DNA of 64,000 nucleotides from Heliocybe sulcata (lineage: Eukaryota; Basidiomycota; Agaricomycetes; Gloeophyllales; Gloeophyllaceae), in NCBI GenBank assembly GCA_004369045.1, contig ML213510.1:302111-366110 (forward strand). The letters run 5' to 3'. A program made the translations under genes and the position numbers. Each line of letters begins with the position of its first letter. The stretch's first letter is position 1. The notes under the pieces were generated by a model. The model made no database searches, was not told the origin of the DNA, and saw nothing but the letters and a program-made list of their open reading frames with translations. Below are positions 1-64,000 of this stretch, piece by piece.

Positions 1-119
1 NNNNNNNNNNNNNNNNNNNNNNNNNNNNNNNNNNNNNNNNNNNNNNNNNNNNNNNNNNNNNNNNNNNNNNNNNNNNNNNNNNNNNNNNNNNNNNNNNNNN
101 NNNNNNNNNNNNNNNNNNN
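1..119. other. Assembly gap (run of N)
   Basis: The first 119 positions are all N. Nothing can be said about their content. Confidence 0.99.
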
Positions 120-452
120 TGAAGCCAGAAGCCAACTTCAGGAAGCCATGGAACAGTTCCAAGCCCTTGGAGATCGACTGGGGGCAGCTCAGTGCCAGCA
201 GAGTCTTGATAATCTCTCACGAGTGAAGGGTGGATATGATGAAGCCTGTTAGAGATGGACGATCACAGTTGACTGAAGAGAATCTTGGTAAGCCCTCCAG
301 GCCTCTCTAGTTCATATGTTCAGATATGCGAATTTGCAGTTGGTGATCCCTGGTTTGCTGCATTCCATCTGTCATGTAGTCCACCAAATACAGCTAGTTT
401 TTCCCAGTAGTTCCGAGCACATTGAGCAGTCCGAGCTCACACCTGACAATCC
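120..452. other. Sequence left of IPI3, no gene seen
   Basis: About 330 bp between the gap and the IPI3 stop codon. It would hold the IPI3 3' UTR. No coding exon or RNA gene is recognisable; an exon of a gene cut off by the gap cannot be excluded. Confidence 0.5.
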
Positions 453-2331
453 TCAGGTACGTCCTCTCTTCCATGTCCGCTCCTCTACCCCATCCCGTCC
501 ACTCCCTTTCCCCTCCTTGAGGACCTTCTTTACCACTGTCTTCCACATCACATCGTTCACACCCTTCGCCTTCCCAAGTTGGTCGCGTAGTCGCTGCACC
601 TCCGCCTCAAGCTCGGCGATGCGCGACTGTATCGGAACTGAGACACTCGCGTCGCTGGCTGCTGGCACCATTTGCTGCGTGAAATACGCATGGTCGCGGG
701 AAAAATCGTCGTCAGGGTAGTCGCCGGGGTGTATGTACGGAGCCTGGAGCGACTCAGGCAACGAATTAGCCATTTGGGCATGTAAAGTCATTTGCGGAAG
801 GAACATCGTCCACTCACTTCATCTTGAACGGGGAGAATTATCCCTACTTCCCTCGCCTCACGCTTCCGGGGGTCTCTCGTGCGGTCGAAGGTTACAACAG
901 ACCGCAAGCTCGTCACTTCGCCCTGCCCCGCATTGCCCATCCCAGCACCTGGTGCAAGCTGTAAACTGACGTGCCCGACAAGATCTGGTGGCCGCATCAT
1001 GGTATTTAAATGCGTGATGATCATGTCCTTGTGAGTTGTTATCGTCCGGAGGAGTTGGTGCGAAGGGATGTCGAAGATGTGAATGATGCCAGAAGCAGTG
1101 CCGGCGAGAAGAAGGGTGCACGTAAGAGTAATGCAGAGCGACGTTATCCGCTGACTATATAACGGGTTTCTTGAATGAGTGACAACAACGGAGGCGATGA
1201 ACAGAGCTACTCACCCGACATCTATTGACATCTTCTTGGGCCCGTCGTCCCCTTCTTCACCAATCCGCACGATGTCCATCACTCCACCACCCCCGACAGC
1301 TTCGATCATAGTATTTTTGCGAGACTTCGCATGCTTGAAGAGATTCATCTGATAGACGACGCCCTCTTCTCCCGACGAAGCTGCGAAGAAGGTTCTCTCC
1401 GTAGGATCCCATGCTAGATGGGATATAGAATGCGGGAAGTGGAAGGTAGTGAGGAGTGTTTGGGAGCTTAAATCCCATAACTACAAAGAAGATGATCAGC
1501 CGGGCAGATGAATGTCGCGCAGCATGCGATGGATACCTTGACGGTATGGTCAATGGAGCTCGTCAGAAGTCTGTACCTCGGAAAACGCCCTACACCGCAG
1601 ATGAGGTCGGTGACGGGCAAGGTATGATCGCTCAATGTGCAGTACGGGACGGGTGACTCGGTTTGCAAGTTATCATCTAATAGTCTGCACATGAAATGCA
1701 TCCATAACACTCTGGTGGCGTAAAAGAGCACATACCTGGACACCTCCCAGACACTGACACCCGAGTCCTCGCTCCCTGATACGAGCGCGGCTCCGTCTGG
1801 GGTAAAACGTAGAATGGTTACTTGGCGGTAATGCGCGTCCCACGCGTTGTATAAGATGCCAGATGATATCTACTGTCGATCAATAGATTTCGTGAGTCAC
1901 GCTCTGCGAACTGTGGACGTCCACGAAAACTCGCCTCCCAAATGTATATCCGCCCGTGTGCTGTGCCACCAGCAAAGAATTCTCCTCTAGGGTCAGTGGC
2001 GCAGCATGTCAACTTCTCCGGTAAGACAATCTTGAGGGCCAACTGGTCCTGTGAAGCGGACGATCAGCGTCACGGTTCGTCTCGACGCATTTTCCCTTAC
2101 CTTCTGGAAGTTGTAGACATTCAGGATAGACTTGTCATGTTGTGCTGCAAACATGACACCACCCAGCCCATCTCGGGACTCTGTCACGGCCAGACATCGC
2201 GAATGAGTATTTGTTTGCTTGAATGCAGCCAAGCTCGAGCCGCTCTGGATATCGTGAAGGTGTATAAAGCCAGAGCCAGCCGCAGATGTTGAAGGAGCCG
2301 ATGCGCAGATAATGACTTCGTGCAATTTCAT
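453..2331 (-). CDS. IPI3: Ipi3/WDR18-like WD40 protein of the Rix1 complex
   Basis: Multi-exon gene. The chosen start (ATG at 2331) opens with MKLHEVIICASAP and runs into a first WD blade (GSGFIHLHDIQSGSSLAAFK). Further blades follow in separate exons, for example GEFFAGGTAHGRIYIWEA near 1930-2030. The last exon (about 453-770) ends in a coiled coil, IAELEAEVQRLRDQLGKAKG, then GVNDVMWKTVVKKVL, which I recognise as the C-terminal signature of fungal Ipi3. Family knowledge: Ipi3 works with Rix1 and Ipi1 in the nucleolus and nucleoplasm in ITS2 removal and 60S pre-ribosome maturation, and also acts in replication licensing in yeast. An in-frame extension upstream of 2331 has no ATG, so that start is preferred. 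The next gene (J protein, +) begins only about 200 bp away, so the two share a short divergent promoter. Confidence 0.88.
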
Positions 2332-2530
2332 TTGTCGCAGGAGAAACTGATGCGAGGAGTAGCAAAAGAAACTTCGATGACGTAAGAGATCTGCCTTTGC
2401 GGGCAGCTGTGGCGTGCCGCGTCGGGTGCACGCAGTACTGAAGGTTCTCCAGCTTTCCAGACAGCTGTGCAGCATCGTATTTCCTCCCACTCCTCCCGCA
2501 GGCGTCTACTGTGACTCTTGCATCCGCTCA

Positions 2531-4237
2531 TGGCTGAGACCAACCTTTATGAGACCCTTGGTGTATCGAAGGACGCGTCGCCCGATGACAGTGAGTCGCT
2601 TGCAATGGCGTGCAGTCGGGGATTATTGAACCTGAATTCCAGTCAGGCGAGCGTACAAGAAGAAGGCGCTGAAGACCCACCCGGACAGGTTGGGCCCTAA
2701 CATCACAGCCGCTGAGAAAACTGCAGCAGAGGAGCAGTTTCGTGAAGTGAATCATGCGTACGAAGTGCTGAACGACCCAGAGAACCGAAGAGTGAGTGCC
2801 TTCTCCTCTTCTGCATCCGAGCAACGTTTGAAGCATGCTCTACAGATATATGATATGTATGGGCGGTGGCCACCGCCAAACGCTACCGAAGACTCCCATC
2901 CTCGTGCCGGCCAAGGCAATCCATGGAGTGGGTTCGACTCGCAGTTTCGCGACCCTTTCTTCGACTTCCCCGACCCATTCCGTGGATCGCGCCGCCACTT
3001 CGTATATACCGACCCCTTCGAGCTATTTGACTCCATCTTTGGTGACATCCATCGCAAACCGTTTAACGACCCGTTCTTCGACGACTTCCCTTCGCCCTTT
3101 ACTAACTCCCAGAGCTCGAGGGATCCGTTCAATGCCTTTGGTGGCGGCTCGATGATGTCTCCGTTCGGCGGACTGCTGGGTGGTAGTATGTTTGGGCCCT
3201 TCCAGCAGATGGCCGACAGCAGGAACGACAATGTGAGGTCGGCATCGTTCACTAGCATCGGCGTCGACAACGGCCAGGAGCGCAGGTGGGTGAGCCAAAG
3301 CAAAATGACCCGGACGATCAACGGCGTCACCGAGAGCGTATGGAAAAGGACGGATTCGGATGTAAGTCACTCTAGTCAATAACTGGCCTTCGGTCAAGTC
3401 GTTTACGTTTGTATCGACAGGGTAACGAGCATGTTACATTAACCTACCCGGACGGACGGCAGCGCTACACTGTCAATGGTGTCGAACAACCCGCCGCACA
3501 GGATAACCGGCATATCCAAGATTCCCGCTACGACCGCTACCTCCCACCGGCCACGCAGCATGCTCCGCAAGTATCCTTCACGCCACCGTCATACCAGGCC
3601 GAACCCAGACAGAGGTCCGCCTACGAAGCTGAACCCCGATATTCGTCATCGTCTTCATCTCGGCATTCTTATACCTCGTCACAACACTCTTACACTTCGT
3701 CGCAGCACCCGCAGCATCTACACCAGTCGTATCACTCGTCTGGTTCACAACCTTACTATGTACCCGAGCGTTCTCGTGGCGGGTACCCAGAGTCGATGTC
3801 ACACCGAGGCTCGAGCAGGAGTGACCCAATTGATGTCGACGAAGAGCACGCACCCGTTATCCCCGACGCCCGGTATTCGGTCCCGATCCAAGACAAGAAT
3901 GTGCGCCCTCCTGCGCCTTCAGCGGAGGAACATCCAAGTGCGTATATCATGCGTACGTGCTGTTAGCTAGCGCACACTGACTTGTTAACGCACCGCACAG
4001 GACACGCGTACGACGGGTACTACAATCGGCACAAAGACCACCGCGACCGTGACGACGGTTCGCCCCACAAGAGGCATTGGTGGAAACGGTGGTAAGTTTT
4101 CGCAGTCTTTCTGTTTGCGAGTCGACTGATCTCTCACTGCCAGAATTGGTCTCGCCAGGACGGATGCTGGATCCAAGCTGAGTAAATTGTTCAAGGGGCA
4201 TCATGGAACGACCAGGGGTCATTTCGCGAGAGTATGA
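2531..4237 (+). CDS. J-domain (DnaJ/Hsp40) co-chaperone, DNAJB-like
   Basis: Exons readable by protein continuity: 2531-2590, 2643-2791, 2846-3361, 3421-3937, 4001-4091 and 4159-4237. The N-terminus is a J domain: NLYETLGVSKDASPDDIRRA, then YKKKALKTHPDRLG with the essential HPD, then EEQFREVNHAYEVLNDPENR. A Gly/Phe/Asp-Pro-rich stretch follows (repeated DPF units, residues about 90-170), typical of DNAJB-type proteins, then a Ser/His/Tyr-rich tail. No zinc-finger Cys repeats are present, so it is not type I. The predicted role is to stimulate Hsp70 ATPase and deliver clients; the compartment cannot be told. If the last intron is retained, a stop at 4093-4095 ends the protein; splicing 4091 to 4159 adds a basic tail (SKLSKLFKGHHG). 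Confidence 0.85.
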
Positions 4238-4589
4238 CAGCTTTGGACATGGATGGATGAAGGTGGAGGGTAGATCGCCGATTTGTATCATGTGTCAACT
4301 GGGAGTATTGCGTTCTCGTTTTGTGTGCGCTGTATGATAGCTGTAGAATGTCATGTTTCGCTATAGTGCCATGATCGTGTATTTCCATCACCTTTTTCAC
4401 TTTTTCCGTACCTCATTCTGTCATACAGAACAGTCACAAAAGTAATATAGAACGATGAATCCATGCGAATGGATGGTTATATGATGCTTGCGATTCGAAA
4501 AGCTGTTACATGCGAGATCTGCGGCCAGGGACGGTGCGGCGGGGTAGTTTATGCACTGATTTCGTCGAACCGGATAACGCTTACAGGAA

Positions 4590-5299
4590 CTAGCTAGACT
4601 CCTCTGGAGTTTCTGTCTTGTATTTGTTGGGATCAGTACCGTGGTAAGGGTGGTTCACCAAGTTGAACCTGCACACGAGTGAGTGGAATATACAGCATAC
4701 ATAGACATTGCACGAACCATGGCAAGGCGGCTGGAAGGATTATCAGTCATGATGTGAGCATCAGAATCAGACCACGTACCGAACTTCAATTGAGAGAAGA
4801 CAGAGTTGGAATACGCAGCGTGCTGGACCCACTCAGGCTGGTGCGACTCCCCGTACAATGGCTTGCCCTCCTTTGCCCGCTGGCTCAGCTCCGCAAAGTC
4901 CATCTGCTCTTCACGCTTGTTCTCGGACCATCCCCAGAAGCGGACTAGGCATGCACACATGAGCATGTGTAAGAGAAGAACGCAACGGGTTACCGACAGC
5001 TTGATCTTTGGTACGCAAAAAGGAAGCCGCCGAAGAAACCGGCGACACCGCCCAGGCGGAGATATCCTCGTCTAGGTACCTTCAACGGGTCTGCCAGATC
5101 TACAGGGCCATTTTAACTGGTGCATAGACACCCTTGAGATTAAAGCCGGCGCACCCCAGAGGTACAAGGCAGTCGGGAAACCAGCGGTCAGGACACCCCA
5201 GGCGACGAAATCAGAGGGGCGCATATAGCGCAGCACCCGCCCAGCATGGGGGTCCGCGTCAATGAGCGGGTAAGGGGTCTCAACGACCTTCTGAGGCAT
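4590..5299 (-). CDS. NADH:ubiquinone oxidoreductase (complex I) 21 kDa-type subunit
   Basis: The start at 5299 gives MPQKVVETPYPLIDADPHAG, matching the N-terminal domain of the fungal complex I 21 kDa subunit (YPLIDADPH, RVLRYMRPSDFVAWG). Middle exons encode a hydrophobic Gly-rich segment (RLGGVAGFFGGFLFAYQR), a probable membrane span. The C-terminal domain reads RFWGWSENKREEQMDFAELS, then FNLVNHPYHGTDPNKYK just before the stop at 4590-4592. Both halves are the two known domains of this family, in the right order. It is an accessory subunit of the mitochondrial respiratory chain. Introns lie near 5155-5105, 4985-4945 and 4790-4670. It is head to head with the nucleoporin gene at 5508, with about 208 bp between the start codons. 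Confidence 0.88.
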
Positions 5300-5507
5300 A
5301 GTGGATGCTGTCCCGACAGTCGCCGTTCGATGGAATCGGCGCGCGCGGGGATTTAGGGCAGAATCATGTGAGGCCTGCCCTAAAGGTGTCATACGTTCGC
5401 GCTCTCGCGGGACGTCAACAAGTTGTGGCCACAACCACTCGTGTCTCAGCCCCCCGCGCCCAACAAGACGCGTCCCTCGACGCCTCCAGTCACTGAAGTC
5501 TGCAACC

Positions 5508-8500
5508 ATGAGCGCCATCCGAAACAACAACCGCAGTGCTCTCCGTACCAGCAGGTCCTCGCCCTATGCGCGCCCCAACGACAAGAAATCGGTAAACTCC
5601 TTGTTTTCCATGTGGTTGGGCGCTGCTCACTCTGCGATCTATTACAGTCTTGGAGTTTATCCGGACTTCTAAGTTATCTCAATCCATTAAGGGGTTTTTT
5701 ACCCAGTCAAAACCAGGAATCAGAGGAGGTTAGGGATGCACAGGACGCTGCCGACGCTCCCCAGGGCACGCCACCCACTGTTCACAAGGTACGAATGCGC
5801 GCATTTATTCACGTAAACTGCATACAACGTATTGCACAGGTGAGATTTGCGGATCTTCCAGAGTCCCCGCCACGACAGCAGTCTGCTCCTCCCACTACTG
5901 CGCCCCTCCCGCCTTCCATTCTCCGACAGGACCCGCAACAGCAAGCTGAACAGCAACAACGACAACAAGAACTCAGACGGCAGATTTACGCACCACCACC
6001 GCCTCCGAAGCCCAGACTACCCTTCGCATTCGATCCCTCTAAGCTGCCAGTACCTCCTCCTCCTCCCGGGTCCGAGCCACGAGCCGTAAGTCTTGACCCA
6101 TCCGAAGCGAACGGAACCCCCAGGGAGACTGTAGTACAGTATCTCCAAGTGGCGAAAGGAAGGAAGCTCAACGCCATCGAAATTGCCGGTATTGTATCAT
6201 TGTTAAAGGAAGACGGCGCAGGTACTATTTCACGTCTCTCCTCCCGTTACGATCACTCTAACAAGTCTGCAGAGGATACGGATCGGGAGCCCTTCCGTTT
6301 CAGCACAAGCCCCATACCCTCTGATACTCCATCGACGAGCGCCACGCCGCAGCCGGCGAAGCCAGTCCGACTCTTGGCGAAGAACCCTAATGGCGTCTAT
6401 AAGTGGCGGGGTGCTGGAAGCGCACGACCAAGACCACGATACCACTCTCCAGGTTTTGGGGAACCGCGGTCGTCGACTTCCAGCATCAAACTCTCGCCCC
6501 CGAAAACCTCCGCTACTAATATGTCCAAGAGGCGCCGCGTCGGTCCTGATGCCGAGACTTCTACAGCCCAACCTGTCGCCGCCCCACCTACTTCCTCGAC
6601 ACCGGCCAACGCTACGGCAGCGGCGATCACGAACGGTATAATCACGGCCGGCAATGGTACGTCCGCAGCGCCGAAAATGAACGGCACGAGTTCCCTGCCT
6701 CGCATTCACGCGTCTGGTCCTTCTCATCACAAAGCCACCACACCTGTACGCCCATCTCCTTTGCGCCAGGCCTGGAGTAGTGAAGAGGAACCGTCTCCGC
6801 CGTCGCGATCGCAACCGCCTAGGCAGACGCGGGCTGCAGCGTTTATGGAAGAGCTTGTCAAGGAATATTCCGGATCGAAGAAGTCAGACGTGGCAAACCC
6901 ATACCAGCAGATGATGCCTCCCCAGTTAAAAACAAAAATAATATCAATGCCGACGAGGAAGACTAGGTCGGCGGCTGCGAAGGAGAGGGAAGAGCAGGAG
7001 CATGAGCGGAAGGAGAGGGAGGAGAGGGAGAAGCAGAAGCAGAAGGATAAAGAGTTGAGGAAGAAGGGGACCAGGTTGTCTGGGCAGGCGATTATTGAGG
7101 CGACATTGCCGAAGGTCCGTGCTATGGTTCTACGACGTCTGAGCATGACTGACATCCGTCTAGGGAAGCAAACGTGCTCGTCCACCTCCTGAAATGTTCG
7201 CGAAGAATCCTCAGCAGGAATCCGCCGCGGCCTCCAGTCGCAAGTCTCCGTCTCCGTTACCAGCAGAGCAGCGCCCCGAAGTCGAGGAAGTTGCTGACGA
7301 AGAACCCGCAGCCAAGAAGCAGAAGACGGAACCTTCACTCGGCCATGGTTCCGTCCAGAGTCCTGAAATAATCGAGCTAGACGATGATGCCAGCATGGAC
7401 ACGAACAAGAACCCTGCCTCGTCATTGTTCACTCAACCCTCTGAGGTTGTGGAGCCAACTGAGTCGGCGGATCGTGTCAGCCCGCCCAAAGGTATTCCAC
7501 CTACTACCACCCTGGACAGTCCGTTTGGTGGCGTGAACGGCACCGGTGCTGGGCTGCGGCCGGCGTTCAGGCTGAAGTCTACCGCGCCGAAGGAGCCTTC
7601 TAAGCTTCGGTATAGTTACCAGGCTGAGAGCGATAGCGAGAGTGCCACATCCTCACCCAAGGGTTCAAAGCCCTCACCGAAGGATGCGGCTGCTTCTCTT
7701 CCGGCGTTCGGTTCTCATACCGAGCCTCTGCCCGCTGAGGGGAGTAATGCTACGCCGGGGAAGGGCTCGACCCTTGGCTTATCTGCAGCCCCTCCTCCCG
7801 CTGGCCGCAGTGGAACACTATTTCCGTCATCTACGCCAGGCTCTTCAAGCGCGTCCACTGCTGGTGCTTCCACCGAGTCGGTAGCTGGGTCTTCTAACGC
7901 TTCCTCCTACCCCGAGTCATTGGTTCCCGGGCTCACTGGTCCTGGACGTCTTATCAGGCTGGGAGGTACGGACATTTTGAAGCGACATGCTCCCGTCGGG
8001 AGGCACAATGCGCCCAGTCCTCTTGGACCCGCTATTGACCTCTCGCCGCCGCCGAAGCAGGCGAAGCTACCGAAGGAAGCGGTCTCTGCCGTAGATGCGG
8101 ATGTGGAAGAAGTCGTACCTGCCGTGGATGTGGAGGAGGCCGTTCCTGTTGTGGACGTGGCGAACGCCAGCTCTGTTGCAGAAGTTAAGCAGCCGGCCCC
8201 TGTCAAGGATCCAAAGCAAGAAGCTCTCAAGGCTGATATCGGCTCGCTGCCCGTCTTCACCTTCACCAACAAAGCCCCACGAGTCGCCTCTGTTGCTCAC
8301 TTGAAGGCCAAGGGTGATGCCATGGCTTTGCCAGCCTCAGCTCTTCCAACCTTCGAGTTTACCAAGTTTGCGAAGACTTCCGCGCCTGCCTCGTCGGGGT
8401 CGAAACCTACTTCTGGTGGATTCGACTGGGCAGCTGCGGGCATGAAGCCTCCTGCTGCTAATGCCGGCTGGACGTGCTCTGTATGCATGGTCAATAACAA

Positions 8501-8723
8501 GTCTGGTGCAGCTAAGTGCATGGCGTGCGAGGAACCAGCACCTGCTGGGGCGGCGAAGCCAGAGCCTGCCAAAGCTCCCGGTGCACCCACCGGTGGCTTT
8601 AACTGGGCGGCCGCAGGGATGAAGGCCCCAGAGAGGAGTGACAACTGGTTGTGCAAGGTTTGCATGTGCTCCAGCCCAGGCAACTTGGAGAAGTGCGTCG
8701 TGTGCGAAGAGCCCCGGCCATGA
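5508..8723 (+). CDS. Nup153/Nup1-like nucleoporin with two RanBP2-type zinc fingers
   Basis: Start ATG 5508. Exon 1 ends at 5591 and joins 5648, giving KKSSWSLSGLLSYLNPL, an amphipathic helix of the kind that anchors Nup1/Nup60/Nup153 to the inner nuclear membrane. Later come KGRKLNAIEIAGIVSLLKED and VYKWRGAGSARPRPRYHSPG, which resemble the N-terminal conserved parts of Nup1/Nup153-like fungal proteins. The middle is long, Ser/Pro/Lys-rich and disordered, with a charged E/K segment near 6980-7070. The C-terminus has two near-duplicate units: FDWAAAGMK followed by a finger WTCSVCMVNNKSGAAKCMAC, and FNWAAAGMK followed by WLCKVCMCSSPGNLEKCVVC. Each finger has the W-x-C-x2-C-x10-C-x2-C form of RanBP2 fingers, which bind Ran. 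Predicted site: nuclear basket. Exact orthology (Nup1, Nup60 or Nup153) is uncertain. Confidence 0.82.
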
Positions 8724-8989
8724 CGAACATAACATTTTTGCTCATTTGTCGTAATTATTTGCATTCTTCTGCTATTCGCTGTATATTTTCTGTTCTCTTT
8801 GGCAATTCTGCTTCTTCCCATTAGTGTGTTCTAGTAAGTACAATCCCGTGCCTGGTTTTACATCATTGCAATAGTGTACAATGTCGGGTTCTCGTCTGCG
8901 TGGTAGCTACAATTCTCTGGTGCGCGTGCAATGTGATGATTAGCATACGGCTTGCTCATCATTGAGCCGTTGCTTTTATCCCTGCCATC

Positions 8990-10623
8990 TCATGTTCTGG
9001 TTCCACCGGTCTTCATGAAATCAAGCTTGCGGCAGTAAGAGCCGTCTTCTGAACTGACGGAGGACAGCTTGCGCTTCAGCTTCCTGGGTACCGGCGCTGT
9101 TGCAGCCGGAGGAGATGGCTTCACAGGCGGAGGCGATGGCTTCGAAGGCGGAGTAGGAGCCTTGACAGCTGGAGTGGATACTTTCGTTACTGGAGCAGGG
9201 GCCTTCTTGGCTGGCGCAGGTGCTTTCACACTCGGACCAGGCGAGTCGAGGTCGAGGTCGACGTTCCCATCAACTTCCTCTAGAGTGCGTGTCGACGACT
9301 GCGTGCTAATCTTCGGCAGCTTGGAAGGATGCGTCGGATTAGGCAGCGCGAAGAAATACGGATGTGAAAGAGCCTGTGATCCACTCTGATAGTCAGCAAA
9401 CAGGCAATCCTTGATTAATGTATGCGATCCGACTGACGGCTCTGGCACTGATCCGTTTTCGGGGCTCGTACAGGAAGAACTTGGAGAGCAGGTTTAGGCA
9501 GTCCGCGGTGGCCGCGGTGAACAGGTCGCGCATAGGAGGCTTCGGGAACTGGCCCACGGGGACGTAATCCGGGAGCTTGGTGTGGCACTGATGCGGTTAC
9601 GTTCGAGTGAGTCGGAGTGACTGGAACATGGAGTGCTTACCGGCCAATCCTCCTCCGTTGGAGTGCCGAGCGCGCGGAAGATGGTCTTTAATTGGTCCAT
9701 GTCGCTTTCGCCCGGGAGGTAGGGGATGCGGAGTATTAGTTCGGCAAAGATGCAGCCGACGGACCACATGTCGACCGCTGTGCTGTAGTACCGAGCTCCG
9801 AAGAGAAGCTCTGGGGGCCGGTACCACCTACAGGTTCAACGTCAATCACCGGCGTGAATGCCTGCACTGGCTTACGTACCGAGTAATGACTTGACATGTC
9901 ATTTTGTAGCCGGGATCTGCGATATCCCTTGCGAGACCGAAATCGGCAATTTTCAGCTGCCCGTTGGCTGCAATAAGCAAGTTATTGGGTTTCAAGTCCT
10001 GGTGAACACGTCAAAGGTCGTCCACCATGAGTGGCTCATATGTCTTACCCGATGGAGGATGGAGTTCCTGTGGCAGAACTCTAGTCCACGTAGAGTCATG
10101 GCAATCCAGCTCTTGATGTCCGCCGGAAGAAAGACGAGCGACCTGTCTTTGATAATCATTTCTAGGTCCGTCTCTAGCCACTCCAACACCAAGTTCAGGT
10201 TGGTTTTGGATGAGAAGACGTCTAGAAGCTGCGATGAATGGCCTATCAGTACAACAGCAACTACATATGCATGGAACCACTTGCATCGATGACGTTCTGA
10301 TGTCGAAGTTCCCGCAGAAACTTGACTTCGCGGATGGCGGACATATCCATGCCATCCTTCATCGCACCGACCTTGATCTTCTTTATCGCAATCTTGCGAC
10401 CAGTCTTGACCTCACGGCCTTGAAGGTAGCATATGCGTCAAGTAGTAAATCTAGAAGGGAGACACAACTGTACCGACCTTTGTATACCACGGCGTAAGTA
10501 CCCTCGCCGATCTTCTTCTCCTTCGCCCTGCATACGCGTAAGCAACACAGCTTCATGTCTCAGATAGTGGCGCACGCACCAGCGCCTCTGTCTCTCATAG
10601 TTCGCCTTTTCTACGGCATCCAT
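8990..10623 (-). CDS. KIN28: TFIIH cyclin-dependent kinase, Kin28/CDK7 orthologue
   Basis: Start ATG 10623 gives [13 protein letters not shown]. The kinase domain follows with conserved elements in order: [10 protein letters not shown] (Gly-rich loop), IAIKKIKVG (catalytic Lys), [17 protein letters not shown] (cyclin-binding helix, a SAIRE type rather than PSTAIRE), [30 protein letters not shown] (DFG and T-loop), [20 protein letters not shown] and [20 protein letters not shown]. These match CDK7/Kin28, the TFIIH kinase that phosphorylates Ser5 of the RNA polymerase II CTD and, in many organisms, activates other CDKs. An unusually long Pro/Ala/Lys-rich tail (about 9060-9300) follows the domain, ending KTGGTRT. 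About nine exons with short introns. The makorin gene lies upstream in tandem; the nucleoporin converges downstream. Confidence 0.9.
9069..9240 (-). repeat. Degenerate PAP-K / TPP-K codon repeats in the KIN28 tail
   Basis: Within the last exon the protein repeats short units such as [34 protein letters not shown] and PSPPAAT. The DNA shows matching imperfect 15-21 bp tandem repetition. It is probably a slippage-generated disordered tail; several TP and SP sites could be phosphorylated. Confidence 0.6.
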
Positions 10624-11036
10624 TCTGTAACTAAGCAAGACTGTCGGTTGCCTTCGACTTGCTGCTGAATGAATGAACGACGTACTATGAATGTATCACG
10701 AGAAGCTAGATCGATGTATCTCTATCCCTACTCAGAACGTCGAGGAGCGGCCCTCAGTAATGAGTGAAGTAGCAGAGAGCAAGCAGTGTTGCCGGGGGTG
10801 TAGTAACTAAGAGCGCCGACCAAAAATAATGTGCATCGACTGTGGGAGATAGAAATGTAACGCTGTAGGCGCTTATTTACTGATGTTAGGATCACAAGCT
10901 CTTGCCTTTTCCGTACCACTACGCCAGGTCACGCGTCCGTGAGCGCACAGCCACAACCACAATTCATGCAGAAACATTTGGACTCCAATTATACTTGTAC
11001 AATGTCTTCTCTGAACTTCTACGATACACTTAACTC
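10624..11036. other. KIN28 promoter / makorin 3' flank, no gene
   Basis: About 410 bp between the start codon of KIN28 and the stop of the makorin gene, both on the minus strand. No further coding exon or RNA gene is recognisable. Confidence 0.5.
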
Positions 11037-12964
11037 TCAGTCTCTCCTCGACCGTCCCCGTGTAGAGTTACTCCAGACGACTCTGCCTCTCCCATCGCTC
11101 ACGAACGGCGGCTTGGCGATGAACTGGATCTCCGGTCGACTAGGCGTGTCTCCTGGTGCCTGGCCAAACGGGAGCACCGTACTGGCAGCAGCGGTAGTCG
11201 AGGGGTCAACACGGGAGGATGCTTCCGCCTCTGCGCTGCTCGATGAGGGATGCTGCTCTCTAAGAGACGCCAGCACGACTGCAGGTGGCGTCGTACCCAG
11301 AGACCCCAGCATATTGTCCGCTAGTGTACTGATAGCATCGCTGTCGGGATATTCATCAACGTCACGCATGCTCGACGCTGCGTTTGCCGCGTCCAAGTCC
11401 TCGATATCTCCGCCGGCAGAACCCTCGCCATCTTCCTCCTCTTCATAACCCTCTGCCCCTTCGAAGTCGGAGTAGTTCTGCTCCTCGTCCAGATCGATGA
11501 CATCGGAGCTGAAGCTGGGGAACCGCGAGGGATGAGCGTCCCCTTGGGATGTCGCCGTCTGCGCAGACTCGAACGTCGACCGCGTCGCAGAACTCGGCTC
11601 CGAGTCGGGTTCTCCATAATCCAGGCGAGTTGGGAACCGCGCTCGCATATCCCGGACCTCTTCGAGAACCCTCGCCTGCGCTTCATCTTCAAACCCGTTC
11701 CGCGCAGCATGAGCCAGATTCTCCATAGTGGTCAAACTTGCAAGGACGCGCGTAGCCTAGCAAACTACTTCAATATAGAGCATGGATAGCTCGTATCTGG
11801 TGCATCACTCACCAGTCGTTCAAGCGTCCCCACGTCCACCCTCTCTCTGTCCCGCTCCTCGGACTCCCGCTCTTCATCGTCGTCGCTGCCATCCTCGCTC
11901 TCGCTAGTCCTCCAGAGCAAATGAGGAATGTTGTCACTGATGGCTTGAATAGTGGCACTGATCTCTTCCCAAGTATCAGTTGATCTGAATTCGCGCATGC
12001 TGGATTCACGAGCTAGGCGTCTCTTGTGCATCTATGCAGATGGAGCGAAAAAGCCTGTCAGAAGCAATCTAACTGGGATACTGCCGGGCTTACGGGGAGG
12101 TAGTGCTTGATGCCCTTGTCGAATACGTACGGTGTTCCGTCATCATTCTGGTGCTGGTAGAAGCAATCCGCGCCGAACGGGCAGAATCGGTCTTGCGAAG
12201 GTGACTTCTGGAAGTACCTGATAGATAATACAGTACGAGGTCAATTGGGACGCTGGAACCAGGAAGATCTTGGTCACATACCGGCAAGGGACCCTGGCCA
12301 TGCTCTCCTTGTACTTCTGTATTGTGCGCTCCTTACCCGGATGTCCTTCAGGGTAGTATAGACTAGAAGGTGTTACGAAGCAAACATCTACTCGGCAGTA
12401 TGGACATTTCTTGATGGTCACAGACGACACGGTCTCGCTTGACTTCTCCGTGGCATCACGCCACTCACGGATGCACTGAGCAATAAATTGTGTCAAAGTC
12501 TTGATATTACAGTTGGATGCCACCGATTAGACATACCTTAATACAAAAGACATGGCTGCACCCAACAAGCAGACCGTACGTGGTCGGCTTCTCGTAGCAG
12601 ATGGAGCACTCGTCTGCAAGCCCCTCCGCAACGACCTGCTCAACCTTAGCAGAGCCTGACGACTCGGCCAGATTCACTTTCCCAGGTGCAACATGCTTGA
12701 ACCAACACTGGTCGCCCCTGCGGCAATACCCTACCCGCGACCCAAGCTCAGACTCAATCTGATCGCAATCCAGTCTGATAAGCACTTACCGGCAGCGTAG
12801 TAAACACACGTCTTGCTCCGATCGTACGGGGTCAGCGTCTCTGCGTCACCATGCAGGAATCTGCACTTGTCGCCGGCGAAGCAGCCGCGAGGAGTGTTGT
12901 AGTACTTGCAGACACCGCGGGGTTTAGAGGTTGCTGGGCGGAAGACGGGAGCGTCGGGATTCAT
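11037..12964 (-). CDS. Makorin-type E3 ubiquitin ligase (CCCH-CCCH-RING-CCCH)
   Basis: Start ATG 12964 (MNPDAPVFRP). Order of domains: first CCCH finger CKYYNTPRGCFAGDKCRFLH, second CVYYAAGYCRRGDQCWFKH (across an intron), then a RING, ECSICYEKPTTYGLLVGCSH through CIREWRDA to CPYCRVDV, then a third CCCH, CRYF...DRFCPFGADCFYQH, then DGTPYVFDKGIKHYLPMHKR. This CCCH2-RING-CCCH order is the makorin signature. The C-terminus is acidic (SESEDGSDDDEERESEE and a D/E-rich stretch near 11430-11500), ending STRGRSRRD. Family knowledge: makorins are RNA-binding ubiquitin ligases in animals and plants; fungal members are little studied. The makorin-specific Cys-His linker was not identified with certainty. 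HFI1 starts 226 bp away in the opposite direction. Confidence 0.85.
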
Positions 12965-13189
12965 CACAGAGCCAGGAAAGCCAGGAGACGCGCAAGGACG
13001 TAGTGAACGATGAAGAGGAACACAAACTCGAACTAGTAACGCTGGGAAGGAAGTACGTTAGAGGGTCATATCGTGGCTGGAGTGACTGGGTTGTCGTGGA
13101 GCGTGACAAACAAGCGCTCGACTTAGCGTGGAAACTCCCGCTTTGCCACAGCTGCCCGGTGGCTGAACGCGTCCTGCCTCCTCTCCGCG
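12965..13189. promoter_or_regulatory. Divergent promoter region, makorin / HFI1
   Basis: Only 225 bp separate the two start codons, so the two transcripts must share regulatory DNA. No specific box could be assigned by eye. Confidence 0.5.
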
Positions 13190-14305
13190 ATGTCGCTCGG
13201 CTCGACGTCCACGATCAAGAGCCAGCTGGTCACCAGCCTCGGCGCAAGGAATAAGATGTACTGGGACACGTTTCAGAACTTCATGAAGGGAGAGATCTCG
13301 CGAGTCGAGTTTGATGAGCAGGTCCGGAAGTGCCTGGATACTGTGGCATTAGGTATGTACACTCGAAGGCTTGGTTGTCACGCGTTTCTGACAAGTCTAT
13401 CTTACAGTACAAATGCATAATGCCCTTATCATCTCTCTGTTTGACACGACGACCCATGGCCAGACACCACCAACACCACCACCCGAAATGCCCAAAGCAC
13501 CTCCCCGTAAGCGCAGACGAACACTACCCTACCAGGGTCCCGACTCTGCGGACACACTGCGATCCTCACGACTAAAGAAATGGACTATCGGTCTCGGAAG
13601 ACGTGAACGAGAGCGCCTACATAACCTAGAGCCAGTGGCATTATCCACCGAACGGTATCCTCGGAAAGAGAAGGATGAGATCGCAAAGGAGAGAGGTGTC
13701 GTACTTCTCCCCGAACGTGGAGGTATTTTCTAGAGAACTTGTAGGCCTTTACAAAGACTGACAAGAGATAACAGAGCCACCCGGGAGCCGCCTGCCGCTG
13801 CACCTAGCATCCGTCACCCGAGCGCCTACGCTGCAGCACATCTCCGACCGACTCAACCTTATATGCGCCCAGCACAACCTCGGCCAACCTTCCAAGACCG
13901 TGGCACAGCTAATGATGCTTGCATTCGAGGTCCGTGTTTCTCTGCCGATTAGCGGTCCTTGGAACTCACGTACACGCCCAGGCCAAGCTAAAACAGCTCA
14001 TCACCCAAGCCCTCTCCCTCACCTCCACATCACACGCCGTCACATCCATCGCCCCCACCCAACCGCGCACACACTCGAGCATCCTCACTGCCTCGGCCTT
14101 CGACTCCCTCTTCACCATCTCGCCGTTCGTCCTGCCGAACAAGTCAGCCGCGGCGATGAAGCTCGCAGTAGGCGACAATGAGGACTATGAGAACGACATG
14201 ATCAATGTCCTGAAAGACAGAGAGACGAGGGATGCGAGGTGGCAGATGATGGCGCTGCTGTCCGAGAGGAGCACAGTGCGGGACGCGCTGGTGCGAGGCA
14301 GATGA
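13190..14305 (+). CDS. HFI1: SAGA complex subunit Hfi1/Ada1
   Basis: Start ATG 13190 (MSLGSTSTIKSQLVTSLG). The first exons read RNKMYWDTFQNFMKGEISR, VEFDEQVRKCLDT, then after a short intron MHNALIISLFDTTT. This is the conserved core of the SAGA Tad1/Hfi1 family. A basic linker (PPRKRRRTLPYQG, LKKWTIGLGRRERERL) and the histone-fold region follow (HISDRLNLICAQHNLGQPS, AVTSIAPTQPRTHSSILTAS, LTASAFDSLFTISPFVLP). The tail NMDINVLK-like ENDMINVLKDRETRD closes the protein. Family knowledge: Hfi1 pairs with Taf12 in the SAGA core and is needed for complex integrity. Four exons with short introns near 13355-13407, 13721-13771 and 13929-13983. A second SAGA subunit gene (TAF10) lies 3 kb downstream. 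Confidence 0.88.
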
Positions 14306-14634
14306 CTCGTGGAAACTCGAAAATCGCCGTCCGCCCTGCACTGTAGAGTTTGTCAATTTCAGTTTTACTTTCATCGCTATTGTCGATGTCCCGTGTTGTG
14401 TGGCGTAAGTATGTCCCAGATCGGTCTCCGCTTTCTTAATATTGTTGTCAAATGTCTATCTTGTATTGATTTGCATTGTAATTGTGTTCTCTATCTCATC
14501 CGCCCAAGGCGATCAAAGAGCTTATTGCTAGACGACCGGACCATACAAAATGCCTCAGTTACGTTAGTCCAAGCTTGAGTCATAGCAAAAGACTACCAAT
14601 TATACAGTCAAACTATCGAGCGAGCGTAATTACG
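14306..14634. other. HFI1 3' flank and OHCU decarboxylase promoter, no gene
   Basis: About 330 bp between two plus-strand genes, rather AT-rich with T-runs. The reading frame of the downstream gene is open through part of it, but its only ATG-initiated match to the family begins at 14635. Confidence 0.5.
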
Positions 14635-15273
14635 ATGGCAGACGTACCTCTCCCTCCCCTCTCCCTCATCGTATCATCCACGTCGGAACCTACCTCCTAC
14701 CTCAGCAGCGCCCTCGCACTGCTCTTCGAGCCCTCCCCTCCCCTCTTCTCCGACCTCGTACCAGAGCTGGAAGACACCCTACTCCAATCCACCTCCCCAA
14801 TAACCACCTACAGCGAACTCATCGACGGAGCACTCCAAATCATCCGAGCATGGCCCGACGAGTTGCAAGCTAGATTCATCGGCGCACACCCGCGTATCGG
14901 GGAGGTGAAGGGGCTGTCTGCATTCAGCGCGAAGGAGCAGGGACAGGGACAAGCAGGACTCGCAAGTGCAAGGACCACCGCAACACCTCCGAAGGTCTTG
15001 GAGCGCCTCGCACACCTCAATGCGTGTTATGAGTACCAGTACCCTGGTCTACGCTACATCACCTTTGTGAACGGCCGGCCGCGCTCTGCTATCGCGGAGG
15101 AGATGGAGGGTGTGCTGGGGATCCCTCATTCACTCAGTCCTGACCAGCCCCCGGTGGAGGCTGTGGGTGTCGTAGAAGCTGGGAGTCCGGAGTGGCGGAG
15201 CGAGCTCAGTAGGGCGGTGGAGGACGTGGGCAGGATTGCCAAGAGCAGGCTCGCGGCGCTGGGCATGCAGTGA
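14635..15273 (+). CDS. 2-oxo-4-hydroxy-4-carboxy-5-ureidoimidazoline (OHCU) decarboxylase
   Basis: Single-exon gene of 212 codons. The diagnostic motifs of OHCU decarboxylase are visible: GAHPRIGEVKGLSAFSAKEQ (HPRIG with the catalytic His), then LERLAHLNACYEYQYPGLRY and ITFVNGRPRSAIAEEME (the F-V-x-G-R-x-R substrate loop). The enzyme makes S-allantoin from OHCU in the last step of urate oxidation to allantoin, usually in peroxisomes. The C-terminus is LAALGMQ; no clear SKL-type peroxisomal signal is present. Start chosen at the ATG of MADVPLPPLSLIV; the upstream in-frame segment has no family resemblance. No other purine catabolism gene is adjacent, although HPT1, a purine salvage gene, lies 9 kb away. 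Confidence 0.9.
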   Translation: MADVPLPPLSLIVSSTSEPTSYLSSALALLFEPSPPLFSDLVPELEDTLLQSTSPITTYSELIDGALQIIRAWPDELQARFIGAHPRIGEVKGLSAFSAKEQGQGQAGLASARTTATPPKVLERLAHLNACYEYQYPGLRYITFVNGRPRSAIAEEMEGVLGIPHSLSPDQPPVEAVGVVEAGSPEWRSELSRAVEDVGRIAKSRLAALGMQ

Positions 15274-15519
15274 ACTCTAGATTAATGTGAGACCGGAGCA
15301 CGACCGAGCAGTAAGCAGTAGTGTACAACATGGTGGTGGATGCCAGGCGTGTATGTCCGAGAACAGAATAAGCAAGCGAATGTAGGTCCCATCCTGATCT
15401 CTGGACCCGCGAAACCAATCAAACAAGATGTCATACATGGCACAGCACCCTGCGTCGGCAAACTACACCCTCTAGGATGTCTGCGTGCTGTACGATTCCC
15501 TTCGCTGCATAGATAGCGA

Positions 15520-16289
15520 TTATCGGCGGAGAACAGCCTGTGACATCTGAGACTGACGCACCCTCAGGGCCTCCTGCCTCCTGGCCTCCCACTCCGGGTT
15601 CGCCTCCCGCAGGCTCTTCAGCATATTGTCAACCGTCATATTGAGCTCGTCCTTGGCCTTGTTCATCTTCTCCAACGCGGCGTTCAGGTTCTCGGCGGAC
15701 TTCTTCAGGCGCTCTGCTGCTGCATATGTCGCGTCGAATTCCCGTTCTCGACCAGTCTGCACAGCGCCCATGTCAGCGACTGCATGCAATATACACAATC
15801 GCAGCGACACAATGAAAGATGCGACTCACTCTGAGGAATCGGGCTGCAGCTTCGAGGCGCAGGTCATATGCCTATGCGTGACATCGAGATGAGTGCAACC
15901 GGAGCGAGTTGTAGCCGTATGGACGTACCCTGCGTTTCGCCGGGTCGCTCAGTGTCTCGAAAGCTTCATGCAGCTGCGAGGGCATTAGCCTAGCTGTCAA
16001 AACTCAAGAAGGTAGCCGAAGCAACAAAGGCAGATCGACGTACGTTGCGGAACTTTGTCTCCCCAGCCTTTCTCTCCGCAGGAGTTGCGTCCGGGCTCAG
16101 TTTGTCAGGATGCGTCCTCAGGGCCTTCTTCTTGAAGCCCAACCTAACTAGCAATAGACATTCCAACGTAATTCATGAGGCGGTGTACACGAGTTCGCTT
16201 AGTGGACAACGTAAAGGGAAGCGCTGCGTACCTTCGTCTTGAGTCGCGGACTTGGGAATGCCCAGGAGGTCATAGAAGGTCATAGCCAT
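15520..16289 (-). CDS. J-domain protein with C-terminal coiled coil
   Basis: Start at 16289 (MAMTFYDLLGIPKSATQDE); the ATG at 16283 is a second candidate. Exon 1 ends after DE and joins VRLGFKKKALRTHPDKLSPD, using the acceptor ending at about 16151. This J domain has the HPD motif, and LHEAFETLSDPAKRR follows. The rest is a short charged coiled coil (AERLKKSAENLNAALEKMNK) ending RQSQMSQAVLRR. No G/F region, zinc finger or membrane segment is seen, so it is a minimal type III J protein that would recruit Hsp70 to an unknown site. Five exons. It converges with OHCU decarboxylase (stop codons about 250 bp apart). Confidence 0.78.
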
Positions 16290-17420
16290 GTTGTGGCAGG
16301 ACCATAGAAGCCAGATCTTGCTGGCAAGGCTTGCCGATGTCGAGAGACGAGAAGGCGTTGCGGGCGCGGTTCGACTTCGGGAAATGAACGCGTCGTGCAC
16401 GTGGCTCGAGCGTATAGTGTGAATTCAAATGGGTCAGGGCGCACTCTAAACAATGCAACAGGACTTGTAGATTATCGGCGCTGCGCGGCACGCCAGTTCC
16501 GATTCCCATAGTCATTTACACAGTTGAAATCATGGGTGCTGCGCGGCCTTACTGCTACATCATAATATAAGGGCTCGCCTAGTACAGTACCCAGCTTGCT
16601 GCCAAGCAAAATTCTTACCGTGCCATGAAGCTGCACGGCCTTACAAGCATACCATGTATGCGCCACATGGATCCATCTCAACCAGACAGCCAAAACCATT
16701 GGACAGACAACATCAGCAGCCATAATATACACCTGACTCCTGAGAGTTCAAAGTAGCATATGGTCGGATAATGCTCGTCCGCCGCCAAACAAGTTTGGCA
16801 GCTCCCTCGTTCGAGCATATTGCTTACAACAGAGAAATGACATGGTAATATTATTCCAGACTTGATTCAGTAATATGCACATTTCCTTAAAGCATTCAAA
16901 AGACCTACTTTACTAAAGTGTACCTAGTAAAGGAGGTAGCTATATGAGAGCCAGAGTCGCCGCAGCATCACGCTGCAGTAGCCTGCAGTCGATCATTGCC
17001 GCATTGACCGCACATTAATAGGAGGCACGCCGAAAGAGCTCCGGATGCCAGTGCAAACCGACAGAGGGAAAAAGAGCTCCTATATTTATTACCAGATTGA
17101 GAACATAAGGATCCAACTCTCCTTAATCACTTCCATAAATGTAAGGTGAAGACGACTGTCGAAACTAATTGCAAATACATGACGAAAAGAGTAAGGGAAA
17201 CATAATTAGAAATGGTAAGTTTAACCGAATTTAGTAAAAGCCCCTGTGGAACAGGAACGGTACGAGTGCATAACAAAGAAATGATAACCGATTCAGGGAT
17301 GAATCGGAATCTGTGTCGTAGAACGTGTCTTTGAAGATAAATTACACAGTACTAGTAGAACACAGGGAAAGACAGTAGCAGTCTATCCGCTAAACCCGGT
17401 CAATGTCTCTGCACCACTCA
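16290..17420. other. 1.1-kb gene-free region, AT-rich
   Basis: Between the J-protein start and the TAF10 stop. From about 16840 to 17380 it is distinctly AT-richer than the genes around it. Two hairpins are visible: CTTTACTA / TAGTAAAG (16910-16935) and a perfect 8-bp stem CCGATTCA / TGAATCGG at 17288-17307 with a GGGA loop. No coding exon, tRNA signature or repeat ends were found. Confidence 0.5.
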
Positions 17421-18161
17421 TCACATATAGAATTCAGGCTTTCGAGAATTGATCCCATATTCTGCGAGAGCGGAGCTGAGGTCCTCCATTGTCAAGGTAG
17501 TCCTCGTCTTATCCTGAAGGGGAGAGAATCAGTACCAGACTCATCGGCAACCGAGAAACAAGACGCACTCGAGCAGCAGCGCCTGGAGGTTGGTTTGCTC
17601 TTGCACGCCCACCAGCAGCATTTGTTCGTATCCGAGCATGTTGATAAGCGTCTGCTGCAATGTCAGAGACGAACTTCTGCGCCGCTAATGACAACAATCG
17701 TTTCCTGGAAACGGTATAGGATTGGAGATCGTCAGCAGTGGCGAGGAGGATAGAACCATGCGTATCTACTCACAGGCGCACATCTTCGCACTCAAACCCG
17801 ACTCGTTGCAGGTAGTAATCTGTGACTTCATTCGGGACCTAGAACGACCAGGATCGTCAACGCGGCATAAACGACGAAGTGTGCAACATAGCACCCCAGG
17901 TCACGATACACCCGCATCACGTACCAGAGGTTCGTAGTCATCCAGCATCAGCAGGAACTCAGCCAAAGTGCGGTCTTTCCTGGCCTCTTCTGCTGCCTGA
18001 CGCGATTGTGGCTGAGATCCAGGTGCTTGCGAGGCAATGGGGTACTGGCTGTTCTCCGGGTTGGACGGTGCTTGGCTCATCGGCTGCGTCGTCGCAGGAG
18101 AAGCATAAGAGTAAGACGGCCCTGGCTGGGAAGAGGAGGGGTCTTGATACGAGCTTGACAT
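17421..18161 (-). CDS. TAF10: TAF10, histone-fold subunit of TFIID and SAGA
   Basis: Start ATG 18161 (MSSSYQDPSSSQPGP). A disordered Ser/Pro/Gln N-terminus is followed by the TAF10 core: DRTLAEFLLMLDDYEPLVP, NEVTDYYLQRVGFECEDVR, KRLLSLAAQKFVSDIAADAY, QHARIRTNA, then after an intron TLTMEDLSSALAEYGINSRK and the end PEFYM at 17421. This is near-canonical TAF10, including the family name-giving LLMLDDY and the histone-fold helices. TAF10 pairs with TAF3 or TAF8 in TFIID and with Spt7 in SAGA. Four exons. The Zn2Cys6 gene begins about 1 kb away on the opposite strand. Confidence 0.93.
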
Positions 18162-19169
18162 GTTAACTTTATGAAGGTGCAGGCAAGGGTGACGCTGCTG
18201 TGTACGACAACGCAATTCCGGTAAGTGGCTAGTGTGGCCGTTGTTTACGCGTGTTAGGGAGCTTGCGATATAAAAATTCGGCAATCTTCTCCTCCCTTGT
18301 TTCGCATCTTGCACGTCAATCTGGATGAGCCTCAGCTTGCTCAAGGTGAGTTGCCGTCTCTATGTAGTGTTAGTGTTCTATGATGTTTGAGGCATTTGGC
18401 CCACGATTTAATGCGGAAAACTATCTCAGCTACCTTCGGGCAGGCTGCTTTGGCGGTCTTTGCTCGCTTTTTCTGATCCTTCCTGTTGCCCTCTGTGTAA
18501 TAAGCCCGTACTTACGCCTTCACAGTGTCGCCCCATGGCAGGTTCTCGCATTCGCCGCGGGTCAGGCTTCCGCGGATTCCCGTCTAGTAACACATTTCCT
18601 GTATCCGTACAGTGTACATCATGCTATGTGAGGTCGTCTGCTTAATACAACGCGTACTGCTTCTTGAAACCACAAGGTTCGATCGAAACGTCCGACCCTA
18701 CCGCAGCATTCTCTTCTCTCACGTCAAGATTCAACTTATCTGAAGTGCATCCGCCTTCTGAAGCAGGCTATAGTGCTGTCAGGCCATCAGCTGTGCGGAG
18801 CGCCGGATCCCATTGATGCATGCAGTCTCCAAGTTACCGCTCTTTGGCGCGATTGACAATCCCGCTCAGGCTTGCGGTCTTGAGCGCGTCGAAGATCGGC
18901 CGGTGGCAGGAAGACCCTGCATCGACGCGGCGCCCTCCGAATGCCACCCTCCCGAGTCAGTCGGCATCTGGCAGGCGCGTACTCCCTCGGACTCCTTCCA
19001 CGGCAGGTCGATTTCCTATTGCTATTCTACACGTGCTGCTCGCCCTGACATGCACCTTATATTGCACGCAGGGGCAGCGCGTCACTTCTCCTCTCCGCCT
19101 TTACTTTAAAACCCTGTGCTCCTTGCTCGCTCCTCTAATTTTACCAGTAGCCGCCCATTCCAATTTCTA
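18162..19169. promoter_or_regulatory. Divergent 1-kb region between TAF10 and the Zn2Cys6 factor
   Basis: No convincing exon or RNA gene. Pyrimidine-rich tracts (for example 19081-19170) precede the ATG at 19170, as is common in front of fungal start codons. Specific factor sites could not be assigned. Confidence 0.4.
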
Positions 19170-22100
19170 ATGAACCCCGGGGAGCACAGTCACGAACGCC
19201 GAGGTCTTTCTTGTGCAGAATGTCGGAGGTGGGTCCTTCCAGAAGCACTTTGCTGCAGTGCAATGAACACGTTCCTTCAGGTCAAAGTTAAAATGTGATA
19301 GGTTCGTGAATTTGCGTTTACGTCTGATGCTGGCTGTTCATCGTGTTGTGGCGTACCAGAGTCTTTCCTTGCCAGTCATGCATTCGTCGAGGTTGCGCCA
19401 AGATCTGTCCCGACGGAGCCATGCCAGCTACGAAGGGCAACAAGTAAGGTCTACAGTAGCGTCGTTGCTGAGAGCTCACCGTCTGCGCAGAGTTCTGGCG
19501 GCGCACGCTCGCAAGCTTGCGGACCAGAACAAAGCTCAAGCAGTTCGAATCAGAGAGCTGGAGAAGGCTCTGGCCGATGCGCAAACAGGCAGCGGCGGCG
19601 GTCCTCATCCCCTATTGCAGACTACTTCATCTTCTAACGGTGTCACCCCCGTATCTGAAGGTCCCCACTCTGATGACCCTACCGACACCGAGGTTTCGAA
19701 GGCTATCGGCTCCTTGTCTATAGGCAACGACGGCCAAGTTAAATACCACGGCGAGTCGGCAGGTTCAGATGTATGTGATCGCCAAGACCAAAGACTACTT
19801 GACGCTGACTGCGACTACTCACAGTATCTTCAGACCCTTCTGCCGGTCAGTGGATCTCCAGTTCGTAGGTCCTCTAACTCAGAGCAACTCTAGTCGGAGA
19901 CCGATGAGATGGCGCGAAAGATCAAGGATCCAAAGTACCTTGGTCTTCCCTTCGAGCTAGCCGAACTCGCAAACTCCTTCCCTCTCGGTCTGCGGGATTG
20001 TCCGTACACTAAGCAGCACTTCATCCCTTTTCTACCCAAGCGGGACCAGACGCTCAGGCTGGCGGACCTGTATTACAGTCATGCAGCATGGATGTAAGCA
20101 TCTTACCTAGCTCCTCTGGCCTGACTCTGATCAGATCGGATCTAGGTATGATCCAGTTGTACGAGAAGAATTCATGGGCGAGATCATGCCTGCCGTACAA
20201 TATGACGTCTCCGGGACCGCCATCAGCCTCGACGCTCTGCATCCGCACCGACTGTCTGTCTTCTTCATGGTCCTGGCAACCGGCACGCTATTCGATGACT
20301 CCATCGACTCGCCTACCATTGTCGCCGAGCAATACAACGCTTTGGCTTGCGCAGCACTGTCGCTTAAGTCGATTCTTGATGAGGCTAACACAACAGCGGT
20401 CCAAGCCCTGTTCATGCTGTTTCACTTTGTCTTCTTGTCCGACAGGGCCGGTAATGAGCGACGATGGCTGCTCGTCGGCATCTGTAGCAGGGTCGCGCAA
20501 ATCGTGCGTTTGATATCTTTCTATGTCTTTCTATGCAACGCCGCGACTAATAACAGTCTTTCCCTGTCGCAGATTGGTCTACGTAAGCTTGCACGCTTTA
20601 TGACCTTCCGATACGTCTAATAAACGATTCCCTGGAAGAACGCGATAGTGCTGGTTGGAATCTCGAGCTTGCCGAAGTACAACGTCGTCGTATCTTGTTC
20701 TGGGAGCTGTTTACCTGGGATGCATGGACTGTGGGTCTGCATACCAAACTTAGCTGAATATGCAGCTGACCCCAGACTTGGCAGAGTGTTGTCAACGGCC
20801 GGCCGCCAGCTATGAACATCCACAATATAGACGCCCGTTTCCCGGAGGATCTTGATCCTACTACGAAAGCTTCCGGGGACGTTGATTTAGGCTGTAAGTG
20901 GCTTATGCCCCCTCAAAGTCGTTTCCCCTTAGACTAATATATTCTTTTTGAACAGTTCATGCCTGGAAATTCCGGTACTCGGCTGTCTGCCTGTCGGTGT
21001 CCGTCGACCATGTCTTCAACATCAGGCAGTCCTCATATAACGCGCTACAAGATCTTGATGTCAAGATCCGTACGTTCCCTGTCCCAGCGCAACTGCAGGC
21101 GCCAGTGGAAGGCTCGGAGGCCGGGCGCTCGTGGTCTCCGGACCCTGTCAGGGCCATGCAACAGTACTGTATCCTTTGCGAGAGGGAATCAAGTGCGTCA
21201 TTGTGTCTGTCAGAACCACTTCCACAGTATTGATTCATTGGTACCTTAGACCTCATGTATATCCATCGCAGTTACTTTGCGCAGGCGATCAGAAGCGGTT
21301 CGGTCAATCCGTTGACGCATAAATATGCAGACTCGGTCGTTGCCGCCTACCGCAGTGCGTTGCGTCTGATATCAAGTCTAAGAGGTCTGTACCCGGTCCA
21401 CCCCGCTAGAACAAGACGGGTGTGGTTCTTCTGGTCCAACTGCTTCTCCGCCTGCGTAAGTGCGACATACTATGGATGCGAACCCATGATCTGACCACCT
21501 CGGAAGGTTATTCTCGGTGCATTGATAGTCGAGGCTCCCGCATGTGACTTGGCTTCCAACGCGTTGCAGGAATTCAATCAAGCGTACGGCTTCTGGGAGG
21601 AAGGCTCTCGACTGTGTAGGCCGCCAGGTACCATGGTGCGAGTCTTATTTTCTGACCGCCATAGCATATGCTGATATACAATCAGACTACTCTGTCGAAG
21701 CTCAGGCAACGGGCTTTCGCCGCGTTCGAAGCAGCCCGCACGGGTAACCCGTCGACTGGACCGGTCTCTAGCTCTCGGCGGACCACCTACGACAACTCTA
21801 ACGGCCTCGACGAGCTGGAGGTCCTCGAGGGCCGCAAGTCCGTTATCGCAAGAAGCCGATCGCCTTCTCAGTCGCCACTGACGCACGCTGCAGTCCCGAG
21901 CTTCCCGGAGTCACAAGTCCGCGGAGAAGTCGGACCGCATGCCAACATCGCCCACGCGGCTGCGATGCCGCCCACTTATGCTCTCTCTGACGCTGGCCTG
22001 CCGGTGGAGAGGCCGTACGTAAACCAGTTCGGGGACACGCACCCGTCCATGATTGGGTTTTATCAGGGCTACGAGAGTGCGGGCTACGACGTGTCCAATG

Positions 22101-22336
22101 AGCGCTATGCGCCGCACCAGGAGTATCAGCAGATGGCTGGGCCGTCTATGGAGAGGAGGCCCTCGTTGGAAGGACACGGCTACGTGCAGGCGGACCTGGC
22201 GCACCACTCATACGCGGCGCCTGCCCCTGTCGCGCATCCCCAGGCTCAGTACCAATATATGCATCAAGTCGGCGCGATGCCACCCAGGAATCAGGACGAA
22301 GTGTGGCGTAACTTCGTTCACCATCTTGATCTATAG
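19170..22336 (+). CDS. Zn(II)2Cys6 transcription factor with fungal-specific regulatory domain
   Basis: Start ATG 19170 (MNPGEHSHERRG). The zinc cluster is split by two introns: LSCAECRRSKLKCDR, VFPCQSCIRRGCAKICPDG. Its six Cys sit in the C-x2-C-x6-C / C-x2-C-x6-C pattern of Gal4-type DNA binders. A leucine-zipper-like coiled coil follows (LAAHARKLADQNKAQAVRIR). The large middle part is the fungal-specific transcription factor (MHR) domain: LADLYYSHAAW, LHPHRLSVFFMVLATGTLFD, AVQALFMLFHFVFLSDRAGN, RRILFWELFTWDAW and VVNGRPPAMNI. The C-terminus is Pro/Tyr/Gln-rich, a likely activation region, ending WRNFVHHLDL. At least ten exons; one acceptor (near 20646) is inferred from protein continuity. 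Target genes cannot be inferred from the position. Confidence 0.85.
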
Positions 22337-22541
22337 TCTGTTTACCTCACTCTTTCTTCTCCGCCGGTGCTTTGCTTACGATGCTCATGAATTCAAGGTA
22401 GCTTACACTTTATGATAAATAGGATACCGTACATTTGCCTTGGCTTGGCTTTTTAGGATGTACATAACGACTGTATCTAGTGCGAGACGGCGTAACGTAG
22501 CAGCAGCCGGTCATATATGCGTAGATGTGTATTAATTGCGA

Positions 22542-24090
22542 TTAGCTATCTGTATCCATCTTGATCAGCCCCTCTTCGTCAATCTGCAACGCATCCTGAG
22601 TGTGAATGCCGATGCTCGCCAAGTCCTCCAGCAACGCATCCACGTTGGGCGTGACGACGAAGCGTTTGTTGATTTCGCCCAGGACGCAGAGGCGCTTGGC
22701 CGCCATGTCGAGGTGGACGGCGTGTTGGAGGAAGGAGGGCTGTGTGGCCGCGGCGACGTCGAGGAGGATGCCATTGCCCAGGCGCATTCTGACAGCGCCG
22801 CTTGCATAGATCTCGAGCTGGCCGATTTGCCCGTCTAGCGTGGTGTTCGGTGCTTCTTGCTCTTTTGCCGGCGCAGGCGCTGGAGGCTTGGTGTCCTCTG
22901 CGAAAGAGACGCGCTTGCCTTTCGGGTCTGAGGGGTCGGGCATGTCGACGTCGATGGATACGGCGTCTGGTGGGGGTTGTTTTGACTGGAATGTGGGGAA
23001 CGGTTCGGGGAATTGGAAGAAGTATAGACGTTCCTGGGGGACACCGCTTTCCTGGCAGCAGCCATCGTATCAGAGGAAAGCGAAGCTTAAGGGCAAATAG
23101 AAATTTGATACGAACTTCTAGCTGTTCAGACTCTAGTGCGAAATCTTCTATGATGTCTTCGAGTTCCTCCTCGTCCTCGCTTTCACTGAGATCGACTGCG
23201 TTGGCGAGATCGACCTCGGCCGCGGCTGTCTCAGCTTCCTCTTCGACGTCCATGGCGTCCGGTTGAGCCACGCCTTCACAAAGGTTAGCAACGATGATAC
23301 ATCGTTCGGACGGACCGCGACATACCTTTGCCTTTCTTGTCCAAGTTTGCTTTCCCTTCTTTCTTGACCTTGGCTCCTTTCTTCCTCCTCTTCGCGTCGT
23401 CCTTGTCTTTCCTTAGACTCTCGGGTGCCATCCAATCCATTTGCCGGACATTATCCATATCAACAATCTCCACGCCCTCGTCCGGCTCAGAGTAGGCCTC
23501 CTCGTCCTCAACCTTCACGCGCTGGGCATCCTTGTCCGTCTCGCGCTTCAGCGTCGGCGGGGCAGAGCTGGTAAGCCCAGAGCCTAAAGAGGAGGCGCTG
23601 GGTCCCAGTGGTACAATGGGCGTGAAGTTGGAACGCGGTGCGCTTCTGCGGGTGGAGGAGCCGGCCAACGCAGGTCCCATGGCGAAGGGACCGCTGGCGG
23701 TCATTTCGACGGATGGAGGTGCGCCTCCGCGAGCGCCTCCACGTCCCCGCCCACGGCCGCGACCTTGCTCAGTAGGAGTGGGCTTCGGGACATGTTCTTC
23801 CTGTTGTTTTGGTGATGAGCAAGACCGAGCGGGAGTGACAAAGGACCGTACCCACTGGCTTCACTTCCCCTCTGCCAGACAGAATGAATTAGTGCAGTGT
23901 AGTATCCAGTAGGGTCACACACGCACCCCGATTTCCTTCTAGCCGGCAAAGTAGGAACAAATTTGAGTTTCTGTGTCCCCAGGCGAGTCACGTCGCTCTG
24001 CTTCTTTGCGAGACTGCCAATGGCTTTTGAGGGCGAGGGATCGGGAGATTCGTTTGAAGGCTGCGATGCAGGTGTATTGCCGTCCGCCAT
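22542..24090 (-). CDS. RPC53: RNA polymerase III subunit RPC4 (Rpc53)
   Basis: Start ATG 24090 (MADGNTPASQPSNESPDPSP). The N-terminus has the basic TQKLKFVPTLPARRKSG motif of RPC4. The long linker carries a Gly/Arg-rich patch and acidic tracts (DLSESEDEEELEDIIEDFA). The C-terminal RPC4 domain is clear: RLYFFQFPEPFPTF, GQIGQLEIYASGAVRMRLGN, GILLDVAAATQPSFLQHAVH, KRLCVLGEINKRFVVTPNVD. RPC4 pairs with RPC5 (Rpc37) in the TFIIF-like subcomplex of Pol III, which acts in promoter opening, termination and reinitiation. The phosphorylatable Ser/Thr-rich linker is the usual site of repression control in yeast; whether that holds here is inference. HPT1 is divergent, 185 bp away. Confidence 0.9.
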
Positions 24091-24275
24091 CTCGAGCGTT
24101 CAGCGAGTCTCGTCAACGCCGGACGCGATGAGCAGTGCCGCGGACGAAGTCGAAGAGAAGGTGCATTGCTCCGGTGACCTGACAGGTGGCCGTGGACAGA
24201 TCTTATCGCGGATTGATGGAATGATCGCCGCATAAAACTTTGCCGCAGTGAACAACGCCTTTCTCTGCGGCAACC

Positions 24276-25368
24276 ATGGCTGAACCAGAACATCTCGCAT
24301 TGACCTACAACGACATTCACAAGCTCATCAAGGTGTCGGCTGAGAAAATTGCGGAATTCAAACCGGATCTTTTTATTGCTATCGGTATGTATACAGAAAA
24401 CCGTTCAAACAAGTTTCTAATTGAGTGTATGTAGGTGGAGGGTAAGTTCCCTACCCGATTCTCTGGACACACTCTACATGTCCTATGCAGAGGATTCTTT
24501 CCTGCTCGTGTCCTGGTATGCGCGTCCTTAGATCAATGGCCATGCTCTGATCCACGTTCAGCGCACTTTCTTAAAAGATGCTTCGACGAAGCGGAACATC
24601 CCTATATATGCGATTGGCTTATCGCTATACGAGTCTCTTCCGGGGACGACTGCAGAGCAGATCGGAGCACAGGTTGTGCGGACCCAATGGCTGTGAGTAT
24701 GCGGAACTAGTGGGAGAAGAAGCAGCTAATGTGCGCAGGGGTCCTGAGACTCAACGGATCCTCCTTGGACGGAGAGCCCTGATTGTGGTCAGTAACTCCT
24801 TATTTGATATAAAACAGAGCGGGTTCCCAGACTCTGTGCGGTCTTCAGGATGAAGTGGATGATTCTCGCAAAACCCTCCAGTAAGCAAGGCAATTCCCGT
24901 GCAGTCCGTGCTGACTCGGAGACTGTGCCTCAGTTACGCTGTCTCGGAGCTCCAGAAGGATGTGCAGCGGGAGCTTGAGGGGCTCCCGCAATCCGAACGC
25001 GAGGCATTAGCTGCAAAAACCGAGTTTGCGGTCTTCGTCGTGCACAACAAGCTCAAGCCAAAATTAGGCGAGTTGCCATCCAACGTGCAGTGAGTCAGTT
25101 CTGCCAAATATATGGCGCAGCCCTGCTAAAGCCGACATCTTTCCCAAGGTACTTCGTTGGTGCCGACGTGGAGGATATCTGGTGAGAAAGTGTATGCTGG
25201 TTGCCCTGCGCGCTAACTAACGGGATTGGCTGCTACAGGCTCGATTATCCGTGGGAAGCAGAGTGAGTATCTTTCCGTGGCAAAACTGAGCGGAAATTTT
25301 ACTCTGCCTTTGTCAGGGACATCGACGAGCATGACCGTCTGGCGCAGGCTGGTAAGAAGACAGCATGA
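24276..25368 (+). CDS. HPT1: Hypoxanthine-guanine (xanthine) phosphoribosyltransferase
   Basis: Start ATG 24276 (MAEPEHLALTYNDIHKLIK). Exons read as 24276-24384, 24435-24441 (7 nt), 24491-24515, 24562 to about 24700, and further small exons including 25149-25181 (33 nt) and 25239-25262 (24 nt). The protein matches yeast Hpt1: FKPDLFIAIGGGGFFPARVL (glycine loop), RTFLKDASTKRNIPIYAIGL, ALIVDEVDDSRKTLQYAVSE (PRPP-binding motif), FAVFVVHNKLKPK, YFVGADVEDIWLDYPWEAED. It would convert hypoxanthine or guanine plus PRPP into IMP or GMP in the cytosol (purine salvage). The glycine loop is only in frame if the 7-nt exon is used. About nine exons in 1.1 kb is unusually fragmented. Confidence 0.9.
24435..24441 (+). 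other. 7-nt microexon of HPT1
   Basis: GTGGAGG, preceded by acceptor ATGTAG and followed by donor GTAAGT, between introns of 50 nt (24385-24434) and 49 nt (24442-24490). It supplies parts of three Gly codons in the IGGGGFFPAR loop. Skipping it shifts the frame. Confidence 0.85.
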
Positions 25369-25831
25369 GATGCGGCCAGTCGAGAGAGTGTCGCTGCCGT
25401 AGAAAGCTTTGTACGCATAGGTCGATGTATTGGATTTGTGGTACCGCTTGTCGCGCGGTGATCGACGTATCCATTCTTGCCGGGCAGCGTGCATTGCACG
25501 CGTCTAGAGCGAAGTCGTCAACTTCATCCGGCGGTGCACCTGTCGGAAGAAATTCATTATTTGTAAATCGTCGTAATCGAGCTGCTTCTGAAAGTCACTG
25601 CCTAATCTGCGGGGCGGGGCACTGCCCGCGATTGCTATCGCACCCGTCCTCTGACCTCCGCCTGCGCCGTCGGCGTTTCGGTCGTAGCAGCAAATCAGGT
25701 TCATTTACCACCGTCTGCACCGTTCCCGCTAGTTGGCTCTGAGTTATCGACCCCTAACTACTCTGACTCTGAGTGGGACGCGTTATTTAGCTGGGCAGCC
25801 GTTCCTCACGTTCTCCGGGTCCCTCTGAACC
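25369..25831. other. HPT1 3' flank and mitoferrin promoter, no gene
   Basis: About 460 bp between two plus-strand genes. Small open frames exist on both strands, but none has recognisable protein features or splice partners. Confidence 0.5.
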
Positions 25832-27137
25832 ATGTCACTCGATGTCTCGGACGAAGTCGAATACGAAGCATTGCCCACAAATGCGGGCCTTGGGGTGCGT
25901 AGTACAGACACCGTTGTGTGCTTAACTGCGGACCTGAACCAGTGGAACAGGTGAATATGCTTGCGGGAGCTCTGGTGAGTGCGGTCTAGCTATCGGAGTC
26001 GGTCAGACAGAACCAAGGCCGCGCGCGGACCCAGACCGGCGTTGACATGGGTTCAGGCAGGCATCACTGAACATGCGGTGATGTTCCCGGTGGACATGAT
26101 TAAAGTGCGTGACTGCGCAATATGGCATGGCATTCTGCTCAGGGGGCTTCAGACGCGAATGCAAGTCTTCGCGACGTCGCCGAGCGCGGTGTACACGGGC
26201 ATAGGGAATGCGTTCACGCGAATATCGGCAACGGAGGGCGCGAGGGCGCTATGGCGGGGGGTGTCGTCTGTGATTTTGGGAGCAGGGCCGGCGCATGCGG
26301 TGCATTTTGGGACGTACGAGGCCGTGAAGGAGCTGACGGGAGGGAATCGAGCAGGGAATCATTGGGCATCTACATGTGAGTGCTCTTCATCCACTCCGTC
26401 AACTAGGATGTCCAATGGCTCTACTGCACATTTTGTCCTCCCGGACTAGACGATTGAACTCACGTCTTTATACACGATATCTAGCGTTAGCAGGCGCAGC
26501 AGCCACAATCGCCAGTGATGCATTAATGAACCCGTTCGATGGTAAGTGCCCTTCACCCTGCCGTCTAGGACTCACTGCATACCGAAACTCTCTGCTTGCA
26601 GTAATCAAGCAACGCATGCAAGTACACAAATCGGAATTCCGATCAGTCTTCACCTGCGCCAGCACCATATATCGGAACGAAGGCCTGAGCGCCTTCTACG
26701 TATCATATCCCACGACACTTATGATGTCCGTCCCCTTCACGGCCGTACAATTCACCGTCTACGAACAACTAAAAAGATTAATGAATCCTACCGGGGAGTA
26801 CTCGCCTTTGGCGCATGTGGTATCGGGAGGGCTGGCAGGAGGGGTCGCTGCGGGGGTGACGACGCCATTGGATGTGGCGAAGACGCTGTTGCAGACGAAG
26901 GGAGGGTCGTCAGACCCCGAGATCAGGCGGTGTAGAGGGATCGTGGACGCGTGCCGGATTATACTGTTGAGAGACGGGGTAAGGGGATTCGCGCGTGGGA
27001 TGTCGCCACGGGTGCTGACACATATGCCGAGCAACGCCTTGTCGTGGCTATCGTATGAGTTCTTCAGTCAGTCGACTTTTGTTTTGTTGGTCAAAGATGG
27101 AACTGACCGTCCCACAGAGGCATTGATTCGGGAATAG
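25832..27137 (+). CDS. Mitoferrin-type mitochondrial iron carrier (Mrs3/Mrs4)
   Basis: Start ATG 25832 (MSLDVSDEVEYEALPTNAGLG), then a 24-nt exon 25951-25974 (VNMLAGAL), then AGITEHAVMFPVDMIKTRMQ, the first carrier signature (P-x-D/E-x-x-K/R). The second repeat has ALMNPFDVIKQRMQVH, the third GVTTPLDVAKTLLQTKGG. These three signatures at about 100-residue spacing make it a mitochondrial carrier. The EHAVMFPVD and NPFDVIKQRMQ wording is that of mitoferrins, inner-membrane carriers of ferrous iron for heme and Fe-S synthesis. The last intron splits the end: YEFF joins KALIRE and the stop at 27135-27137. Assignment to mitoferrin rather than another carrier is by motif resemblance. Confidence 0.85.
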
Positions 27138-27480
27138 CCTACGTCGCCTCAATGTCCTTCTAGCTTTCCAGCGCATACCATACATAATGCGCGCTTGCCT
27201 ATGGTGGGGAATGCTCCTGCTATTATCATAATGGGCACATAATATAGAGTCACGAAGGTGGACAATGCAATGTACCTACTAGTAGTCTGCCCTCAGATGA
27301 TGACTTGCTGATCGTCCCTTCCTTCCTGACCGTATCCCTACAGAATATTGACTTTGTTCAGCATTCCAATGCAGACAGAACGTGTCTGATAATCGTGAAA
27401 GCGTTCTACACGTGATAGGACGCGCCTCGCGTCGGGTCACAGTCACAGTCACCGTACTTTCTTGTTGAACGCTGACCATA
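27138..27480. other. Mitoferrin 3' flank and BRN1 promoter, no gene
   Basis: About 340 bp between two plus-strand genes. A CACAGTCACAGTCACAG-like short tandem run lies at about 27434-27452, close upstream of the BRN1 ATG. Nothing else stands out. Confidence 0.5.
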
Positions 27481-30478
27481 ATGGCCCCTGCACGACCGTC
27501 AAGAGCGAAGGCGCCGCAAGCACCCCTCTACAACGATGACACCGACTCAGGTGACGAGACTGAGCAAGAGACGCCTCGCCCGCAGCGCCAGGGCCTCAAG
27601 AAACGGCTCAGCGAGGTCTACAATCCCGATAATGACCACAGCTTCTCATCGGACCCGGGCAGAGCGCCCTTCAAATCGGTAAACGTCAACGATGACATGG
27701 CGGAGAAACGGAGGAGGAGGAAGAGCACGAAGGGTGGTGTGACGTTGGAGGAGAATGCAGAGGCTGGCCCGTCAGGGGAAGTTGCAGCAGAGTCGTCCAA
27801 GGCTGGCGCACAGGCAAGGCAGAAGCAGCCTTTGAACTCTGTTGCCCAAGTGCCCGCTGTGGATGTTCCATTGGATGTCATGAGCTCGAATTTTGAGGAG
27901 TGGATGAAGATGGCTACCGATAACGTGAGTTGCTCCTGTTCGACCGAGATTGATTCTGCGTCAGTCATATGATGCTATGGAGATCTTATCCTCTTGTCCA
28001 ACCCTCATCTACTCTGTGTTGTGCTCGGGGACTCGGGCATGATTAACGATGCTATATTCCCTAGAAAATCAATGCTACCAATTCATGGAACTTCGCCCTG
28101 ATAGACTACTTCCACGACATGTCCCTCTTGCGCAACACCACCGACAACTCTATCAATTTCCAACGCGCATCTTGTACGTTGGACGGGTGCGTCAAGATCT
28201 GGACAAGCCGAGTCGACAGCGTCGGAACAGAAACCGGAAAGCTCCTTAGCAACCTCGCCACAGACGGTCGACTGGAAGAAGAAGAGGAACCCACGTCGGA
28301 TAATCCTGACCACGATCCCTCCCAACCTAAAAAGCGGGCGAAAGCACACAAGGCGGAGTCGACGCTAGCCAAGAACGCAGCTCAGTTGCGCAGCAAGAAG
28401 CTTGACCTGGAATTCAGCGTCGACCCGTTGTTCAAGAAGACGTGCGCCGACTTCGATGAAGGTGGTGCCCAAGGTTTGCTCATGAACCACTTGAGCTTGG
28501 GGGTTGGCAGTGAAGGGAATATGCGAGTCATTTTTGATGCCAGTGATTCGATGGGCAAGACTGGCGATGAAGAGGAGGATGTCCAGGAACCCGAGGATGA
28601 GGTTGATTTGAGCTATCTGAGATGTAAGAAATATGCTCGTGGTTGTTTCAAGCATGACGTACTAACGCCCGTGCACGGCAGCCCAATTTCTTCCTGATCT
28701 GGACGTGTTGGAAGATAAGGCCATCTCGCATTCGTTAGCGAGCTTTTCCTTCTCTGCAGACTCATTCGCATTCGACGACGCCTTCATCAAGGATAGTAAC
28801 CGTGCCGCCGGACCTGCGCATGAGGACGACGACGACGATCAGAATGACTTTGGAGACTCAGGTGGTTATGATGCGCCCATGGACATGGGCGGCGCTGGTG
28901 AAGAAGACTTTTTCCAAGGAGACCAAGCCGTTGGAGATGATTACATCGGTGACATGCCCCAGGAGGACTTCGTCTCTGGTGGCGATGATAATTCTGTGCC
29001 TGCTGAAGGCGCTCAGGGTGCCCAGACGCGTCCGGGTGGATTTGTACCCTTCGATCCCCGCCGCCCGCCGAACGAGCGCGACCTGATCATGGCGATGACC
29101 GATACCGACGGGGATGGCATGGTGGATTACTTTGATCAAGCCTTCTTGAAGAACTGGGCTGGTCCTGAGCACTGGAAGCTGCGCAAGGTTGTAAGAAAGC
29201 GTGAGTACCTTGAGTGGAGCGCCGCAACGTACGCTGATATTCCCTTGTAGCTGATGCACCTGATGCTTCCGCTCCTAAACCCAGGAAGGAGAAGAAGGAG
29301 GCATTCAAGATAGACTTCCTGACCCCCGCTGAGAAGGATCTGAAAACTCGCTCCCAGGAGCTATTCGCGCCTAGCACCCGCGGCGCAGGTATCAACCTTC
29401 CGAGCACTTCCGGTGCCAAGGGAGGGGCGTCGCGTAAGACGAGTCAAGGTAAGAAGTCCAAGGACAAGGAAGAGAAGAAAGATGAGCACGTCCTACCGGA
29501 CGATATGCACTTCTCTAGCCGACAACTTATCACCTTGTTCTTGAAGCCTCAGTTCTCGGTACGTGATGCCACTCCACTACCTGGATGGTATTGTATACTG
29601 AACTGGTGAGTACAGTTAAGGATGCGTGGGCAACGCTCAATAGATGATCGGGCCGATGGTGAAGTGGACGAGAACTTCTGGGCTCAGGCAGCTGCGCAAC
29701 AAGCCGCGGGACGTATGGGTTCCGACGAGGCGGACGAAAGTGAGTCTGAGTCACAGCCGTGCCTAATTCTCTAAAGTAATGTGTGATCTAGCTGCCGACG
29801 GTGCTATTCCCTTCAATACTCAGTTCTTCCATGATGACTTTGATGATGGGCCTGGCTTCGATGACGTCGACGACGGCCTGGGGGGTTCAAGCGTAGAGCC
29901 TGGCGAGCAAGATCTATTGGCGGCTACTCAGGGCCACGCGCGTCGTGTCAGACCCGAGACTGTCAATTACGCGAAACGGGCTAAGCGCGTGGATGTCCGG
30001 AAGCTCAAAGAGAACATATGGAAGGGTCTTAGCATCGTTGTGCCAGAGGGGAAGGAGCAGGATGAGGACGGTGATGAGTCAATGGCAAGTGGAGAACCAG
30101 CTTCCAGTATTCGTTGCTTACATCTTGTTACAGGAAGTCGATAGAGACGAGGAAGGCACGGATCCGAAGGAGGGGCGGGTCTTCAGCTCAGTCATATCTG
30201 ACCTGCGCACTTCATATCCAAGGGAGAAGATGGAAGAGATCAGCACAAGTTTCTGCTTCATTTGTCTCCTGCATTTGGCCAATGAGCGAGGGCTAAAACT
30301 AGAGGTTGGTAAGGAGCCGGGGATAGACGCTCTTCCCGAAGATGAGGAGCAGCAAGAGGCTTTGAAAGTCGGCGACATATGGGATTTGAAGGTACGTCTG
30401 GGACCGCGGGCATCTGCTCCAAGGTTTCTGACTCTTTGGTAGGTTTATAGGGACCCAGATGCGACCCCCGCTGCATAG
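27481..30478 (+). CDS. BRN1: Condensin subunit Brn1/CAP-H (kleisin)
   Basis: Start ATG 27481. The N-terminal kleisin part is recognisable: SSNFEEWMKMATDNKINATN, SWNFALIDYFHDMSLLRN, NSINFQRASCTLDGCVKIWT, SRVDSVGTETGKLLSNL. Next come LDLEFSVDPLFKKTCADFDE and GGAQGLLMNHLSLGV, then acidic linkers, DMHFSSRQLITLFLKPQFS, and a C-terminal winged-helix part (ISTSFCFICLLHLANERGLK). The end VYRDPDATPAA follows a last intron, with the stop at 30476-30478. Brn1 bridges the Smc2 and Smc4 heads and binds the HEAT subunits in mitotic chromosome condensation. About eight exons. Length (near 800 residues) fits the family. Confidence 0.92.
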
Positions 30479-30735
30479 CGCTATGAGGCCGTCTTGGTTT
30501 ATCACCTGAGGATCTGTTATGTATTTTTCAGCTCTTCTACTCTTTGGCAACTCGGTTATACATCTCTGTATCGACTATCTTATTTATAATCTAACGATTT
30601 TCGTATTCGCATCTCAGGAGATTACAGGTCTGGGATGAGATAAAGAGATTGGTAATACAGGCAGGGAGAGACTAACGATACACTTTTCTATAGGAGCTAT
30701 ACGAGATACAGAGCGAGACGGGACGTTGTTTAGAA

Positions 30736-31183
30736 TCAGAAGGAGCCGATTACGGGAAGTCTCAGTGAGCTTTTCCACCACTTTTCCTTCACTTCCTCAC
30801 TCTCATGAGCTTTCCAAAGATTCTCGTACCGCGTGAAACAGCGTGCGCTGAGCTCAAGATATTCGGAGAAGGCCTGTGGAGGGAGTTCGAGCATTCCGTT
30901 TACTGGAATGCGAAAGATGTCGGTTGAGGGAAAGATTGTGAGGACATCGCGACTGGATATCCGGGCCTGAGGCACACTGGATGCCAAAAACAATCGATCA
31001 CCAAATGGTGCGTAGGTGTGCACGTCCAGCCACTGGTCGCGGATAGCATGGGTGCGAGTCGCTAGCAATTATCCAAGGTCAGCTGGGCAATTGGTACTCT
31101 TCTGCGTCGCGCTAGTACTGACCTTCTACTATCATAACTTGACGCTGAACTACAGCGACAGCAAGAGTGCCCTTGTCCATCAT
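30736..31183 (-). CDS. Small protein of unknown function (two exons)
   Basis: A two-exon reading frame of about 128 codons. Exon 1 (ATG 31183 or 31180) gives MMDKGTLAVAVVQRQVMIVE. A 60-nt-class intron with GTCAGT donor and TTGCTAG acceptor joins it to ATRTHAIRDQWLDVHTYAPF, then GDRLFLASSVPQARISSRDV, ILPSTD-like IFPSTDIFRIPVNGMLELPP and KWWKSSLRLPVIGSF. I do not recognise the family. No signal peptide, membrane span or metal motif is seen. Non-repetitive composition and a clean splice junction argue that it is real. It lies tail to tail with BRN1 (258 bp). Confidence 0.5.
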
Positions 31184-31928
31184 GATCGTCGTTGAAGAAC
31201 CCAATTATTGTGAACGAAAAGGGTATCTTTGAGAAAGAGACAAGAATACACAGTCGAAAAAGAGCGCTGCTCTCTTGGGAGAGACTTCGACGCCTGGAAG
31301 ACGGGTTGAAGTTGCGTCTCTCTCCTTGTCCCACTCTTCCTATTTATCCACGCCAAGCGTATTTGGTCCGACATCACTGAAATGCAGCGAGGATGAGCAT
31401 GGTGGACCTTGCAAACGGGAACAATGAGACGGCAACTGCAGGCATCTTGCAGGCGCGCGGTACAGTAGGCTTTCACGCTAGAAGCACTGACCAAACAAAA
31501 GAGGTGGAGGAAAGGGTACAAGGTCAGTACAAGGGGAAGCCCAAAATGGGTGGCGGTTGCCCTAAAGCGGCAACTGCAGAAGACATTGCTGCCGCGACGC
31601 CACTGGCTGCTGTCACTCGTCGGATGTACATCCGTCGAGAACGTGACTTGAAGTTGTTCTCTTGTAGGTCGCCGGGATGGTTATGGCGCAGTAAATAAAG
31701 GCAGTTGCAATGTGGTATACTGTATTCGTGACGGTTCAAGCACAAACGACTAGTCAAACGGACAGGAAAACTTGATGGCGAATCAAGCGAATATGAAATG
31801 GCAAGTATAGTACAACCAAGAAAGCAAGGAACAACGCAAGAAATACATCGAATGAAATGTCGAAAGAGTCTAGATCGGCAGCGGGAATTCACGACAGTAG
31901 AGACATCATGCAGGGCTCGCGGAAAACT
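31184..31928. other. Region between unknown small gene and the agaricomycete-type gene
   Basis: About 745 bp. It contains a plus-strand open frame (31393-31698) that has no recognisable features and is not accepted as a gene. T-rich and A-rich stretches around 31700-31860 fit the 3' flank of the minus-strand gene. Confidence 0.4.
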
Positions 31929-33332
31929 TCATAGCCCTCGTCGGTAACTTGGGTGCAGACGCAATTGTGGCTGCCAAGAACCCTTGGAGACTTGGTGAAG
32001 ACTGACCAGAATCAGGTCGTGAAGTTGGATCCCATATGACCCTACTTTCCACTGCGGCTGGCCGTCTTCGTCCATCTCCTTGTCGTACATGGCCTGTGAA
32101 CTTGGTCAATACTCGCCATCGAGTAAGTCGTGCTCGAGGTCACATACTTTGATGAATTCCTCGATCCGGCGGGCCACTTGCTTCGCGAGCTTCTGGCGCG
32201 TAATCGGCCCGGGCTGTGATTTCCAGTTCTTTGTCGGGATCTGCTTGCTCCAGGCATCGTAGCCCGGCCACTGAAAGTTACAATCGTGAGTGAGTGAGCC
32301 AATTTTGCGACAGAATTCGTTACATACGTTGATACGGATCGAGACGGAAGGACCGCAGTTGATGAACACCTCGTCATCCTTATTCACCAGCTCTCCAAGA
32401 TGCCCGACTAGAGCTTCACGAACAGAGATGCCGTCCTCACTTGCGCCGGTCATCCGGAACGTAATAGGCAGGTCGAAGCGAATCTCGTCAATGTAACGCT
32501 TCTTGTCATTTGCGGCCTGAGGACGGTACATCTTCTGAGGCACCACGCCCGGAATTCTCTGTTGCCCTTCCTTCCAGATTCTTGACTGGTCCTGATGGGT
32601 GATAGGCTGGAGAAGAAGACGTCACGAGGAGGAGGAGGCTGTATTCGAGCGAGCATCTAACCTGGGTTTCCAGAGGCTGAGTAGGGCCAGCCTCTATGAC
32701 CATTGGAGACATGGCCGATACGTATATCTGCGTCGATGAAGGAGAAATCGGCGACTGAAATTTCGCCCTGAAAGGATCAGTGGCGTCTACCAGAGTCGAT
32801 GAACTTGGAGGCAAGCTTGCAGAAGGCGACTCTTCAAGCCCGGGACTGCGCATCGAACCAGGGTACATGAGAATACCCGTCTGTACAGTGAGATTGTTCT
32901 GTCGGTGAGAGGCACGAGCATCGAAGCGGTGTGCGGCCGGGCTGTGTGGGTATTGCCCCCAGTGGTGGTTCCATGAAGCATCCGACCATGACTGGGGGTA
33001 TACTTGACTGGCTGACACAGGCGCTGGGTGATACGGCTGTTGGATGGCAGGGTCGTGGTGGTACAAGTGCTTATATACGATTTGGGTGAGGGAGGCCCAG
33101 CGCGTCGTCAAAGGAAGAGACATACATCAAACTCTTCTTGAGAATGTCCGCCTTGCAAAGGGTGAAGGCTGTATGCTCGCTCTCCTTCCAAAGCGATGTC
33201 GTATTCAGGCGGGCTCCCAGAAGAGTGTGCTGCACTTGAGGTGCCAACTCCGGTACCGAGTCTAGAGCCAACGTGAGTTGGGGATGTAACAAGAGGGCGA
33301 GCGACATACTCTTCGAAGCCGTTGAACGACAT
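31929..33332 (-). CDS. Uncharacterised protein of an apparently agaricomycete-restricted family
   Basis: Start ATG 33332 (MSFNGFEEYVARPLVTSPTH). The N-terminal half is disordered and rich in Ser, Pro, His and Tyr. The conserved C-terminal half starts after an intron: RIPGVVPQKMYRPQAANDKK, RYIDEIRFDLPITFRM, then VREALVGHLGELVNKDDEVF, GPSVSIRINWPGYDAWSKQI, PTKNWKSQPGPITRQKLAKQ and QVSKGSWQPQLRLHPSYR. I recall similar wording (YIDE-RFD-P-I, S-IR-WPGY--WS-QIPT, SKGSWQP) in many agaricomycete hypothetical proteins, but know no function. The globular part is about 170 residues with conserved Trp and Lys residues; no catalytic motif is evident. Five exons or so. Function should be left as unknown. 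Confidence 0.7.
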
Positions 33333-34672
33333 CTTGGAGGTTCACGGGAGGAGGTGAGGAGGTGTTGGATGGCTGTGAGCACTTTATATGACTCTGACTG
33401 CTGTACGAGCTCGGCGCCAAAACGGGAACGCCAGATTACACTGCATGACCATTAGCTGTGTTTGGCTGCGGACATATTTCCTCCCAGCAGAGGGCGGGAC
33501 CAGAAATGAAAGCAAAGAGAGATAACGTGGGCATTTCGCGTTTTGCGCACATTTCAGTGCGTGCGTCGGTATCCGTATGTCTGGCATCCTCGGACTAGGA
33601 ATACTTGGATGAGTCCGGAGAACGCGATTGGCGTTTTGCGCATCCGCTTGCCATGCATACGGCGTGTCACAGCCTGGATGAGACTCAAAGTACATCAAGC
33701 GTGGGTAGAGGAGGCGGACGGGCTATGGACTGCTTGAGTCAGGATGTCTATGTTGCCGCGCTTGTAATAGATGCGGTACGCGTGCGGTCACACTAGCGCT
33801 TCCCTCTTGTCACGCTCGGCATGACCAGCCACAACAACATCGCCTATATGTATATGAAGTCCATATGTATATGAAGCTGAGCTGTCAGTGACTGATAGTC
33901 GTACATGGGGTCTTGTCAGGATGCCGGTATCATCGCAATAGTACTATATTGGGTGGCAGAACTTACCATTAAGAACTCGTGAGTGCAGACTTGTGCAGAC
34001 GGCATGCAAGTTATCTCAAGGCCCGACCCCATATCCACCAAGAAGTTGCACACTGTACAGAAGATCAGAGAGCCAGCTACACGTAATAGAGGAAGCAGGG
34101 GCAAAGTCGAAAGGTGGATCCTTGTAGGTCCACCGGACTAGTCAGCGGCGCTTGTCACCCCAATACTGTTCCCGCCGCAGAGCAGCGACCCCGCATATAC
34201 ATCTGATAGGCGTCTTACCTCCGCTGGTCACTCCGACAGGCTGTGAAACATGGACTAGCCCTTCGCGGATTTCGAAAAGAATGTACTCGGCGTTCGGAAA
34301 GAGCGTAGGGGAAAATGATATCTGAACGGATTCATTTCCGCCATTCCTCTGAGATATCCAGGTACCGACCGATATGATACGTCCAGCTGAAGTATTTATG
34401 GGCTTTTCCTAATCCACCTGGTTCGCACGAAGATTGAAGGGTCATCTTATCTGGAATTATAGGACCCTCCATCTCAGATTGTCGTGCAAAGTCGTACGGC
34501 GGGCCGCCCTCCACAACCCGTGTCCCATGGACGGTGACAGACCCTGTCGACATGGTGAAGTCTTCTAGCGGAGGACAGACAGGCTCGACTTTGACAGCGT
34601 ACGGGATCTGCTTCGTTTCAGTCTCCGCAGCGACTCTCCTTTCATAGATCAAGTGGCGTCGCTGAAGGAAAC
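33333..34672. other. 1.3-kb region with no confident gene
   Basis: Open frames on the minus strand (34332-34676, and a hydrophobic one at 33916-34104) look partly protein-like, but neither has a proper ATG context plus recognisable domain. A direct repeat TATATGAAG is seen at 33850-33880. The stretch may hold remains of the membrane-protein gene to its right. Confidence 0.35.
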
Positions 34673-35750
34673 TCAACTGAGACGATGGGTGTCGGGCTGC
34701 CTGTTCTCCAATAGAAGGCGCCGAGCTGCCTCGGAAAAGCAGGGCCTACCTGAGCATCAATAACGGATCAACGGTATGCCTAGCGACAACTTACTCAATC
34801 AGAAGAGCGACTAGCGCTGGGAACAGTGGCTCCGCCCCGTAGAAAATTCCATAGACTGTCCACAATATACAGGAGCCATCATTATCGGTTTCCTTCGTTT
34901 CATCTATTCCGAAATGTGGAGCGGCGGCAGTTAGCAATAACTGCGCAGTCAAATATTCGGATCACTTCGCGAAGGCTTAGAGCTGAGCCCAGGAAAACAT
35001 AACATACGAATAATGGTTGAGTACTATGTAATTCGCCATGCGACGGCGCATCCTCCTTGCGTCTTGTCAGGATTGCTTCGTTGCGTCTCCATAAAGTCTC
35101 GGCAGCGTTGCAAACCATGATAGATGAGGGGGCCGACAACAATCAGTGTGCTGGCAAGCGTGGTGAAACTGCTGGATAGCATCCAGAAATATCCAGAGGC
35201 GGTCTACCAGTCGAGAGGTTGCCTCAGATGTGGCAGATGGATGTGGCGGGGTCCCATCTCCAAACTTGTCGTATAGCTGTATCGCGGGAGTTAAAATCAT
35301 CGCACGAAGCTAAGTATAGACTGCAATTACCTCCAGGGGGGCGATTGCTAGTGACGCCAAAAACAAGAAACCTCGATCCATCCTTCGGTATTCTTCTATG
35401 GGTCAATACAAATTGTAGGTCGGGCGCCATATACAGAAGTCGGTAGAATTAGCCACTGGCAGATTGACTAAACGGCTGCGACGAACGTGCACTGCAGGCA
35501 TGACTCGCAAGGGAGGAAGCCGACATTTACACCCTTGTGACACCGCGATGCCAGCCAAAGAAGTGAGTCCGCTCCACAAGTAGGAGGCGCTGGAGAACAG
35601 ACTAGCCACTAATACCGCAAGCAGCGCACAGCAGCCCGGAACCGCTTTTCGGAGAAGACAGGATCTACACGCAAGCCTGATTACCAAGAGTGCCGCTCCC
35701 GATGCTGAGATGGTAGGAGCTAACCGCCGAGGAAAGAGAATATCCTGCAT
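34673..35750 (-). CDS. Fragmentary multi-span membrane protein (gene or pseudogene)
   Basis: Several minus-strand segments read as membrane-protein exons: a hydrophobic start near 35750 (MQDILFPRRLAPTISASGAA), then YRRMDRGFLFLASLAIAPLE (near 35340-35400), SSSFTTLASTLIVVGPLIYH (near 35110-35190), SCILWTVYGIFYGAEPLFPA and LVALLIE (near 34810-34880), and a polar tail LLLENRQPDTHRLS ending at 34673. The layout resembles basidiomycete polytopic membrane proteins of unknown function. I could not connect all segments with clean introns: in-frame stops separate them, and around 35200 two overlapping frames both look coding. It could be an intact gene with a model I cannot resolve, or a decayed copy. 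Confidence 0.3.
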
Positions 35751-36928
35751 TCCTGCTTGCGTGTAGCGTGTAGAAGGCGGCAAGAGCTCATCAGTTCAGA
35801 ACACGATCCTGGTTTCATGTTTTGGCCAAACCAAACTAGCCTCGTTCCTCTGCATCAGGCATGGCGGCATCAAAGGAGGATCCCAATCTTTAACCGGGGG
35901 CGCGGGGATATTGCGGGTACGAACGTATAAGGCTTGGTGTTGGATTAACGGAAGCAGTTGACAGAATCGACCACTAGCTTGGTAGCTTCCTGCAGCACCG
36001 AGCCTTTCCTGGTTCAAAAATGTCATGCTTGTCGCTAAATGACCCGATAAAGTACGCGTCCACGACCAAGACAGTCGAGAGTTTGAGAGCTCCATAGCGC
36101 AAGCAAACGGTCAGGGAAAGTGACGAAACATACGTTCCTGATATAGCTACATGTATACTTGGAGAAGCGGGCCACTGCGTTGCATGGCATTTTACGAGTC
36201 CTGAGCTGTCCTGAGGCCTGAGGTCCAAGTAATATTTTAATTATACAATATATCCTCTGCTTAAATAATTATATAACATGGTGCAGAGATAATGAATCAA
36301 ACCATCAACTAGACACATAATTAAAATTCTGAGAGCACACAAACACACATGAATTCCTGTAAGTCTACTGGGTGCCACCACGGAGAGACCGGAGCCAATC
36401 GAAATCCCGACGACGCGACTAGGACCCAAACAAATCACTTCATGTAGTGGGTTCCCACGGTAAGAACGATCTCCGGCAAAGACGACCGCGTAGAAAATCA
36501 CAATACATACGGTAATTCACAGAAATATTTATAAACACACATTAGAGTAATAAGACCTTATATTAGAAAGTACAAGTGGATCTGCGCAGAACTGCGTGAC
36601 GAGGGACGAACGGAAGCGGAACGGACACTACAAAACGCGGTTTGTAGGCATTTTGTAGTCACGAATACAAGCGGACTTTGAAACGGAGCTTCAATTTTGT
36701 AATGAGCGCAACGCAAAATAACTCTCACGACTTCTCGGCATGGTATTCCCACGCTGCTGCTGTTCGGCAACCCGCCCTACTTTTGAGCGTAAGGACTCCT
36801 CCTTCGTTACCTCAGGACTCGTAACTAGGGTCCCACGCTCAGCGCGTGCCACTACGTTTTAAGTTCAGAGACACTCACTTGATCACCTGTGGCTGTTATC
36901 CTTCATTCTTTGAAAGCAGTCAAAAGAC
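35751..36928. other. Gene-poor, partly AT-rich region
   Basis: About 1.2 kb. 36225-36570 is strongly AT-rich with mixed A/T runs. A minus-strand open frame at 36241-36501 has a short protein-like piece (NPLHEVICLGPSRVVGISIG) but no start or domain. The part next to 36929 is the LEO1 promoter. Confidence 0.4.
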
Positions 36929-38702
36929 ATGTCCTCCCTCGCTGGTGCCCTTGAACCCCCCCAGGTCTACGATGAGGTCAAATCCGAAAAGCAAGAGGCA
37001 TCGGACTCACCCGCTGCCGACTTGTTCGGGGATGATGTCGACATGCAGCCCAAATCCGAAGGGGATGCTAAGAAGGACGACGATGAGCAGGACGAGCCAA
37101 TGACAGATCTATTTGGCGAGGACGCCGAAGTGACGGGTGCCAGAGACGAGAGGTACGTATACGAGGCAGCTGGGTAGAGTGCGGGCGGAAACTTAGTCGT
37201 TCGCAAAGCGCCACGTCCCCGACACCTTCCGGACATATTTCCGATGGATTATCATCGGACGAACGGCGAAGACGTCAAGAGCTGGAGTATGGAGAAGAGG
37301 AGGAGCCGCAGCACCCCGAGTACGAGCAAGTATTGGAGGCGGCAGTGCAAATACCGAATATTCCGGTACCAAAAAGCTCGGACGGAAACGTGCGTCGTAC
37401 CCTAGTCTGTATCTACGCCTTTGTGAACGACTCGAATAGTATTGGGTCATTCGCATGCCAAATTTCGTTCAAGTTGATTCTAAGCCGTTCCATCACGAGA
37501 CCTATGTTGGGCCCGACGACGACGAGGCACCACAAGCAGAATCTGTCCGCGAGAAAAGTATGACGACTAAACTCAAGGTTGAAAACACGGTACGATGGCG
37601 ATGGGTTAAGGACGAAAATGGAGAATATGTGAGTCTCCTTCCTCCTGAATGCATATAAGTCATTTAATATTGGTGGAAGCGGAGACAATCAAATTCAAGG
37701 GTGATTAGATGGTCGGATGGAACATTAAGCCTTTTACTAGGCAAAGAGCTTTTCGACATTTCCCAGACAATTGACACGTCGGGTACCGTGCCTCGGCAGT
37801 CTATCAGCGGCTCACACTCACAGCCAGGCCCGAGTTCGCAAAGTACCCAACCCACGCAGCCGGCCACTCCAGGGCCTAAATCGCAGGGGCTCACGTACCT
37901 GGTGGCTCAGCACAAGCGGGCGTTCATTCTCCAATCAGAAGCCGTTGTCACAGGCTACATGTCTCTGCGTCCCACGGGCATGCAGTCGGAGACCCACCGC
38001 ATGCTAGTCCGCGCGGTAGGCCAGAAGCACAATAAAGTCGCGCGGCTGCGCATGGCGCCCGATCCGACGATGGACCCTGAACGCGAGAAGCTGGAGCTGC
38101 TGAAACTGCAGTCCAAGAAGCCCAAGAAGGCGCGGACTTTCGACGAGGATGGCCTCGGCGCCGGTCGCAGACGCCGCAGTGGTGTCTCGCGCAAGCGCTC
38201 TGGCGACATGATGTGGTCAGACGAGGATGAGGAGGATGAGGAGGGCATCTTCGCGGCATCTGATGAAGAGGACGATATCATGGCGAGTCCCCGGAGGTCG
38301 CATAAGAAAGCGGTGCCGGCGGATCAGCGTAAAGGTACTGGCGAGTACCTGCCAGATGACTTCCTTGTCGCGGATTCTTCGGAGGAGGAGGGCGGTGCCG
38401 GGTCTGACGATGGTACTCGCCGTAAGAAGCGGCGCCGTGGCGCAGATTATGACGAGGCGGAGGAGGATGATCTGGAAAAAATGGAGGCGAAGATTGAAGA
38501 GGAGGAGAGAAAGCGTAGGCGACAAGAGTCGGGCGGTGCTACTGAGGGCGGAGGGGATACCGAGGCCGAGGTCGGCGGCGGCGATGAGGCCATGGACGTC
38601 GAAAGCGAGGAGGAGGACGAAGAGTTCAAAGTGCGGAAAGCTGGCACCGGCTCTCGTAAGAAGCGAGTGATGGCGGACTTCGACGAGGACGACGAGGAGT
38701 AG
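36929..38702 (+). CDS. LEO1: Paf1 complex subunit Leo1
   Basis: Start ATG 36929 (MSSLAGALEPPQVYDEVKSE). The acidic N-terminus contains two DLFGDD/DLFGED repeats. The Leo1 core follows over short exons: IRMPNFVQVDSKPFHHETYV, TTKLKVENTVRWRWVKDENG, SNSRVIRWSDGTLSLLLGKE, then LTYLVAQHKRAFILQSEAVV and SLRPTGMQSETHRMLVRAVG, with AVGQKHNKVARLRM. The tail is a long basic/acidic low-complexity region (DEDEEDEEGIFAASDEEDD, KKRRRGADYDEAEEDD), usual for Leo1. Leo1 is part of the Paf1 elongation complex, which travels with RNA polymerase II and promotes H2B ubiquitination and H3K4/K36 methylation. The main exon is unbroken from about 37690 to the stop. Confidence 0.93.
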
Positions 38703-39500
38703 AATTTACTGTCCCAATACGGCTCGGAGTTTGTCCGTGTTGCCATTGCATGCTACCACTACTCTCGCATTTTTTGAACCGCTAGCATCTCCGAATCCTA
38801 CATCTGCGATGGTTTCCTAAGCTACGCTCTTCTGCGTGTCCTCTGTTTTCGGAGGTCCTTAACCACGCCAGGTCACTGTGAGTTCTAGTCGCTCGGCCAG
38901 TTTCAGTATGTGGAGCAGGAAACGACGGGTTCGCTAACGAGAGCCGGCGTCTTCCATTCCGAATCGAACCTTGTCCGTTTATCGGGGACAGAACATTGGT
39001 ACGACCGTTTAACGTTTAGAGTTCAGCGCCGTGTATCGACATCTCTACATTTGACATCGTGGCACACAATTGCCGCCCCTCAGATGACTGGTGAATACTG
39101 GGAGACATCAAGGGCTCAAACGTTTAGGTCTCGCCTACGTCACGCTGGGGAGGGGTAATGGCCTACTCCCACCGCAGGTGCTATTTTCAGAGTACTCCAG
39201 GAACCTGGTACGCACAGCCGTGGCCGTGATTAAGACAATGGATCTTCTGGTCCTTCGAGAATACAACCGCATCTGGTGTAACGACAGCCGATAAGACACT
39301 TACTCGCCCGACGTCCCGGACTTCCAAACAATATCCGTGGGCCCAATGCAACGGTAAATGAACGGGGTGATACAGCAGTACGATCATCAAAACATCAACA
39401 TTTCGATGATATATGAGCAATATTATCATGATTCATGAGTCGAACAAACATCGATCAGACCGAATCGATCAAACCGTCAATTGAGTCCCTCCTCGGCTGT
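38703..39500. other. Convergent 3' region of LEO1 and ataxin-10 homologue, no gene
   Basis: About 800 bp between two stop codons that face each other. Open frames here are short and without features. A GGTTCGATTCGG string on the minus strand (around 38956-38967) was examined as a tRNA T-loop and discarded. Confidence 0.5.
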
Positions 39501-41648
39501 TCATATGGGCTGTATTTCATTTACGACAGCCTGATTTTCCGGGTTGTCATGCAGGAGGTTCCGCAAGCAGAACACAGCATGTTCGCGCAGGACTAGTGCA
39601 AGAACGCATGAGTAACGCCGGCGGATCAGTCGGCATCTTGAAGACCTACAGGGGTTCCGCTCGTCCACCACACACATATTCATCACCACTGGTATTCCCC
39701 CGCTGACGCGGACGCAGTCCTGCACAGACCGCGTCTCATGGCACAGGATGCCCAACAGACGCACCAGATCACGCTTGACGTAGTCGAAGCCCGGTGACTC
39801 GGTGCTGTGCGAGGCTGGCCCGCCGCCTACTGGCTTGCCGAAATTTATTCTGGGAAGGAAGAGGTCCAATAGCCGCAAAGTCTCTAGCGCGATATAAAGC
39901 AGTGTCGTTGGCCCCGTGCTTTATCCAACAAAAGATCCGAGTGCTTACCAATGAGATTAGAGATGAACTCGGGCGTCTGCGCAGGTTCCATGACGGTAGC
40001 TCGCTGCTGGGTGGTGTACGCCGTGCCGCCTGAGGCCGCAAGAGTGATAGTAATCAAGCACTGGCATACCAGAACCAGAGCCTCGGAGGCTTTTGGCAAA
40101 ACCAAATCCAGTTCCTTCAGCGGAGGTTGCTGTACCAATTCACTGCCCGTGAATTTGCCATTGGCGGAAGAGGTGGGTGACCCTGTGGGATTTTGTGGGG
40201 AGACTTGTGACACCTCGGGATAAGCTTGACCAACGGACAGGCCTAGAGCTTCGCGGATAGCATTTTGAGCATATCGGGACAGCGCCGCAAACGCCGCAAG
40301 GAGGAACGGTGTCAGCTCGGTATGAAGTCCCGCCTCTCTTTCGCCAGCGGATGACTGCAAATACGCGTCAAGCAGTTTCAGCAATGTCGTTTGATGTGGG
40401 GTGATTATTTCGTCCTTGCTATGTGAGCCAAAAGTCAAAACAAGCCATCGCGCGACACGTAATTCGACTTACACCAGCAGCTTCTCATATAGTCTCGGCG
40501 TTCCACCGCTCTCCGCGACCGTCCTAAAAATGCTGTAACTGCCGGCACAGCGGTTAATGGAGTCATATTTGAAGGGGGACTATTCACGGACCCTACGTCG
40601 AAAATCGGGTTATCTCCTTCTTCCTGGAATGTCTCGCTAATCTGGTCCAGCAGTGAAACGCATATCCGCAGCCCGAGGGGCCTGTCAGTTAGTTCGGACC
40701 TGTGTGAATGCAATGTCAAGGACTTCTTTCGTTCCTAGCGAAGACGATCGCAATTAGGTTGCTTCACACTTACACCCTATCTCTGTGCTTATTGAGACAA
40801 TTAAGGACTAGGATTGTACCCGGCAGCGCAACATCCTGTCGGGAGCACCCAAGGAGCCGTCTGTGAGGTAAAGTGAGTCAACATCCCCGTGAATGCTAAG
40901 ACACAGCGTACTCGCATCAGAACGTTCTCTTCCTCCGGGATTTCCAAATAACTGTGCCACAGGCGGCTGGAAAGTTCTTCGTTCGAGGTGACAAGGTTGC
41001 ACAGTGTCTGTCCAAGTATGCGGGCAAGTGAAGCAGCTGTACATTCTCTGAGTCAGGCGCAGGTCGCCATAGAATCCGTAGATTATGCTGACAGCTGTCT
41101 TCCTGCAGAGCATAGTACGAGGTGTAGTGGTGCAGGAGGCGACGGAGATCAGGCTCGATCTCCCTTGCGAGGGCATGATAAGACGATGTCAGCCACCAGT
41201 CAGCTTCTGGGCGACACAACTTACCATGCTCTCCTCTGGTTACCTGGCACATCTGCGACAAGGTTGCGAGTGAATTTGGCCAAGTTCAGGCATACCTCTT
41301 GTAGGGCGTCGTGGTCGGATACGAGCGCGTCCGTCACGGTCGACCAGAGCTTCTTGAGATGGGTCCATATGGGAGGCTCCAAATCTCCCACAGACTGTCT
41401 AACAAATGGCCACGGATGGGAATCAGATATCACTCGGTGCGCTCGATGCCGTCCATGATGCACCTTGAGTTCACATTGCTGGCCAACACAGAAGCCAGGG
41501 AACCGAGAAAGGCCGCCACTTCAGCCCGCCCGTCCGGACGCCCCAGCTTATCGGGGCTTACTAGTTCACAGAACTTCTGGTTGTACGAGTCGGTCGCAGC
41601 TGACATGCCTACCATAGTCTTGTTCAGACTATGTTCGACGCTTCTCAT
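39501..41648 (-). CDS. Ataxin-10 homologue (Ctr86-like, ARM-fold)
   Basis: The C-terminus is diagnostic for the ataxin-10 domain: FDYVKRDLVRLLGILCHETR, SVQDCVRVSGGIPVVMNMCV, VDERNPY, LREHAVFCLRNLLHDNPENQ, AVVNEIQPI. Upstream exons on the minus strand show helical repeats (LLKLLDAYLQSSAGE, TPFLLAAFAALSRYAQNAIR, LVLVCQCLITITLAASGGT). The ATG at 41648 (MRSVEHSLNKTMVGM) is the best start I see and leads into DSYNQKFCELVSPD, but an alternative start nearby is possible. The yeast homologue is Ctr86; human ataxin-10 acts in cytokinesis and cilia. The fungal role is poorly known. About eight exons with short introns. Confidence 0.8.
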
Positions 41649-43243
41649 TTCGCCGACCGTGGGAACGCGGGTGATTTCGCGATTCCATTCGTCGTCAGCC
41701 TTCCGAGGTCCTCCTATCACGTTCAACGTGCAAGTACCGTTTTCAAGTTATACAGTCTGCCTGGTGCTAGGATGAGGCTACTATTCTGGAATGCACCTTG
41801 CTCCGTGGGCGGGTACACTCAATGCGTGGCCAAAGCAGGCTTCACACTGACCTCATTGCTTCCATAGAGTTTGCCCCAAAAATAAGGCTCCTATGCGCTC
41901 GCAAGCTCCTGATCCAGGCATGGCGGTGTATTATTGAAGCAGATCATTTGCTCTCCCGCGATGGATAGCGTCATAGGTTGACGGCCTACTTCTGTCCTTT
42001 GACAAGGCATCACTAATGTGTCAATGCTCTGGTCAAGGAGAACCTCTCGGCTGCTGTCTGTTGCCAATTTACTGCGTATGATAAGCCCGTGTACTCTCGC
42101 TTCTTGACTGAGCTGCTTGACAGGATGCAAACGCGATACCATCAGGCTCGCAGCGCTCTACGAATATACGGACGTATCCTTGCTGGACCTTCGGGTACCC
42201 GCGGTGCTATCCTTCCGTACTCTAGGACTCTTCTGAAGGTGATGACACATGGTGACTTTGAAACAGTGCGTGGAGGTCTGCCTTCTGGTGGCTTCGTATC
42301 ATATCTACCTCCGCTCGCGATTGGCCTCAGAATATCGGGGTTCAGCATATCTTGCACTCAATGAGCGGTTGGTACCCGCTACTATGCTGTTATCCATCTC
42401 GGTACGCCCTGGTCTCTGCCATTTGTATTACAGTCCCATACTAGTCGTGCCTTTGCTATTCATTTTGATCTGGACATAGCGACCTGAGTTCCTACTCCGC
42501 CGCCATAGTCTCTCTTGTAGATTCAAGTGTCGCCAGGTCTGGCTTTCTCCTGCGACCATAACATGCGTCTCTGGTCGAGGACCGTCGGTAAAATACCAGG
42601 ACTTAGCAACATTCCTATTGAAATTCAGACCATTTTGCATCGGTGAGTCTGCTTCTCTCTGTACGTCTCTTCCATTATAAGGTAGGAGGATAGATGATGT
42701 GGGACCACTCGGGTTTATCCTATGGTGGGGCCGATGGGTTTGCACCATCGAGCTGCCTCTCATTGACGACGGCGCATCCGCACACCACCGGTGTCCATAT
42801 TAGCGGCTTACCGAGAGGCAGTCTCATTTAAGAGCAGACCATGTTCCGCTCGAGTCCTTCTCTTTGCTTCCATATGGCTGAACTGGCTCTACCCTCTTCC
42901 TCCCTTTAAAATCCGGACTCTAATACTCGTGGTCATCTCTTCGCTTGCTGTCCTCCAAGTCACCCAAGACGCCTCGGGCCCATTTGCTTGAAGCCGAGGT
43001 ACCTTCATGGTAGTCAGTTCTTTTATTCGCACTTCCTTGCGAAGAACGCCGGCACGATACGCTGTCTGCCCCAAGGGAGGCGCCCGCCCGGCGGCCCGCC
43101 TACAAGATGGTGAATCTTGTGTGCGGGCTCAAAGAATTGCTAACCGCTCTTGGATTACGTCGTATACGGCATAATCTACTGCAACATGAATCAAGACGGA
43201 ATCCGTCACGTGACAGTAACTGGTCCGTGCGCGCTGGCCACAC
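41649..43243. other. 1.6-kb region without a confident gene
   Basis: Open frames exist (for example 42428-42763 and 41891-42142 on the minus strand), but none shows a domain or joins into a convincing exon chain. The right end (about 43060-43130) is GC-rich with short hairpins, including CAAGAT-GGTGA-ATCTTG at 43113-43129. The last few hundred bases would hold the upstream control region of the U2 snRNA gene. Confidence 0.4.
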
Positions 43244-43250
43244 TATATAA
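43244..43250 (+). promoter_or_regulatory. TATA box of the U2 snRNA gene
   Basis: TATATAA sits about 30 nt before the inferred 5' end of U2 snRNA. This is the normal TATA-to-start distance for RNA polymerase II. Confidence 0.7.
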
Positions 43251-43274
43251 ACCCTTCCCCGCCATACTGATTCC

Positions 43275-43452
43275 TTACCACTCTGGCCTTTTGGCTTAGA
43301 TCAAGTGTAGTATCTGTTCTTAATAGTTTAACCACTATTATGAGGGCACCGCCCTCATTATTGGTTATCTAATTTTTGCCGCCCTTGACCCTCGAGCTCT
43401 GCTTGCAACTCGGGGGCGCGATGACCTTGCCACTGCACTACAGGCTTGTGTC
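43275..43452 (+). ncRNA. U2 spliceosomal snRNA
   Basis: The 5' third is almost universal U2: GGCCTTTTGGCTTAGATCAA followed by GTGTAGTATCTGTTCTT. The branch-point-binding GTAGTA is at 43307-43312. Stem IIa is TAATAG (43321-43326) paired with CTATTA (43335-43340); stem IIb is TGAGGGC (43341-43347) paired with GCCCTCA (43351-43357). The Sm site ATTTTTG is at 43372-43378. A stem III (CCCTCGAG with ACTCGGGGG, about 43389-43416) and a stem IV loop (ACTGCACTAC, like the U2B'' site) follow. About 178 nt fits a metazoan or filamentous-fungal U2 rather than the very long yeast U2. U2 pairs with the intron branch site and with U6 in the spliceosome. The 5' end is good to a few nt; the 3' end is uncertain by about 10 nt. 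Confidence 0.93.
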
Positions 43453-43687
43453 GTCGGGGGATCCTCCGCTCTCTCTTCGCTGCTTTCCATACGCTGGCAA
43501 TTGTCGGTGCGAAGCATTCAGCGAACGGATTTGCGAGAGGGGTTCTTCAATTTTTAATAATACATAGTCATGGGAAGCGGAATGTAGCATTGATGATAGT
43601 TGTGGACCACGGTGTCAACGTGCTCTTAACCTTCGGAGGATTGGGGTCAAAGATGGGTAGCCCTATATACTGTTATTAGAAACAGCA
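43453..43687. other. Spacer between U2 snRNA and the solo LTR
   Basis: About 235 bp with no gene. It would include the snRNA 3' processing signal, which I cannot assign. Confidence 0.4.
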
Positions 43688-43886
43688 TATAGTGTTGGAA
43701 ATTGCTCAACAATATCCCGATAATTGGTTATGGATTTTGTTTAGCCCAGATCAGGAATATTGTGGAATATTCCAGTATTATATTTCAAAGTAGTATATAA
43801 AGTCTGAGGAGAAGCAGTCTCCTCATGGGCTTGTAATCTATGGCCTAACAGCCACTTGTATTAGTCTATCAAAAATCTACATATAG
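43688..43886. mobile_element. Solo LTR, probable Ty1/Copia family, with 5-bp target duplication
   Basis: The LTR proper spans 43693-43881 (189 bp). It opens TGTTGGAAATTG and closes AATCTACA, so it has the TG...CA ends of LTR elements; the TGTTGGAA start is common in Copia types. It is flanked by a perfect 5-bp direct repeat TATAG at 43688-43692 and 43882-43886. A TATATAA lies inside at 43794-43800, and a hairpin with 8-bp stem (TGAGGAGA / TCTCCTCA, 43805-43825) follows it. No internal domain or second LTR is in the window, so it is a solo LTR left by LTR-LTR recombination. The perfect target repeat and clean ends suggest it is not very old. Family is inferred from ends only. Confidence 0.85.
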
Positions 43887-44193
43887 AACCTGGTACGCGA
43901 GGGAGCGGAGGACGAAGAGTGTGCCAAGGAGTTGCGTCTCGCCAAAGTCCTACAAAGATCCTGGCTCTGAGAATTCAATGGATTCTCATCATTAAAATTG
44001 ACCACGCTGGAGAAATCATTCGAACATCAGAATGCGTTTATTTGGCTCTGAATGTGTGAATCTGCGTATATGATTGGTATAATGCTAGAGGAAACAATTG
44101 CTGACAACTTGGGGGACTGCTACATCTTCCGGAAGGTCTACAGAGGCGAGGCTTTTACAGAGCTTTGATAAAGGAGGGATACAGAAACAACAA
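43887..44193. other. Spacer between solo LTR and debranching enzyme gene
   Basis: About 300 bp; nothing recognisable. The right part is the 3' flank of the minus-strand debranching enzyme gene. Confidence 0.4.
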
Positions 44194-47100
44194 TTACTTC
44201 GAACTTAGCTTGTGCACCTCCTCGAGGAAGTCGAGGGCACAACTGGCACTCCAGGCCTGCGTGTTGCATGAGTCGTGACAGTATGCACCATCCTTGTTCG
44301 TGAGTTCTGGTACACCAGCCCACGGGTCATTCTCGACGTGGCGGCGCATGGGGAGGAGGTGACGGTGCAGATAATGCAGCGTCTCGGTGGGGTCCTGTTG
44401 CGCATGCCCGTCAGTTCTTGCGGCGAAATGCGAACGGAAAAACAAACCTCTTTACCGGCGCCGACACGCGTGTCAAAGTACAAGTACGCCCGAAGGAAGT
44501 AGCCAAGAGGCCAGCCCCACTCAGGACCCTGAACGCCCGTCAGCATTGAGCAACAATTACAAGGGCGCTATTACGAACTTGGTGATAGTTCAATCCCTTC
44601 GCTATCGCTGCATCGGTCGAATCATTGGAATTATCGTAGTACGGCCGGTACTGCATGTCATTGGGATCCAACGTCTTCATACCCAGGGGCGCGCGGAGAA
44701 TCTTGTCCGCTAGTTTCAAGGCACCGAGAGCATGCTGCTCATCGAAAAGCTCCGGCGCGACCGTCATCGCGATCGGGAAATTGGGACGGAACTGATAGTC
44801 CGACCACTCCCTACCGGGTCCGGAGCGATAGACGTCCTTGTAGATACCGCGGCGATTGATGATATTAGGGTTAACATTGTATTTCGCATCCTCCGCAGGA
44901 TCTAACAACGCGTCTAAGCACCGTGACGTCGAATCAGGTATGGTACTACTCACCGAGAGGAACGTAGTAACATTGCTCGAATGATTCCTGGATCAGGTTG
45001 GACCATTCCTTGTATGTTACCAGTCTTCGCGTTCCGTCAACTGCGGCCCCGGTCAGCGATGCGAACTCAGAAGATGCTTCCTATCAGACTTACTTTCGGC
45101 TTCGACACCCTTGAAAGGGAACTTATCCGTGCTGGAGAGTTCATCTAGCCAACGCAAGGTACTCTTGAGCAACCCGGTAATCTCCACTGGTGCGCCGTCT
45201 CTGGGCGTCCCAGGAACACCCTTGGTGCCCGCTTTCTGGGATTCACCCATCTTGTCCATCCAGGTACCGCAGTTATGCTGGTTGCCACCAAAGATCAGCC
45301 CAGTCGTCCAATCAACGTCGACGTCAATATTGAACCCCGCGTCCGACATCTGCATATCGAGGTTGGGACCGGCATTGTACTCTCGGAAATGGATGCCGTC
45401 CGCATGACGCTGCAGGATCTCTTGGATGATCTCGGCGACAGTGCTGGAGTAGGAGTACGCCTGTGGATCGTTCCATGCTACCCAGGTGTCGTCCTTCGGG
45501 AACCTTCTCTTCACAGGCTCCGAGAGGATAGACAGACCATCCGGAGCACTCAGTACGTAGTCCTGGATGTTTTGAAGCATCCACCAAGGAGAGTCCCGAG
45601 AGTTGTATCTACCAATAGCAACTCTTAGCGCCGGACGACGCAGATAGCACATCACCACTTACCTTGGTGTCCGAAGGGAGTCTAGCAAGTTCGGAATCAG
45701 ACCGTGCTTCAGAGTGGAGGCGAACGCCAGGATATGCTTCTTCGCGCCTTCGAAGTTTCCAGTGGTTAAGAACAACCCACGCAGAGAGATGAATACGTCG
45801 CGACCCCAGCATCGAGCCCAGCTAGTCGCAAAGTGAGGCAGACCAGCGGCTAACGAAGGAGTGATTTTGCCAGGGTCAAGAGAGGCTGACTGAACCACGC
45901 CATGCATCTGGATCGAGCACAGCGAGAGGTCTTGCGTGAAGGAGTGGCCCGACGAGACGAACTCGGAGCATTGTTCAATAGCGGCGCGACGAGCAGCCTT
46001 ATACGCCGTCGAAATCACAAGGGCGAAGTACTTAGGGCGGAGATAGTTGGGCACGCTGGTCTTGACTCGATCGAACCGTTCCTTGAACCACAGTGAAGGT
46101 TTGGCCAGGTTCGGGAAGTTATCGATTTGTCTGGTCAAACAACATCAGCAACAAATATCCCACATGAGAGAGAGAATAGGGTACCTAGCAAGTCGCGTAT
46201 GGACATAATCCAGTGGCCACGATCCTTCCCGTAGATGACCACATAGGGGGTGTCCCAAATCATTATAGCGCATGATGTGGCGGAGAGGGTGCATCCATCC
46301 TTCCAGCCCGGAATACACTAGAGGGCCCATACCGGGCACAGCATACGTGCCAATCTCGCCCAGTGTCGCATCTCGCTCCTCACCTTCGCAGCGGTGCAGC
46401 ACGACGTTGAGATCAACCAGGTTAAGCTCTGAGAATGCCTTGTCCGCGTCAGCGACGCAGAACGCATCCAAGCCGGCATCATACTCTTGCATCTGCGTTT
46501 CGAACAGCATGACGCTTCCGGGAGGGAAGTACTCCGGCACGATGATCTCCGCATATGGTCCCTCGCCGTCCAAACCTTGCGGCACTGTAACAGGAGGTAT
46601 TTCCGAGAGCTTGCCCGGAACACCGCGGAGCGTACTCTGATCCGACTGGTCTTCATAGGACTTGAAGTCGATAGTGGCGCCATAGACGTACTTGGCCTTG
46701 ACACGGCGAAGCTTCTGAGGGCCGACTGGTACAATGCGTGAGGTAACAGAACTTCATATATATGTGCGACTTACTGAAACCGCGGTCCTTCAAACCACCC
46801 TTCTGGAACGACTGATGAGCAACCAGCAAGTACCCCTTCTGTGTCACTGGATGCACCCTATGCATCAGAATGTACTACATCCACAAAGTTAGCCTTCGCC
46901 ACAGTCCCACAAAGCACGGACAGCCAAGGAAGTACTCACGTCGTTCTCCTGATGCACATGTCCTTCCACATAGCCCCCGAGGACCATCTCCATCCTCAGA
47001 TGATTCAACAACCGCTTAGCCTTCGCAATCCCGCTGTCCTCCCCAAGCCCCGACACCTCATACCTCCTCTTCTCCTGCACAAGGTTCAGCAGCTTCGGGT

Positions 47101-49717
47101 AGAGATCGTCAAAGCCCTTGACGGAGCCGATCGCAGAGTACGAGAATGTCACGAGCGCTCCTGTAGCGAGGACATCTTCCGCCGAACGCTTGTCGAGGTA
47201 GGACTCGTTGTCGTGTGTCAAGTCGTACAGCAATGCATGTGGCTTGGATCCATACAATGGTACGACCACACATGGACGAGTTGGGCCCTTGCCAGTGGGT
47301 GGCGGCAGCTCCTCCGCACTGGTCAAGCACGCCGAATCCATAGAACCTAATGGGTTAATGAGCAAAGCCGCTAGGAAGCGAAGGATCATTAAGCAACCCA
47401 CCAATTGGCTTCCCCAGCCCATAGCTATACAACAATCTCGAGCTCTCCTTGGGATCCCACGCATTCCCCATCTCCCTAATCAAGCTGTTCAACCCAAGCC
47501 GACTCACAAACACCTTATCCGTCTCCTCGCTCCCCGTAAACAACTCCGCGCACACGTACAAATCAGGATTCACCACGCGCGCGGCATCGAGCATCCTCAC
47601 GCCCACATGCAGCGGTGTAGAGTGGCAGTTATCTATCCGGAAGCCGTCAAAGGTCGCTGCTAACGAGGTGACGTAGGAAGTCATGTACTCCCATAACCAG
47701 GGGTTCGACTCGGGGCCGTCACCGTAACGCAGCTTGACGCAGTCGCCCCAGACGATGACCTCCCGGCGGATGTACGCCTTCGAAGGGAGGAGAGCGAAGT
47801 TGTGTAAGGGGTCAGCGTTCCAGATCCAGCCATTGTTGGCGACGGAATAAACGAAAGGATCGGCATCAGGCGTCGGCGCAAGGCGGGTGAAGTAAGGCTC
47901 GACCAATGGGTTCCTATCACCAGTTCATCAGAAAAGGTCACAAGAGAGGAAGAAGCGCGCATACTCTCGCGAGATATCCCCAAGCTGAGGCCCATGTTCA
48001 TCCAGCCTGGTATACTTAACCCTGTTCTTAATACTATCCAAGGCGGTCTTCGCATCCTCGTCCCATTCCTGGTACAAAGGCACATTCAACACGTCCACGA
48101 CACGGACCCAGGCATCCGCAAGGGCGTCCGCGTCATCGCCCAGCTCCGTAAAGGCAGCCTTCACAACGCCAGCAGCAAAGGACCCATCAACCTTCACGCC
48201 TAAGCGTCCAGCAAATTTGCCAAGACCCTCGACTTTACCCAATGAGCGGACAGTCTCAGCCAGCTCCGCGACTGACTTCCCTGCCAATGATGGGCCTTGC
48301 CACTCGGAGATAGTACCACTGGCGAGAGCTTCCTTCACAGCTGCCTTCTCCCTATTAACGTCCAGTACATAGTACTGCCAAAGATTCAAGGCCTTGATCT
48401 TCTCATGAAGAGCGCCTACTAGGGTCTCGATGTCCCCCCAGGAGGTGATACGAACAGGAAGGCCCTCAGCGGCAAGGTTCGCCGAGAAGTCGAGAATTGC
48501 GGTGTCTAATTCGAAAGCGGGCGCCATGTGAGGAGTATTGGCGGGACTGAAGCCTTCAAACGCAATGTCAGCAAGATCTCAAGACCGGGGCAAGAACACG
48601 TTACCAGCTTCAGGGTGCTCCACCAGCCATTTACTGTCGTTAGCTGTGTGATTCAACACGACGTCGGTAAGACTCAGAAGGCCGTACTCCTCCTTCGCTA
48701 ACTTGAAGATTTCCTCGACTTTGGCTTTACCACCGTCACTCTCCCTGTCTACTTCTCCCTTGCCACCAGCGAACATAGCCGGGTCGTAGCTCAGCTGATT
48801 TCTGATAGAGTACGGACTATCGCTCTCGCCTCTCTCTTGCAAAGGCGTCCAATGCAGCATGTTGTACCCTCTGTCCCGAGCTTCCTCGAAATATCTCGAC
48901 CACTCGGACATGGGTCCCATCCATTTGGAGACGACAGTCAGAATAGACAAACTGTCGAGAGGGAGGTTGACATAGCTGTCCTTCAGCGCAGCACCGCCTT
49001 CCGAAGGCGACAGAGGGGCACCAGAGGACGAGAGAATGTGCGCACGTTCCTTGATCCGAAGCAGAGGATCAATGTTGAAGTAGCCTTCGCGACCCTTGAC
49101 TCTTGATCCAGCCTCATCTCCGTCATATTCAACCCAGTACGCGAAGGCACCAGCGTGAGATATCGGAAGATCAACTTGAATCGGCTTGGAGAAGTTGGTG
49201 GGTAGCCTACGGGACAGATCCTATTAAAACATGTTTCCCAAGATGCGGAACCAATACGTGCCTCCGTTCCACGAAGCGATCTCTACTGAATTTACCACCA
49301 TCCAAAGGGAAGTTCGTCTTGAAAACACCGTTTTTCGAGGCGGGGGTACCGGCATCGAGGGTTATACGAAGGATGTAAGGGGTCTCCGTAGGAGGAAGAC
49401 GCAGATACTAAACAAGAGCATTTAGCTGGACATTAACAAGATAATCGATCCGTCTCAACTGATTTATCCTGGTCAGGTCCTCCATCAGGATCCAGACGAA
49501 GTTCGAAGACACGGATGGGCTCGTCTGCCGCGATCGGGGCCGACTCGAAGAATTGGATACCCTCATCGGCAGGCGTCTTACCGCCACTTGAAGTGGGCGA
49601 CGACTCTTGCGACGATGACCCGCCGTTCGTTGGGATCTTGACACTTACGCCGGGCAGATTTTTGAGCTTGTTTTCCGCTTTCTTGGCCGCGCGGGCTGCT
49701 TTGGATTTGGTGGCCAT
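44194..49717 (-). CDS. GDB1: Glycogen debranching enzyme (4-alpha-glucanotransferase / amylo-1,6-glucosidase)
   Basis: Start ATG 49717 (MATKSKAARAAKKAENKLKN). After a basic, Ser-rich leader come IRVFELRLDPDGGPDQDK, ASWNGGTYWFRILG-type sequence, and the glucanotransferase part: LSILTVVSKWMGPMSEWSRY, RGYNMLHWTPLQERGESDSP, YSIRNQLSYDPAMF, LLSLTDVVLNHTANDSKWL, FDGFRIDNCHSTPLHVGVRM (with the Arg-Ile-Asp of the catalytic Asp region). The C-terminal glucosidase part includes SWARCWGRDVFISLRGLFLT and HNCGTWMDKMGESQKAGTKG. The end is NKDGAYCHDSCNTQAWSASC and HKLSSK at 44194. Length near 1,500 residues fits the family. The cytosolic enzyme removes glycogen branches with glycogen phosphorylase. About 13 exons. 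It starts head to head with SGF73. Confidence 0.93.
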
Positions 49718-50305
49718 CGCGGGGGCGGGGAAAGGGGAGTGGGGATGGCGATGGGGGAGATGTCGGGTTTTATAGCATCGAGCAGTCGCGACCCCGTGAA
49801 ATGCTCAGACGCGTCTTCGCGCATCGTGCGTTGACGTCACCTCGTCACATTACCGTTACAGGAAAGTCGGTATATCGTCATCGTCACGTGGCCCAGAGTT
49901 TGCTTTGTGGCAGCTCTCGAGCTACACGCCGCCTTCTCCGTTTTGGAACTGAAGTTGGCTCATCATCCACAGCAAACAACGCGTGGTAGAGGCTGATTAT
50001 GAAAGAACCGCAGCAACTGAACGACGCAGGAGGAGACATCGACTTCACACACTGAGAAGAAAGGTTAACATTCAATACTAAGAATCCATCTGGGACTCAT
50101 TTTCTCTACTTACAATGCAGATACCCCTTCAGGATCTTCGCAAAGGACACTGCAAAGTCAGGTCTGGAAAGTCTGGGGAAGAATCTAGATTGCCCCGGGT
50201 GACGTTACTCTGCACAGCGTCACAGGCACGAATTGCGGGAGTCGGTGGCGGTGACTTCGCACCTGGTTTGCCACATCCCATATCATCGCGACGGCAGATC
50301 GCAGC
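49718..50305. promoter_or_regulatory. Bidirectional promoter region GDB1 / SGF73
   Basis: 590 bp between two divergent start codons. It holds a CACGTG E-box-like hexamer at about 49884-49890 within GTCACGTGGC, and several TGACGTCA/GTCAC-like stretches near 49832-49890. No exon or RNA gene was seen. Factor assignment is inference. Confidence 0.45.
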
Positions 50306-51451
50306 ATGGCCCTGAAGCTCAAGCCAACCCCATCACCGCCAGTGTTCTCATGGGAAAGCGCATCCGAGTCCTCCTCATCCGATGTGGTTTCAGCGGCTTC
50401 GCCACCGACGGCGTGGCTGTCGGCGCGCGAAATGAAGGTGTTTGGGTCCGAACCGCTCAGACCGGAAGTGGGTCTGGCAAAGTGCAAAGAGTGTGGCAAG
50501 CCCATACTGCAAAGCTCGGCTGCTGACCATGCAGGTTTGTGCTCCACCGATTCTATGCGCAATTCGTGACTCAGGTATCCTAGACAATTGCAAGCGGATA
50601 CGGGAAGAAGAGGCGAGAAAGGCAGGCAAGGACACTGTGGCAGAGTTAGGTACGTCGCGTCACAATGCCAAGGACTTGGCGAGGCTTTGACAATTCAAGC
50701 AGAGAGCCCGAAGAAGGGAAAGAAGCGGAAGGCAGACGAGGTGGAATCGCCCGAGGATCCCAGTGCACCCAACAAGAAGAAGAAGCCCGCGCCGAAGGTG
50801 GCTAACCGTCGTTTCAAAGGCCCCGTTGACTACGACAAACAATGCGGCGTCATCAACGACAAAGGCCTTCCCTGCTCACGCTCGCTCACTTGCAAATCCC
50901 ACTCCATGGGCGCCAAGCGCGCGGTGCAGGGCAGGTCGAAAGCCTACGATGAGCTCCTCCTAGAATGGAATCGCGCGAACAATCCCAACTGGGTTGAGCC
51001 TGTCAAGCGTGAGACTAAACAGGAGCGCAAAGAGAAGAAGGAGAAGGAGAAAGCAGAGAAGAAGCGTCTGGCTATGGAGGCTGCAGCAGCTGCGGGCATA
51101 GACCTCACAAAGAAGGGAGTCGCTGGGGCCGGGACGAAGAAGACGAAGAAGTCTGGAGCAGCGGCAGCGGCAGCTGCTGCATCTTCCGCTGCCGCTGCCG
51201 CAGTGGACGGCGAGGATATCAACGAGAACCTGGATGACATCGACTCGGAGGCCGAGCTCGACTCTCTCGTTCGCTCGGTGCGGGCGAGCTATGACAGGGG
51301 TATTATCGGCCAGCCTTTGGCTCTGCCGTACGATGCGGGGTCCTGGTTCGTTGCACGACGGGAGCGTCTACGGAATTGTAGGGATCTGCTGGCGAATGCG
51401 CTGAACGCTAGGAGTTCGATCGCTGCAGGAGTTGCAGGACGGGCAGCGTAG
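50306..51451 (+). CDS. SGF73: SAGA deubiquitinase-module subunit Sgf73 (ataxin-7 homologue)
   Basis: Start ATG 50306 ([20 protein letters not shown]). An N-terminal zinc finger spans the first intron: [23 protein letters not shown], i.e. C-x2-C...H...C as in the Ubp8-binding finger of Sgf73. After a Lys-rich linker comes the SCA7 domain: [60 protein letters not shown]. Next is a K/E-rich helix, a poly-Ala run (about 51155-51205), and a C-terminal conserved patch ([39 protein letters not shown]). Sgf73 anchors Ubp8, Sgf11 and Sus1 to SAGA. Three exons; the intron donor at about 50537 and acceptor at 50575 keep the finger in frame. Confidence 0.92.
51155..51210 (+). repeat. Poly-alanine GC-rich codon repeat in SGF73
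   Basis: An interrupted GCN run encodes about 16 Ala with two Ser between two KK-rich and acidic parts. Codons are mixed (gca, gcg, gct, gcc), which suggests selection for the tract or old expansion rather than recent slippage. Confidence 0.6.
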
Positions 51452-51753
51452 GGTGACTAGCGTGTCCGTCCCGGTTGAATCCCCTTCAGGCTTATATTCT
51501 CGTGGAAGGATAGATCCCTTTATCGTACGCCGCGTGCCATCCTCCCATGCGAGGGCCTTATCCGACGCTTTCATCTTACCCGACCTAACTTATTGCTGGA
51601 TTGTCCTTTATCTGTGTTTGTATACCCCTGTGTTCTAAAGAAGCGCTCATTTTCCTCCATCTTCTGCTGTGGGAGAGTCTGCCGCGTCAATATTCACTAT
51701 GAATCACCTTCGGTGGTCTGTGTATCTCCGTTCTGTGTCAATGATTTTGGTAG

Positions 51754-52288
51754 AACGCGGAATCAGGCGTTAAACATAAATTGTGCGGTTTCGGGCTGGC
51801 CAGCTTTGAGGATGCAGTACTAGTAGTGACGTCGGGGCATAGTACGACACGGAATGGGTCTTGGAGGTGGATGGCTCCCGAGCTGCTTTGCACCGGAACG
51901 CTTTCACTTACAGTTCCGGAGAACGCCACAGACTGATGTTTGGGGGTATGGGTGCATTTCTGTCGAGGTGCGGTTGTTATGACATGGCACTACTGTATAC
52001 CTCTGAAGACTCTGATCGCAGGTGTTCACCGGCGACCTGCCCTTCGGTTCCTGGGGATCAGGAGAGCTTATCCTGAACCTACTCGATGGTGTACTCCCAG
52101 CCTTTCCCCGGCGACTTACAGATGGAGAACTGATGCCTGAAGATCTTTGGAGGTCGGTGACTATGTGCTGGGCACAACCTCCTGGACCATCCGAGCGATC
52201 CTCGTTCTCCAGCGTCTTGAGCACCTTGGGTCGGTTGACAAACCGGGATGTTGATATCATGGGAGCAAATGGAGATAACCTGATCTAA
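51754..52288 (+). pseudogene. Protein kinase C-lobe remnant (TKL-like)
   Basis: Conceptual translation gives KLCGFGLASFEDAVLVV, then NGSWRWMAPELLCTG, then TDVWGYGCISVEV and VFTGDLPFGSWGSGELILNL, ending ERSSFSSVLSTLGRL. These are the DFG region, APE motif, F-helix and the C-lobe end of a tyrosine-kinase-like Ser/Thr kinase of the kind expanded in agaricomycetes. No N-lobe, Gly loop, catalytic Lys or HRD is found upstream, where SGF73 3' sequence begins. The DFG reads CGFG, so the metal-binding Asp is gone. Around 51916-51922 the frame shifts by one base between the APE region and TDVWGYG, with no plausible intron; a further short intron may lie at about 51968-52020. I read it as a truncated, decayed copy of a host kinase gene. 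Confidence 0.72.
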
Positions 52289-52607
52289 CAATGGAAATTA
52301 ATGCTTGTCTTTGTGAAGTATGTATATACCTTGTCTTAGAGGAAGCATATGATCAGTTCTGGCGCTGAAATAAGTACACCGACGAGTGGCTTATGGCGCT
52401 ATAATAGCGTAGAGAGTCGGAGCTAACCAGGGAACTAAATGGTACTCATCCAATTCGAAATGATACCGCTCGACGCCGCCGCTGCGGCGCTATGGAGGTA
52501 CCCAACATCGTGGAAAACTATGTCCGTGCCCGATAGCCTACAGTGCGAGCTCGGCTGTGATTAAATATGGCTTGTATGTGGGTTTCCCACCTACTTCAGG
52601 GAGAGCT
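52289..52607. other. Spacer left of the MITE
   Basis: About 320 bp with nothing recognisable. Confidence 0.4.
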
Positions 52608-52887
52608 TACTGTATCTCTATGTATGTAAGCAACCGAAAGTCGAGCGTTACATATTGACTTGCATGGGGCTCTGGCAACGGGACCAGCGTTACCCGTTAC
52701 CTGCCGCTCCGGAGGTACGCCGAAGTGCCCAAAATGGAAAAAGGAGGTCTTTGGCGGTCCCAAAATCCCGTTACATTGCCCCCTGAGGAGGGACTGGGTC
52801 CACGTTACGCGTTACAAAGTGCGCTCCGGGCAACACAACGGACCCTGCGTTACGCGTTACGTTGCTTACATACATAGAGATACAGTA
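52608..52887. mobile_element. 276-bp MITE with 25-bp perfect terminal inverted repeats and TA duplication
   Basis: The element spans 52610-52885 and is flanked on both sides by TA (52608-52609, 52886-52887). Its terminal inverted repeats (52610-52634 and 52861-52885) are identical over all 25 bp, starting CTGTATCTCTATGTATG. No transposase is encoded. The interior holds eight GTTAC pentamers, all on the plus strand (starting 52647, 52689, 52696, 52770, 52804, 52811, 52849, 52856), four of them as two GTTACGCGTTAC pairs. The TA duplication and short TIR suggest mobilisation by a Tc1/mariner-superfamily transposase (inference). Perfect TIRs imply a recent insertion. Confidence 0.88.
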
Positions 52888-53400
52888 TTTTATCTGAGTA
52901 CATTACACAATTCTAATCAGTTTCCAAATGAATATTTACTCCATTGTGGGCTGCAGTTCAGCTGATCACGAATGGCTTCTGTCAGCTTCATGTCTAGTTT
53001 GGCCAATGTCAACAATAAGACCATGGGGTGCAGTTGGCATGCATTGATTATCGGTGCATCTGATGCATATAATTCATTGAGTTTTTTTTGTTTGCCCAAC
53101 AGTTTCAGCAAACAACTCCCTAATTTTTACTATTGGGATTTTTCAGCTCTGGAAATCTTGTCTCTTTTAATACCCTCATATCATGACAGATCCTCTAGAG
53201 GAAAGTATCAGAAATACTTTGGACAGCTGGTTTTTTCTACTTATTTTCTTTACCATTTTATTGCTGCTGCAGTTTAGCATGGTTTTCTGTAGATAATCCT
53301 CCCCCTAGCATTAATTTCTGGCAGAATATTTGACTTCCATTTATGTATTGCAATTTTCAGAGAGAACTCAATACTTAGCCAGTCTTAAAGGCACTCAATG
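52888..53400. other. AT-rich island of foreign composition
   Basis: About 510 bp that is clearly AT-richer than every gene in the window, with T8 and similar runs. On the minus strand, 52917-53111 reads as a continuous protein-like segment (LNELYASDAPIINACQLHPM, VLLLTLAKLDMKLTEAIRDQ) ending at a stop at 52917. It may be the 3' exon of a transposon or captured gene. I do not recognise it. No matching upstream exon was found. Confidence 0.45.
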
Positions 53401-53626
53401 TTCAGACCATCCCAAGCTGGAAATGTCTCCAGAGTTCCTTCATCTCCAGAGGTAGTGCAAGAAGTAGTCCCCGACACACAAGAGCTAAAAGGACGGGTAA
53501 GCTATGTGTATGTACATGTTTGCGGGGCTCGGGGCTCGGGGGTGAAGGCCGGATGCACCACGTGGCTACACTGCAAAGTGTGGGAACGCAGCACACTGAA
53601 AGCGGTCACGCCACGTGGCTCTAACC

Positions 53627-53770
53627 TTACGCTAGGGTTGGCCGGCACTAACGATTTTGGCCTCCCCTAGCGTAACAAAAGGGGGAGCAAGCTCCCCCAA
53701 ATAGTGCCTTGGATTCGGCTGTCCAATCCACAAAACCTGTTCAACTATGGGTAATATTTGTGGGATTGGA
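53627..53770. repeat. Cluster of three inverted repeats
   Basis: Three hairpin-forming pairs lie in 144 bp. First, TTACGCTAGGG (53627-53637) and CCCTAGCGTAA (53665-53675), 11 bp perfect. Second, GGGGGAG (53681-53687) and CTCCCCC (53692-53698), loop CAAG. Third, TCCAATCCACAAA (53722-53734) and TTTGTGGGATTGGA (53757-53770), with one bulged base. The first and third pairs look like termini of tiny or nested elements; the second looks like the 3' hairpin of a Helitron, but no CTRR end follows. Confidence 0.6.
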
Positions 53771-54027
53771 TGCACATATGAGCCTCCGTCAGGGACCAAT
53801 GAGCGGGCGTTTTAATTTATGGTTCCGGAAGCTGGTGGTGGCGGTGGCGATCCAGGCACGTCGCGATCGGAGCCACAGTGCACAAGCCGGTGGGAAAATT
53901 TCTGTTAGGCCGCCTTATGAGGCCCTCGAGCCTGTCTCTGGTGGCGAGTAGCGCTCCCTCCGCTCCACGCAAGTCGTCGCCCTCCTCATAAGACTCCCTT
54001 CCTCGGGCACAAGGAGTCTTCAGCAAA
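53771..54027. promoter_or_regulatory. Upstream region of the SLC35F-type gene
   Basis: About 260 bp before ATG 54028. Open frames here are not accepted as coding. CCCTCCGCTCC-type pyrimidine tracts precede the start. Confidence 0.4.
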
Positions 54028-55554
54028 ATGTCACGGTTATCGCCTGTCGACACGAAGCATTCCTTCGTTGACTCCCCGACATTTCCTGACCCGGAGCCCG
54101 AGCTGGGCGGCGTCGAGCAGAAGCGCCCTGCTATCGACTATTCGTCCTTCGGCACCTTCCAGGCGTCTGTCTGGCACCGATTTCAATCTCTCTGGACGCG
54201 GAGGTTTATTCTGAGTCTACTCGCAGGCCAGGTCGTATCGCTCTGCATCACCTGCACGAATGTGACGACCACGGAGCTCGTGAACAGAAATTGGAGCTTG
54301 CCGACGACGCAGACCTGGTTCTTGTACTTTTCCCTCTTCGTCGTCTACACGCCGTACACGATCTATCAGTACGGCTTCAAAGGATGGGGCAAGATGATCC
54401 TCCGCGACGGATGGAAGTACGTCTTCCTCGCTGCGTGCGACGTAGAAGGCAACTTCTTGGTGGTCAAGGCGTACAACTACACGACGCTCCTCTCGTGCAT
54501 GCTGCTCGATGCCTGGGCGATACCGGTGTGCCTCTTATTCTGTTGGGTGTACATGCGCACGCGGTACCACTGGACGCAGTTGCTCGTAAGTTCCTTCACT
54601 GTCACCGTCGCTCAGGTGAGTTGATCGCGTTTAGGGCGTGTTGGTGTGTATTGGCGGCCTGGGACTGCTCGTCGCATCGGATCGGCTCACGGATAAGGAT
54701 TACCCCGCACTGAACATGGCAAAGGGAGACGTGTTCATGATCGTTGGGGCAACGTTGTACGGATTCAGTGCGTATACGCACCCTCCTCTTTTCAAATCTG
54801 AGCCTGCTCACTGACTCGTACCATTACTTGGTTAGCCAACGCAACGGAAGAGTTCTTTGTCCGCCGCTCTCCTCTTTACGAGGTCGTAGGGCAGCTGGGC
54901 ATGTGGGGCACGATCATCAACGGTATCCAAGCTGCGGGCCTTGAGCATAAGGATATGACGCAGGTGACGTGGAGCGGGATGAACAGTGCGTTTCTTATCC
55001 TCCTTTGCTCGCTACGAAACTGACGTGCTATGGCTGTGATTCTGCAGTTGGCCTTCTGGTAGCCTACACCGCAGCAATGTTCATCCTCTACACTGTTGCA
55101 CCGCTCTTGTACCGCATGGCATCCTCCGCGTACTATAACATCAGCTTGTTGACCTCAGACTTCTACGGCTTATTATTTGGTACGCACATCCTATGTCGCT
55201 CCCCGTGCGTATTACTCACTTATATGGACTATCCAGGATTATTCCTATTCGTAAGTATCCGCAATCTTATGTTGTCCCAGAGGATGAGACTAATAAGGTT
55301 TGCTGGCGGCATTTACAGCACTATAAGCCGTTCTGGCTATACTTCCCAGCCTTCGCAGTCGTGATTGCGGGGCTGATAATCTATTTCTGGCATGCGACAC
55401 GTACGTTCCTTCTCCCCTTCTCCTTCCCTTCTAGCAGACTCGTACTCAAATTTATTCTTTTGCAGCGGAGGAGCAAGGCAAGCTTGAGCCCAAGGCGCCT
55501 GCGTATGTCCAGCGGAGAGGCGCAGACCAGGAGCGCGTCGCGGGAGACGTGTAG
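54028..55554 (+). CDS. SLC35F1/F2-type solute transporter (drug/metabolite transporter superfamily)
   Basis: Start ATG 54028 (MSRLSPVDTKHSFVDSPTFP). A polar N-terminus is followed by about ten hydrophobic segments, for example RFILSLLAGQVVSLCITCTN, FLYFSLFVVYTPYTIYQYGF, LLSCMLLDAWAIPVCLLFCW, GVLVCIGGLGLLVASDRLTD, VFMIVGATLYGFSNATEEFF, VGLLVAYTAAMFILYTVAPL, LTSDFYGLLFGLFLFHYKPF and FPAFAVVIAGLIIYFWHAT. The wording (EGNFLVVKAYNYTTLLSCML, SPLYEVVGQLGMWGTIINGI, LLTSDFYGLLFG) is that of SLC35F1/F2/F6 relatives (DUF914). Substrate is unknown for fungal members. Seven exons; small introns near 54585, 54770, 54985, 55180, 55250 and 55400. The C-terminal tail is polar and ends AGDV. Confidence 0.87.
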
Positions 55555-55965
55555 TTCAGATCTTAGGGCTGGGCGATTGAGTGAGTTTGTATATATGTAC
55601 TCCGAGAGAGGAATAGGGGATTTCTTGGTTTTATCGGCGTTGAGACGACTTCATGCTCGTGACTTTCTGGGGTGTGGCTCCGGCTCTCGGGCCGACTGAT
55701 CCTTGTGGCATTTTCCCAAGAAGCCATATGTCGTCAGATAAGTTATCTTCGAGGGCAGAGCTCGATCTATTTCATTTGTCAAGTGCATGGCGAGATGGGT
55801 CATCTGAACAGAAAGTGACAAGTGCTGGGTGGGCCGGTGTTATTTCGGAAGGGAGAGAAAACGGACGCCCGATAGATCCCTAATTTCACTACGAGACATA
55901 TATAACTAGGTATTATCAGAGTCCCTTTACACTCTATCCGCCAGGAGATTGAACCTCAAGATAAT
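55555..55965. other. Spacer between transporter and oxidoreductase genes
   Basis: About 410 bp between two plus-strand genes with no accepted exon. A TATATAA lies near 55904, about 60 nt before the next ATG, and may be its TATA box. Confidence 0.45.
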
Positions 55966-57476
55966 ATGGCCAACCTGAAGCCGCTCGAGCTTAAGTGGGG
56001 TATCATCGCTACGGGACGCATCTCGGGAGACTTCGTCAAGGACCTCCTCGTCGATCCCAAGACGTGCGTGCAATTCCTGTCATTATCCTTTTAATATTAA
56101 CGATGGATATTTAGCCGGGATGTGCACGACGTGACCCACAAAGTCGTCGCGATCGGGTCGCGCAGCGTCGACAGCGCGCAGAAATTTATTGAGACGTATA
56201 TCGGTGGGGACAAGTCTGTGAAGGCGTACGGCTCGTATCAGGGTGTCTATGACGATCCTGTGAGTACCGGACGTCCGCCATTTGAAGGAAGGGTTATGAT
56301 TAATTTATTATGTTGGTCGATGTGGTAGAACGTCGACGCTATCTATATCGGTACGCCTGCACATCACCTAGTCACCCCCACTTCACGCCCTCACACCTCG
56401 CAGGCACCCCACACACCAGCCACTATGAAAACGCGCGAGACGGCATTCTCGCCAAGAAGCATGTCCTCTGCGAGAAGCCTGTCACCTCCAACGCCGCAGA
56501 GCTGCGCTCCTTGCTCGACCTCGCGAAGGAGAACAAGGTGTTCTTCATGGAGGCGCTGTGGACGCGGTTCCAGCCCCTCACGAGGGAAGTCAGGAGGATT
56601 GCAGACTCCGGTGTGCTTGGGGAGCCGGTGTTGATGCATGCGGATCTGGCGTTTGATGCGAATATCGACAGTGAGTATGATGCGGATTTGATCGTAGGCG
56701 AGCAAGAAAGGCTGAAGAATAGATAGATATCCCCAAGACACATAGGATGTTGGATCCGAATCTTGGTGGCGGGGCGTTGCTGGACTTGTGAGTCGACTCC
56801 GACCCTGTGCGAACGACTGGTACTAGCGTTTTTAACAGGGGACCCTATCCAATGATCTGGGTAAGGCTCGAGCATGATATTCCGTACCTCTGGAGTATAA
56901 TAACTGTATTCTCGCAGGCAATTGTAGGCCTCTATGAACACCCGTCTAACGGCTTCGCCGGACCATCCAGCGTCAGCGGGGCGATGGTTAAGACTCCCAT
57001 CACAGGTGTCGACAGCGCAACATCCTGGACTCTCACCTTCGACAAGTCCGGCATGCAAGCGCAAGCGAACCTCACAGTCAGCATGGTCATCCCTTCCAAC
57101 CAGCCCGGCGTGACGATCCGCTACCGCAAGGGCGTGATCAAAGTCGCATCGCCGATATTCTGCCCGAAGTGGTTCGAGGTGCAGTATTTTGATGATAACG
57201 GGAACGTCTGGAAGGAGGAGAAGAGGACTTATGAGTATGTGGGAAGTGGGTGGCATTTCGAGGCGGATGAGGTGGCGAGGTGTGTGAGGGAGGGGAAGCT
57301 GCAGAGTGACTTGTGGGGGTGGGATAAGAGTTTGTTGGAGATGGAGACGTTTGATGAGGTGAGGCGTTCACCCGCGATGTGGAATTAGTTGGCTGAGTGC
57401 TGACGGTAATTGTCGATTGTAGGTAAGGAAGCAGGGCGGGTATGTGTACCCTCCGGGCGTCGAGAAAGTGGTATAA
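55966..57476 (+). CDS. Gfo/Idh/MocA-family NAD(P)-dependent oxidoreductase (xylose/dihydrodiol dehydrogenase-like)
   Basis: Start ATG 55966 (MANLKPLELKWGIIATGRIS). The N-terminal Rossmann fold shows KWGIIATGRISGDFVKD, then KVVAIGSRSVDSAQKF, then VDAIYIGTPHTSHYENARDG and KKHVLCEKPVTSN with the family EKP motif. The C-terminal domain continues FFMEALWTRFQPLTREVRRI, PVLMHADLAFDANI, HRMLDPNLGGGALLDLGPYP, and ends GGYVYPPGVEKVV after a last intron. The ALWTRF and LGGGALLDLGPYP motifs point to the dimeric dihydrodiol dehydrogenase / D-xylose 1-dehydrogenase (NADP) branch. The exact sugar or diol is not predictable. Seven exons. Length near 385 residues fits the family. Confidence 0.88.
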
Positions 57477-58073
57477 AGGCTCTCGGTACATATCGAGTTG
57501 TCACGGAATTTGAGAGTTGACGAGATCTGCTTAAGTACATCTCGTATGTTAAGCCATCGCTTCAGTGTACATGGCCATGATCACAAGCAAGGGCGCTACC
57601 ATACGAGGATCCTCTTCGTCAAGTAGTCGACTGCAGCCTAGAACAGAAGCATCAGTGGCCAGGCCGAGCCCAAGAATGTACGAAAGTAAATGAAGTGGAG
57701 GACGACGGATCGATAATCGTAGTCCGAACCCAGTCTGCTTGATGTTCCGCAAGTCTTCGCAGGAAATGAGTTTACGATATTCGCGTAGACTAGACATAGA
57801 GTTTTTCAGAGGGAATATAACAGGTAGCGAAAACTGCATTTGTGTGTGTCGCAAGTGATCACAGGTCCAGAGGAGACTGCAGAGATCCGACAGTCAGGGC
57901 AATACGCGTGTGACCTGTCGTCACGTCACAGCCCCCGGAAAGCACTTGCCCGCCTGGCGGTAGCTGTTCCCGCCGTCGTTGCTGCCCTCGTCGACGCTGC
58001 GCTCCCCATTCCCTACATTAACCCCCCCGCTACAGCGCACGCTGGCTAAGTCAACTGCTCTACGCAGCCTGGC
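57477..58073. other. Spacer / promoter of the LIM-RhoGAP gene
   Basis: About 600 bp. A minus-strand open frame (57549-57854) has no recognisable features and is not accepted. C-rich tracts near 58010-58040 lie just upstream of the ATG. Confidence 0.45.
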
Positions 58074-61000
58074 ATGAACGACCTGACACCGCAGGTCCGC
58101 GCCCAGGCACAGTCTCCCTTGAATCAGAACCAAAACCGCAGACAGGACGGTCCCTCGTCGGTCTCTATGGCCAACCAACTCCCGCCAGACGTTAATCACA
58201 ATGAGCTTGGCCCGCTTAGCGCACCGCCAACCGGGCCCTCTCGTATTCCCGACAGACCGAATATCCCTACCAGGTCCTCTACTGTCGGTAGCCCCCTCGA
58301 CCTCGACCGTGGTGAGCGCGCTTCACAGGCCTTCCCCATCTCCCAGTCTCGCAGCGAGGATATGAATCACTCTGGCGGCATTCGAGACCCCGGTGTATCT
58401 GCGCCCTCGCCCGCGTTCCTGTCCCCCAGTCGACCCTCGACGCCCAGCAGCTCCCAGCACCACACCCAGTCTCCTACCGGCGACAGTGCTGACGGATCGC
58501 CCCGTCGCCTCAGCATCACTTCGTCTTCTTCTGCGTACTCCGGTGCATCGAGCTTGAATGCCTTGGGCGGCCCCGGATCAACCACCTCGGCGTCTACCAG
58601 CATCGCTTCTGCGTAAGTAGTCTCTATATCCATGTCTCAACGCTGTGCTGGGGTAGCTTATTGGCTGGACCGGTGGTGGCAGCTCGTGTGCGGCGTGCGG
58701 GAAGCCTATGCAGGGAGCGTTTGTGCGAGCATTGGGTGCCGTGTACCACCTTAATTGCTTCAAGTGCATGGTAAGGCGTTTCCCTTCCAGTGTCAGTATA
58801 TTGTGTAACGTTTCCCTCAGGACTGCGGTACAGTGGTAGCGTCCAAGTTTTTCCCTATTGACGGCAAGGATGGCAAGCAGGCGCCGCTCTGCGAGAGGGA
58901 CTACTTCAGCCGTCTGAACCTCATCTGTGCGAAGTGCCAACAGGCATTGCGGGGCAGCTATATCACGGCATGCAGTATGTCTTCTATCCTAACCTTTAGC
59001 GACTGGCAGATGGAACCCTCAATCCCTGTTCACAGACAAGAAGTTCCATGTCGAGCATTTCACGTGCTCGCTCTGTACAACGCTATTCGGACCGCAGGAC
59101 TCCTACTACGAACATGAAGGAGACGTATATTGCCATTACCACTACTCCACACGCTTTGCTACCAAGTGCGCTGGATGCAATAGTGCGATCTTGAAGCAAT
59201 TTGTGGAGATTAACCGGAACATGCGTGACGAGTGCTGGCATCCAGAATGCTATATGATTAACAAGGTTCAAGTTCTCTCCGTGTTGTCCTTACCAATGCT
59301 AACTGGCCTGTAGTTTTGGAATGTCAAGATCGTGTCGCGCAGGTCCGTCAACTCCATTGAACAAGCGGAAGGCCAGGAACTGGAGCCTGCATGGGCTGAA
59401 GAGGAACGTCGAGAGACAGCGACCTCTTTAAGAGAGAAGCAGGTTAGGATGGAACAGCAGGTGTACCGGATATGGACGTGAGTGATGCTTCTATTGTATC
59501 GCGCAGCACCTTCGAATAACTTCCCCAGTGTATTGTCGGCTTTTGAAGAGTCAAGTGCAGCATGTATCTCAGACATGTTGCGGCAGGTCAGTAACGGCCA
59601 GTACCTGGAAGCTATCCGGATGGCAGAGAAGTTTATCCTCCACGTGGAGGTGTTGTTCGCAACGATCGACGATCTGGAGTACTACTTTGCTTCTCTGTCG
59701 GTGAAAGGTCTGTTTCGGGCATCATGGCTTCTATAGCCGTGCCGTAGCTAATCATTCCCATAGGCATGTCTCATGTCCGAGAGGCTCGTATGCTCTGTCG
59801 TAAGACGGTGGACTTGCTAAAATTACTATCGCATACGCAAGAGACCGGAGCGCGGAGGATGGGCATGACGCAGGAGCTTTTAGCTCTCGTAACCGGTCTC
59901 GCTCACTATCTCAAGATCCTGATTCGCATCGCCCTCACGGGCGCGCTGAAGCTCGAGCGGGATTACAACGTGCGCGAGGCGATGACATCCTTCCTGGACA
60001 AGTTGCACCTGCTCGCGGTGCAGGGCGGGAATCCAACTGCTAGGCGGATGATCAAAGGCGCACATGGGGAGTATCTCCCGCCGAGCAGTAGCGGGAACTA
60101 CGGGACGCAGGGCGTGACGTACGGGTTCCGCAGCCTTGCTCCCGAGAACGCCGGGGAGAGCCCGTTCTCGGTCACCGCGACTGGCGGCAAGGCGAACCCA
60201 CCGAGTGATTTGTGCGTGAAGTGCAATCAGACAGTGGAGGAGGATTGTGTGCGGCTCGGCACGTATCAGCGGTGGCATTCGCATTGCGTGCAATGTCAGA
60301 CGTGTGGGAAGGTTGCGGCAGTGCCAGCGACGAAGGAGCAGTCGACGCCGAAGACTGGGGAGGATAAAGATAAGGAGGCAGCCCCGAAGTTGTCGACTGC
60401 CAGACGACCTCCCGCGAATGTTGGCCTATTCGTCTATGACCCGGACTCGATAAAGGAGTTGCCATCTTTCGGAGACGTACCGACTGTCATGTATTGTACC
60501 GAGCATGGACACTCCGGATGTCGAGGCGGATTCCAGCCTGTCTCGAGACTCGAACAGTATGCGTTCCTGTTGAACGTTGCTCTCAGACGGCTGTATATCC
60601 TCTTGAAGAAGCTTGGGGTTGTCCCATCATCGCCAGGTGCGTGCTAGCCAGCTCAGGCTTAGTCGAGCTACATTGATTGAACTCGTAGCGCCCACGCCTA
60701 ATGCAGGCGCTCAACGGTCGGAGCATGACCCATATCGCAATTCAGGGGACATTGTTCCGATGAAATCTGTGCATCTGGATCGGAAGCTGTCCGCGACTGC
60801 ACGACTGCCAAAGAGGTCGACAATAGTGGAGAGTCCCTCGGGCAAGAGTGTGCACCCGAATACACTACATTCGCAGCGATCACAACCCGACTTTGACTCG
60901 CAGCAGCGAGCCCAGGCCCATGCCCTCCAACAAACGCCGTCGGGCTCAACGTACTCGAGTCGGGCTCCGCGGACGCCCGTTCAACAGTATCCCTCGCAGC

Positions 61001-62917
61001 AATATCCTTCTACTCGTCCCTCTCGCGCCGATCTCGGCCAGTTGGATACCAGTGGGCCAAGTCAGATCGTACGACCTCACTTCGCGAGGAGCAATACGGA
61101 GGTGATGATCGTCGATGATTCAGCTCCCAATTCTCCAGCCAATGGTCCGGATGAGCCAATGCCGAGTGTGGAGGACGGGATAACGCTTGCTGATATCCCT
61201 CAACTTGTGGAAGCTGCACAGGCCAGGGAACAACATCGATCATTGCCGCGGCAGACTTCTGTTCCCTATGTCGCGGAATTGAGCGCTCTGGAGCTCGCAA
61301 TTATGAAGCATGCGGCTGTCCTCGCTCTGACGAAATCGCCACTAAAGGATCAGTTTGACCTGGATGAAATCCTGGAGCTGATCGAGGTCAAGAAAAGCGG
61401 GTTCTGGGGCAAACTGTTCAAGGGCGACAACAAAAAGAATGTCAAGAAGAAAGGTGAAACCATTCCTGCTATGTCGGGAGTATCGACTGACGGAGGAGCT
61501 CAGGTGTTTTCGGTGTACCTCTGGAGCTGCTCGTCGAGCGAGAGGGATCAGACTCTTTGCTGGGCGCCTCTCGTGCGACGCTTCGGGTACCCAGCTTCAT
61601 CGACGATGTCGTCTCTGCCATGAGGCAGATGGGTGAGTCTTCTCTTCCCAGTATCAGCATCCCTCTCAAATTCATTGCCTGGTGTCAGATATGTCGATAG
61701 AGGGAATTTTCCGTAAAAATGGAAATATTCGGCGTCTGAAGGAACTAACCGAAGCTATTGACCGAGATCCGTCTTCTGTCGATCTTTCCCAGGATAATCC
61801 TGTGCAATTGGCTGCTCTGTTGAAGAAGTTCCTCAGAGATCTCCCTGACCCGCTCTTAACGTTCAAGCTGCATCGCCTCTTCATCGCTTCGCAGAGTAAG
61901 TAGTGCGTCAGCGTCTTGTCATCATGTACTTAACACGGTCTCTCAGGTCCGTCTGTTGTCCCCAACGACGATGACCGGAAGCGTCTGCTGCACATGGTGT
62001 CACTTCTCCTGCCGAAGTACCATCGGGATACGTCGGAGGTTCTCTTCGTCTTCCTCAAGTGGGTCGCATCCTTTGCTCACATGGATGAGGAAACCGGAAG
62101 CAAGATGGACCTCGGCAATTTGGCCACCGTCATATGCCCTAGTATCTTGTATTCGCGCGGGCGAGATGCTGTGCGGGACGAGAGCTTTGGTGCCATCCGG
62201 GTGGTGACGTCGTTGCTGGAGAACCAGGACGAGTTCTTCACTGTGCCGGAAGAACTATTGCCCATCCTGCAAGACCAAGACTACTTCGCCAACAGTCTTG
62301 ATTTACCCAGCCGAGAGTTCATGAAGAAGTGCGATACCTACATGAGAGTGAAGGCTGGCAGCCGTACGCCTGGCTTGATGTCTCCTACTTTGGCAGGGGG
62401 CTCGCCTTTCTTCAGCAACTCCAACAGTGCCAACGTTGCTAACCTGAGCAGGCCCGCTGATGGTCCTGACTCCCGATCTGCGACTCCAAGGTGAGCATCT
62501 GGTCTCCTCGAGCCAGTCTAAAATTGATTGGCCTGCAGATTTGTCCAGCAAAATCAGGAACGACCGCCGATGAGCAATGCTGCTCCTTCCGAGAACTATC
62601 TCCGCAATGGCTTTTCACGCATCCAGTCACCGCCGACACTAAACCATTCGCCACAGTCATGTCCACCGCCATCCGGTCCCTCATCCATATCACAGAGCCT
62701 TGCGTCGATACAGTCACCGCAACCCAGGAACGCCAATATGCAGAGCGATCTGGAATGGACTGCACAGCGGCCAGCACCCCAGCCTCAAGTGCCCGGTTCT
62801 CCTTCACCTCGGCCACGACCGAACTCGTATGTTGCTAGGAACAGCGGGGAGCATCCGCATGTCCTGCCTCCCAACGGCCATGGGGCACCCGCAGTCCAGC
62901 TGCGACAACGAACATGA
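58074..62917 (+). CDS. LIM-domain Rho GTPase-activating protein (Lrg1/Rga-type)
   Basis: Start ATG 58074. A disordered Ser/Pro-rich N-terminus (about 180 residues) precedes LIM domains: CAACGKPMQGAFVRALGAVY, HLNCFKCMDCGTVV...CERDYF; CAKCQQALRGSYITAC...HVEHFTCSLC...YCHYHYSTRFA; and CAGCNSAILKQFVEI...DECWHPECY. A helical region follows (ISDMLRQVSNGQYLEAIRMA), then a split fourth LIM-like pair (CVKCNQTVEEDCVRLGTYQR, HSHCVQCQTC). The RhoGAP domain is near the C-terminus: MSIEGIFRKNGNIRRLKELT (with the catalytic Arg of GIFRKNG), NPVQLAALLKKFLRDLPDPL, and LGNLATVICPSIL. Family knowledge: Lrg1 and relatives turn off Rho1/Cdc42 to control cell-wall synthesis and polarity. The tail is Pro/Ser-rich, ending QLRQRT. 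About eleven exons. Confidence 0.9.
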
Positions 62918-63339
62918 CTTGCTTGGGGCCTCCGATATCATTTCGCGCATGTTGTTTGGTTTATCGGCTACAAGCACTGCATCGTTGTCCTTTGCACCTT
63001 CATTTTCACATTATCTGTAGTTTACTATTATACGCTGCCCATTAACGCTGTGACACGGACAATCTGCATTACTCATATACCCATCATCGATTTAAGGCTC
63101 ACATCAGGACGAATGAGTATAAGTCGATACTAAGTGCCGAGGAATAATGAAGTTGCTGTACGCATATTTATCTAAGCAGTGTAATGTTCCAAATGGCAGC
63201 AACAGATCAGCGGAACTTACGTCGATGGTTGAATCATACAAGAACAGGCATATGACGCATAGGCATGATGCATATCATTTTGCGAGAAAGAGCAGGTACC
63301 TACAACAAGGGACATAAAGTACAAGTAAAACATGCCAGT
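62918..63339. other. Convergent spacer, LIM-RhoGAP and RPS15
   Basis: About 420 bp between facing stop codons. It is AT-richer than the genes and holds both 3' UTRs. No gene seen. Confidence 0.5.
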
Positions 63340-64000
63340 TTACTTGAGGGGGATGCTGCACGGAGAAGTCAATATATATGAGTCCAGACTGAGGAAGAAA
63401 GGTACACACAATCGAGACGAGTGCGTAGCACCGATACCAGGGCGACCATGCTTGACGGGCTTGTACGAACATGAAAACTCCGCGAGATAGTGGCCAGTCA
63501 TCTCGGGCTTGATCTCAACAGTGTTGAAGACCTGCAGCGGATCTTCAACACCGAACGCCTATGGAAGCCTGACATAGGCGCGAGTACGACTCACCTTGCC
63601 GTTGTAGATACCGACGACGCTGCCAATCATCTCCGGGACGATAATCATGTCACGTAGGTGGGTCTTGACTACAGCAGGCTTCTCATTTGGCGGCGCCTCC
63701 TTCTTAGCTTTCCGGAGCTTCTTGATGAGACCCATGGGCTTGCGCTTCAAGCCCCGCTGGAACCGACGGCGGGCGCGGGCGTGCACGACCTGTTAGATTG
63801 GTTTTACTGCGTGCCTTCCTCTACTGCAATCCGACAGAACTTACCTCCATGAACTATACGATGATGCGGAGTCGTAAGCACAAAATAATAAGTGCTGAGG
63901 ACATGGGGGTGCACACCTCTTCATTGCTCAGATCCAAGAGCTTGTCGAGCTCGATGCCACGGTAGGAGAACGTACGGAACGTCCGCTTCTTCTTGAGGTC
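63340..64000 (-). CDS. RPS15: 40S ribosomal protein uS19 (RPS15), 5' end beyond the window
   Basis: Five exons are visible, from right to left: 63917 to beyond 64000, 63845-63853 (9 nt), 63595-63789, 63410-63531, 63340-63355 (16 nt with stop). Protein: [132 protein letters not shown]. This is the eukaryotic uS19 sequence almost residue for residue; the protein sits in the 40S head and helps pre-40S export. The 9-nt exon restores exactly the residue count found in yeast uS19 at that place. The start codon lies to the right of the window. Confidence 0.95.
63845..63853 (-). other. 9-nt microexon of RPS15
   Basis: TTCATGGAG (Phe-Met-Glu), preceded by acceptor CGTATAG and followed by donor GTAAGT, between introns of 63 and 55 nt. 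Without it the protein would lack three residues that occur in this position of uS19 from other species; the frame would stay open. Confidence 0.85.

Follow-up and report, generated by a model that had tools for sequence, protein, structure and literature searches.

The nine bases TTCATGGAG at positions 63845–63853 on the minus strand of the window (the whole stretch of 64,000 nucleotides from Heliocybe sulcata that was analysed) very likely form a constitutively included coding exon of the gene for the ribosomal protein uS19 (RPS15), with the introns on both sides spliced by intron definition. The sequence of this exon, its splice sites, the reading frame and the fit of the encoded residues to the uS19 family are observed directly, and on these grounds the exon itself is very probably real.

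The greater part of the uS19 gene lies on the minus strand from 64000 to 63340, with its 5′ end beyond the window, and comprises coding segments of 84 (partial), 9, 195, 122 and 16 nt that are separated by introns of 63, 55, 63 and 54 nt (introns A to D). The first segment (63917–64000, the 5′ part of this exon lying outside the window) ends in LSNEE and is followed by intron A (63854–63916; GTGTGC...GTATAG), which carries CTTAC 21 nt before its end and whose retention leads to a stop codon immediately ahead of FME, the three residues encoded by the 9-nt exon. The exon itself has GTATAG before it and GTAAGT after it, the proper acceptor and donor that the preliminary description of the locus had assigned to it, and is thus a microexon in the usual sense: no longer than about 30 nt, flanked by two introns and bordered by usual splice sites on both sides. 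Intron B (63790–63844; GTAAGT...TAACAG), in which the sole CTNAY motif, CTAAC, adjoins the final AG, leads into the 195-nt exon (63595–63789, ending in IYNGK); within this exon, 33 nt downstream of the intron, TTCCAG at 63757–63762 is a possible in-frame alternative acceptor. Intron C (63532–63594) and the 122-nt exon (63410–63531) are given both by the joined frame and by the gene parser described below, intron D (63356–63409) by the joined frame and by the parser except at its highest penalty, and the last coding segment (63340–63355, stop codon included) by the joined frame. This segment had been put forward as a last exon of only 16 nt, which holds for its coding part but not as an exon size, given that the 3′ UTR follows. 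With the microexon, the joined frame measures 426 nt in the window and is open until the stop codon, giving a protein with the C-terminus SSRFIPLK. Intron D has a length divisible by three and contains no stop in the reading frame of uS19: if it were retained, F would give way to a longer stretch ahead of IPLK, adding 18 residues. A scan of the window for tRNA genes and Rfam families at gathering scores returned no tRNA gene and a single Rfam match (U2), and hence no RNA gene within the uS19 introns.

The gene product is uS19 (RPS15) of the archaeal/eukaryotic type: the NCBIfam model TIGR01025 matched over positions 2–135 of 135 with 210.2 bits when the microexon was included and 201.6 bits when it was left out, against a cut-off of 139. 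Pfam PF00203 gave 109.7 bits with and 109.8 bits without the microexon; this match begins past the microexon site and therefore cannot discriminate inclusion from skipping. When compared with uS19 sequences from the PDB, the form containing FME outscored the form skipping it in all of the best 60 of 96 matched sequences, with a gain of 5.0 to 10.4 bits (median 8.7), many of these sequences coming from the same few species and hence not being 60 independent witnesses. A gap of three residues appeared in the skip form in each of the five alignments inspected. Among the same best 60 of 96, the full-length search aligned query and chain over equal spans in 50 cases, with the chain's span 2–3 residues shorter in the remaining 10, while a search with the N-terminal 79 residues alone gave equal spans in all of the best 60 of 87 PDB matches, yeast included. 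Since the N-terminal spans are equal also for those ten chains, the difference of 2–3 residues sits further on and off the microexon. Judged by this span comparison (best 60 of 87), the microexon is required for the protein length of the uS19 family, and the earlier proposal that its inclusion restores the yeast uS19 residue count between NEE and ARARRRF is borne out. The FME residues lie in the N-terminal segment between NEE and the conserved ARARRRF stretch, and the residues opposite F-M-E in five PDB chains are L-R-D, L-V-E, L-R-N, L-M-E and L-V-K. A search for fungal relatives in IMG/VR viral contigs yielded none (no uS19 was found), and the genome contigs searched for uS19 gave at least 27 loci, all titled archaeal and none fungal, which are uninformative on introns.

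The junctions in the region 63940–63744 were enumerated using every GT or GC donor and AG acceptor with introns of at least 30 nt: this covered intronless and single-intron models together with 1474 two-intron combinations and gave 185 models that were in frame and stop-free, each of which was scored as the mean BLOSUM62 value against five uS19 stretches. The TTCATGGAG exon ranked first (387.8), followed by a model with an exon encoding VSS (384.0), whilst skipping reached 373.6; FME itself ranks in the top 2.1% of the 8000 tripeptides for those alignment columns. The contribution of chance was estimated by dinucleotide-shuffling the 127-nt stretch 20,000 times, with its first and last six bases kept in place. 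Under a strict rule (stop-free 9-nt exon, YAG/GTRNGY sites, both introns at least 40 nt) a 9-nt exon arose in 139 of the 20,000 shuffles, and in 5 its residues fitted as well as FME; relaxing the donor to any GT while keeping YAG raised these numbers to 2450 and 70, and accepting any AG and any GT raised them to 3829 and 119, again out of 20,000. When the strict rule was applied to exons of every length divisible by three between 3 and 30 nt, 229 of 5000 shuffles contained one. Thus, a candidate exon by itself is not rare under loose rules, but the combination of residue fit and good sites is. Twin introns, where one intron lies inside the splice signals of another, were also considered for this stretch and ruled out: the nine bases encode uS19 family residues.

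The locus was also analysed without homology by a home-made codon-plus-splice-site parser, run at three penalties on uS19 and on 8 chosen regions (about 30 kb of the 64 kb), with splice matrices that were hand-set and untrained and codon scores taken from 12 stretches of Pfam-positive frames within the window; a self-trained version ended up with 280 introns, among them many obvious errors, and was replaced by the version with fixed matrices. At the middle penalty the parser predicted 38 introns with a median of 56 nt, of which 37 measured 49–71 nt and one 140 nt. Introns A and B, with 63 and 55 nt, are close to this local median, and the site scores from the hand-set matrices are 8.36 for intron A, 9.78 for intron B and 8.69 each for introns C and D, compared to –0.48 for the intron that skips the exon, a value that is almost wholly due to length. 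The parser included the 9-nt exon at all three penalties, yet took another acceptor for intron B. The expectation that standard gene finders would skip the exon is accordingly not matched by this parser, which is itself not a standard finder. The single 140-nt intron belongs to the gene for condensin subunit 2 (27925–28064, plus strand) and is more than twice as long as the local median. A search of it for a hidden exon of 1–45 nt gave four candidates; each of them uses the acceptor GGAG and none is bordered by consensus sites at both ends, and we regard it simply as a long intron.

From these data we infer how the exon would be included in the mRNA: each short intron would be recognised through the pairing of its own two ends, in which case the length of the exon between introns A and B would be immaterial. 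Since both introns are of normal local size, ordinary intron definition suffices, and lengths of 63 and 55 nt give no basis for the preliminary description's appeal to special definition of the exon by the spliceosome. With just 9 nt between the acceptor of intron A and the donor of intron B, full spliceosomes on both at once are improbable; the two introns would probably be removed one after the other, and whichever went first, the remaining one would still be a normal substrate. The exon would thereby supply F-M-E to the N-terminal segment of uS19. As for its origin, the arrangement most likely arose from two insertions, with two introns landing 9 nt apart within a conserved coding stretch. 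In Schizosaccharomyces pombe, work by Romfo et al. in 2000 reportedly found splice sites to be paired across the short introns around a small exon; intron definition is experimental there, whereas for uS19 we infer it. For intron definition, a review describes splicing efficiency as being set by the length of the intron and not of the exon (PMC8624252). In Caenorhabditis elegans, a smaller flanking intron is reported to relieve microexons of their requirement for PRP-40 (PMC8378409): the microexons of that type, as described there, have conventionally long flanking introns, in contrast to the 63 and 55 nt at uS19.

Several other readings of the locus were weighed. Partial inclusion, with skipping being regulated as in switch-like microexons, appears unlikely: the length of the exon is a multiple of three, the branch region of intron B is odd and a glucose-regulated fungal microexon has been reported (PMC11121469), but the span was shortened at this site in none of the best 60 of 87 PDB uS19 matches, and a shorter helical region would probably not be tolerated in an essential ribosomal protein. 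A related and slightly less probable idea is that the packed introns act as a control point for uS19, at which unproductive or shortened forms would be made and 40S assembly adjusted by splicing; the odd placing of the intron B branch, the in-frame downstream acceptor and the skippable in-frame exon may be ingredients of such a control. That the main mRNA simply skips the nine bases, with one intron of 127 nt and a uS19 three residues shorter, we consider very unlikely. The outer splice sites would be unchanged, and the frame does stay open without the microexon over 417 nt and with no stop, as had been pointed out initially; the 140-nt intron predicted in the condensin gene also means that a 127-nt intron is not impossible at uS19. 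Against this stand the lower score with every one of the best 60 of 96 PDB sequences and the three-residue gap in the five alignments, the lower model score (373.6 compared to 387.8) and the intron length itself, 127 nt being around twice the median of 56 nt where 37 of 38 predicted introns fall between 49 and 71 nt.

More doubtful still is the possibility that intron B usually ends at 63757 (TTCCAG), so that FME would be kept but eleven residues lost. This acceptor was preferred by the parser at all three penalties, it places CTAAC at a workable branch distance and the frame remains open (393 nt in the window). The preference is explained by the branch region of intron B, which has no CTNAY at the usual distance: the branch A of CTAAC lies 3 nt from the intron end. 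None of the 38 predicted introns has a CTNAY with its A within 5 nt of the end, whereas 24 have one at 6–35 nt; the motif is absent from this range in the other 14 and in intron C. The parser, however, has no score for a branch A closer to the intron end than 4 nt and could not use the site of intron B, such that both its choice of acceptor and the count of 0 in 38 lean against intron B as written. The eleven residues that would be lost closely match the uS19 of other eukaryotes (VVHARARRR in the best chain), and this conservation favours 63790 over 63757 as the end of intron B; furthermore, no model using 63757 was found among the 14 best of the enumeration. Thus, intron B is best read as ending at 63790, although it may be spliced in a less simple manner than the neighbouring introns. 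The preliminary description had also allowed for another boundary of equal length as the better model, yet the nine-base exon GTAAGTTCT (VSS), second of the 185 models with 384.0, has a practically negligible chance of being used in place of TTCATGGAG: its acceptor ATGGAG and donor GTCGGA give site sums of 4.47 and –0.09 compared to 8.36 and 9.78, and GAG ends none of the 38 predicted introns.

The window contains a second predicted microexon, the 14-nt GATTATTCCTATTC at 55237–55250 (plus strand), which is flanked by introns of 57 and 68 nt in a gene for a transporter of the SLC35F family (54028–55554). The whole gene model matched PF06027 with 336.1 bits over positions 2–297 of 299. The piece around the exon gave 73.2 bits, compared to 58.6 and 62.2 bits for two in-frame substitutes (drawn from 25 in-frame models listed, the reported model among them), and skipping the exon reduced this to 40.5 bits, with the frame shift leading to a stop after two codons: in this gene model, the predicted 14-nt exon is needed for both the frame and the Pfam match. 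Searched against the PDB, the SLC35F fragment gave a single match, which was judged to be due to chance. Elsewhere in the window, the U2 spliceosomal RNA gene lies at 43275–43463 (plus strand; Rfam RF00004, 120.8 bits) and carries GTAGTA near its 5′ end, presumably the branch-pairing bases, and positions 1–119 are 119 N, probably an assembly gap.

Very short exons have been reported from several fungi. In the P450 genes of the white-rot basidiomycete Phanerochaete chrysosporium, microexons are described in nearly a third of the genes, with a shortest exon of 6 bp and frequent introns of 45–55 bp (PMC1184071), and two- and three-nucleotide exons are described in gene models of another white-rot basidiomycete, Phlebia radiata (PMC6540522). 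The uS19 exon resembles these cases in that very short coding exons stand beside short introns, and differs from them in that the gene is ribosomal; both sides of this comparison apparently rest on gene models. In Fusarium CYP621A, a one-nucleotide exon is reported to have been confirmed by RNA reads (PMC12940212). As with uS19, that exon was inferred from conserved protein length together with an apparent intron of excessive length, 139 nt compared to 127 nt at uS19, but its omission breaks the frame, whereas the uS19 exon has 9 nt, leaves the frame open when omitted and is predicted from the sequence. The 20-nt switch-like microexon of Trichoderma Xlr2 is described as glucose-regulated, and its authors state that functional microexons were previously undescribed in filamentous fungi (PMC11121469): it too is a short fungal exon, there absent from the reference annotation, but it has 20 nt where the uS19 exon has 9, and it is located in the gene of a transcription factor. 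Codon-sized microexons are also described for the nank genes of Tuber melanosporum (PMC4986451); these likewise preserve the frame, yet they are many and alternatively spliced in a repeat family, whilst uS19 has one in a gene of conserved single function. In three further reports (PMC4014442, PMC3990503 and PMC8022950) the passages that mention microexons do so merely as a read-mapping option, and no report of a microexon in a uS19/RPS15 gene was found among the matches listed from the openly licensed literature (titles and abstract openings). With fungal exons down to 1 nt already published, the uS19 microexon is ordinary in kind.

The microexon of uS19 leaves the current view of the splicing mechanism unchanged, with no special machinery being required. 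Its lesson is one for annotation: the correct sequence of a core ribosomal protein hinges on nine bases, and as their omission leaves an open frame, it raises no alarm in annotation. Where an apparent intron is around double the local length, this hints usefully, if not with certainty, at a hidden exon.
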